Source of the DNA: a virus | Length of the DNA stretch: 30,255 nt | Reading direction: 5' to 3' (one strand) | Virus record (IMG/VR): IMGVR_UViG_3300024346_000352 | Span: 1 to 30,255 of that record | Shown: positions 1 to 30,255 of the stretch, one piece after another | Layout of the letters: the number at the start of each line of letters is the position of its first letter | Position numbering within the stretch: the first letter of the stretch is position 1 | Translations under genes and position numbers: made by a program | Notes under the pieces: generated by a model | Database searches by the model: none | The model's input: only the letters and a program-made list of their open reading frames with translations | Told to the model about the DNA's origin: nothing

Positions 1-21
1 GAATCGTTAGTTTAACACAAG

Positions 22-96
22 TTATTTCTTTGTCTTGCGTTTCTTTTTCTTAGGTCTTCCGACCTTGCTTCCGTATGTTCCTGCGCCTTTTGGCAT
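22..96 (-). CDS. 24-residue lysine-rich mini-protein
   Basis: The reading frame gives a 24-residue peptide beginning MPKGAGTYGSKVGRP and ending in a run of Lys and Arg. Its ATG shares one base with the stop codon of the MuF-like gene (TAATG), and an AAGGA Shine-Dalgarno sits 8 nt upstream, so it looks translated by coupling. I infer a very basic, probably nucleic-acid-contacting or virion-associated peptide; peptides of this general look occur near head genes in marine phages. No function is assigned. It could be a chance ORF, but the overlap and the ribosome site argue otherwise. Confidence 0.55.
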   Translation of the reverse strand: MPKGAGTYGSKVGRPKKKKRKTKK

Positions 97-854
97 TATG
101 TCTGATCCTTAAATTTAACTGGTCGCCATCTATGTCTGCAGTTATAGCCACCTTTGTTTATGAATGGATTAGATCCGCTTTTTCCTGCCCATTCGCCTTG
201 CCAAATTTCTTTCATTTCGTTAATCGTGTAAACCTTATCTACATGCCTTTGGCAAAAGCCTCTAGTCACTTCATCATTAGAGCCTAAATAAATAAATTTT
301 TCCGCGCCTGAATCTAAAGCAACTTTAGCATTAATTGCCGCATCAAATTGCGTTAATGAATCATGTATCTGCTGTTTGACGTATCTTGCCATTTCTGTGC
401 CTACAACAGCCTGCACTGCTGAAACACTTTGCGCAAAAGTAGCACCTGTTAAAGTGCTTTCGTAAACTTGCTTCGCTAAAACGTCTAAATACTCAAGACC
501 TAAATCTTCCATGCCCTGAAACGTCATCTGCTGTAACTGGTTAACTACGGAACGATCAAGATCAACAAAGTCTCCATAGTTACCAAGCATATCTACTGCG
601 CTATCAGCTACCTGACCATAATCCCTGATAACACTATCAACTTGCGTTAAATATTCTTCGGATATTGCCTGACGTAATTCAGTTCTTGCGTTTAACGCCC
701 ATTCCAAATCAAAAAGCTCGCCATCTTTCAATGGTGCTGATGCCATTAGATCAACGACTCTATTCTCTAAAGTAACAAGTGCAGAGGCTAATCTTTCTTC
801 ATGCCTATCAGCTAACCTATCAACAATATTGAAATGGTCAGTATCAGCCGCCAT
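96..854 (-). CDS. MuF-like minor head protein
   Basis: This 252-residue protein is mostly helical for about 190 residues. It ends in the pattern of Mu gpF-like minor capsid proteins: a YLGSNDEVTRGFC segment followed by H and K residues near 194-210, then PF...GGYNCRHRW near 229-242. The paired Cys/His clusters are the conserved core of that C-terminal domain. In such phages the protein binds the portal and is packed in small copy number in the procapsid. The ATG lies inside the last codons of the portal gene (11-nt overlap), which fits a portal-MuF operon. The length is typical of the short form with no fused toxin or enzyme domain. Confidence 0.85.
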   Translation of the reverse strand: MAADTDHFNIVDRLADRHEERLASALVTLENRVVDLMASAPLKDGELFDLEWALNARTELRQAISEEYLTQVDSVIRDYGQVADSAVDMLGNYGDFVDLDRSVVNQLQQMTFQGMEDLGLEYLDVLAKQVYESTLTGATFAQSVSAVQAVVGTEMARYVKQQIHDSLTQFDAAINAKVALDSGAEKFIYLGSNDEVTRGFCQRHVDKVYTINEMKEIWQGEWAGKSGSNPFINKGGYNCRHRWRPVKFKDQT

Positions 855-2232
855 TGGTTATCTCATCGGCAAAGTTACCAATGCGCTGTGAACCTGAATC
901 AATCTCATTATGTGCTTTAGCAAGCATATCGTCATCAAGCACTAGATCAGCAATCTTCTTGTCGATCTCCTTTCCTAATGTTTCAGATTTAACGCCAGTG
1001 GCTCGCATCTGCTGTAGGAACACTAGCTCTTTGTCGTAGTCTCTTAGGTCGAACGCATCAGGATAGAACACCTCTACGTCATTGGTTACTTGTTGCCACT
1101 GACAGAACAGGTCAAAGATCTGCTCCTCTACCAACTCAAGAATATCTGCTTTCTCAGCGAGTTTAGCGTTAAGCATCTGAAACTCTGTCTGCATAGCTAC
1201 GCCTGATTGAGTCATTGCTTCTGTGCCACGCACTGCGCCCATGTGAGCCATGCGATTGATAGATTCTACCTTTTCGTTGATAGACTTCATGACAGCATCT
1301 AGGTTAGCCCCTGATGGTTGCATCTGGTATGGCTTTAGGTTGCCATCCATATCATCAGGTAAGTTAATCACTGCTCCTGCACCTGCACTAGCATCGGTCT
1401 CAAACGTCTTCACTAGTGTTGGGTGGTTACTGATACGAATCAACTGTTCTACTTCTGATAGCTCTTGGTAGATAGCTCTTTGCATATACGACACATCTGA
1501 TATATCACTTGTGCCAATACCGCGTATCTGTGATCTTTGAGCAGGAACAAAAATAGCAGGTATCTTGCCTAGTGCGTTGTCAATCTCTTCAATCTTTTGC
1601 TCACCATTGTTAGTGGCGCGCCAAGTTTCGATTGTGTCTTCACGCCAAACCCTATAATAGACCTCTGTCTCTGTTTCGTTGATGCGGTCTACTGATTCCC
1701 TTACCTTTAGATAAACGAGCTTAAAACGACCGCTAGGCGTTCTCTCGTACTTCCAGTCAAATACGTTCTCAGGTGTGATCATTGTCATGTAAGGGCGAAT
1801 CTCTTGATCTAACTCTTCTGCCCTTGTAGCCGCATTAGACTGAGGCTTATCGATCATTAACCATACGTGTCCATATACGCTAGACCATATCTGCGCCTGT
1901 CTCATAAACGCATTAAAAGAACGACCATCAAGATCAGCATCTTTCATAAAAGGTTCTAGTGCGGCGTTGTTGGCTAGGCTATTGAATGCTCTGGTTGGCG
2001 GTACACGCCAAAGGAAACTAGAGTAGATGTGGACAATGTTCTTACAGTGATTGTCCATCGGGGTAAGGTCTAAACGTCTAGCATATTCGTCTTTGTCTTC
2101 TGAGATGTAGCTTGTCAGGTAGCCGCCATCTTTATAATCTTCTCCACCCATGTAGCTTCTAAGATAGAATGACCATCTGTGCTTGTAGTCATCATATATT
2201 GGGTGTGTGTTATCGATCTCTCTTGTTTCCAT
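844..2232 (-). CDS. portal protein
   Basis: A 462-residue protein between terminase large subunit and the MuF-like gene, the standard position of a portal. The N-terminal part has an NHCKNIVHIYSSFLWRVPP segment and a WSSVYGHVWLMIDKP segment, of the kind seen in portal proteins of siphoviruses (DUF4055-like group by recollection). The C-terminal part is helical and acidic. Portal dodecamers form the DNA channel and dock terminase. I choose the ATG at 2232 because it shares its A with the TGA of the terminase gene (TGATG) and has an AGGTGG ribosome site 5 nt upstream; a GTG at 2241 would add three residues with a poorer context. Confidence 0.88.
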   Translation of the reverse strand: METREIDNTHPIYDDYKHRWSFYLRSYMGGEDYKDGGYLTSYISEDKDEYARRLDLTPMDNHCKNIVHIYSSFLWRVPPTRAFNSLANNAALEPFMKDADLDGRSFNAFMRQAQIWSSVYGHVWLMIDKPQSNAATRAEELDQEIRPYMTMITPENVFDWKYERTPSGRFKLVYLKVRESVDRINETETEVYYRVWREDTIETWRATNNGEQKIEEIDNALGKIPAIFVPAQRSQIRGIGTSDISDVSYMQRAIYQELSEVEQLIRISNHPTLVKTFETDASAGAGAVINLPDDMDGNLKPYQMQPSGANLDAVMKSINEKVESINRMAHMGAVRGTEAMTQSGVAMQTEFQMLNAKLAEKADILELVEEQIFDLFCQWQQVTNDVEVFYPDAFDLRDYDKELVFLQQMRATGVKSETLGKEIDKKIADLVLDDDMLAKAHNEIDSGSQRIGNFADEITNGG

Positions 2233-3443
2233 CAAGTCCACCTAGTCGGTTGCGGGGTGTTATATTCAGTTCTGATTGGGAACAAATACTCTACTAGGTA
2301 GCCTAACGCATCATTCATATGATCAGTGCCATCCTTGTTAGGAATACTTGTACCCTCTTTGTATGTCTGTCTTTCTAAACTCTTAATCGTTTGCTTGCAC
2401 TTAGGGCTTACAAACAAATGCCGCTCACTATCTCCAGACAGTAAACGACTATTAACCGCGTTGATTCTATCCCTGACCAACGGGTGAGCTTTCTTCGCCT
2501 TAACGCTAAATCCTGCGTTTTGTAAGATCGACAAATCAGTCCGACCACCTGCGCTTGTTTTGCGCTGTCTTGATGCAGGGTCAGGATAAATGATACAGTG
2601 CCTATCAGGATACCTATCCTTTATCTCAGCAACCATCTCATCTGTGTTAGACCCATACATAACGATTTCATCTATAGCCAGTAAGTCTTGCCCATGCCTT
2701 AAGCATATAACAGCACTCATTGGGTCTAAGTTGAAATCCATACCAATGTGTAGTGTACCACCATTGTCCTCAATAGGTTCTACTGATAGCTCTCTACTAA
2801 AGGCATAATATATCAAACCAGAGTAAGTCACAAACTCAGCGCAGTATTCTTGGTTGAAAGTGCGCTCGTCTAAGTCCATCTTGGCTTGTTCTATTTCTTC
2901 TGATGGTACATTGCCGCCATCAATGGTTGTGTACTGGTAGCTTTCCCAGTGATCTTTGCCAGTTAAACCATCAGCCCATATATCGTAAAAGTGATTGCGC
3001 CCTTTAGGCGTACCAATAAAAATACAACTTCCCTGACGATCACTCAAACTTGGTCTAATTACCTCACTCCAAGTCTCAGGCTTCATATCTGCAAACTCAT
3101 CTAGCACTACAAAGTCCAATGCCCTACCACGTAGATTGTTAGGTTTCTCTGCACCCTTTAACGCAATCGTTGAGCCGTTAATTAGCTTAATGGTTAATGC
3201 TGTCTCATTCGTCTTGTATATGTACTCTTCTGGAATAGTGTGTATAAGCATATTCCATGCAATTTCCTTTGCAGAACCATAGGTAGGAGCGATATACCAT
3301 ACGTTTCTATTCTTACCGCCTATAGCCGCCCTAAGTATCTCGATAGTAGACAAAAACGTCTTGCCGAACCTACGCCCTGCTACAACAGTTCTAAACCGAG
3401 CAGATGATGTAAATATATCAGTCTGAGGAGTTGTCAGTTGCAT
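2232..3443 (-). CDS. terminase large subunit
   Basis: A 403-residue two-domain packaging motor. ATPase: Walker A AGRRFGKT at residues 22-29, Walker B VVLDE at 112-116, and a coupling motif GTPKGRN near 144-150. Nuclease: RNaseH-like fold with GMDFNLDP at 234-241, YPDPASRQRKTSAGG around 286-300, and DHMNDALGY at 374-382, giving the three acidic metal ligands. It cuts concatemeric DNA and pumps it through the portal. The length is normal for a compact siphovirus TerL. It overlaps TerS by 26 nt and has a weak Shine-Dalgarno, so it is probably translationally coupled. Confidence 0.97.
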   Translation of the reverse strand: MQLTTPQTDIFTSSARFRTVVAGRRFGKTFLSTIEILRAAIGGKNRNVWYIAPTYGSAKEIAWNMLIHTIPEEYIYKTNETALTIKLINGSTIALKGAEKPNNLRGRALDFVVLDEFADMKPETWSEVIRPSLSDRQGSCIFIGTPKGRNHFYDIWADGLTGKDHWESYQYTTIDGGNVPSEEIEQAKMDLDERTFNQEYCAEFVTYSGLIYYAFSRELSVEPIEDNGGTLHIGMDFNLDPMSAVICLRHGQDLLAIDEIVMYGSNTDEMVAEIKDRYPDRHCIIYPDPASRQRKTSAGGRTDLSILQNAGFSVKAKKAHPLVRDRINAVNSRLLSGDSERHLFVSPKCKQTIKSLERQTYKEGTSIPNKDGTDHMNDALGYLVEYLFPIRTEYNTPQPTRWT

Positions 3444-3795
3444 TGCTTAATACAATATTCAAAGGGGGTATTTCTAAAGGCTCTTGTTGCTCTTCTTTCC
3501 AACCGCCCTGCGTTTTAAGATAGAAGATATTTGCGGACACATTACCTGATTTAGCTAACTGGACAAGGTTGCTACCCATACTGGCTATCTGCTTTACCTT
3601 ACCCTTTTTATATGCGGTATTTACTTCTGGTTGGCGTTTTTCTATTTCACGCAAAGTCTTCTCGGTGATACCGAAATAGTCTGCTACTTGTGTTTTGTTT
3701 AATACAGCGGCTAATGCTTGCAGTTCTATTATCTGTGCATCTGTAAGCACTACAGGTGGTCTGCCACCCCCATCGCCTTGATTGCCTATTTTCAT
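3418..3795 (-). CDS. terminase small subunit
   Basis: A 125-residue protein directly before and overlapping TerL. The N-terminal half holds a helix-turn-helix: ALAAVLNKTQVADYFGITEK around residues 28-47. A central helical oligomerisation segment follows, then a LKTQGGWKEE tail of the sort seen at the end of many phage TerS proteins. TerS recognises the packaging site and activates TerL. Its ATG is 2 nt after the Mom-like stop codon and lacks a good Shine-Dalgarno, so expression probably depends on translation of the Mom-like gene. Assignment rests on the HTH, the size and the neighbourhood. Confidence 0.85.
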   Translation of the reverse strand: MKIGNQGDGGGRPPVVLTDAQIIELQALAAVLNKTQVADYFGITEKTLREIEKRQPEVNTAYKKGKVKQIASMGSNLVQLAKSGNVSANIFYLKTQGGWKEEQQEPLEIPPLNIVLSNATDNSSD

Positions 3796-3797
3796 AA

Positions 3798-4490
3798 TTA
3801 GGAAACTTGGAGCGTACAGGTCGGAGTTGCACCGCCCAGACTAGAGGGGTTCTCTAGTGCCTGCTCTTTTGCACGCTTCGGATAAGGTTTGCTTAAATGC
3901 ATTATAGACTGTTTTGTTTCTTTGTCCAATGCCATTAAATATCTATGTTTTCCCTTTGTATAAAATACAGTAGCGTTAGGGTCTAAATTTTTTCTTACTG
4001 CATCTATATTTTGCTTAACACCTTTACTGTGTACAGATTTAGGATGTGTTTTTTTACCATTGATAATAAAAGCACCCATACTACCTGCATTCATAAGACC
4101 ACTATAAACCCAATTAGTTGCTTGGTAGATTCCGCCATGATGGTTTTGGTCAGCATCAGCATAACTAACCACAAGTTTTAAACCTGTGTTGGCTTTTTTA
4201 AGAAACTTAATTGCTAATGCCATTATCTTACTTACTGGTGTTTTATGTTTTGTTAATGCTATACGTACTAACTCACAACCTTCATCTGCTTTTAAGCCAA
4301 ATGGTTTTAGCATATTGTTGTTAGCACCTCTACCGAATAAAACCACTCCGATAAACTTGCCATCTTCCCATGCACCAACTTTTACCAATTTGCCAACAGG
4401 TATAACACCACTATAATGCCAATTTTCACAAGCATACTTAGCCGCATCAAAACTAGCCCAATCTATTTTTAGTTTAGCATTCTTTGACAT
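3798..4490 (-). CDS. Mom-like adenine DNA modification protein
   Basis: A 230-residue protein of the phage Mu Mom family, which has a GNAT-like fold and converts adenine in phage DNA to N6-(acetamido)adenine, protecting it from host restriction. Visible support: CENWHYSG near residues 16-23; EL/VRIAL after the N-terminal sheet; and VSYADADQNHHGGIYQATNW around 109-128, the YAD...G.IYQA.NW.Y.G signature of the family. The last 25 residues (ENPSSLGGATPTCTLQVS end) do not look like the enzyme core and coincide with a tRNA-like sequence. The ATG overlaps the upstream 68-residue ORF by 17 nt. No zinc-finger Com regulator is present. Family assignment is from pattern recognition; activity is inferred. 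Confidence 0.82.
   Translation of the reverse strand: MSKNAKLKIDWASFDAAKYACENWHYSGVIPVGKLVKVGAWEDGKFIGVVLFGRGANNNMLKPFGLKADEGCELVRIALTKHKTPVSKIMALAIKFLKKANTGLKLVVSYADADQNHHGGIYQATNWVYSGLMNAGSMGAFIINGKKTHPKSVHSKGVKQNIDAVRKNLDPNATVFYTKGKHRYLMALDKETKQSIMHLSKPYPKRAKEQALENPSSLGGATPTCTLQVS
3808..3876 (-). other. tRNA-like sequence at the 3' end of the mom-like gene
   Basis: Read on the minus strand, GCGTGCA (3876-3870) pairs over 7 positions, with one G-U, with TGTACGC (3818-3812), which is followed by T and CCA exactly as in a tRNA 3' end. GGTGCAACTCC (3833-3823) matches the T-arm consensus GGTTCRANTCC at all but one position. A 7-bp perfect hairpin ACTAGAG/CTCTAGT (3858-3852, 3846-3840) stands where an anticodon arm would be. 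There is no D-arm, the loop lacks U33, and one extra base separates the T-stem and acceptor. It is therefore not a decoding tRNA, but a tRNA remnant, mimic or attachment-site core is plausible. Confidence 0.5.
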
Positions 4491-4680
4491 TTTGTACTAA
4501 TTCGCCCCATCTGCTTTTTAATGATTTTTTTGCTTGTTCTAATGTAGCGTTATCCATATTAATCATTCTTACTTTTTTGCCATTCATCTCAAATTCATAC
4601 TTGCGAATCTTAGAACCGCTTTTCTCAGTATCAAAACGACTTAATATGTTTTTGTTTTTTTGTTCATGGTTTAAAATCAT
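4474..4680 (-). CDS. 68-residue hypothetical protein overlapping the mom-like gene
   Basis: A small basic protein with a charged N terminus, a central beta-looking stretch (KYEFEMNGKKVRMINM) and a C-terminal helix (LEQAKKSLKSRWGELVQNV). It starts in a 4-nt ATGA overlap with the ParB-like gene, with an AGGGG ribosome site, and its end overlaps the Mom-like start by 17 nt. The overlap recalls the com-mom arrangement of phage Mu, but only one cysteine is present, so it is not a Com-type zinc finger. A role in expression or activity of the Mom-like protein is conceivable from position only. Confidence 0.7.
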   Translation of the reverse strand: MILNHEQKNKNILSRFDTEKSGSKIRKYEFEMNGKKVRMINMDNATLEQAKKSLKSRWGELVQNVKEC

Positions 4681-5195
4681 TCTACACCCCTCATATCAAA
4701 CTCTTTTCCACAATGTGGACAATCTATCCACTTAGGGTCAAGTTCATCTAACTGACCTTGCTCTTCTTCTGTAGCAGGGTCAAAATTAGGCTCAAATGTA
4801 TCTGTCAAGCTCTTAAGCATATCATCATCAAACCCAAGAACATCTAAATTAAATTCTAATTCTGTTAATCTGCTAACTTCAATTTTCAATGCATCTATAT
4901 CCCAGTCAGCATTTAATGCTAATTGGTTGTCAGCAATAACATAGGCTTTGCGCTGTGCCTCTGTAAGCCCCTCTAGCGTAATGGTAGGCACTTCACCGAG
5001 CTTTAGCTTTTGTGCCGCTAGAAGCCGACCATGCCCTGCTATTATGCTGTCTTGCTCATCTATCAATATGGGGTTAGTAAAACCAAACTCTTTAATACTA
5101 GAAGCCACCTGTTGAACCTGCTGTTCGCTGTGTGTTCTACTATTATTGACGTATGGTATTAACTCCCCAGTTTCCCTATAGTTTATTTTTAACAT
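4677..5195 (-). CDS. ParB/sulfiredoxin-fold nuclease-like protein
   Basis: A 172-residue protein with the ParB N-terminal domain: LIPYVNNSRTHSEQQVQQVA near 12-31, IKEFGFTNPILID near 34-46, and IIAGHGRLLAAQKL at 51-64, with the GHGR box at 54-57. YVIADNQLALNADWDI (85-100) is the usual extension of phage ParB-like proteins. Residues 159-162 form a single CPHC knuckle near the C terminus. In other phages this domain is often fused to, or encoded next to, DNA modification enzymes; here it sits two genes before the Mom-like gene. It has no HTH partition domain, so plasmid-style partition is unlikely. DNA binding or nucleotide hydrolysis is inferred. Confidence 0.8.
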   Translation of the reverse strand: MLKINYRETGELIPYVNNSRTHSEQQVQQVASSIKEFGFTNPILIDEQDSIIAGHGRLLAAQKLKLGEVPTITLEGLTEAQRKAYVIADNQLALNADWDIDALKIEVSRLTELEFNLDVLGFDDDMLKSLTDTFEPNFDPATEEEQGQLDELDPKWIDCPHCGKEFDMRGVE

Positions 5196-5450
5196 TTACA
5201 TATCTGCTCCGAACACCTGTCTGGTATTCATTTTTGGGTTTTTGATTATTATATCATGTTCTTTTGGTGGTAAACCTTTAGTGCGACATTCAACAGCATC
5301 TTTCCAAAAGACTAATGCTGTTTTGATCTGATGCCCTGCACTAGGGTTCTCGATTAGGCTCTGGGTGATCTCGTCTAGCTTAGACAATAGATCAGTCCAT
5401 CCGTTCTCTTTGCAAGTGTTGATCTTGTTAGTTAGCTCTAGGCTCAACAT
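5196..5450 (-). CDS. 84-residue hypothetical protein
   Basis: Unrecognised protein, first gene after the promoter at 5518-5490. It has a GAGGT ribosome site 8-9 nt before ATG and ends immediately before the ParB-like start (TAA then ATG). The N-terminal 50 residues look helical (LTNKINTCKENGWTDLLSKL), followed by a charged loop and a C-terminal VFGADM end. No motif or membrane segment is visible. As leader gene of the ParB/Mom/terminase transcript it may belong with the modification genes, but that is only position. Confidence 0.7.
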   Translation of the reverse strand: MLSLELTNKINTCKENGWTDLLSKLDEITQSLIENPSAGHQIKTALVFWKDAVECRTKGLPPKEHDIIIKNPKMNTRQVFGADM

Positions 5451-5489
5451 AGTAGTTACCTCATTATTGGTTCTATCTATCGCCTATAT

Positions 5490-5518
5490 ACTATAACCAA
5501 TGCTTTACAGTCAAGCAA
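5490..5518 (-). promoter_or_regulatory. sigma-70-like promoter for ParB/Mom/terminase genes
   Basis: On the minus strand a -35 box TTGCTT (5518-5513, 4/6 to consensus) and a -10 box TATAGT (5495-5490, 5/6) are separated by exactly 17 bp. The start point would be near 5483, leaving a leader of about 33 nt to the 84-residue gene. It lies just after the stop of the 33-residue ORF. Not proven, but spacing and placement are good. Confidence 0.5.
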
Positions 5519-5620
5519 TTAATTTTCAGGTTGGTCTTCTTTTCTCATGTATTTGCCGCCTAAATCGTCATAGGCAATGAATACTAGGGCGATTATCGCC
5601 AGTATAAGGATGGTTTTCAT
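5519..5620 (-). CDS. 33-residue small membrane protein
   Basis: A short frame starting MKTILILAIIALVFIAYDD. Residues 3-17 form one hydrophobic helix, followed by a short, charged tail (GGKYMRKEDQPEN). It starts about 20 nt after the promoter at 5675-5647 and stops at the edge of the next promoter. The ribosome site is weak (GAGA), which lowers confidence. The topology suggests an inner-membrane micropeptide with a cytoplasmic or periplasmic charged tail. Function unknown. Confidence 0.5.
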   Translation of the reverse strand: MKTILILAIIALVFIAYDDLGGKYMRKEDQPEN

Positions 5621-5646
5621 AGGGGGTCTCAGGTTGTTAAGGCGGG

Positions 5647-5675
5647 ATTATATAGAGGGCTTAGAACGCAGTCTA
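5647..5675 (-). promoter_or_regulatory. sigma-70-like promoter with perfect -10 box
   Basis: TAGACT (5675-5670, 4/6 to TTGACA) and TATAAT (5652-5647, 6/6) are separated by 17 bp on the minus strand. A start near 5640 would give a leader of about 20 nt to the 33-residue membrane ORF. Together with the promoter at 5518-5490 it makes a tandem pair after the structured spacer. Confidence 0.55.
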
Positions 5676-5701
5676 ATGCTTTCTAGCTATGGGGGTTATT
5701 A

Positions 5702-5774
5702 CCTGAGAAGATGGTTCGTTTCGTAGCACCAGTGAACCAATCTGGCTAATCAGGCTGAAGGAGTGCCTTGCTAC
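5702..5774 (-). ncRNA. structured non-coding spacer with two competing folds
   Basis: The roughly 165-nt stretch between the small membrane gene ending at 5785 and the ATG at 5620 has no gene. On the minus strand, GTAGCA (5774-5769) pairs with TGCTAC (5728-5723), enclosing two small stem-loops (AGGC/GCCT and CCAG/CTGG, 9-nt loops each), a three-way junction. An alternative fold pairs CCTGA (5754-5750) with TCAGG (5706-5702), AGA with TCT and TGGTTC with GAACCA, putting TGCTAC in a loop. The folds exclude each other. No known riboswitch class is recognised, so this is a candidate RNA only. Confidence 0.35.
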
Positions 5775-5784
5775 TAGGGGTACA

Positions 5785-5973
5785 CTATGAAGCTGTAATT
5801 ACTGCGGCAATTAGCACGACTACGGAAACTAGTATTGTGCCTCTCTTATATCCATAAGCCTCAACCTCTAACCATGCTTTTGCTTTAGCTTTGAACGCCT
5901 CTAACTGCGCTTTTAATATCGCTTTATCTGCCATTTGGTTTACCTCTTTTATCGCTCTTTTAGTTTTTGTCAT
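5785..5973 (-). CDS. small protein with C-terminal membrane helix
   Basis: Up to 62 residues: a basic N terminus, an amphipathic, alanine/lysine-rich helix (ADKAILKAQLEAFKAKAKAW), then a hydrophobic helix GTILVSVVVLIAAVITAS at the very C terminus. It looks like a tail-anchored inner-membrane protein. Two starts are credible. The ATG at 5973 (GGAG 4 nt upstream, 14-nt overlap with the previous gene) gives 62 residues; the ATG at 5934 (AGAGGT ribosome site, 8-nt spacing) gives 49. Function unknown. Confidence 0.6.
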   Translation of the reverse strand: MTKTKRAIKEVNQMADKAILKAQLEAFKAKAKAWLEVEAYGYKRGTILVSVVVLIAAVITAS

Positions 5974-6124
5974 TTTGCTCCACCCTATCAATTCCAATTA
6001 TCCCATCAAATCCCATTTCTGCAACCCAGTTCTCAAACTGTGTGCGCTCCTCTTTGTCGTGCGGTATCTCCAGAGGCGGGTATTCGTCTCTAAGTTCTTG
6101 CCATTTTTTTGATAAATCAGTCAT
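5960..6124 (-). CDS. 54-residue hypothetical protein
   Basis: A small acidic protein beginning MTDLSKKWQELRDEYPPLEI and containing FENWVAEMGFDGIIGID. I prefer the ATG at 6124, which overlaps the end of the preceding gene by 8 nt with AGGGAG 10 nt upstream; the in-frame ATG at 6133 is only 1 nt from that site, and the first ATG at 6175 lies deep in the upstream gene. No fold is recognised. It lies in a run of tightly packed small accessory genes. Confidence 0.6.
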   Translation of the reverse strand: MTDLSKKWQELRDEYPPLEIPHDKEERTQFENWVAEMGFDGIIGIDRVEQNDKN

Positions 6125-6581
6125 AGATTCCATGCTCCCTATCGTTTTCGCCTTTCTGCTTTGCGAACTCTTCAAAGATTGCCTCTTCTATTGTTTGTTC
6201 TAGGTACAGGTAGATTCGATCTCTAAGGTCGTCAGCAAAGTTATTTAAGTTAACAATGCTATCTAGGTGTGTCTCTAACGCCTCTGACCACCATCGGTCA
6301 TCCTTGTCGTACTCATCAGGTGAGTCTTCCGCCATAGCAACAAACAGGTTAGATACTATCTTGCTTGCTGATGGTGCTTTACCAAACAGCATTTCTGTAG
6401 CTATCTTGCCTACACCTCTGCTGAATGTTGCAGGGTATATATCCTCAAACCAAGTCTTGTGACTGTTTAGCCATATGTAAACAGCCTCATCCATTGCTTC
6501 ATCCGGTAGGTCAGACAACCTAGAATCTTCCTTATACAGAGCATCGTAGTGCTTAGATACAAAGTCTTCATAGATTAACAT
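6117..6581 (-). CDS. 154-residue acidic hypothetical protein
   Basis: An acidic helical protein (many Asp and Glu) with aromatic-rich segments such as YIWLNSHKTWFEDIYPATF around 35-53 and DRWWSEALETHLD near 95-107. No catalytic motif or membrane helix is visible. The ATG overlaps the 54-residue membrane gene by 7 nt. Acidic proteins of this size in early phage regions often act as inhibitors or DNA mimics, but nothing specific supports this here; I do not assign a function. Confidence 0.75.
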   Translation of the reverse strand: MLIYEDFVSKHYDALYKEDSRLSDLPDEAMDEAVYIWLNSHKTWFEDIYPATFSRGVGKIATEMLFGKAPSASKIVSNLFVAMAEDSPDEYDKDDRWWSEALETHLDSIVNLNNFADDLRDRIYLYLEQTIEEAIFEEFAKQKGENDREHGIYD

Positions 6582-6739
6582 GTAGCACCTCGCAAGCAGT
6601 CTTGGTAATCCATAGTTGAAACGATTGCATACAAAGCAAACAAAGTAACTGCCGCTAGAATGCCCTTGATACTGTCGCGCTTCTCTGTAGCTTGGCTATC
6701 TCTGCGCTTGATATCCATGTAAGTTAATTGATGTTCCAT
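6575..6739 (-). CDS. 54-residue small membrane protein
   Basis: This short frame begins MEHQLTYMDIKRRDSQATEK and has one clear hydrophobic helix, IKGILAAVTLFALYAIVSTM (about 24-43), then a short tail with two cysteines (DYQDCLRGATC). An AAGGGG ribosome site lies 7 nt before the ATG. The stop overlaps the next start by 7 nt. The strong ribosome site, tight coupling and coherent topology support a real gene. The positive charge before the helix predicts N-in orientation, with the Cys-containing tail in the periplasm. Function unknown. Confidence 0.7.
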   Translation of the reverse strand: MEHQLTYMDIKRRDSQATEKRDSIKGILAAVTLFALYAIVSTMDYQDCLRGATC

Positions 6740-6756
6740 AGTATTCCCCTTGATTA

Positions 6757-6787
6757 GTTGCCCCCTTTCGGGGGCTGTTTGATTATT
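6757..6787 (-). repeat. stop-codon/hairpin spacer element, copy 1
   Basis: A spacer starting inside the stop codon of the 107-residue gene: AATAATCAAAC, then hairpin GCCCCC-GAAA-GGGGGC (6775-6760) and CAAC. On the minus strand it has a GNRA tetraloop and no T-tract, so it should not terminate; a Shine-Dalgarno for the next gene follows. An almost identical copy is at 12599-12629. It may stabilise or process mRNA, or block antisense transcription. Confidence 0.6.
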
Positions 6788-7106
6788 TAGATGGCTTTCC
6801 GTTAGCTACAAATTCATCCCAGTGATCTTCTGCCCACTCATATAGTGGAATGTAGATAGTGTCTTCCCAAGCCTCATCATCTCTACAGTCTTTTTCAATA
6901 TAAACGGCTTTTTTAGCCTCTAGCGCGCCATAAGTACCTGCCGCTTCATGCTTGCTCCAACCTGCATCAATAAGAACGCTAACATCTGTCCAGATAAACT
7001 GATCGTCTTCTAAATCCATTGGGCGACCACCACCCATTCCAGTTAGGCATTCGTCAACCAAGTGAAGAGCGGCAAGTTTTTCGTTTTGAGTAAATTCGTA
7101 TTTCAT
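6783..7106 (-). CDS. 107-residue hypothetical protein
   Basis: An acidic protein with an early helix (NEKLAALHLVDECL), a GMGGGRPMDLEDD loop, and AGWSKHEAAGTYGALEAKKA near 48-67, which could be a winged-helix-like core. The C-terminal third is rich in Trp, Asp and Glu. The ATG has TAAGGA upstream and is preceded by a perfect TATAAT box, so it starts its own transcript. It is followed by the repeated hairpin spacer. Not recognised. Confidence 0.75.
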   Translation of the reverse strand: MKYEFTQNEKLAALHLVDECLTGMGGGRPMDLEDDQFIWTDVSVLIDAGWSKHEAAGTYGALEAKKAVYIEKDCRDDEAWEDTIYIPLYEWAEDHWDEFVANGKPSK

Positions 7107-7156
7107 GTGTGTATTCCTTATGTATTTGATTAATATGTACCCATAGTAAAGGAAAC

Positions 7157-7181
7157 ATTATACATTGTAAACACTTTTATT
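7157..7181 (-). promoter_or_regulatory. promoter with shared TGTTTACA element
   Basis: On the minus strand AATAAAAGTGTTTACA (7181-7166) is followed 3 bp later by a perfect -10 box TATAAT (7162-7157), about 50 bp before the 107-residue gene. No good -35 is present at 17 bp, so an activator or regulator may bind TGTTTACA. The same 16-mer, with one difference, lies at 10588-10573 before another gene. Confidence 0.45.
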
Positions 7182-7190
7182 AACTTTATT

Positions 7191-7622
7191 TTAATATTCG
7201 CCTATTCTGTACTCTTCATCTTTGATTTTTTCCTTTAATTCCCTCTGAAATTCGATCACTTCTACCCTGTTAAACTTGGGTGCAGGTCTCCATGCTAGTT
7301 TTTGCATCGCTCTAATACGCCTAGCTCCGTACATATCTTCCATGTAGATGCGGTAGGCTTCCTGTATTTTGGTAGTCTTCATACCATACAAATTGCACAC
7401 GGCACATTGGGGTGAAATATTTTGCTCGAACAGCTTAAAAACAGTGTGTCTTCTGCTGTAAAAGTGACCCCCTTGCATAGCCTTATAGTGATCTACCTTG
7501 CCGCAGGTTACGCACTGGCAGTAGCCGTTATCGTCTGAGGCTTTGAGCCTGACGTATCTTTGCAATAGCTTCGCGGCTTTCTCTACCTCTTGGGCTACTG
7601 TTGCTTTTTTGCGCTTTGCCAT
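7191..7622 (-). CDS. ninG: NinG/Rap-like recombination protein
   Basis: A 143-residue protein of the lambda NinG (Rap) family, a structure-specific endonuclease that acts on recombination intermediates. Order of motifs: basic N-terminal helix; CQCVTCG near 36-42; QGGHFYSRRH near 51-60 with the conserved His; FEQNISPQCAVCN near 65-77 with the second CxxC. The two cysteine pairs form a zinc site and the GGHF segment resembles an HNH-type active site. The C-terminal half is helical and basic. Lambda Rap is about 200 residues, so this is a short form. It sits one gene after the metallophosphoesterase in a recombination operon. Confidence 0.88.
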   Translation of the reverse strand: MAKRKKATVAQEVEKAAKLLQRYVRLKASDDNGYCQCVTCGKVDHYKAMQGGHFYSRRHTVFKLFEQNISPQCAVCNLYGMKTTKIQEAYRIYMEDMYGARRIRAMQKLAWRPAPKFNRVEVIEFQRELKEKIKDEEYRIGEY

Positions 7623-7829
7623 TTAATGCTCAGTAGTCTTAACAAGTATAATGGGCTGTGTACCAACTCCCATATCACAATAAGAACAAACACCATAAGC
7701 CACAAGATCGCTAGCAGTCCACAACTCAACCCAGCCACCACAAGTACTACAGAACTCTTTAGTAACTCGGATATCGTTTTCATCAGTTCCATCATCATCG
7801 CCCTCTGGGAATTTAATTACTCTGCTCAT
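7623..7829 (-). CDS. 68-residue zinc-ribbon protein
   Basis: A small acidic protein with two CxxC knuckles, CSTCGG near 27-32 and CSYCD near 48-52, the layout of a treble-clef or zinc-ribbon domain. It starts in a 4-nt ATGA overlap with the metallophosphoesterase gene and ends one base before NinG. Likely a DNA- or protein-binding accessory of the recombination module. No family name is recognised. Confidence 0.75.
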   Translation of the reverse strand: MSRVIKFPEGDDDGTDENDIRVTKEFCSTCGGWVELWTASDLVAYGVCSYCDMGVGTQPIILVKTTEH

Positions 7830-9007
7830 TTGACTGCATCCACGTTGATTTTCACTCTTGAATCTTCGCCATAGTCTTTATGGTAAACAATCGCTGTCAT
7901 AGATCTGTTTGCTCCGTATCCCGAATCGCTGTGCCATTGATCGGTAGAAGTCATGCTCGAAAAATGCTCGAAAATGAGAGTTCCTATCTCTTTAGACATT
8001 TGATGGTGTATGTGTCCCATGTGACAATATCTATGTTTACAGCGCGACCATTCTTCATCCAGATTAGTCACTACAGCTTGTAAAATCTGCTCGTGCTTTA
8101 CCCTATCACCATGATGATAGACAAATAAATTGTTCTCCCATTCCCAGTGCAGGAACTTTGAGTAGTTTTTAAGCACATCAACTCTAGGCTCTCGGTCGTA
8201 CAGTAGCTCTAAGCAACTAGATAGGTGACAAGCCATGTCAGAATCATGGTTGCCGCGAACATTAATTACCACTACTTCCTGATGTGTTTCTAGCATCTTA
8301 TCAATCAGAATCTGGAACAACCGACCTGCTAGTTTAAAGGTCTTTCCAATGCGTGTATCAACGTCTACTGGCGTTCCTGCTGTAGTGGTGTTGGCACTGC
8401 TATCAGCGTGAAAAAAATCACCTACGTTAACTAGAACACCTGTATGCGCGTTACCTACCCTTTGCGCCAACCGATCTACCGAGTTGCTTAATATCTTTGT
8501 AGCAATCTTAACATCCCAATCATTGTCATCAAACTTGGTATCTGAGTCAGCAAGCATCCCAAAATGGTGATCGCCTATCAGATACATGGCGCAATAGTCT
8601 TCATCTACCTCTTTAGGCGGCTTAGATGGCTTTTTAAGCCCTGTTATATCATCAACCAACCCATCCAATAGGGCTTCAATCTTTGCCCGCATATCGCGCT
8701 TAAGTGGTTCTTGGATAACCCATTGCAATGCAATCGACCCGTCTTCTTTAAATGCTGTAGAGATTCGTTTGGCTTCAAATCCCTCTGCGGTTTGGCGGGT
8801 TAGGTTTCGGTGTGGTGCTACACCTACGAGGGCGGCTTTGTGTTCTACCAGTTTGATACTGCGGTCAATTGATCTGCGGTTAATGCCTAGCTTCTCAGCG
8901 GCTTTAGAGTTTGAGCCGTATTCTATGACGGCTTTTAGGTACTCAATCTGTCTATCGGTTTTTGGTATGTCTAACTCTAACAGTGTTCTTGGGTCGATCT
9001 TATCCAT
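7826..9007 (-). CDS. HTH-metallophosphoesterase (SbcD/Mre11-like phosphodiesterase fold)
   Basis: A 393-residue two-part protein. Residues 1-75 contain a helix-turn-helix (AAEKLGINRRSIDRSIKLVE). From about 140 the metallophosphoesterase core shows all five blocks: GDHHFG, GDFFHAD, GNHDSD, HHGDRVKH and HMGHIHHQ, supplying the Asp, His and Asn ligands of a two-metal site. Such enzymes hydrolyse phosphodiesters; the DNA-binding domain and position between NinB and NinG point to nucleic-acid processing in recombination or replication. It lacks the capping domain of full SbcD and no SbcC ATPase is nearby, so it is probably a stand-alone nuclease. Substrate unknown. Confidence 0.88.
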   Translation of the reverse strand: MDKIDPRTLLELDIPKTDRQIEYLKAVIEYGSNSKAAEKLGINRRSIDRSIKLVEHKAALVGVAPHRNLTRQTAEGFEAKRISTAFKEDGSIALQWVIQEPLKRDMRAKIEALLDGLVDDITGLKKPSKPPKEVDEDYCAMYLIGDHHFGMLADSDTKFDDNDWDVKIATKILSNSVDRLAQRVGNAHTGVLVNVGDFFHADSSANTTTAGTPVDVDTRIGKTFKLAGRLFQILIDKMLETHQEVVVINVRGNHDSDMACHLSSCLELLYDREPRVDVLKNYSKFLHWEWENNLFVYHHGDRVKHEQILQAVVTNLDEEWSRCKHRYCHMGHIHHQMSKEIGTLIFEHFSSMTSTDQWHSDSGYGANRSMTAIVYHKDYGEDSRVKINVDAVK

Positions 9008-9010
9008 TCC

Positions 9011-9469
9011 CTATTGCTCCTGTTGATTTTTTAACTCCGCATATTCGCTTTCTCGCGGTATGGTTAGTTTTATCCCCTGCTCACTTGCCCAATGATAGCA
9101 CTGATCTAAGAAATGCACCATCTCGCCCTTGCCCAGTTGGCTACTGCGTTTAACCTGACCACTGATTTCGGTCTTGCTTATCCTGAAATCATCTGTGCCT
9201 AAGAATCTGCGCTTCAACCAGAGCTTCCACGCCTCTACTGGGTCGCCCTCTGCCACCTCAAAACCTTTCTTTTTCATACCCTTTACGATCTCCCTGCACC
9301 ACATATGCAACAGCGCATTTTGGTTTAGGCTTCTTGGGTTCTGATACAGCTCTAGCTTTACCGATAAAGGGGTGGTGAAATCCCAGTTGAGCATATCCTC
9401 AATTAGGAACTTCACCTTTTTATTGACTTCTTCTTTGTTGTTAAACTTCACAAATGCACCCTCTGTCAT
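9011..9469 (-). CDS. ninB: NinB-like recombination protein
   Basis: A 152-residue protein of the lambda NinB (Orf) family, a recombination mediator that binds SSB and ssDNA and can replace RecFOR. The signature RSLNQNALLHMWCREIVKGM lies near 47-66, followed by AWKLWLKRRFLG and a C-terminal helix (HFLDQCYHWASEQGI). Length matches the family (about 145). It starts in an ATGA overlap with the preceding small gene and is followed directly by the metallophosphoesterase, giving a NinB-MPE-zinc ribbon-NinG cassette. Confidence 0.88.
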   Translation of the reverse strand: MTEGAFVKFNNKEEVNKKVKFLIEDMLNWDFTTPLSVKLELYQNPRSLNQNALLHMWCREIVKGMKKKGFEVAEGDPVEAWKLWLKRRFLGTDDFRISKTEISGQVKRSSQLGKGEMVHFLDQCYHWASEQGIKLTIPRESEYAELKNQQEQ

Positions 9470-9756
9470 ATCCTGCGACTAAGCCAGTTCTGTGAAATCT
9501 GATCTATAGGCTTTTCAAATCGACTGTAAACCCTATCAGTTTCATCTGACCAGATAGCACCATACTCTTTGGGTATGTTGTGCGACCTCAAAGGTCTCAA
9601 GTCCATATCAGTTACGTAAGTTTTGCCATAAAGCCTAGAATACAAACACTTGTAACCAACACCGGCAACCTTTGCAAAATGCTCATAGGTGTAAGACTCT
9701 CCGTTAACTAGCTCAGGGTGCTTACCCTTAAATGGTAGTTTTTTTATATTACCCAT
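9466..9756 (-). CDS. 96-residue hypothetical, possible DNA-binding protein
   Basis: A basic protein with a short helical segment YTYEHFAKVAGVGYKCLYSR that could be a helix-turn-helix, and a C-terminal tail ending in NWLSRRI. I choose the ATG at 9756, which shares a base with the preceding stop (TAATG) and has a strong AGGTGG site 5 nt upstream; an in-frame start at 9765 adds three residues. The neighbourhood is recombination and replication genes. Function not assigned. Confidence 0.7.
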   Translation of the reverse strand: MGNIKKLPFKGKHPELVNGESYTYEHFAKVAGVGYKCLYSRLYGKTYVTDMDLRPLRSHNIPKEYGAIWSDETDRVYSRFEKPIDQISQNWLSRRI

Positions 9757-9944
9757 TAGTGCCACCTCGCTAATCTTGTATTTTGTGTTTCATACCAAGA
9801 CTTTAGATCTTCAACTATTACATCATATTCTTCTTTCCATTCTGGACAGCTTCTTTGCTGTTTTGCAAAATCCTCTGCCTCTTCTTTAGTCTCAAAAAAA
9901 TAGTCTTCTACACCTACCCAAACAACCCAATTATCATCTTTCAT
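9756..9944 (-). CDS. 62-residue hypothetical protein
   Basis: A small acidic, aromatic-rich protein (six Trp): VVWVGVEDYFFETKEEAEDF suggests a short beta hairpin and helix. It starts in an ATGA overlap with the replication-type gene and ends with a shared TAATG. No motif is recognised. Translational coupling on both sides supports it as a real gene. Confidence 0.68.
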   Translation of the reverse strand: MKDDNWVVWVGVEDYFFETKEEAEDFAKQQRSCPEWKEEYDVIVEDLKSWYETQNTRLARWH

Positions 9945-10306
9945 GCTTTTCTCTCCCCATCCCAGTAGAAACCATACTTGCCCATGAAGTAATTAATCGC
10001 CCTGTTTTTTGCTTCTACGTTAGCAATCCACGACACATCAGCTAGGCTGTCTTCAATGTTCCTGTTCCTGATGCTATGGGTTTTTGATTTAACCTGCGGT
10101 GAGCCGCCCTTGTCTTGCGCTCTAGCCAACCAAGAATTAATAAACCTCTTTATGCCTTTAGGTGTTTTCCTGCGCGTAGGATTAGCATCAAGCCACGACT
10201 CCATTGCATTCAGTTCTTGGTAAACATTGATTGCAGGATAAGTCTTTTCCCATTGGATAATGTCTGCCTGATCTACCTCGTATGTATCTCCGTTATTTAG
10301 AAGCAT
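9941..10306 (-). CDS. replication protein, DnaT/lambda-O C-terminal type
   Basis: A 121-residue protein whose middle resembles the C-terminal block of phage replisome organisers and DnaT-like helicase loaders: IIQWEKTYPAINVYQELNAM, then WLDANPTRRKTPKGIKRFIN and SWLARAQDKGG. It lacks the N-terminal winged-helix origin-binding domain of larger homologues; the preceding 74-residue HTH gene could supply it. I choose the ATG at 10306 (GGGTGAT upstream, 14-nt overlap with the previous gene); an in-frame start at 10348 would add 14 residues deeper in that gene. A role in recruiting the host helicase is inferred. Confidence 0.65.
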   Translation of the reverse strand: MLLNNGDTYEVDQADIIQWEKTYPAINVYQELNAMESWLDANPTRRKTPKGIKRFINSWLARAQDKGGSPQVKSKTHSIRNRNIEDSLADVSWIANVEAKNRAINYFMGKYGFYWDGERKA

Positions 10307-10517
10307 TGTTATCACCCATATAGTATTCAGCGACACTACATTTTTCATCGTATCGGTTGGTTACTGTAATCATCTTCTTCTGGATTGGATGCCCTAGCTC
10401 TTTAAGCTCAAAGATTCTAGCGGCTACCTGTGTAATGCCTAGCTCATTAAAAGCATTTAGGCAGGTTAGTTTTTTCCCATCTACTAAGTACTGTAGAACT
10501 CTTGATATCTGTGTCAT
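10293..10517 (-). CDS. 74-residue helix-turn-helix protein
   Basis: The segment LVDGKKLTCLNAFNELGITQ followed by AARIFELKELGHPIQKK matches the phage helix-turn-helix family HTH_39: a Leu-Thr start, an Ala-rich helix, a turn, then ARI..L...GH.I. A C-terminal beta segment ends in EYYMGD. AGGAGTTATAAAA precedes the ATG. It is the first gene after the long non-coding region 10518-10920 and overlaps the replication-type gene, so it may act as an origin-binding or regulatory partner. Confidence 0.75.
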   Translation of the reverse strand: MTQISRVLQYLVDGKKLTCLNAFNELGITQVAARIFELKELGHPIQKKMITVTNRYDEKCSVAEYYMGDNNASK

Positions 10518-10572
10518 TTTTATAACTCCTATGGCTCGGACTAGCCTCGCCTGATTATGTTAATAGTTATTG

Positions 10573-10588
10573 TGTAAACATTTTTATT
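10573..10588 (-). promoter_or_regulatory. TGTTTACA element upstream of the HTH gene
   Basis: AATAAAAATGTTTACA on the minus strand, identical in 15 of 16 positions to the element at 7181-7166. It lies 56 bp before the ATG of the 74-residue HTH gene, a position similar to that of the other copy. TGT..ACA ends give it a partial dyad. A nearby TTGAAT/AACTAT pair is a weak promoter only. Confidence 0.4.
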
Positions 10589-10821
10589 CAAACACGTTTC
10601 ACCCTTTAACTACGCAAAGTTAAAAATTCGATCAAAGGGCAAAGCGACTTCGCGGTTGTTTCGTTATCGTATCGAATATCTAATCTATCCATTAGCAGAA
10701 ACCGATCTGCATCAGGGGCTATGTCAAGAGGGTCAACTTCGCTCTGGCGTTTAATTTAAGAGATTCACCAGCCTCTAGCCCGATAACTAAAGTGCGAAAA
10801 AAAGAAAGGAGATGTTACAAG

Positions 10822-10896
10822 ACAGTAAAATACTGTGTTAGACTAACCTTTCTGTATCCGCAAATACAGTATTGCAAGAATACTTGCATTTGTAAA
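10822..10896 (-). promoter_or_regulatory. cluster of five palindromes with embedded promoter
   Basis: Within 67 bp lie ACAGTA-aaa-TACTGT (10822-10836), GTTAG-a-CTAAC (10837-10847), CTGTAT-ccgcaa-ATACAG (10852-10869), AATAC-a-GTATT (10863-10873) and TGCAAG-aata-CTTGCA (10873-10888), written on the plus strand. On the minus strand TTTACA (10896-10891, 5/6) and AATACT (10873-10868, 4/6) are 17 bp apart, with the last palindrome filling the spacer. The half-site ATACTGT/ACAGTAT recurs. This looks like a multi-operator region, probably for the Cro-like protein just upstream. Confidence 0.5.
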
Positions 10897-10897
10897 G

Positions 10898-10922
10898 CCC
10901 CCTTAACAGGGGGTTTTCTTTT
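10898..10922 (+). terminator. plus-oriented rho-independent terminator
   Basis: CCCCC-TTAACA-GGGGG followed by TTTTCTTTT reads as a terminator on the plus strand. On the minus strand the hairpin is followed only by CTTTAC, so leftward genes can read through, at least partly. It would stop any rightward transcript arising in the palindrome region before it enters the HTH gene antisense. Confidence 0.6.
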
Positions 10923-11115
10923 ATAGCCCGATAAACTCATCTAAATTGTATTCTAAGGCACTGCAAATCTTAATGGCAGTGTCTAACCTCACATTGGTTT
11001 TATTGCGCCAGATGTTAACCTGTTGCCTGTGAACGCCAACTAACCTTGCAAGCTGTGAACTGTTTACGTTTTTTTCCTGTTGTGCCTTCTTTAAGCATTC
11101 GCCAAAATCTATCAT
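10921..11115 (-). CDS. Cro/CI-type helix-turn-helix regulator
   Basis: A 64-residue, single-domain XRE-family protein. Helices 2-3 are SSQLARLVGVHRQQVNIWRN (about residues 19-38), followed by LDTAIKICSALEYNLDEFIG, the usual end of this fold. The ATG at 11115 has AGGAG 8 nt upstream; an in-frame start at 11163 or 11166 would add a 16-17-residue extension without family resemblance. With no C-terminal cleavage or oligomerisation domain it is Cro-like rather than CI-like. The palindromes just beyond its stop are candidate operators. Confidence 0.85.
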   Translation of the reverse strand: MIDFGECLKKAQQEKNVNSSQLARLVGVHRQQVNIWRNKTNVRLDTAIKICSALEYNLDEFIGL

Positions 11116-11178
11116 TGGGTTTTCTCCTGTGGTATATTGTCGGTGATGGTTTTCCCCAATCATCACTCCTATGGTTTA

Positions 11179-11202
11179 CCCGCCCTTCGGGGCGGGGTTT
11201 TT
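11179..11202 (+). terminator. plus-oriented UUCG-loop terminator hairpin
   Basis: CCCGCCC-TTCG-GGGCGGG followed by GTTTTT on the plus strand: a very stable hairpin with a cUUCGg tetraloop and a T-run. On the minus strand the T-run is replaced by TAAACC, so it should not stop leftward transcription. It sits between the SSB-like stop and the ribosome site before the HTH gene, the same placement as the GAAA hairpins at 6757 and 12599. Confidence 0.6.
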
Positions 11203-11204
11203 AA

Positions 11205-11528
11205 CTAGAACGGAATGTCATCTTCTAGTAAATCAGCTTCCTGCATTACCTGTTTAACTTTCCCAGAGTTACCATATTCGCTAGTGCCATCAGGTGAACT
11301 GCTGTCTGTATAGAACACTTTCACATTGCCAAGAATAGGCGTTTTCTCTTTAGCCTCGCGCTCTTCTTTGGTCTGGCTTTGGCTGATAAAGCCATTGTTC
11401 TCGTACTGGTCAGCAACCGCAGTATCAACAAAGGTGGTCAGGTCTAGATAAGTTCCTTTCGTGCCCTTGTACAGTCGTGATTTATCAATCTTGGTTACGT
11501 CAATTCTTACGTTAATTCCTACTTTCAT
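11205..11528 (-). CDS. single-stranded DNA-binding-like protein
   Basis: A 107-residue protein ending in an acidic tip, DLLEDDIPF, the C-terminal tail by which bacterial and phage SSBs contact partner proteins. The N-terminal 35 residues look like beta strands (INVRIDVTKI, KGTYLDLTTFV), compatible with a small OB fold, followed by a charged linker. It follows ERF in the same operon, and ERF/SSB pairs are common in phages. It is not a typical SSB sequence, so the assignment rests on the tail, size and context. Confidence 0.7.
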   Translation of the reverse strand: MKVGINVRIDVTKIDKSRLYKGTKGTYLDLTTFVDTAVADQYENNGFISQSQTKEEREAKEKTPILGNVKVFYTDSSSPDGTSEYGNSGKVKQVMQEADLLEDDIPF

Positions 11529-11539
11529 TTTTACTTCTC

Positions 11540-12163
11540 CTAGTTGGCTTGTCTAAATTCAGGTAGTTTCATTATGGCGCGTTCTTGAGTAGTGAACACC
11601 CCACCTTTGCTTGGTGCTTTCCATAGCAGTTGTTTTTCTGTGTCGCTTAACTCTTTCCATGCCTCGTTAGCTGTCGAATAATCATTAACCGCTATGCCGT
11701 CTTTGATAGCTTTAACGCTAGGCAGTAGGTCAACAATCATATCCTGATATTCTTGGGTTTTGGTTTGCTCTGATCTAAGCATAGCTGACTCTGCATCGTC
11801 ATCGGCAGTTGGAATACCTGCGATAGATTGCAATGCATAACGTCTTGCGTAGGTGATCGCTGAACCTGCGGCTTGTGGGTCTTGCTTTACGATAGGCAGT
11901 ACAAATTCTGACTCTATCCATTGACCTGAAACGTGCATCAGTCTAGTGGCTACACCTACACCAGTCTCACTGTTAACAGGAAACTGTGTATAGCTTAATC
12001 CGTTATCTGTGAAAGGCTGTTTGATTGCCTTGATAACTGACGTTAAATCAGCGTAGCTAGACTTGAAAAAAGGGTTAGAGCTGTCTTTAACAGCACCCCC
12101 CATTTGACCTTGCGCCAAGCATAAAGCTAATGCAATCTCATTAGTTTCTTCACTATATTTCAT
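11540..12163 (-). CDS. erf: ERF-family single-strand annealing protein
   Basis: A 207-residue P22 Erf-like recombinase, which anneals complementary ssDNA during recombination-dependent replication and genome circularisation. Family signatures: MGGAVKDSSNPFFKSSYADL near 21-40, IKQPFTDNGLSYTQ, and DPQAAGSAITYARRYAL followed by GIPTADDDAE near 95-125. The C-terminal third is divergent, as usual. I choose the ATG at 12163, 7 nt after GGGAG; a TTG at 12169 is too close to it. It overlaps the preceding gene by 11 nt. The SSB-like gene follows. Confidence 0.93.
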   Translation of the reverse strand: MKYSEETNEIALALCLAQGQMGGAVKDSSNPFFKSSYADLTSVIKAIKQPFTDNGLSYTQFPVNSETGVGVATRLMHVSGQWIESEFVLPIVKQDPQAAGSAITYARRYALQSIAGIPTADDDAESAMLRSEQTKTQEYQDMIVDLLPSVKAIKDGIAVNDYSTANEAWKELSDTEKQLLWKAPSKGGVFTTQERAIMKLPEFRQAN

Positions 12164-12389
12164 TTTCAATCTCCCATGTTTTTAGTTCTTCATATATGGC
12201 TTTTCTTGTGTAAACAGCACCATCAGATGTTTTTTCACCTTGTAGTGCCATTGTTAAGTAAGTTGCGGCTTTCTCAAGACCCATGTCGCCATAAACCTGA
12301 CGAGCGAACCTGTAAGTTTCTTCATCATTTGTTAACCATAAGCTGACATTCCAAGCGTTCCAACTTCTATGCCCGTTATATTTTTTCAT
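12153..12389 (-). CDS. DUF7249-like small protein
   Basis: A 78-residue protein beginning MKKYNGHRSWNAWNVSLWLT followed by NDEETYRFARQ. This is the NG...(Y/A)WNV.LW..NDE signature of a small family widespread in phages and occasionally named DUF7249. Function is unknown; the Trp-rich N terminus and helical C terminus are conserved. It overlaps both neighbours by 11-14 nt. Confidence 0.8.
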   Translation of the reverse strand: MKKYNGHRSWNAWNVSLWLTNDEETYRFARQVYGDMGLEKAATYLTMALQGEKTSDGAVYTRKAIYEELKTWEIENEI

Positions 12390-12585
12390 TGTATTTTTCT
12401 CCCATAGTTTGTTTTATAAATGGTTCAAAGATTTGCTCAGAGTACCAAGTTGCATTTGCTTCTTTAGCATAAGTCTCGCCATAGCCTCTGTAGTATTCAT
12501 CTGAGTCGCAATCTCTTGCTGTGTGACCATGAACGCAGTCCCATTCGCCGCGTTCGTAGTCAGAAAGTTTATTAATATCTGTCAT
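12376..12585 (-). CDS. 69-residue hypothetical protein
   Basis: A small acidic protein with DYERGEWDCVHGHTARDCDS then DEYYRGYGETYAKEA. The YERGEWDC..G.......YY.GYGE pattern resembles small early proteins seen in other phages. Cys and His are present but do not form a convincing zinc site. It follows the repeated GAAA-hairpin spacer and a GGAG ribosome site. Function unknown. Confidence 0.72.
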   Translation of the reverse strand: MTDINKLSDYERGEWDCVHGHTARDCDSDEYYRGYGETYAKEANATWYSEQIFEPFIKQTMGEKYNEKI

Positions 12586-12598
12586 GTTAACTCCTTTG

Positions 12599-12629
12599 GT
12601 TGCCCCCTTTCGGGGGCGGTTTGATTATT
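12599..12629 (-). repeat. stop-codon/hairpin spacer element, copy 2
   Basis: The same arrangement as at 6757-6787: AATAATCAAAC, hairpin GCCCCC-GAAA-GGGGGC (12617-12602), CAAC, beginning inside the stop codon of the 60-residue gene and ending before the next gene's ribosome site. Only the base before the hairpin differs between copies within the shared core. On the plus strand it has TTTGATT downstream, a poor terminator tail. Confidence 0.6.
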
Positions 12630-12807
12630 GCGTTACTTTGTCTGTTGCCTCAAGGTTGTATGCAGTCTCTATAACATCAAGGCACGATTCGTATGCCGCT
12701 AATTCCTCATACATCTCGTTAGACATTTTTTCAATATCAGGTTGTTTTCTGTTTATATCTGAATACCATCTTTGAATGCAACCTGTTACTTCTTCTATCT
12801 TTTTCAT
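12625..12807 (-). CDS. 60-residue early protein
   Basis: The first gene of the early transcript, about 50 nt after the start expected from the promoter at 12892-12864, with GAGGT upstream of its ATG. The protein is helical and acidic (IEKMSNEMYEELAAYESCLD), with no motif and no membrane segment. Its leading position means it should be made soon after infection. Function unknown. Confidence 0.7.
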   Translation of the reverse strand: MKKIEEVTGCIQRWYSDINRKQPDIEKMSNEMYEELAAYESCLDVIETAYNLEATDKVTQ

Positions 12808-12863
12808 AGAATTTACCTCGTTTGATTAGATTTTAAAGAACACATCTCTATTGATGTAAAGCG

Positions 12864-12892
12864 ATCATACCACAATTAAGGGGTGGTGTCAA
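12864..12892 (-). promoter_or_regulatory. strong early sigma-70 promoter
   Basis: On the minus strand a perfect -35 TTGACA (12892-12887) and a -10 TATGAT (12869-12864, 5/6) are separated by exactly 17 bp; the start should be near 12857. It is the best promoter in the window and stands just after the late terminator, at the head of the early operon (small genes, ERF, SSB-like, Cro-like). Confidence 0.85.
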
Positions 12893-12912
12893 ACATTCAA
12901 TTAACCATAGGC

Positions 12913-12938
12913 AAAAAAAAGCCCCACATAAGTGAGGC
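12913..12938 (-). terminator. rho-independent terminator of the late/lysis operon
   Basis: On the minus strand GCCTCAC-TTAT-GTGGGGC (12938-12921; 7 bp with one G-U) is followed by eight T (12920-12913). It lies 20 nt after the endolysin stop codon and about 20 nt before the early promoter, so it separates the late and early transcripts. Confidence 0.88.
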
Positions 12939-12958
12939 AAATGGGAGTTACTATGAAA

Positions 12959-13396
12959 TTAGTACGACCAGATAGTCTCTTCTGGATAGTTCTCGATCTC
13001 AGGAAAGTCGTCTTGGGTGCAAGCATCAATGTGAATGAATCGACCTGAACCTTTTTGCTGTATGCCAATGCGGGTAATGCCAAACGCTATAGCAACAGAA
13101 ACTAGCTTTACGGCATTTTCTCCGCGACATAGTATGTCAACAGCCTTGCCTGATGTGTGCGCTCCTGCGCGTGATTTACGCATCTCAATCGGGTGCTGTG
13201 GTGACCGGTAAGCACTAGAGATAGCGAATGGAAAATCACATTCAATTCTGATCTTAGTCAGCAACTCTAAAAATTCAGGGTCAAACTTGTTCTCGCCTGT
13301 ATGCTTGCACTTCAATTCTTTATGTGAGAAATACTTGTTCTCTACGTTTTCATTTTTTTTAGGCTTTGCTTTAGCCTTTGGTTTTATGTCTGTCAT
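12959..13396 (-). CDS. M15-family peptidase endolysin
   Basis: A 145-residue D-Ala-D-Ala/L-Ala-D-Glu-type metallopeptidase (Peptidase_M15_3). FSHKELKCKHTG opens the fold. AISSAYRSP at 58-66 gives the conserved Arg. GAHTSGKAVDI at 78-88 supplies zinc ligands His80 and Asp87, and FIHID at 120-124 supplies His122. The N-terminal 20 residues are a Lys-rich tail without a signal peptide, so it relies on a holin. It cuts peptide cross-bridges in peptidoglycan at lysis. It is the last gene before the late terminator and lies two genes after the holin. Confidence 0.92.
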   Translation of the reverse strand: MTDIKPKAKAKPKKNENVENKYFSHKELKCKHTGENKFDPEFLELLTKIRIECDFPFAISSAYRSPQHPIEMRKSRAGAHTSGKAVDILCRGENAVKLVSVAIAFGITRIGIQQKGSGRFIHIDACTQDDFPEIENYPEETIWSY

Positions 13397-13404
13397 ATTG
13401 ACCT

Positions 13405-14118
13405 CTAATCGTCTTTGACCAGTATAGCTTCTAAGAAAATGCTAACTTCGTTATCACCTGAACTACTCTTAGCCTCAAAGTGAAAGTCTGATTTCTCGCC
13501 TATTTTAAAAGGTACTTGGCGATCAAAGCTAACTTGGCTTGTTGAAAATGTTGCTTCTGCTACTCGTAAAGTCCGACCTGCACTAGTAGTTACAACATTC
13601 CTAAATGTTAAAAACTTGTTACCATTGTTAGTGCCAGAGCATACATCAATTCTAAGTAAATATAAACTATGACCTGCGGGTACAGTGTAGACACTAGATT
13701 GGGTTGTTCCTAAATCAGCTTGGATGTAGCCATAGGTTGTCCCGCCATTCGCAATTGTAATGTTGCCTACGTTAGAGCCTGCAAGGATAATAGCTGTATT
13801 AATCCGTAAAAATGATGCCGTAGTGGTAACTGCATCTGTACCTGTTAGCGTTACTGTCTCGCTAATCTCTGCATAGTTAGCATCTAGCCCACTAATTAAA
13901 ACATCCATTGTATCGCTTGCTGATGATGATACTGCTGTCATCTGTACGGCTGATGCAGGGAATGTATAGTTCCCGCCATCATCCCAAAGAGTTTCAAAGC
14001 TAGTGCCGACAGTGCGGTTAAAACCAAAGATGTTAAGTGGTCTTGTATCCCACATATTGCCTTTGACAATATCGTGAAACAGATGCGGTGTTGGTCTGTC
14101 TTTATGATACTGATACAT
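13405..14118 (-). CDS. beta-rich virion protein (possible appendage or decoration protein)
   Basis: A 237-residue protein of alternating Thr/Ser-rich strands with no membrane helix or signal. Features are HDIVKGNMWDTRPLNIFGFN near the start, LWDDGGNYTFP, VTLTGTDAVTT, and QADLGTTQSSVYTVPAGHSL. Its layout resembles proteins common in marine phages and annotated as structural. The position between holin and endolysin in the late operon fits a virion component such as a head fibre, decoration or tail appendage. It is not an enzyme as far as I can see. Confidence 0.6.
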   Translation of the reverse strand: MYQYHKDRPTPHLFHDIVKGNMWDTRPLNIFGFNRTVGTSFETLWDDGGNYTFPASAVQMTAVSSSASDTMDVLISGLDANYAEISETVTLTGTDAVTTTASFLRINTAIILAGSNVGNITIANGGTTYGYIQADLGTTQSSVYTVPAGHSLYLLRIDVCSGTNNGNKFLTFRNVVTTSAGRTLRVAEATFSTSQVSFDRQVPFKIGEKSDFHFEAKSSSGDNEVSIFLEAILVKDD

Positions 14119-14119
14119 T

Positions 14120-14491
14120 TTATTTCCTCATATTCATTAGCTTTGATGCACCTTTAATACCAAAGCTAGAGCTAATCGCAATAAATAATAGATATTGATA
14201 CCACTCAGGCAAACCTGAAAGAGCATCAAACCCTTCTTTCACTCTTTGAATAACTGTTAAATCATTAACTACTATTGCATAACCCACCATGAATACAGGA
14301 ATAGATAGAACTATTGTCCAGAACTCGTCTTTCCAACTGTGTGCAGAGGCATCAACCATCTTAGATTCCCAATCAGCATCATTCTTTATCATGCTCATCT
14401 TGGCTTTGTGCTTTGCTTGCTTCTCTTCTGCTTTGTTCTTAATCAAGCCACCTGCTAACTTGGCTACTGGTGCAATTAAATTCATCCACAT
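14120..14491 (-). CDS. holin (GTA/3TM type)
   Basis: A 123-residue protein with an amphipathic hydrophobic N terminus (4-17), a charged Lys-rich segment, and two strong hydrophobic helices at about 58-76 and 98-114. The segments HSWKDEFWTIVLSIPV, LPEWYQYLLFIAISSSFGIK match the W.DEF and P.WY......FG pattern of the three-TM holin family found in gene-transfer agents and many phages. It permeabilises the inner membrane so the endolysin can reach the wall. Its position in the lysis segment agrees. Confidence 0.85.
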   Translation of the reverse strand: MWMNLIAPVAKLAGGLIKNKAEEKQAKHKAKMSMIKNDADWESKMVDASAHSWKDEFWTIVLSIPVFMVGYAIVVNDLTVIQRVKEGFDALSGLPEWYQYLLFIAISSSFGIKGASKLMNMRK

Positions 14492-14505
14492 AATCTGTTC
14501 TCCTG

Positions 14506-14979
14506 TTATAAGGGCATAGCTAGTGCATCAAGTGCGCGCCAAATATCATCGTACTCGGTTTTGGCAGTATCCCAATTAGATTTAATCTTGTTAACATCCT
14601 CAACAACCAGTTCAGCCTTTGCAACAATGGCTCTCATTGTCTCAATATCTTTCTCTAGCTTAGATACGCTTGTAGTGATTTCTAAGAGCCTTTCTTGTTG
14701 AGAGGATATAGTTATCAGGTTTGTGCCTAAAGTGGCTAATTTCGCGCTTAATTGGCTTATATCGTTGTCTTTAAGCTGTTGTTCTATCAGTTGTATAGAT
14801 TCATGCAGTGGTGTTACGTCTGGAACTTGTACCGCCTCGACTGTTTCTAATCTTCCATACAGGCTACTTGCCGCCCAAATAAATGAGCCAATGGTTGTAG
14901 CTAGTGAAAAGACTACGGCTATATATATGCCTTTTAGCTTAACGCCACCGATTGATAATTCTGTATCTGCTAAACTCAT
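14506..14979 (-). CDS. membrane-anchored coiled-coil protein
   Basis: 157 residues: a short cytoplasmic head, one hydrophobic helix LKGIYIAVVFSLATTIGSFI (about 15-34), then a long coiled coil rich in Leu, Ile, Glu and Gln to the end (LHESIQLIEQQLKDND and following). The topology resembles an inner-membrane spanin or other lysis/membrane scaffold protein. I choose the ATG at 14979, which forms an ATGA overlap with the previous stop and has GGAG 5 nt upstream; a GTG at 14985 is less likely. Spanin identity is not shown, as there is no lipoprotein partner. Confidence 0.65.
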   Translation of the reverse strand: MSLADTELSIGGVKLKGIYIAVVFSLATTIGSFIWAASSLYGRLETVEAVQVPDVTPLHESIQLIEQQLKDNDISQLSAKLATLGTNLITISSQQERLLEITTSVSKLEKDIETMRAIVAKAELVVEDVNKIKSNWDTAKTEYDDIWRALDALAMPL

Positions 14980-15806
14980 TCGCACTCCATCTCAAAGAAA
15001 CAATCATAGCCCATGCCTACAGGTGATGTTTTATAGAACTCTGACTCTGTACCCAGTGCAAGAATATCTGCTTCACTGTAGTACAAATCTAAACCAAAGG
15101 CATCGCTACCATTTAAGTAAACAGCAGTTAAGTTTCTGGTTGTGTTGTAGCCCATAGCTACCCACTGCTCTCCTGCATCATAGAAAATATTTACGTCATC
15201 AGCAGTAGTGTTTTTGTCTTGTATGCTTTGCTGTAGAAAGTCTGCGGCTTCATCGTTATTAGCTACGGCTAAGTAGGCAGATGCTTCGTTAGCTGATGTC
15301 TCTATCTGGTCAACACTGGTGTTGTATGTGTCTACATCTTCTTGGTCGATAGTAAGCATATCTTGATTATCAACTATGAACGTCTGTAGTTCTTCTTTTT
15401 CACCAGGAGTTGCGGCTGTCTCTGCTTTTTCAGCTACTTGCTGTACTGCAATCATTTCAACAACTACCTCACTAAAAGTAGTTATAGCAGTCTCCATTTC
15501 ATCCAGGGAATCAATAGCCATATCATTAAGCACATCGCGCACGTTACCATAAGGCTGATAGGTAGCCATGTTAGATAAGGCAGAATTATAGGCTTCTACC
15601 TGCTCTGCTGATATGTGTGCTGTACTAGAAAGCGTACCATCAGATAAACCGCCACCAGTGTGCGCGTAGTCCATAGCCGCGCCTGTTAGCTTAATGCCAG
15701 TATCAATCTGATCGACAATAGCAGAACTACTGTTAATCAGGTTATCTAACTCATTGCTTTGTACTGCGGTACTTATCGCTAATAGAAATGCTATCTTCTT
15801 CCACAT
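14976..15806 (-). CDS. exported acidic protein of unknown function
   Basis: A 276-residue protein with a cleavable signal peptide, MWKKIAFLLAISTAVQS, then an acidic, helical, Ala/Asp/Glu-rich body. The end is beta-rich (GEQWVAMGYNTTRNLTAVYL) with two cysteines near the C terminus (YDCFFEMECE) that could form a disulfide. The start is fixed by the signal peptide and an AAGGTGAG ribosome site, despite a 56-nt overlap with the upstream gene. Exported late phage proteins may modify the envelope, exclude superinfection, or aid lysis. None can be chosen. Confidence 0.65.
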   Translation of the reverse strand: MWKKIAFLLAISTAVQSNELDNLINSSSAIVDQIDTGIKLTGAAMDYAHTGGGLSDGTLSSTAHISAEQVEAYNSALSNMATYQPYGNVRDVLNDMAIDSLDEMETAITTFSEVVVEMIAVQQVAEKAETAATPGEKEELQTFIVDNQDMLTIDQEDVDTYNTSVDQIETSANEASAYLAVANNDEAADFLQQSIQDKNTTADDVNIFYDAGEQWVAMGYNTTRNLTAVYLNGSDAFGLDLYYSEADILALGTESEFYKTSPVGMGYDCFFEMECE

Positions 15807-16368
15807 CTTCGCTCACCTTACCTATCTGGAGAATGCCGTTGTAATATTTCCGATTCTTTTTGTAATCAGGAATATATAGTTCTGGGTTCTGCTTTATCAG
15901 CATAAGCCCTCGCTTCCCCGCTACTAATCTCCCATTAGATATGAACGGGCATGGTGAACCCGCTAACAACATCGATTTATAAACTTCTTCACTCTGGCAT
16001 AACATCGACACAGAAGCCACCTTTAAACCCAGAGCAGATAGCATTCGACTGTACTTCAGCCTAGTGCAGTCTACGTCTAGTTCATAGCCACCGCTAGAGA
16101 ATCCTACTGCCACTGTCTGCAATGAACCTGCTGTACCTTTCAAGCAAGTGTCAGAGCCGTTAGACATAAAGGTTGGGGTTATTGCAGAGCCAACTGGAAT
16201 CTCACTGGATGAACCTGCGCCATTGTAGGTGTTGCTAGTTGATGTATCTGTGGTTTCGTTATTGCTATTGGTGGTAGAGTTTTCACCATGATAGGTGTTT
16301 AGGCTACCCTGTTGATCGTTCGCCATAGCCACTGATGTGAATAGCCATAGGATAGCTAAAAACCTCAC
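15751..16368 (-). CDS. exported protein, conserved type in marine phages
   Basis: About 205 residues starting with signal peptide MRFLAILWLFTSVAMA. A Ser/Thr/Asn-rich, low-complexity linker follows (to about residue 70), then a compact domain with four or five Cys: DTCLKGTAGSLQTVAVGFSS, DVDCTRLKYSRMLSALGLKV, MLCQSEEVYKSMLLAGSPCP. The ALGLK...S.LCQ...V...M..AG.PCP pattern recurs in phage proteins that I recognise by shape but cannot name. The GTG at 16368 shares a base with the previous stop (TAGTG) and leaves the signal clean; an ATG at 16389 adds MDGREKV. Periplasmic, disulfide-bonded. Confidence 0.65.
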   Translation of the reverse strand: MRFLAILWLFTSVAMANDQQGSLNTYHGENSTTNSNNETTDTSTSNTYNGAGSSSEIPVGSAITPTFMSNGSDTCLKGTAGSLQTVAVGFSSGGYELDVDCTRLKYSRMLSALGLKVASVSMLCQSEEVYKSMLLAGSPCPFISNGRLVAGKRGLMLIKQNPELYIPDYKKNRKYYNGILQIGKVSEDVEEDSISISDKYRSTKQ

Positions 16369-16616
16369 TACCTTTTCTCTTCCATCCATGCTTTTATTTG
16401 CATGACGTTTTCATCAATGCGCGCCACTCTTACCTCTAAGTCGCGTTGTCTAGCATCTAACTTGTCAAAGCTGTTGCTCACCTTAGCAATATCCTTAGCG
16501 TTTTGATTAACGCCAACTTCAACCTCAGTGAATGCGCCCATCACATTGATAGCATGAAACGCCAACAATACAAATAAAGTGATAGGTACATTCTTGCTTA
16601 GATGCCAGTCTTCCAT
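16368..16616 (-). CDS. small membrane protein with coiled-coil tail
   Basis: 82 residues: one hydrophobic helix NVPITLFVLLAFHAINVMGA (about 9-28), then a charged coiled coil (DKLDARQRDLEVRVARIDEN). Small one-helix proteins with coiled-coil tails occur in phage lysis regions. The ATG shares a base with the preceding stop (TAATG). It is immediately followed by an exported protein. A role in lysis or envelope interaction is only inferred. Confidence 0.65.
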   Translation of the reverse strand: MEDWHLSKNVPITLFVLLAFHAINVMGAFTEVEVGVNQNAKDIAKVSNSFDKLDARQRDLEVRVARIDENVMQIKAWMEEKR

Positions 16617-16801
16617 TATTCTTCCTCAGTAAGACTCTCTTTAAGGCTAGAGCCATACGCATTAATTAAAACCTTTAGCTCCTGCATACGCATTTCTAGT
16701 TGTGCAAGATCGCTTTGCAACTCATTTACTCTGTTAACCTGAATCTTTTGCGCTTCATTCAGATCATCTTCTGTGTAAGTTTTATCGTCTATTGTAATCA
16801 C
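16616..16801 (-). CDS. DUF6447-like coiled-coil protein
   Basis: A 61-residue protein beginning with ITIDDKTYTEDDLNEAQK, the (I)TIDGK.Y....L...A pattern of a small family frequent beside marine phage fibres, followed by a coiled coil (VNELQSDLAQLEMRMQELKV). It begins with GTG, with AGGGGAT 5-6 nt upstream. The family has no known function. Confidence 0.65.
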   Translation of the reverse strand: MITIDDKTYTEDDLNEAQKIQVNRVNELQSDLAQLEMRMQELKVLINAYGSSLKESLTEEE

Positions 16802-16828
16802 AATATATCCCCTGTTGGTTTGAAGGTA

Positions 16829-17050
16829 TCATAATACCGCAGAACAAACTGCTTGTACATTAGCAGGTTCAGAACTGTAGTCATCACCTTGCTGAATCAC
16901 ATGGCGGTGATAACTGCTAGAAATTACCTCGCCATCTTCTAATACTTTTGTAGTTGTTCGCACCTGTACACAAGTTACACTGTTGCCTTCATCGTCTTGT
17001 CCAGTTACTACTTCAATTTTGTCTGCCAAGATTTCTTTTGTTAAACTCAT
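16829..17050 (-). CDS. small fibre-adjacent conserved protein
   Basis: A 73-residue protein, MSLTKEILADKIEVVT... with VQVRTTTKVLEDGEVISSSY and HRHVIQQGDD. This I.VRT.T.....G..I...YHRH....GD pattern is common immediately downstream of tail fibre genes in marine phages. It is beta-rich, with no motif suggesting catalysis. AAAAGGAAAC precedes the ATG. Possible virion or fibre-associated role; not demonstrated. Confidence 0.7.
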   Translation of the reverse strand: MSLTKEILADKIEVVTGQDDEGNSVTCVQVRTTTKVLEDGEVISSSYHRHVIQQGDDYSSEPANVQAVCSAVL

Positions 17051-17070
17051 TTTAGTTTCCTTTTAGTCTG

Positions 17071-17090
17071 TACCTAGAATCCACTAGGTA
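17071..17090 (-). other. hairpin between fibre and downstream genes
   Basis: TACCTAG and CTAGGTA form a 7-bp perfect stem around a 6-nt loop, 4 nt after the fibre stop codon and before the ribosome site of the next gene. There is no T-tract, so it is more likely an mRNA processing or 3'-end protecting hairpin than a terminator. Confidence 0.4.
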
Positions 17091-17093
17091 TAA

Positions 17094-20000
17094 TTAAGAT
17101 GATGTAGTGTATGAGCCACTAATCATGAAGTCGCTCAAGTTATTGTTTGTTAGCTCTGTAGTAGAAACAGCCTGTTTTGCGCTACCTTTTCTGACTGAAA
17201 TAAAGGTACTACCACTATTAACGTAACCACTAACGGAAATGTCAATTTCGTCAAAAGTGAATAAGTCAGTATATGAAAAAGTTATTGGGGCGTGTCTACT
17301 TGCCGCAAATGGCATTCCGCTTATGCGAAACTCCCCTACTATAGAGTGATTAGCCGCTTCAACATTAGTTATGTAAGCATTAAAATATATTAATCTGCCT
17401 ACTTTTGTGTATTGCGTTGTTGCCGTACCATATGATAATGGACTGGGACTACCAGACGTACTTCCATATAAATTAGGTGTCCAAGTACCTTCCTCATAAT
17501 CATCTAACTTGTTGGCTGAAGCTGTGCCGCCTAAGTGGACACCGCCTGATAGGTAGATGTCTCTTAAGCGATAACTACCGTGTCCTAAATCAGTATTAGC
17601 GTCTTGTTTAGTTCCATTTTGATTACAGGGATATATATTAACTGTGCCAAAAGTAAACCCTTTGTGCGTGCCTGCAACAAAAGCATTACCTACAGCCGCG
17701 CCAATACTACCTACAGTTGTGCCGTCTTTGCGTAAGTCTACAATAGCGCCGTCTGAAGTTTTACGGTCAAACACAGCCGATAAGTTATCGTCTCGTACAG
17801 AATATATACCACCCGCAGGTAGTAACTGACAACCGATAACAGTGCTATTAGTATCCGTTTTTCCCACCAATAGGTTGCCTGATGAGTCTATACGCATACG
17901 TTGTGTGTTGTTAGTATGGAACTCAATCGGTTGGTTTTCTTTGTTTATATGCCTAACAATTCCTGATGAGTTAACATTAATAGCGTAACCATCACTAGCC
18001 GTAGTTCCTGCGCTTGTTGACGTGAGATGTATCGAAGGGGCTGTTTGACTTATATGTAGACCGTTGTAGCCACTATCAAAAGTAGGCGAACTAGTACCTA
18101 TACCTACGCTTCCTGATATGTCTGCAAAAGTTACAGCAGGAGTTGCTGAATCGCTATCATAAAACTTTAAACTGCCTCCCTCGCCAACACCCATGCTCCA
18201 CTGCTCTGCACCAGAGTTTTCTTGTAGCATAATACCTTTATGGTTAGCATCACATTTAATACCTACTGTAGCTTCATCGACGATTGAAGAATTATCTAAA
18301 ACACCTACTGACAAAGTGTTTTGAGGACTATTATTACCTATACCTACCCTGCCTGTGCTTCGTACACATAGTAGGCTTCTGTCATAGGCATTATCAGCTG
18401 TACTACCTGTATCGCTATATGTAGCTCCTGTGCCAATAACATTGAAAGAGTCGTTGTTGTCGTTATCTTTTAACCCAATAACAACATGTGCATTAGGTCT
18501 GCCCTCAATAATTGTTCCAGATTGTGTACTACCAGACGGCATCAGTGCATAAATGTCTGCATCTGAGAAGTCTGACCAAGACCTTAATACGCCTAACTGA
18601 GACGCGCTTGCGCCACTACCACCTACACTTATATCTCCACGTACGTCTAATGCTGAAACAGGACTATTAGTGCCAATACCTACGTTTCCTGATGTGTCGA
18701 TAACCATGCGAAAAGCACCGTTAGTATCATCATAAATACGGAAAGAACCGTTGTTGTTAATAATTGAATAGTCAGAGTTGTTGTTAGTATCTGTAAGGTA
18801 CAAGCGAGGATAACTAGATTCAATGCGAATATCCCCATCTTGAACGTGTAGCTTTCTCTGTGGGTCATCAGTTCCTATACCTACGTTGCCGTTTGCGGCA
18901 ATACGCATACGCTCTGTATTAGAAGAACCAAAAGTCAAATAACCATCAATACCGCTATAGCCTCGGTAAAAATCAATAAACCCATTGTCTGCTCCATTTC
19001 TTTCTAAGGCTAATCTGTATAAACTTGAATTTGCAACAGCCGCATCCCCTGACGTTACATGAAATTCAAAGTTGTCTGACGCGCCTTCTAAAATTAATAA
19101 GTTGTCATTTTTAGCACCATCAACTTCAAGTTTAGCTTCAGGACTACCACTACCTATACCTACGTTGCCGTTTGCGGCAATACGTAAACGATAAGCTGTA
19201 TTAGTGTCATCATAAATACCGAATAAACCATTGTCATTGAGAATTGAATAGTCTGAATTGTGGTTAACGTCTGTTAAATAAATACGAGGTGCGCCAGATT
19301 CTATCTTTAAAGCACCTCCATAAAGATGTAAAGTTTCGTCAGGGATATCAGCACCTATACCCACTCTGCCTGATGAGTCGATAACCATTGCTTGCGAGTT
19401 ATTTGAAGTAAATCTCATCTCATTAGAGTCGTGAATGTAGGCTATCTGACCTATATCATTATCATCTGTATCGCCAAAGTTAAGCTGACTATAATTAGCA
19501 TTTCCTGCTTTGATCTGTACTGTTGATGTGCCAGTATCGGCAACAACTAGATTGTAATCTGGTGATGATGTGTTTATACCTACCCGATCGTTTGCTTCGT
19601 CTACATAAAGCGTATCTGTGTCAACTGCTAGACCTGTGGATGATACAGTTCCAGTAAAGGTAGGAGATGAATCTAGCTCAGCCGCTCCACTAAGTTTTGT
19701 TTTTTCGGAGTCAGTAAATACATTAGAGTCTGTGGCACTGGCTACAGCCGAACGAATCTCTGCATCAGTTTGATCTGCTGTTGCGCCTGTCTCAATGCCA
19801 GTTAGTTTTGTTTTTTCTGCATCAGTGTAAACATTTGAATCTGTTGCGGCATCTACTGCGGCTCTAATTTCTGCATCTGTCTGATCTGCTGTAGCATTGA
19901 TTTCAATGTTATCTAATTTATCGCCATCTACTGAAAGGTCTCTTCCATCTACAGTGCCGGCAACAGCCACACTACCAGAAACTACAACATTTCCTGCTGA

Positions 20001-20897
20001 TAATGTACCGCTTGTATTTAAGTTTGCTATATTGCCAGTTGTTGCATCTAACCCACCGCTAATACTAACGCCAGAATTTGTTGTTGCTAACCTTTGAACG
20101 CCATTGTATTTTAAATTTACGCCCTGACTGGTTGTAGCAATTAAATTGTTGTTGCTTGCGTTATTAACAACCAACTGGTCTGTGGTAAACGTGATATTAG
20201 CATCTTCAAAAGATACACCGTCAGCATAAAGATTATCGCTTAGATATAAGTCTCTGAACCTAGAGTTAGTCTTACCTAAATCTATAGTATTATTTTTCGT
20301 GCCGCCATATTGTGTTGCGGGTGATAAATCGCCCCCAAAAAAGCCCGCACTAGTTAAGGCAACAGAAATACTGCCAATGCCAAGAAGCACACTATCGCTG
20401 TCTGTGCCTAAAAAACCTTTAGGTGAACCAGAGCTTCTCATCTGGAAATGATGCCTAGTATCTCCGCTTGTGTTGTTGGTTTGGATTATTCCATCAACAA
20501 TAGAATCAGAACCCTCAACTAATAGCTTGTCATAAAAGGTCGAGCCGCTGTTATCAAGCAAGGCATTCAAATTGCCGTCAGTAATGAAGGACAATTTGTC
20601 AGAAGATTGAAAATTTGCAAACCATCCACTTGAAGTTGCAACTGCATCAAGCCTAGCAAAACCAAGTGAATCTTGTATCTCAAACTTATTGCCATAATCT
20701 AAGGTTACTGAATAGTTGTTAGACTGTTCGCCAATCATCTTGTGAGATTCAAACAAGGCATCTTGTACATTAGTGGCTGTGAAAGGTGCGGTAGGGTTAT
20801 AAGTAACACTAGTTGCGGGGTTAACTACTGAAATTTCAGTTTGGTCGCCAGATATAGTTATGCCAGTTGCGTCGATTACTGTTACTGTTAAAATCAT
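17094..20897 (-). CDS. large repetitive tail fibre
   Basis: A 1267-residue fibre, the longest gene here. N terminus: ISGDQTEISVVNPATSVTYN and NVQDALFESHKMI, a likely tail-attachment part. Near 330-405 two tandem units ATADQTDAEIR...TD.EKTKL.G form a helical shaft. Residues 440-1100 carry many units ending in GNVGIGT.SP or GRVGIG, preceded by pieces such as PRLYLTDTNNNSDYSI, typical beta-helical shaft repeats. The C-terminal domain from residue 1134 starts YEEGTWTP and has YTKVGRLIYF and ISGMPF, the probable receptor-binding tip. No S74 autocleaving chaperone is present. The start shares a base with the preceding stop. Confidence 0.9.
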   Translation of the reverse strand: MILTVTVIDATGITISGDQTEISVVNPATSVTYNPTAPFTATNVQDALFESHKMIGEQSNNYSVTLDYGNKFEIQDSLGFARLDAVATSSGWFANFQSSDKLSFITDGNLNALLDNSGSTFYDKLLVEGSDSIVDGIIQTNNTSGDTRHHFQMRSSGSPKGFLGTDSDSVLLGIGSISVALTSAGFFGGDLSPATQYGGTKNNTIDLGKTNSRFRDLYLSDNLYADGVSFEDANITFTTDQLVVNNASNNNLIATTSQGVNLKYNGVQRLATTNSGVSISGGLDATTGNIANLNTSGTLSAGNVVVSGSVAVAGTVDGRDLSVDGDKLDNIEINATADQTDAEIRAAVDAATDSNVYTDAEKTKLTGIETGATADQTDAEIRSAVASATDSNVFTDSEKTKLSGAAELDSSPTFTGTVSSTGLAVDTDTLYVDEANDRVGINTSSPDYNLVVADTGTSTVQIKAGNANYSQLNFGDTDDNDIGQIAYIHDSNEMRFTSNNSQAMVIDSSGRVGIGADIPDETLHLYGGALKIESGAPRIYLTDVNHNSDYSILNDNGLFGIYDDTNTAYRLRIAANGNVGIGSGSPEAKLEVDGAKNDNLLILEGASDNFEFHVTSGDAAVANSSLYRLALERNGADNGFIDFYRGYSGIDGYLTFGSSNTERMRIAANGNVGIGTDDPQRKLHVQDGDIRIESSYPRLYLTDTNNNSDYSIINNNGSFRIYDDTNGAFRMVIDTSGNVGIGTNSPVSALDVRGDISVGGSGASASQLGVLRSWSDFSDADIYALMPSGSTQSGTIIEGRPNAHVVIGLKDNDNNDSFNVIGTGATYSDTGSTADNAYDRSLLCVRSTGRVGIGNNSPQNTLSVGVLDNSSIVDEATVGIKCDANHKGIMLQENSGAEQWSMGVGEGGSLKFYDSDSATPAVTFADISGSVGIGTSSPTFDSGYNGLHISQTAPSIHLTSTSAGTTASDGYAINVNSSGIVRHINKENQPIEFHTNNTQRMRIDSSGNLLVGKTDTNSTVIGCQLLPAGGIYSVRDDNLSAVFDRKTSDGAIVDLRKDGTTVGSIGAAVGNAFVAGTHKGFTFGTVNIYPCNQNGTKQDANTDLGHGSYRLRDIYLSGGVHLGGTASANKLDDYEEGTWTPNLYGSTSGSPSPLSYGTATTQYTKVGRLIYFNAYITNVEAANHSIVGEFRISGMPFAASRHAPITFSYTDLFTFDEIDISVSGYVNSGSTFISVRKGSAKQAVSTTELTNNNLSDFMISGSYTTSS
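18874..19184 (-). repeat. 32-bp exact direct repeat inside the fibre gene
   Basis: The 32 bp at 18874-18905 recur exactly at 19153-19184 in the same orientation; they encode the ANGNVGIG motif region of two adjacent shaft repeats, 279 bp apart. The surrounding units (RIYLTD..HNSDYSI and RLYLTD..NNSDYSI) are also similar. Exact nucleotide identity suggests recent duplication or ongoing exchange, and recombination here would change fibre length by about 93 residues. Confidence 0.75.
19686..19902 (-). repeat. tandem 36-residue repeat in the fibre shaft
   Basis: Two adjacent coding units share ATADQTDAEIR, TDSNV and EKTKL with only conservative changes (AAVDAATDSNVYTDAEKTKL against SAVASATDSNVFTDSEKTKL). 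Each is about 36 residues. The units are less alike at DNA level than in protein, so they are older than the 32-bp repeat. They probably form a coiled or helical shaft segment. Confidence 0.7.
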
Positions 20898-21235
20898 TAT
20901 CTAGTCACCTGTCTTGTTACAGTGATTTTGCCCTGTATGATTCGTGTAGCTTTATCAGTAGATGTATTAAATATTTCAACATCATAATAATAATTACCCG
21001 CATTTATAAGCGTAGTCTCATTGTGCGACAGCTTCATTACAAGGTTTCCTGCGGCATCAAAGGTAGAGTCAGTGAAATCAAAAGCATCAACCTCTGCGCC
21101 CTCTAGTGTTTCTCTGATACTGCCTCTGGCATTCCATCCATCTAGGTTTTTATTAACGCCATCTTCTTTGACGTTTAGCGTAAGGCTAAAATCAGAGCCT
21201 TGATCTATTGTTAAGTCGTATTTTGCCGCGCTCAT
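20897..21235 (-). CDS. small Ig-like fibre/baseplate-associated protein
   Basis: A 112-residue beta protein: YDLTIDQGSDFSLTLNVKED near the start, LDGWNARGSIRET, then AGNLVMKLSHNET and YYYDVEIFNTSTDKATRIIQ. The (Y)DL.I.QG.DF......DG....L.G..A...IR pattern recalls the N-terminal domain of BppU-type baseplate proteins and is frequent next to phage fibres. I choose the ATG at 21235, 1 nt after the preceding stop with GAGGG 6 nt upstream; the longer frame would begin inside the upstream gene. It probably links or decorates the fibre. Confidence 0.72.
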   Translation of the reverse strand: MSAAKYDLTIDQGSDFSLTLNVKEDGVNKNLDGWNARGSIRETLEGAEVDAFDFTDSTFDAAGNLVMKLSHNETTLINAGNYYYDVEIFNTSTDKATRIIQGKITVTRQVTR

Positions 21236-21236
21236 G

Positions 21237-21479
21237 TTATCCCTCTGGACTGTCAGGCAATAGAGGCTCATCTGCATCTATCACTAAGTTAACTTTAAAT
21301 TCTGTATCGCTTGTAGATATACCATAGAAAAACAAATATACATCATCAGCACCTACTTTGGATAGTCTGAGTTCGCGCATGGCTGATTCCCATTCGCCAC
21401 CGTCATCGTGCCTACTGACCTCTACAAATTCAGAAAACGGATGCTCTGTTAGCTTTCTTTCGTACCCTACGACTATCAT
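21237..21479 (-). CDS. 80-residue hypothetical tail-region protein
   Basis: A small acidic beta-type protein (FVEVSRHDDGGEWESAMREL, DDVYLFFYGI). It starts in an ATGA overlap with the gpJ-associated protein and stops 1 nt before the fibre-adjacent gene, so it is translated as part of the tail-tip set. No family recognised. Possibly a small baseplate component or chaperone. Confidence 0.65.
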   Translation of the reverse strand: MIVVGYERKLTEHPFSEFVEVSRHDDGGEWESAMRELRLSKVGADDVYLFFYGISTSDTEFKVNLVIDADEPLLPDSPEG

Positions 21480-22696
21480 ATGTTCTGCTGTCCTGTCATT
21501 CTTGACTTTGTTTTCACTATGCCTTGTGTTGTAGATATTGTATCACCTGAAAGAAAATGTCGCCCCTGTATTCTGCATTCATGTGGGATTGTTTCTATAC
21601 CTAAATTAGCCTCTGCGCTCATGCTAAAGTTTCCAGAATAGGGCGGAACAGTAAAACTCTCTACTTTTGTCGCGACTGTTTTCCAAGTTCCTGATGCCGC
21701 GTTACCAAATGGATGGTGATATATTGTAGCGTAGCCGCCTGAGCCTACAGGTACGACTGCACCGCCTGATGTTGATATATCTAAATAGGTTCTAGTTTCT
21801 GTTTTCTTTAGTGAAATATTATCAAACACACTGTACTGACCACTAGTTGAGGTGTTAGCTTCTGCAATTATATAGACAGTATCCACATCTATATCAACTA
21901 AAAATTCTTGCACGCTTGTAACACTTGAAGGCATTGACCTCGCAAAAAAAGCATCTTCAATGTCACTGCTTGTTGATAAAATTATCTGCCCATTTGCGCT
22001 ACTCACGCCGTATATCTGCGCCTGTAGTTGGTAGGTGTGACCTGCATCAACTGAAACTTCCTGATAAAAATAAGCTCTATCTGAATTACTGTCCTGAGTT
22101 ATACCTGCCGCACTTCCCATAAAACTTGAAAAAGTCCCGCCAACACCTGTCCATCCAGTTATGCCGGTAAAAGTCCCATTTGTCACAAGGTTAGTTAATG
22201 GATGAAAGTTTTTTAATGTAAGGTTTTGATATTCTCTGAAAGTATTTAGACCACCTACCTGACCAACACCAAAATAATTTAAGTAATTACCTTGTAAGTA
22301 AACAGTCTCCCAACCAGTTTGCGGCTGACCACCCCAGTATGCAGTGCCAACAAATCTCCAAGGGGGCGTGTCTGTTGGCACTTTAACCTGTACATATAAA
22401 TAAACAGATCCTCTTGTTACTGATGATGTACCTGTCGAAACAGAAAAATCCCAATCTGCTTTAATTGTCCTAGCTTTTACTAGACTTAATTCCGTTTCAG
22501 GCATATCAAATTCAAGCAAGTTAACATAGCTGAATGCGGCAAGGTTCTTATCATCCATCTTGTAGAAGTATTGCTCTTGGGTAGCACCAGTAAACTTGTT
22601 AGCTGTGAGGCTATCAGTTTTGATGTGCTTGCTTTCAAGAGTGCCATCTACAACTAGATTGCCTGAGATTGTTTTTATATCTTCGTAAAATGGCAT
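21476..22696 (-). CDS. tail tip-associated protein with carbohydrate-binding-like segment
   Basis: A 406-residue protein. Residues 8-37 (TISGNLVVDGTLESKHIKTD...) match the C-terminal segment of gpJ-like proteins (DUF1983-like), which usually ends that protein. A beta-rich region follows with WRFVGTAYWGG. At 168-300, LVTNGTFTGITGWTGVGGTF to FDNISLKK is laid out like a CBM-type jelly roll. The end (SVRKG-free, ECRIQGRHFLSGDTISTTQG) is also beta. It looks like the distal part of gpJ encoded separately and carrying a sugar-binding module, consistent with contact with host glycans. Confidence 0.7.
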   Translation of the reverse strand: MPFYEDIKTISGNLVVDGTLESKHIKTDSLTANKFTGATQEQYFYKMDDKNLAAFSYVNLLEFDMPETELSLVKARTIKADWDFSVSTGTSSVTRGSVYLYVQVKVPTDTPPWRFVGTAYWGGQPQTGWETVYLQGNYLNYFGVGQVGGLNTFREYQNLTLKNFHPLTNLVTNGTFTGITGWTGVGGTFSSFMGSAAGITQDSNSDRAYFYQEVSVDAGHTYQLQAQIYGVSSANGQIILSTSSDIEDAFFARSMPSSVTSVQEFLVDIDVDTVYIIAEANTSTSGQYSVFDNISLKKTETRTYLDISTSGGAVVPVGSGGYATIYHHPFGNAASGTWKTVATKVESFTVPPYSGNFSMSAEANLGIETIPHECRIQGRHFLSGDTISTTQGIVKTKSRMTGQQNI

Positions 22697-22707
22697 CTAT
22701 TTTCCCC

Positions 22708-25113
22708 CTATGGTTGCCGTCTTAGTTGAGTGACACCAGTCTTGTTATTATCTGATGATGTACTGCCAGTCGACCACGTTGCTGTAACAATGTACCGATA
22801 ACTTTCTGCAACTTTAATGAAATCTGCAGGAAAAACATCGCCCACACTTGCAGTAACCTCAAAACCTTTACCCCCCCTAGTTACCCTTGTGGTTAAATTG
22901 CTTGGCATACTTACAACTGTAGATACCGCATCGTTTGCATAAAAAACAAATTCACTAACAGCAATAGTCCAAGTGATGTCTATGCCAGCAAAAGCAACAG
23001 CATCAACAAAAAATTCTCTTTTATCGGTCGGATAAGTCGGGTAATAATTACCAAAATAAGAGTATCTGTCACCAATATTTTCCCAAACAACAAATCTTGC
23101 GTCTAATTCTGAATAAAATACATATTGCTTTGTATCTGTTACCTCACCACTGCTATTTATTGTGTAAACTATAACTTTATCTCCACTTTCGGGATATTCA
23201 GCAAAATAAGCATAGAATTGGGCATCTGTTGGTTGGTTTAAGTTATTACTTGGGTAATAGTACGTGTTTGCTGGTCTATTACCTATTGTGAACATATGAA
23301 TTAGTATGCTGGTTAATGGCTCGCTTTCTAAGTCTTGAGTTGAAACAGCAACCACTGAAACTCTGAATGGCGAGGTTATACCAATGGTTTCTTCACTAAA
23401 AGTATTTGTTGTTGAAACGGTAATTATAGATTTTAACTTTTGGTTATTGATTGCATCAAAAAGATCAATTCTAAAATGCTTGAGCTGATTAGTTGTAATA
23501 TATTGAAAATTTACCTTCAAATACTCTCCAAAGTATCCTTCCCTTGGTGTTGTAACCACATCAGCAACTAAATTTGTCACACTTGCAACACGACCATCCC
23601 AAGCCTCGACCACATCATTAGCGGTGTAATCTAGTAGATCACTAGCTTGCCAGTTATATATTGCAAGCACTACCTCTTTAGCAGTTATCTGAACAGTTAT
23701 GCCTGTATCGGTATCGTTTGCAATTACGTAGTCTGTTATCTCAAATTCTTTTTCAAGCCCACTAGTAAACCCTAAAATATCGTTGCCGAACTGTATTGTG
23801 TCACCAACCTTATACGCTAATGCTTTCATGTTAGCGGTGAATGTGACAGTTGCTTGCATCCTCGACCTTAGCATCATTAATCGCGCTAGTCGCTGTGCAT
23901 CGTCTGAGTTAGTGGTGAGCGGTAGGTTGTAATCTAGGTATAAGGTTTCGCCATCTTTATCATCATAGGTTAAGCCATCAGCATCCACACCACTATATTG
24001 CACTGGATAATCTGTTACCACATAGCCGTCATGCGAGCTGTTAAATTTGCCTTTAACTCTATTATATGAATCAGCCCTGCCTTGCTTTGCAGAATAGTTA
24101 ATAGCACCGACAATCATGCTTTCATCTACAATTTGGCTGTGAGGCGTTTCATAGGCGTATGGCTTTATATAATACTTACCATTGCTATAAATTAACTTGC
24201 CATTCATTGTGCTAAGTATTTGCTTTATGTTTTCTCTGTGGCTTTTATCAGCAAATATAGAACCATTACAAGTGTATCTTTTTCTAACCCCACTAGAAGA
24301 TGTGACACCTTGTTCGCAAATATCAATCGCATTTCTTAATGATTGTTGGTCAAAAGAATCAAAAGACTCACCTAGCCCAAGCCTAGAATCAAGCATATAA
24401 TCTAAAAGGCACAAAGCGGCATTGTCATCGTATTGCCATGTTGAAGAAGTCGCTAATCTGTGTGAAGAAACGCCCAGACTTGAATCATATAATATAGAGC
24501 CTGATGTTGAGTCTTTTCTTGGGTCATATATCCTGCGACCTTCTATTTCAGCGGTAACAGATGGAAAGCCATGCGGAAATGCTGTTGAGTTGAACCTAAG
24601 AAATATATAAGAATATGCACAACCAGAAAAAAAGTGTAATCCATCCCAGTAAGATGGTTTTTTTGATATCAAGAAAGAGTTAGTTAAATTCTGACTGCCT
24701 GTCAAGCCTGTGAAACTTTGAGCCTCAAAATTGCCGCCAAAGTATCCATTAGGATATGAGCCGCTAGGAGCTACATCAATGCCATCAAACAAAATAGTAT
24801 TAACAGCGTTACAACCCTCAGCCCAAACTATAGCAAACTGTGTCTCTCCTGTTTCTTCTGATACACGCCAGACAATGTTGCCGCCAACTACAGCAGTTCC
24901 ATAAACTATTCGTCTTGGGGCGGTTGAACTTACTGTGCTTTCCTGTGCAAATTCTACAGATTCAACTGTGTTTTTAACAAAGGCACTGGTTGTGTTGGTT
25001 TCCTGTACAGAGTCAATAATATAGTCATAGGCTTCCTTACTGGCTTCTGCGCCAGAAATACCTAGAGCGTTAAACTTCCTATTGAATATATTGCTTGTTT
25101 TAAAAATACTCAT
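22708..25113 (-). CDS. gpJ-like tail tip attachment protein
   Basis: An 801-residue protein related to the central tail fibre/tip attachment protein J of lambda. N-terminal: ESTVSSTAPRRIVYGTAVVG, typical of gpJ hub domains; AEIEGRRIYDPR and AALCLLDYMLDSRLGLG near 190-250; then FADKSHRENIKQILSTMNGK and YNRVKGKF, the tail-associated domain III core. The C-terminal part carries fibronectin-like beta segments. It forms the tail tip hub and usually fixes host range with the fibre. I prefer the ATG at 25113 because it shares a base with the previous stop (TAATG); an ATG at 25125 lacks a ribosome site. Confidence 0.88.
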   Translation of the reverse strand: MSIFKTSNIFNRKFNALGISGAEASKEAYDYIIDSVQETNTTSAFVKNTVESVEFAQESTVSSTAPRRIVYGTAVVGGNIVWRVSEETGETQFAIVWAEGCNAVNTILFDGIDVAPSGSYPNGYFGGNFEAQSFTGLTGSQNLTNSFLISKKPSYWDGLHFFSGCAYSYIFLRFNSTAFPHGFPSVTAEIEGRRIYDPRKDSTSGSILYDSSLGVSSHRLATSSTWQYDDNAALCLLDYMLDSRLGLGESFDSFDQQSLRNAIDICEQGVTSSSGVRKRYTCNGSIFADKSHRENIKQILSTMNGKLIYSNGKYYIKPYAYETPHSQIVDESMIVGAINYSAKQGRADSYNRVKGKFNSSHDGYVVTDYPVQYSGVDADGLTYDDKDGETLYLDYNLPLTTNSDDAQRLARLMMLRSRMQATVTFTANMKALAYKVGDTIQFGNDILGFTSGLEKEFEITDYVIANDTDTGITVQITAKEVVLAIYNWQASDLLDYTANDVVEAWDGRVASVTNLVADVVTTPREGYFGEYLKVNFQYITTNQLKHFRIDLFDAINNQKLKSIITVSTTNTFSEETIGITSPFRVSVVAVSTQDLESEPLTSILIHMFTIGNRPANTYYYPSNNLNQPTDAQFYAYFAEYPESGDKVIVYTINSSGEVTDTKQYVFYSELDARFVVWENIGDRYSYFGNYYPTYPTDKREFFVDAVAFAGIDITWTIAVSEFVFYANDAVSTVVSMPSNLTTRVTRGGKGFEVTASVGDVFPADFIKVAESYRYIVTATWSTGSTSSDNNKTGVTQLRRQP

Positions 25114-25700
25114 TACACGCCCCATGTATAAAATGCTTTGGATGTTGCGTTAACATACTGAAAACTTTTATCTGTCGGGGAATCAAGTTTCTGATCTGCA
25201 TCGCTATATCTTCGGTTGCTTGCTTGCGACAATCTGATGAACTTATGCTCTGCTGATATTGTTACCAATAAAGAATCGCCATCTTGCACAAAGGTTAGCT
25301 TGTCATTAAACCCCTCAAAATAAACAATAGGCTCTAAAGCGTTTCCATTGTTAGGGTCTAAAGCACCTAAGTAAACAGTTAAAGGCTTACCTTGATAATC
25401 TAAATCACGCAAAGCAGGTATTGTTGTGCTGTCTGCAAGTATCTGAATCTGCAAGCCGTTAGCCGCTAGATCGCTAGTTTCACTTGTACCACTTATCCCT
25501 AACAGTTCGCCCATGCCTGTGAAAGTCTGACTTGAACCATTTACAGTGATTGATTTGTCGCTGTAGCCTGTCCACATTCTGTCAACAATATCCTGTGCAG
25601 GATTGCTTGCATTAGGTAGCGTTAGCTCAACAGCAAAATAGACCTGCAACTCATTGCTTGTAAACTGTGCTAATGTGCTTGCATTAATATCTCTAGCCAT
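25113..25700 (-). CDS. distal tail (tip assembly) protein
   Basis: A 195-residue beta-rich protein upstream of gpJ. Its C-terminal SQASNRRYSDADQKLDSPTD followed by KSFQYVNATSKAFYTWG matches a pattern (R.Y.D.DQ......D..F..V.......WG) very common in the gene before gpJ in marine siphoviruses, analogous in place to lambda gpL/gpI. Start: ATG at 25700, 6 nt after GAGG; a TTG at 25703 is less likely. It overlaps its upstream neighbour by 8 nt. Confidence 0.75.
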   Translation of the reverse strand: MARDINASTLAQFTSNELQVYFAVELTLPNASNPAQDIVDRMWTGYSDKSITVNGSSQTFTGMGELLGISGTSETSDLAANGLQIQILADSTTIPALRDLDYQGKPLTVYLGALDPNNGNALEPIVYFEGFNDKLTFVQDGDSLLVTISAEHKFIRLSQASNRRYSDADQKLDSPTDKSFQYVNATSKAFYTWGV

Positions 25701-26280
25701 CAATTGCCTCTACGCAGGTAAAGCTAAATCCATATTTAAGGTCATTACTTATACCCCATGCAACTTCGTCTGTGTCTAACCTAAAAGTCCCTGCGGGGTT
25801 AAAAAAAACTGTTGCGTTATCTGAAACATTAGTTCGCAATGGTGGAATTATGTCTAAAGTTACATTGCCAGTCCCAGATGTGTTGGTGTTCATATATACA
25901 CGACCACCAATAGAAAACATCCTTCCTGCAGGAATAGCAGTTGATGTAGTAACAGCAAAAGTGCTGTCACCTGTGGATTGATTTCCGTTTACTGTAACGC
26001 CAGTAATTGAAACGCTATGGTTTTCATTGTATGAATGAACCATTGGCACTTCAAAAGATTCTTTGCGCCCTTTTAATTTTACGAAAAAAGCCTGAACAGC
26101 TAAAGCATCTGCGTTGTTAAGAGGCTTTAATGATACATCTACTTCCCATCTCATGCCGCCAAAACTTTGCACTTGTTGCTGTAATGTGTAAGGAGATTGG
26201 CTAACTGCATTTGAATGTACCATTCTCACACTCATACTTTCAATCAAGTGCTTATTATTTTTTAAAAAAGTATCTGGCAT
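25693..26280 (-). CDS. minor tail protein
   Basis: A 195-residue protein following the tape measure, the place of distal tail proteins such as lambda gpM. It has MRWEVDVSLKPLNNADALAV near 43-62, a segment LKGRKESFEVPM typical of phage minor tail proteins with a tube-like fold, and an internal beta domain (ITGVTVNGNQSTGDSTFAVT) that resembles an insertion. The C-terminal CVEAIDG is short. AGGTAGATAAA precedes the ATG. Function inferred from position and fold type. Confidence 0.72.
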   Translation of the reverse strand: MPDTFLKNNKHLIESMSVRMVHSNAVSQSPYTLQQQVQSFGGMRWEVDVSLKPLNNADALAVQAFFVKLKGRKESFEVPMVHSYNENHSVSITGVTVNGNQSTGDSTFAVTTSTAIPAGRMFSIGGRVYMNTNTSGTGNVTLDIIPPLRTNVSDNATVFFNPAGTFRLDTDEVAWGISNDLKYGFSFTCVEAIDG

Positions 26281-26281
26281 T

Positions 26282-27685
26282 TTATCTACCTACTAACTGT
26301 GAAGCGAATGAACCGCCTCTGCGTTTAGCATTCAGAACAGCTTGCTTAGAGGCTTCTTGAATTTGTGGCAGTAGATTAGTGATCTCTGCTCTCACTGTTG
26401 ATTGTACACCAGTAGTCACATTGATTGTTTGATTAATTACTACACCCTGACTTTGACCTTTGGTGTGATCAATAACTGTTTCATTAGGGTGAAGCATAGC
26501 AGGAAAACCACCCTTGCCATCCATGCCACCTGCTCTAGCACCGCCACCAGTAAAACCACCGCCATCATAGCTTGATCTTTGTGCATAGGGTACATATTGA
26601 CCACCGCTAGATGGAAAGAACTGATCAGCCATATTAATGTTGGCATTATTTCTAAGCGCCTGCAATTGACCTTGTAGCTCGGCAATCTCTTTTCTCGTAT
26701 CTGCTACGCCCTGTGCAAATGGATTTCTAAGCTGTGTACCATTGAATAAACCAACAATCTGATTGTATATGCCAATAGTTGCTTTGAAGGTTTCATTCAG
26801 TGTGCTTTTTACAAACCACTCCATCTTTGTCAATTCTAGCTTTACACTAACTATGGATGTTTGAAAGTTGTTTAAAGCATTCACAACCGAATCAAATGAA
26901 CTGATTAAAAACCGCGCTACCTTTACGCCTACATTGCCAGATTCGTTTTGCTTTTTGATAAACTGAACAAATCTATCCGATAGGTCTTCAATGACAGGTG
27001 CAAACTCGACAGTCATAGCTTGTACAACACCCATAATCGCTGTCTTAGCCTTAGTAAACGCATCATTGGCATCTTCTATAGCCTTAGCATCAACACCGCT
27101 TAAACTGATTCCTAGATCGTCTGCTTCTTCTGCCATAGTTTCAAGGGCGACAGAACCGCCTGCTAAGGTGTTTACAAGAGCAACACCTTCAGAGTCAAAC
27201 AGCTTCATTGCTAATCGAACACGATCTGACTGAGTACCTACACCCGCCATAGCATCTGCGACTAGCCCCATCTGTTCATCTAAGGGTAGCTTCACTAAGG
27301 ATTCAGCATCTAGGTTTAATTCTTTTAGCGCATTAACAGCCTCGCCTGTGCCTAGTGCCGCCTCACTTGCTCTACGGGTAAAACGCTGTAAAGCCATATC
27401 CATTGTTTCAGATGAAACGCCTGTGAGTTCTGCCGCATACCTCAGACCAGATAGTGCCTCTGTCGTGATGCCAATCTTAGATGCTGTTTTAGCTAGACTG
27501 TCACCTGCTCTAAGGCTATTTGAAATCAGCGCGCCAAAACCTGCCGCACCAACTAGACCAACAATAGCTGTCTTAGTGCTAGCGACTGCGCCACCTACTT
27601 TCTTAAGTCCTGCGGTAGCAGTGCGAAAGGCTTTCTTGGTATTGTCAAAAGCCTTGATCGTGATATTTAGTTTTTGGTTAGCCAT
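26282..27685 (-). CDS. tape measure protein
   Basis: A 467-residue protein directly after the tail chaperones. The N-terminal helical part (IKAFDNTKKAFRTATAGLKK, then LRAGDSLAKTASKIGITTEA and AELTGVSSETMDMALQRF) is characteristic of short tape measures of the lambda-GTA type. Hydrophobic segments lie at about 31-58. The C-terminal part has a GGGFTGGGARAGG linker and AMLHPNETVIDHTKGQS, a conserved P.E.V.....G end block. By the usual 1.5 A per residue, the tail would be about 70 nm long. Its ATG lies inside the last codons of the frameshift extension. Confidence 0.92.
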   Translation of the reverse strand: MANQKLNITIKAFDNTKKAFRTATAGLKKVGGAVASTKTAIVGLVGAAGFGALISNSLRAGDSLAKTASKIGITTEALSGLRYAAELTGVSSETMDMALQRFTRRASEAALGTGEAVNALKELNLDAESLVKLPLDEQMGLVADAMAGVGTQSDRVRLAMKLFDSEGVALVNTLAGGSVALETMAEEADDLGISLSGVDAKAIEDANDAFTKAKTAIMGVVQAMTVEFAPVIEDLSDRFVQFIKKQNESGNVGVKVARFLISSFDSVVNALNNFQTSIVSVKLELTKMEWFVKSTLNETFKATIGIYNQIVGLFNGTQLRNPFAQGVADTRKEIAELQGQLQALRNNANINMADQFFPSSGGQYVPYAQRSSYDGGGFTGGGARAGGMDGKGGFPAMLHPNETVIDHTKGQSQGVVINQTINVTTGVQSTVRAEITNLLPQIQEASKQAVLNAKRRGGSFASQLVGR

Positions 27686-27821
27686 CGGAATCCTTTAGTA
27701 TTTCAAAATATGCCATCCACTCTCGATACTCTGAAAGACTTATTTGCTCTACTTCTTCTATAGTCTTGGAAAGCCGATCAGCCAAAGATATTAAATTCAA
27801 TCTATGGTGATCGGTTCTTAG
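27678..27821 (-). CDS. tail assembly chaperone extension made by -1 frameshift
   Basis: A 47-codon frame in the -1 register that has no start of its own. It continues from the slippery sequence A AAA AAC at the end of the 115-residue chaperone and ends with TAA inside the tape measure start. Its sequence includes LISLADRLSKTIEEVEQISL then SEYREWMAYFEIL, the L.(L)SE(Y/F)..W.AYF.I pattern of gpT-type extensions. The fusion would be 162 residues. In lambda the equivalent gpGT carries the T domain that contacts the tail tube protein. Confidence 0.85.
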   Translation of the reverse strand, partial: LRTDHHRLNLISLADRLSKTIEEVEQISLSEYREWMAYFEILKDSDG

Positions 27822-27827
27822 TTTTTT
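27774..27827 (-). promoter_or_regulatory. -1 programmed ribosomal frameshift signal
   Basis: The heptamer A AAA AAC (27827-27821) is in the correct register (GTA AAA AAC TAA), just before the zero-frame stop. Six nt later, CCGATCA (27814-27808) pairs perfectly with TGATCGG (27780-27774) across a 27-nt loop, a stem at the expected distance for stimulating slippage. Heptamer, register, spacing, stem and open -1 frame all agree. Confidence 0.85.
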
Positions 27828-28165
27828 ACTAAATCTTCCTCAGACTCTAAGTCAGCAAACATCTGATTGGCGATATTAGATATAACATCTGTATGCTCGC
27901 CCATCAATTCCATTCTATCGTCTGCCGCAGTAAACAGCCTCTCACCACTTTGATCTTCTGCTTTCATAATAATCAGATCAACCATAGCGGCTATCGTAGT
28001 GTTGTTCAAAAAGTTAGGGTGCTTCTTCTGTAGTTGGTTCATGTCGTAACAAGTAATCGGTCTACAATACAACTTGAACGCTCCAGAATCGTCACCCCAC
28101 TCAGGCACGTCAACTTCTCTTACCTTAACTTCTCTGCGCGTACGCAACTCTTTTGCTAGTCCCAT
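27818..28165 (-). CDS. tail assembly chaperone (gpG-like)
   Basis: A 115-residue protein between tail tube and tape measure genes. VREVDVPEWGDDSGAFKLYC at 16-35 is the typical V....W......L...R segment of tail chaperones (phage TAC), followed by a helical C-terminal half (AAMVDLIIMKAEDQ and LFTAADDRMELM). It binds the tape measure while the tail tube polymerises and is absent from the virion. About a few percent of ribosomes are expected to shift -1 near its end, giving the longer form. GGGGGTTATAAACT before the ATG provides the ribosome site. Confidence 0.85.
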   Translation of the reverse strand: MGLAKELRTRREVKVREVDVPEWGDDSGAFKLYCRPITCYDMNQLQKKHPNFLNNTTIAAMVDLIIMKAEDQSGERLFTAADDRMELMGEHTDVISNIANQMFADLESEEDLVKN

Positions 28166-28183
28166 AGTTTATAACCCCCGTTA

Positions 28184-28582
28184 TTATGCTGATGCTTCTG
28201 TTACTGCGCCTGTAGCTTGGATAGAAAAAGATGCTTCAACCATGCCGTCAAAAGATACGCTGATAGACTTATCAGTTACAAAGCCCTCACCAACATACTT
28301 TTTGCCAGTACCTACGCCATTAGGATAGATTTCAAAATCAATCTTAGATGAAACGTCTAAGTCATCCTGAGCTGAATCTGTAGAATCCCAGTAGCATTCT
28401 AAGCTAACTGTAGCTGTCTTCTGACCTGCTAAGTATGTTCTGCTAGTTTCGCCCATAGATGTTGATTCAATAGTGTCTGCTGTTTCATCAATGTTAAAAG
28501 AGCGTACTTCTGCCACTGTTGCTAATGAACCGCCATCAGTAACGAGTTTCACTATGCCGCTATTACCTGTTGCACTTGCCAT
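28184..28582 (-). CDS. major tail (tube) protein
   Basis: A 132-residue beta-sandwich-type protein: MASATGNSGIVKLVTDGGSL, then VAEVRSFNIDETADTIESTS, TVSLECYWDSTDSAQDDLDV and SISVSFDGMVEASFSIQATG. These are the V..V.S......D..D.TS.....T...G......L......D and F....G.....F...G blocks of the phage tail tube family (gpV/gp17.1-like). It polymerises around the tape measure. No C-terminal Ig domain is attached. Placement between tail terminator and chaperone is canonical. Confidence 0.88.
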   Translation of the reverse strand: MASATGNSGIVKLVTDGGSLATVAEVRSFNIDETADTIESTSMGETSRTYLAGQKTATVSLECYWDSTDSAQDDLDVSSKIDFEIYPNGVGTGKKYVGEGFVTDKSISVSFDGMVEASFSIQATGAVTEASA

Positions 28583-28600
28583 GTTTATAACCTCATAAAG

Positions 28601-29035
28601 TTAAAGTGTACCGCGCTGATACTTATACAGTACACGCAGAGTTAAAATCACACCGCCAATCGGTGCTATAGAACCTTCATCTGTCTCGACACTAACAATC
28701 TGTGTATCTAGGGCAACACCGCCTCTAGTTCTGTCAGTATCAAGACTTTCCTCAACAGCCTCAATGATCTTGTTTCTAGCAGTGTCTATCTGACTGCCTT
28801 TCACATAGCATACAAGCTGATAGTTAATCGTTGCCATCCTGTGAGATATAGAGCCACCGACAGTATTGTCTTCTCTGTCCTCGTCTGCGCTCTGCACCAA
28901 GATAGCAGGAAACTGAGCATTCGATAGCTTCTCAAAATCAAATGGCTCTCTGGTTACATACTTCACCTTAACAGGCTTTGCAATCTGCTCAAGTGTATCT
29001 ACCAAGTCAACCGCTATCTGTTCTCTAATGCTCAT
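28601..29035 (-). CDS. tail terminator-like protein
   Basis: A 144-residue alpha/beta protein: IREQIAVDLVDTLEQIAKPV at the start, FPAILVQSADEDREDNTVGG, and INYQLVCYVKGSQIDTARNK in the middle. This is the layout of gpU/HK97 gp10-neighbour tail terminators that cap the tail tube and join it to the neck. It starts in an ATGA overlap with the preceding gene. Position before the tube gene fits. Identity by fold pattern and place, so moderate confidence. Confidence 0.75.
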   Translation of the reverse strand: MSIREQIAVDLVDTLEQIAKPVKVKYVTREPFDFEKLSNAQFPAILVQSADEDREDNTVGGSISHRMATINYQLVCYVKGSQIDTARNKIIEAVEESLDTDRTRGGVALDTQIVSVETDEGSIAPIGGVILTLRVLYKYQRGTL

Positions 29036-29532
29036 TTGATATTCCTAAAAAATATATCGCCTAGTTTCTTTTCTTCTTTTCTATTAAAGCCGAAGAATGG
29101 TCTTAGCTTGTTATTACCTGCCGCTTTCTTAGCCTCTACGGCTCTAGTGAAAAAGATAGTAGCCTTTTTTCTATCTGCCTTACTGGTCATCGCGCCAAGC
29201 ATCTTGCCACTAAACTCAAGATTAGGCTTGTTAGTTCGACCTTTGAATCTTCTAAACCTTGCATACTTGGGAGAATACTTTGTAAACTTCCCGCCCTTAA
29301 AGCCAACACTCTGCGCTGTTCTGCGCTCTATTATGTTGATTCCTTCTTGGGCTGTAATAGATAAAGCTCGCTTTACCGCCTTATTGATATCCTTTCCCGC
29401 CTTTCGCAGTCTTTTCTCGACCTGCTTGGCGTTACTGCCAATCTCAACACTAACATTGACTTTAGTCTGTTTCTTTTTTTTATCTTTTCCAAGAACAGAT
29501 GCGCCAATCCTAGCGATTATTGGTAAAGCCAT
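29032..29532 (-). CDS. neck/tail-completion protein (HK97 gp10 or Mu gpG virion morphogenesis type)
   Basis: A 166-residue strongly basic protein. Basic N-terminal region, helical KQVEKRLRKAGKDINKAVKR, then RTAQSVGFKGGKFTKYSPKY, LEFSGKMLGAMTSKADRKKA and RPFFGFNRKEEKKLGDIF. The SP.YA......L..SG.ML.......R.FFG...E order is that of phage virion-morphogenesis/tail-completion proteins that bridge head and tail. The ATG shares a base with the previous stop (TAATG). Confidence 0.8.
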   Translation of the reverse strand: MALPIIARIGASVLGKDKKKKQTKVNVSVEIGSNAKQVEKRLRKAGKDINKAVKRALSITAQEGINIIERRTAQSVGFKGGKFTKYSPKYARFRRFKGRTNKPNLEFSGKMLGAMTSKADRKKATIFFTRAVEAKKAAGNNKLRPFFGFNRKEEKKLGDIFFRNIK

Positions 29533-29945
29533 TATCTGCTCAATCTACCGCTATGGATAGACTTCTTTTCGTCTTCTGTTACGACACTATCGTTATCAGC
29601 ATCGTATTCAATGCCATCTCTTAGAATACTATCTAGCTCTTCGCCATAACGCGACTTGTAGAAAGCAATCATGCTCTGGAATCTATCGCCATCAACCCAG
29701 TTAGTTAACTGAGGCAATGCGTACTTCCACAACACCAAGTAAGATGCACATCTTGTAAACTGTGAGTCTGTCAGGTACGCGCTGTTTAGCTCGCCTGATA
29801 GCCCTTTCTTATCCCACCAACCTATTCGTAGTTCTCGGATAATATCGCTCTGCGCCTTAGCGTGTTCATCGCTAAAGGTATCAAAGCCCAACTCTAGTAT
29901 GTCAGGCACTAGGTTCTTTAAATCTAAGTCTGTAGAGAATGCCAT
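29532..29945 (-). CDS. head-tail connector-like protein
   Basis: A 137-residue helical protein (MAFSTDLDLKNLVPDILELG, SDIIRELRIGWWDKKGLSGE, SYLVLWKYALPQLTNWVDGD) at the place of head-completion or adaptor proteins between capsid and tail genes. The pattern of aromatic helices and length match connector adaptors, but no specific family is seen. I choose the ATG at 29945 (TAATG overlap, AAGGTG 8 nt upstream) over a GTG at 29951. Confidence 0.7.
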   Translation of the reverse strand: MAFSTDLDLKNLVPDILELGFDTFSDEHAKAQSDIIRELRIGWWDKKGLSGELNSAYLTDSQFTRCASYLVLWKYALPQLTNWVDGDRFQSMIAFYKSRYGEELDSILRDGIEYDADNDSVVTEDEKKSIHSGRLSR

Positions 29946-30220
29946 TACCACTTCACCTTATCTGCCCAGTAAGCCCCAGACATCTTGCCTTTGGCTATAT
30001 TCTTTGCATGGCGCGCTTTAAATGAAGCCCGCTTTGCTTTATCTGCCGCTGATTCATTCTTTCTAGGTGGCTTGTTATCTGCACCCTGCTGTCCGAATCT
30101 AATCAGCTTAATCTTATCTCCTTCTTTAGCTAATACGGCGTGAGACTTAGTCGAATGACCAGATGTTCTTTTGGGCTTATTATAGCCACTGAACCTTTCG
30201 CCTCTATATGTAATCGCCAT
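29945..30220 (-). CDS. small basic head-region protein
   Basis: A 91-residue Lys/Arg-rich protein. The segments IKLIRFGQQGADNKPPRKNE and SFKARHAKNIAKGKMSGAYW followed by ADKVKW recur almost unchanged in many marine phages, where the gene usually lies among head or neck genes. The high charge suggests DNA or capsid-interior contact. The role is unknown. It is the first complete gene at the right edge and follows what looks like the end of a terminator. Confidence 0.72.
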   Translation of the reverse strand: MAITYRGERFSGYNKPKRTSGHSTKSHAVLAKEGDKIKLIRFGQQGADNKPPRKNESAADKAKRASFKARHAKNIAKGKMSGAYWADKVKW

Positions 30221-30230
30221 ATTAACCTCA

Positions 30231-30255
30231 GAAAAAAGAATAGCCCCACGTAAGC
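30231..30255 (-). terminator. possible partial terminator at the window edge
   Basis: Minus strand from the edge: GCTTAC, GTGGGGCT, ATTC, then TTTTTT. It resembles the 3' arm and T-run of the late terminator (GTGGGGC then T8). The 5' arm would lie outside the window, so this cannot be confirmed. It would end a transcript from the missing capsid gene. Confidence 0.3.

What the first reader, a model, noticed from the sequence alone, without database searches (positions are those of the whole stretch)
3808..3876. A tRNA-like element forms the 3' end of the mom-like gene, next to the terminase genes
On the coding strand, a 7-bp acceptor-like stem, a T-arm that matches consensus at 10 of 11 positions, and a terminal CCA lie in frame inside the last codons; read as protein they give GGATPTCTLQ, exactly what a tRNA 3' end encodes in that frame. 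A 7-bp hairpin sits in the anticodon-arm position, but the D-arm and U33 are missing. Possible explanations: a captured tRNA 3' end (old attachment site), a tRNA mimic in the mRNA or a pac-like structure recognised by TerS, encoded 2 nt downstream.
Basis: partly seen in the sequence, partly recalled or inferred. Interest (0 to 1): 0.68.

Follow-up and report, generated by a model that had tools for sequence, protein, structure and literature searches.

The report
tRNA-Gly-like RNA in phage mom genes
The end of this phage's DNA-modification gene (mom) folds into a conserved look-alike of a glycine tRNA, found beside about two thirds of the mom genes sampled across several bacterial phyla, which suggests that the phage uses a glycine-loaded RNA to put a glycine-derived group on its DNA; this is inferred from sequence and not yet tested at the bench.

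Summary
Window 3876-3808 (minus strand) is a 69-nt D-armless tRNA-like element: acceptor stem, anticodon-like hairpin, T-arm, U73, CCA. It is a conserved nucleic-acid element, not a protein tail. In relatives it is read in all three frames, or lies after the stop; 15 of 22 base pairs show double compensatory changes; the encoded tail lacks codon periodicity and is predicted disordered. Positions kept invariant are the identity set for glycyl-tRNA synthetase (first three acceptor pairs, U73, C35, C36; PMC9908026), while decoding features (U33, 7-nt loop, D-arm) are dispensable. About 102 of 148 distinct Mom genes have such an element beside them: mostly 3', but 5' in Chloroflexota, and on the opposite strand in a Microbacterium phage. 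Several are ordinary tRNA-Gly genes. Conversely, TLS-only searches return mom next door in 98% of assessable contigs. Mu Mom's product is an adenine-linked glycinamide. Best reading: a dedicated glycine carrier, charged by host GlyRS and used by Mom as its donor. The structure and linkage are firm; the donor role is inferred (about 0.68). The attachment-site, pac and chance readings are rejected.

The parts
3808..3876 (-). Whole tRNA-Gly-like element (69 nt)
   Evidence: Covariance model R1 hit, 90.8 bits, E 1.7e-21; covariation in relatives
3870..3876 (-). Acceptor stem 5' strand GCGUGCA; it overlaps the Mom codons for K-R-A
   Evidence: Pairs with 3812-3818; G1-C72, C2-G71, G3-C70 invariant, pairs 4-7 covary
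3859..3869 (-). D-arm replacement AAAGAGCAGGC; 3863-3861 pair with 3839-3837
   Evidence: RNAalifold helix, columns 14-16 with 38-40, with changes on both sides
3840..3858 (-). Anticodon-like hairpin ACUAGA GAACCCC UCUAGU; loop bases 34-36 = ACC (3850-3848)
   Evidence: All six stem pairs covary; CC at 35-36 in every relative read
3819..3836 (-). T-arm: 5-bp stem with one bulged A, loop UGCAACU
   Evidence: 100% of cells paired in 21 relatives
3808..3818 (-). Acceptor stem 3' strand UGUACGC, discriminator U73, encoded CCA
   Evidence: CGCUCCA invariant in all 39 elements of alignment A2
3798..4490 (-). mom-like gene (230 aa), GNAT-fold DNA modification enzyme; residues 208-230 are encoded by the element and what follows it
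   Evidence: Pfam PF25680 Mom E 4e-47; phrog_1384; AlphaFold model matches Mu Mom 8bv8, E 2.8e-10; residues 208-230 pLDDT < 50
4677..5195 (-). ParB-like gene directly upstream of mom, a recurrent mom neighbour
   Evidence: PF02195, phrog_620; the same neighbour in phiEf11, Wyborn and Microbacterium phages
3418..3795 (-). terminase small subunit, starts 2 nt after the mom stop
   Evidence: phrog_309 E 4e-14

Best explanation
The element is a dedicated, non-decoding glycine tRNA (a tRNA-like structure derived from tRNA-Gly) encoded in cis with mom. Shown by comparison: it is a conserved structured RNA locked to mom genes and it keeps exactly the bases that bacterial glycyl-tRNA synthetase reads. 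Inferred: host GlyRS charges its CCA end with glycine, either on the mom transcript or after release by tRNA-processing nucleases. Inferred: Mom, a GNAT-fold transferase, takes glycine from this Gly-RNA instead of from an acyl-CoA and puts it on the exocyclic amine of adenine in phage DNA, giving the glycinamide-type base known for phage Mu; an N6-glycyl adduct could rearrange to the N6-CH2-CONH2 form. Mom genes without the element, such as that of Mu, would use the host's own Gly-tRNA.
For: (1) Not protein: the tail is read in three frames, or lies after the stop, in relatives, has no codon periodicity (21.5/22.6/22.5% against 45/38/61% in the core) and is predicted disordered. (2) Strong covariation. 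(3) Glycine identity: G1-C72, C2-G71, G3-C70, U73 and CC at 35-36 in all 38 elements first read (L026 and L042 once the hairpin register is corrected by eye). In an anticodon-blind and discriminator-blind search near distinct Moms, 55 of 59 hits have C35C36 and 58 of 59 have U73; three of the other four are the same kind of element read out of register. The literature gives these positions as the determinants of bacterial GlyRS (C35 105-1500-fold, C36 21-41-fold, pair 1 11-43-fold, pair 2 5-10-fold, U73; PMC9908026). (4) Decoding features are free to vary: U33 in only 34 of 83, 6- or 8-nt anticodon loops in 10 of 93, D-arm missing in most short forms, while CC persists. (5) Linkage: 0.40 hits per kb beside mom against 0.014 elsewhere; about 102 of 148 distinct Moms; 13 of 14 ARAGORN tRNAs in 80 mom loci are tRNA-Gly at mom; annotated tRNA-Gly next to mom in phages Phonegingi, Bush and B2_17. 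(6) Different arrangements: 3' sense, 3' antisense, 5' in Chloroflexota. (7) Reverse test: 180 of 189 contigs found by the element alone encode Mom. (8) Chemistry: Mu's base is a purin-6-yl glycinamide (Swinton 1983, title quoted in PMC3874153). (9) Precedent: GNAT toxins acting on Gly-tRNA.
Against: No experiment was possible. 46 of 148 distinct Moms, Mu's among them, have no element nearby, so the element is not needed by every Mom. The literature held proposes an acyl-CoA such as glycyl-CoA as donor (PMC7824862), and the nearest folds after Mu Mom are CoA-dependent GNATs. In a few contigs the element lies beside another modification-type gene with no Mom found nearby. The DNA base made by this phage is unknown. 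Whether GlyRS charges a D-armless RNA is untested.
Confidence: 0.68

Rival explanations
1. A regulatory or RNA-processing element: the tRNA-like fold at the end of the mom transcript is bound by GlyRS or cut by tRNA-processing nucleases, so that it limits Mom synthesis (Mom is toxic) or separates mom from the terminase mRNA.
For: It lies in the mom mRNA in most relatives; Mu mom is known to be tightly regulated and toxic when overexpressed (PMC4461284).
Against: It is on the opposite strand in Microbacterium phages, beyond the stop codon in some and 5' of mom in Chloroflexota. Regulation alone does not explain a link to glycine specifically, nor ordinary tRNA-Gly genes in the same place.
Confidence: 0.13
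2. An ordinary phage tRNA that supplements glycine decoding and happens to sit beside mom.
For: Some members are ARAGORN-callable tRNA-Gly (UCC or CCC).
Against: Most short forms lack a D-arm, most lack U33, some have 6- or 8-nt loops, many have ACC. In the mom sets surveyed no other isotype takes this place at the 3' end of mom, and the element is almost absent away from mom.
Confidence: 0.06
3. A decoy or replacement tRNA-Gly against host defences that inactivate tRNA-Gly (for example toxSAS FaRel2 or TacT-type GNAT toxins).
For: Such enzymes select tRNA-Gly by its acceptor stem or charged state (PMC11559606 and PMC9241777, abstracts).
Against: Does not predict near-exclusive linkage to mom or retention of CC at 35-36 in non-decoding loops.
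Confidence: 0.05
4. A captured tRNA 3' end, that is, an old attachment site.
For: Phages often integrate into tRNA genes (general knowledge); the 3' half looks like a tRNA.
Against: Both acceptor strands and the anticodon arm are present and covary; the element tracks mom in many unrelated phages; no integrase was recognised beside it among the genes examined.
Confidence: 0.01
5. Chance resemblance, or a conserved protein tail.
For: The single-sequence folding z-score is only -1.5.
Against: Three reading frames, no codon periodicity, covariation, covariance-model hits only beside mom.
Confidence: 0.005

Closest known systems
Bacterial tRNA-Gly / GlyRS recognition (Sci Adv 2023, PMC9908026)
   Same: Invariant G1-C72, C2-G71, G3-C70, U73, C35, C36 and CCA end
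   Different: Window element has no D-arm, no U33, ACC at the anticodon position, a D-arm replacement helix, and lies inside a protein gene
Mom of phage Mu (Pfam PF25680, PDB 8bv8)
   Same: Same family and fold; Mu's product is an adenine-N6 glycinamide
   Different: Mu has no tRNA-like element near mom; the published proposal for the donor is an acyl-CoA such as glycyl-CoA
Non-proteinogenic staphylococcal tRNA-Gly with FemX/A/B (from general knowledge)
   Same: A tRNA-Gly dedicated to a non-ribosomal transferase of GNAT-like fold
   Different: There the product is cell wall, the gene is a separate cellular tRNA and keeps a cloverleaf; here the presumed target is DNA and the RNA is linked to the enzyme gene
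Plant-virus 3' tRNA-like structures (from general knowledge)
   Same: Aminoacylatable-looking fold within a longer RNA
   Different: Those end genomic RNAs of RNA viruses; here it is at the end of one gene of DNA phages, with glycine identity
D-armless metazoan mitochondrial tRNAs (a reference in PMC9908026)
   Same: Functional tRNA shape without a D-arm
   Different: Those serve in mitochondrial translation and are charged by mitochondrial synthetases
GNAT toxins TacT/AtaT
   Same: GNAT fold acting on charged Gly-tRNA
   Different: They acetylate aminoacyl-tRNA; no DNA target

Membership tests
canonical tRNA gene | acceptor stem, T-arm, anticodon arm, CCA end | tested here: met
canonical tRNA gene | D-arm and U33, called by tRNA finders | tested here: not met
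   window: ARAGORN and Rfam find nothing; relatives L084, L099, L114 and others are callable
tRNA-Gly identity set | G1-C72, C2-G71, G3-C70, U73, C35, C36 | tested here: met
   (55 of 59 CC, 58 of 59 U73); PMC9908026
aminoacylated tRNA-like structure | charged by an aminoacyl-tRNA synthetase | not testable with these tools
   needs an in vitro charging assay
Mom DNA modification protein | Mom family profile and fold | tested here: met
   PF25680 E 4e-47; 8bv8 best structural match
Mom DNA modification protein | makes N6-glycinamide adenine | not testable with these tools
   known for Mu (Swinton 1983, cited in PMC3874153)
phage attachment site in tRNA | only the 3' part of a host tRNA, next to an integrase | tested here: not met
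   complete covarying element beside mom and terS; none of the window ORFs put through family searches is an integrase, though not every ORF was searched
pac site for TerS | associated with terminase genes | tested here: not met
   element follows mom where terminase genes are not adjacent and lies 5' of mom in Chloroflexota; no packaging data
known Rfam family | match at gathering score | tested here: not met
   window none; of 16 related loci searched only L114 reached the tRNA cut-off

The most novel reading that the evidence does not exclude
A DNA-modification system with a dedicated RNA cofactor: a cis-encoded, non-decoding tRNA-Gly-like RNA is charged by the host's GlyRS and Mom transfers the glycine to adenine in phage DNA, which would be tRNA-dependent DNA hypermodification.
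Probability: 0.65. Interest if true: 0.96.

Novelty: categorically new. Interest (0 to 1): 0.9.

Why it matters
Mu's glycinamide-adenine was characterised in 1983, and the donor is given only as an acyl-CoA 'such as glycyl-CoA' in the literature held here. If this reading is right, aminoacyl-tRNA chemistry reaches DNA bases, a tRNA shape has been kept for charging but freed from decoding, and the missing donor becomes testable in one biochemical experiment. In any case a widespread RNA element, absent from Rfam in its D-armless form, is defined here, and a set of odd 'tRNA-Gly' genes and protein tails in phage annotation is explained. Caveat: the 'categorically new' rating depends on the donor role; without it this would be a new variant of a known kind (a tRNA-like RNA family). 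No paper behind 8bv8 and no preprints were available.

Tried and rejected
Single-sequence folding statistics and the Rfam scans did not show the window's element. ARAGORN in metazoan-mitochondrial mode gives mostly noise but does call mtRNA-Gly(acc) on several relatives. The MAFFT alignment of all length classes together (A2) misaligns hairpins between classes, so covariation was counted only on the gap-free 69-nt class (A3). At lower scores my own descriptor gives many chance hits, so only the strict anticodon-blind version was used for statistics; in the relaxed count GC, U73 and CC were built in, so that count is evidence of presence only, and about ten assignments (L026, L042, L134, L146, L185, L193, L194, L203, L207, L218) rest on covariance-model, ARAGORN or by-eye reading. 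Megablast of window 1-24000 against phages and a blastn of the element region against plasmids found nothing. Full-text searches for Mom with glycyl-tRNA or tRNA-like terms found nothing relevant.

Full report
What is there. The window is a 30,255-nt viral record. On the minus strand, in order, lie a ParB-like gene (5195-4677), a Mom-family gene (4490-3798), terS (3795-3418), terL and portal. The 69 nt at 3876-3808, near the end of mom, form an acceptor stem, a long anticodon-like arm, a T-arm, U73 and CCA. The unaided minimum-energy fold gives this junction, but without significance on its own. ARAGORN and Rfam do not call it.

It is nucleic acid that is conserved, not protein. Sixty-five Mom relatives from IMG/VR mostly share the Mom core up to K-P-Y-P-K-R and then diverge into three different tails (GGATPTCTLQ, RRGSTDLHAP, VQHRPSRSN) that are the same nucleotides in three frames, or reach a stop codon before or inside the element. 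Counting 86 same-strand 3' elements, the 3' end falls in phases 43/32/11; the open frame runs through in 73, stops inside in 8 and before in 5. Among in-frame relatives the tail has no codon-position signal (21.5, 22.6, 22.5% differences) whereas the core has (45, 38, 61%). In the AlphaFold model the core is confident and residues 208-230 are below 50.

Structure. On 21 gap-free relatives (A3) RNAalifold recovers acceptor, anticodon-like and T arms and adds a 3-bp helix where the D-arm would be. 98.7% of cells pair, 15 of 22 pairs have changes on both sides, and the covariation score is 0.567 against 0.179 +/- 0.018 shuffled and at most 0.12 slid. Pairs 1-3 of the acceptor never vary while pairs 4-7 covary freely. 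A covariance model from A3 finds the window element at 90.8 bits and, in 82 sources (320 kb), 52 matches up to E = 1, which lie at the mom locus.

Glycine identity. All 38 distinct elements first read have U73 and CCA, GCG/CGC ends and CC at loop positions 35-36: ACC, UCC or CCC, and GCC in one with a 6-nt loop (two were re-registered by eye). The crystallographic and mutational description of bacterial GlyRS names the same positions: first base pairs, U73, C35 and C36 (PMC9908026). What a ribosome needs is not kept: U33 in 34 of 83, 6- or 8-nt loops in 10 of 93, D-arm found in 7 of 49 short and 32 of 44 long forms. The element therefore looks selected for charging with glycine but not for decoding.

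Linkage to mom. A cloverleaf search blind to anticodon and discriminator finds 59 hits beside 147 distinct Moms (0.40 per kb) against 13 in 938 kb of the same loci away from mom (0.014 per kb); 55 of 59 have CC and 58 of 59 have U73. Of the four others, three are the same element read out of register and one is a tRNA of another isotype in phage S-SSM7. In a second survey of 80 Mom loci, 13 of 14 ARAGORN tRNAs are tRNA-Gly, all at the end of mom. With a relaxed, identity-aware detector plus covariance-model and by-eye cases, 102 of 148 distinct Moms carry it: 94 sense 3', 7 sense 5' (all Chloroflexota), 1 antisense 3' (Microbacterium phage). Depositors themselves annotated tRNA-Gly next to mom in Microbacterium phages Phonegingi and Bush and Salinibacter phage B2_17. 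The reverse test also holds: two DNA patterns lying wholly inside the element retrieve 189 IMG/VR contigs, of which 180 encode Mom within 800 nt, 174 of them immediately 5'; 6 lack enough sequence; 3 have no Mom nearby, so 180 of 183 assessable.

Where it is missing. On the Mom tree the Mu group, other distant phage Moms, phiEf11/Paenibacillus/Lysinibacillus, Yersinia-type prophages and Pseudonocardiaceae lack it (46 of 148). The label needs 13 changes against about 47 when shuffled. So the element is a widespread but dispensable partner, lost or never gained in some groups; those would have to use another donor, most simply the host's Gly-tRNA.

How it probably works. Mom has the GNAT fold (best match Mu Mom 8bv8, then acetyltransferases). 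The known Mu product is alpha-N-(purin-6-yl)glycinamide (Swinton 1983, cited in PMC3874153). The literature held here suggests an acyl-CoA 'such as glycyl-CoA' (PMC7824862). A tRNA-like RNA that keeps only glycine-charging features and accompanies a glycinamide-forming enzyme is most simply its glycine donor. Shown: conserved structure, identity set, linkage. Inferred: charging by host GlyRS, use by Mom, transfer to adenine N6, and rearrangement of an N6-glycyl adduct to the carbamoylmethyl form. Processing from the mRNA is unknown; since the 5' acceptor strand overlaps the last core codons in the window and its close relatives, a given transcript there would serve as Mom message or, if cut, as carrier.

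Alternatives. A pac site is contradicted by the positions away from the terminase and 5' of mom; an attachment site by the complete covarying element and its link to mom; translation support by the loss of decoding features and the exclusivity; a protein tail by the frames. A regulatory or processing role remains possible (0.13), as does a decoy for tRNA-Gly-targeting defences (0.05).

Limits. No bench data; the modified base of these phages is unknown; preprints and most subscription papers, including any paper accompanying 8bv8, were not available, so the donor of Mom may have been reported elsewhere.

Noticed in passing
L432 1230-1305, L433 3647-3721, L434 2768-2824, L435 3656-3730: The same element lies downstream of a PF22559 'GNAT-phage-like' gene (with a ParB-like gene between them where read, L291/L432) with no Mom detected, in four related IMG/VR contigs; a second GNAT family may use the same kind of RNA.
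   Followed up: partly
L308 (and L271), TLS at reverse-strand position 7355 of L308: Element directly after a C5-cytosine DNA methyltransferase gene with a ParB-like gene upstream and a terminase-like frame downstream; no Mom found on the contig.
   Followed up: partly
L179-L182 and L088, within about 200 nt after the mom stop: The Firmicutes Mom group lacks the tRNA-like element but has what looks by eye like another conserved structured region (hairpin, then GGGTATCCCCCGGCTGAGATAGCGG..CCACGCG..CCGCTATCTCG) after mom.
   Followed up: no
L082 2651-2725 (-), L087 2666-2740 (-), L166 2160-2234 (-): Microbacterium phages carry a full tRNA-Gly with encoded CCA on the strand opposite to mom, about 33 nt past its stop.
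   Followed up: partly
L213, L216-L221: In Chloroflexota the tRNA-Gly-like element is upstream of mom (close to the matched Mom start, farther in L218), the reverse of the usual order.
   Followed up: yes
L239 341-655: Cyanophage S-SSM7 has a tRNA-Ile/Thr/Arg/Leu cluster just before its mom gene; no tRNA-Gly in it.
   Followed up: no
window 4677-5195; also L082, L084, L087, L088: A ParB-like gene sits directly upstream of mom in several unrelated phages, which suggests a functional partner of Mom.
   Followed up: no
L193 818-891, L194 2119-2191: Bacteroidota mom genes are followed by near-canonical tRNA-Gly with an altered anticodon loop that ARAGORN reports as tRNA-???.
   Followed up: partly

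Follow-up and report, generated by a model that had tools for sequence, protein, structure and literature searches.

We analyzed a stretch of 30,255 nt (hereafter the window), comprising positions 1–30,255 of the IMG/VR virus record IMGVR_UViG_3300024346_000352. Its tail genes lie on the minus strand in the order tail terminator, tail tube, chaperone and tape measure. The tail terminator protein (28601..29035) was assigned by Pfam PF23818 (E = 1.7e-7), and the major tail tube protein, encoded upstream of the chaperone (28184..28582), by Pfam Phage_tail_2 (E = 5.5e-8) and phrog_10528 (E = 7.9e-16). The zero-frame, gpG-like tail assembly chaperone gene (27818..28165) codes for 115 aa, matches phrog_344 ('tail assembly chaperone', E = 1.6e-7) and shows 40–42% identity over 96% of its length to 'putative tail assembly chaperone' genes of five Roseobacter phages. 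It sits between the gene for the major tail protein (Phage_tail_2) and that for the tape measure protein (26282..27685; phrog_9483 'tail length tape measure protein', E = 8.7e-67), which starts with an ATG at 27685 and encodes 467 aa.

An AlphaFold model of the chaperone reached a mean pLDDT of 75.6. A Foldseek comparison with the PDB and viral models gave no match at E ≤ 0.001 (HK97 chaperone 2ob9, E = 2.3; YqbN 3klu, E = 5.2). On a second look, the HK97 tail assembly chaperone 2ob9 was the best match (53 residues, 2.0 Å) with a Z of only 3.8, so that the modeled resemblance to the HK97 fold is too weak to count. A PDB sequence search with the chaperone profile likewise gave no useful match (best E = 0.059).

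Across the window, the phages ranking first in the phage collection differ from gene to gene, with Pelagibacter phages for the terminase large subunit (2235–3443, minus strand; about 54% identity), Roseobacter phages for the chaperone (27821–28165, minus strand) and, over part of the length only, an Alteromonas phage for the tape measure protein (26285–27685, minus strand). These differing ranks suggest mosaic tail genes. The window also encodes a Mom-family protein (3798–4490, minus strand; Pfam PF25680, E = 4e-47) near a protein with a ParB_N domain (4677–5195, minus strand; E = 4.3e-6), and this may be a phage with Mu-Mom-like DNA modification. Lambda-like recombination genes were found on the minus strand as well, namely NinG (7191–7622, E = 1e-8), NinB (9011–9469, E = 2.2e-6) and an ERF-family gene (11540–12169, E = 8.6e-24). 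Around the chaperone gene, no consensus-like transcription terminator or promoter was detected in 27500–28300, and the sole Rfam match in 27600–28200 was a chance-level nematode snoRNA on the opposite strand.

The junction of the chaperone and tape measure genes

The chaperone gene ends with the codons GTA AAA AAC TAA, in which a slippery heptamer, A AAA AAC, stands in the register X XXY YYZ (27821..27827, minus strand) and is adjoined by the zero-frame stop TAA (27818..27820, minus strand). This bears out a reading made earlier from the sequence alone (the sequence-only reading), which had placed the heptamer in the correct register directly before the stop. The same reading had described a −1 frame that is open for 47 codons and ends inside the tape measure start, with a predicted product of 162 residues, and its counts and coordinates were right. 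The −1 frame, which encodes a T domain (47 codons plus stop, 27678..27821, minus strand; phrog_337 'tail protein', E = 1.9e-5 in the window), is open from 27821 to 27681 and stops at 27680–27678, within the start of the tape measure gene, which overlaps the stop of the T frame. A chaperone–T fusion is thus predicted to have 115 + 47 = 162 aa.

For comparison, we collected all in-frame X XXY YYZ heptamers (Y = A or T) from the 38 minus-strand ORFs of at least 80 aa in the window, with the nested ORF 26440–26685 excluded from the count. Only one of the resulting 40 heptamers, the one at this site, has a −1 frame open for 47 codons (next longest, 35), and just 0.1% of 7088 stretches of 47 codons are open in the −1 frame.

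Heptamer and T frame in related phages

A tblastn search with the chaperone returned eight phage records (six Roseobacter and two Pelagibacter phages), seven of which were used, without CRP-822. Together with the window and 76 IMG/VR loci, these seven published genomes form a chaperone set of 84 loci, 66 of them distinct. All 84 carry an in-frame slippery heptamer at the end of the chaperone gene (76 AAAAAAC and 8 GGGAAAC), followed directly by the stop in 81 loci and one codon later in the other 3. Loss of the heptamer in close relatives had been named beforehand as evidence that would count against frameshifting; it was present at every chaperone locus found. On a tree of chaperone plus T (50 rows), parsimony requires four changes between AAAAAAC and GGGAAAC, two of them forced by well-supported branches. 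Each switch from AAA to GGG amounts to three linked changes. Because this switch recurs and its intermediates would not re-pair in both sites, we infer that both codons must slip. The codon before AAAAAAC also supports frameshifting: where it encodes Ala, Val or Thr, it ends in A in 36/36 unique cases, compared with 18–34% elsewhere in the same genes.

Further loci were reached via the tape measure protein. From 79 loci we took 32 whose match begins near residue 1 and whose contig is absent from the chaperone set; removal of 10 duplicates left 22 distinct loci, which were scanned for X XXY YYZ (Y = A or T) near a zero-frame stop; the zero frame had to be long and the −1 frame open for 30 codons or more. 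The site was found in 20 of the 22, always adjoining the stop, with 4 AAAAAAC, 7 GGGAAAC and 9 AAAAAAG heptamers; the two loci without it have less than 220 nt of upstream sequence. In the nine loci with AAAAAAG (L098, L105, L107, L137, L139, L140, L141, L143 and L147), TAG follows directly. Two of the tape-measure-linked loci, L097 and L100, have T sequences close to those of the window's group.

These heptamer variants bear on the view that RNA polymerase slips on the run of six A, yielding a mixed mRNA pool in which the fusion arises from altered transcripts and not from shifting ribosomes. The window does contain a run of six A, and in some bacteria dnaX relies on transcriptional slippage at long runs of A (PMC3711429). 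Such slippage sites often consist of a homopolymer at least eight long or combine two shorter runs (PMC3711429). GGGAAAC, with no run longer than three, occurs in 8/84 chaperone loci and 7/20 further loci, and because these lineages lack a long run, transcriptional slippage is unlikely; G3A3 is itself a very short case of combined runs, so this argument is strong but incomplete. That the heptamer keeps precisely to X XXY YYZ and is followed 6 nt later by a hairpin also suits ribosomal shifting. Taken with these points, polymerase slippage appears highly improbable as the source of the fusion.

The T frame itself behaves as coding sequence. Downstream of the hairpin (codons 18–41), pN/pS was 0.32 in the −1 frame, compared with 1.04 and 1.82 in the other frames (820 pairs, 41 sequences), which indicates that the −1 frame is under purifying selection. 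This test comprised 41 of 52 distinct regions, with L006, L007, L074, L076, L077, L079, L081, L082, L001, L004 and L005 left out. At E ≤ 0.01, phrog_337 'tail protein' was matched by 29/33 T sequences. The Pfam family Phage_tail_T gives a weak hint in the same direction, with E = 0.15 in the window, below the cut-off, and 9/33 T sequences at E ≤ 0.1; no NCBIfam match was found for the chaperone or T at E ≤ 0.5. That automatic annotation misses T, as the sequence-only reading had anticipated, holds for the seven published relatives: T is unannotated in their records, and no CDS lies between the chaperone and tape measure genes. In this phage group (seven published genomes and 76 IMG/VR loci), the unlabelled gap from chaperone to tape measure can now be assigned to the T domain.

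Alternatively, T could be a short gene in its own right, with a start codon of its own or translated by stop–start coupling after the chaperone stop. Many relatives do have an ATG at codon 8 of the −1 frame, but this codon, which lies inside the hairpin, is TTG in the window and TTT, CAT or GTA in L017, L004 and L061. In the window, the −1 frame contains no ATG before codon 36, and its earlier start-like codons, TTG at positions 8 and 13, both fall within the hairpin; L006 and L007 lack any start-like codon ahead of codon 27. A separate start for T is unlikely because no start codon is common to all relatives, and it would leave unexplained the slippery heptamer that is kept at every locus found. 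We therefore give a separate T gene very little credence.

Downstream hairpin and upstream element

The heptamer is followed, after a spacer of six bases (TAAGAA), by an extended hairpin of 14 bp (27774..27814, minus strand). Its outer stem of 7 bp, in which CCGATCA (27814–27808) pairs with TGATCGG (27780–27774), is continued by a bulged C, 3 bp, a U.U, 4 bp and a 10-nt loop. The predicted stability is −17.1 kcal/mol (z = −4.0), reached by none of 200 shuffles. The fold downstream of this site is the most stable among the 40 heptamers of the window (next, −12.2 kcal/mol), and 2 of 1209 windows of 50 nt fold equally well, one of which may be the site itself. The sequence-only reading had been right about a 7-bp stem that begins 6 nt downstream, but the long loop of 27 nt that it described is not open and holds seven more pairs. 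A pseudoknot, which it had suggested for this loop, is supported neither by folding nor by a loop-pairing test: pairing of the apical loop with the 60 nt after the stem was no better than in shuffles in the window (p = 0.48) and reached p < 0.05 in 2/15 sequences.

The −1 shift could be real but unassisted, as has been stated for some tailed phages, with the hairpin and the upstream GAGG as by-products of coding. In an assessment against coding chance, the T frame was recoded synonymously 500 times per sequence in 20 representatives (less than 80% identical, ungapped). Recodings rarely folded as well as the natural sequence, which speaks against a by-product: the hairpin was more stable than the 500 recodings in the window (p = 0.002) and more stable than recodings at p < 0.05 in 14/20 representatives, while it did not exceed coding chance in the remaining six (L004, L005, L006, L007, L076 and L081). 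Divergence at third codon positions is lower in the hairpin zone (0.34) than in the remainder of T (0.47) or the chaperone (0.49). Within the 50 nt used, 70/84 loci and 36/45 distinct stretches fold at −14 kcal/mol or better.

Covariation was evaluated in an alignment of 39 rows (38 distinct) drawn from 52 distinct regions. We dropped L039, L042, L045, L049 and L050, which are identical to kept rows within 60 bases, as well as the distant L006, L007, L074, L076, L077, L079, L081 and L082, which have another spacing or no matching hairpin; these eight distant rows are consequently absent from the covariation counts. When the named structure was counted, 81.4% of cells were paired (73.9% in shuffles), and both sides of a pair had changed in 31 cells (11.9 in shuffles), a number above all 500 shuffles, which ignore relatedness. 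The covariation score of 0.239 exceeded all 500 shuffles (0.124) and all slid controls (at most 0.119), which again argues against an unassisted shift. The excess over shuffles of pairs changed on both sides is small, with 6 pairs in the whole hairpin (3.8 in shuffles; 20/500 as high) and 4 in the outer stem (2.8 in shuffles; 79/500 as high). An alternative inner register scored lower than the named structure.

On the other side, RNAalifold returned no consensus pairs for the 39-sequence alignment, a result in favor of an unassisted shift. The register of the inner stem shifts by one between subgroups and three Roseobacter phage rows fold differently, and we tentatively attribute the RNAalifold result to these two features. 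Loss of the stem in close relatives had also been proposed as a refutation; the stem is kept in near relatives, but it is lost or different in several distant ones that retain the heptamer, which favors an unassisted shift. Weighing both sides, we consider an unassisted shift unlikely, and the hairpin very probably acts as a frameshift stimulator.

A second candidate stimulator lies upstream. The Shine-Dalgarno-like GAGG (27838..27841, minus strand) is located 10 nt 5' of the heptamer, and similar cores occur 7–10 nt before the heptamer in most relatives. Taken alone, GAGG in the window is within synonymous chance (p = 0.69), and none of 20 single sequences fell below p = 0.05 (lowest, 0.088). 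Across the 20 representatives, only 8/2000 synonymous recodings reached a mean anti-Shine-Dalgarno pairing energy as low as that observed, in a zone delimited with the sequences already known. Among Glu codons before G, the ratio GAG:GAA was 13:2 in this zone, also chosen post hoc, versus 24:62 elsewhere (Fisher p = 2.5e-5). Support across relatives for a Shine-Dalgarno-like element is thus suggestive, with figures that are inflated by relatedness, and we lean slightly towards GAGG being a stimulatory element.

Frameshift model and comparison with known systems

Gene order, the matches to phrog_344 and phrog_337, the heptamer in 84/84 loci and purifying selection on the −1 frame all support the gpG/gpGT frameshift that had been proposed from the sequence alone. 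We are highly confident in a programmed −1 ribosomal frameshift of this type at A AAA AAC, with the chaperone–T fusion as its predicted product. In the proposed mechanism, two tRNAs would slip in tandem on A AAA AAC, while the 14-bp hairpin 6 nt downstream would slow the ribosome and raise the shift rate. The upstream GAGG would pair with 16S rRNA and possibly assist the shift, in a dnaX-like anatomy. A minority product, the 162-aa fusion, would be made beside the 115-aa chaperone. By extension of the roles known from lambda, the zero-frame chaperone would bind the tape measure protein, and the rarer fusion would join this complex to the tail tube protein.

More tentatively, the three parts may form a tuned, dnaX-like signal, in which the heptamer swaps (A6C, G3A3C and A6G) stay slippery and the stimulators offset the strength of the slip site, thereby fixing the ratio of chaperone to fusion. 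Under this doubtful reading, weak AAC would be paired with a strong hairpin and a Shine-Dalgarno-like element, and one AAAAAAG lineage does without a hairpin. The folds provide evidence both for and against compensation, all of it confounded by descent. In favor, six AAAAAAG loci of the L137 type fold weakly (−3.7 to −6.5 kcal/mol), and most AAC loci fold strongly. Three further AAAAAAG loci speak against it with folds of −13 to −23 kcal/mol, as do seven GGGAAAC loci of the L108 type with only −8.3 to −9.9 kcal/mol, and L006, L007 and L081, which combine AAAAAAC with weak folds. The naturally occurring heptamer and hairpin variants at these loci offer a way to test how a constant frameshift rate is maintained.

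The arrangement resembles lambda gpG/gpGT in the order of tube, chaperone, T frame and tape measure, in the heptamer at the end of the chaperone gene, in a −1 frame that reaches up to the next gene and in the T family match. It differs in that the second codon is AAC, the stop adjoins the heptamer, T has only 47 codons and a hairpin follows; the T of lambda is longer. The heptamer of lambda is G_GGA_AAG (PMC7618472), and lambda is counted among the tailed-phage shifts that apparently lack stimulators (PMC5009743). Its products occur at a ratio of about 30:1, with the tape measure protein as binding partner of the G part and the tail tube protein as that of the T part (PMC5009743), and by analogy we infer the same division of labour for the proteins of the window.

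Closer in their heptamers are the g-t sites of the haloarchaeal tailed viruses HCTV-1 and HCTV-2, where G_GGA_AAC and A_AAA_AAC, the same heptamers as found here, are used in archaeal hosts (PMC5009743). The CRP-822-type roseophages (PMC12629253) and the pelagiphages HTVC026P and HTVC202P share with the window a homologous chaperone, A AAA AAC, the adjoining stop and the T frame; unlike in the window, their hairpin is different or absent. The paper on the CRP roseophages (PMC12629253) does not use the word 'frameshift' in its main text, and searches of open-licence papers for tail-chaperone frameshifts and stimulators turned up neither this phage group nor a hairpin retained next to an AAC heptamer in such a gene.

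In its anatomy, the site is most readily compared with E. coli dnaX, where a Shine-Dalgarno element 10 nt upstream, A_AAA_AAG and a stem-loop make up the signal (PMC5009743, PMC3711429). The order of parts is the same: in both, an A-rich heptamer is followed shortly downstream by a simple stem-loop, and the Shine-Dalgarno-like GAGG, a candidate stimulator here, lies about 10 nt upstream like the dnaX element. The 6-nt spacer here falls, as for a dnaX-type stem-loop, in the commonly studied range of 5–9 nt (PMC5009743). They differ in the gene concerned, in the Shine-Dalgarno-like element, which here is weak and seen only across relatives, and in the zero-frame product, which here is the shorter one. 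In E. coli, A AAA AAC shifts far less readily than A AAA AAG (PMC5009743); AAC is present in all 84 chaperone loci, and AAG only in 9/20 of the further tape-measure-linked loci. The tail-chaperone frameshift and the heptamer themselves are already known, and the unusual parts are the stimulators and AAC in place of AAG, the less common one being that a tail chaperone gene with an AAC heptamer retains a hairpin. To a standard review, in which some tailed phages seem to shift without stimulators, the window adds a tail-chaperone frameshift that probably has them.
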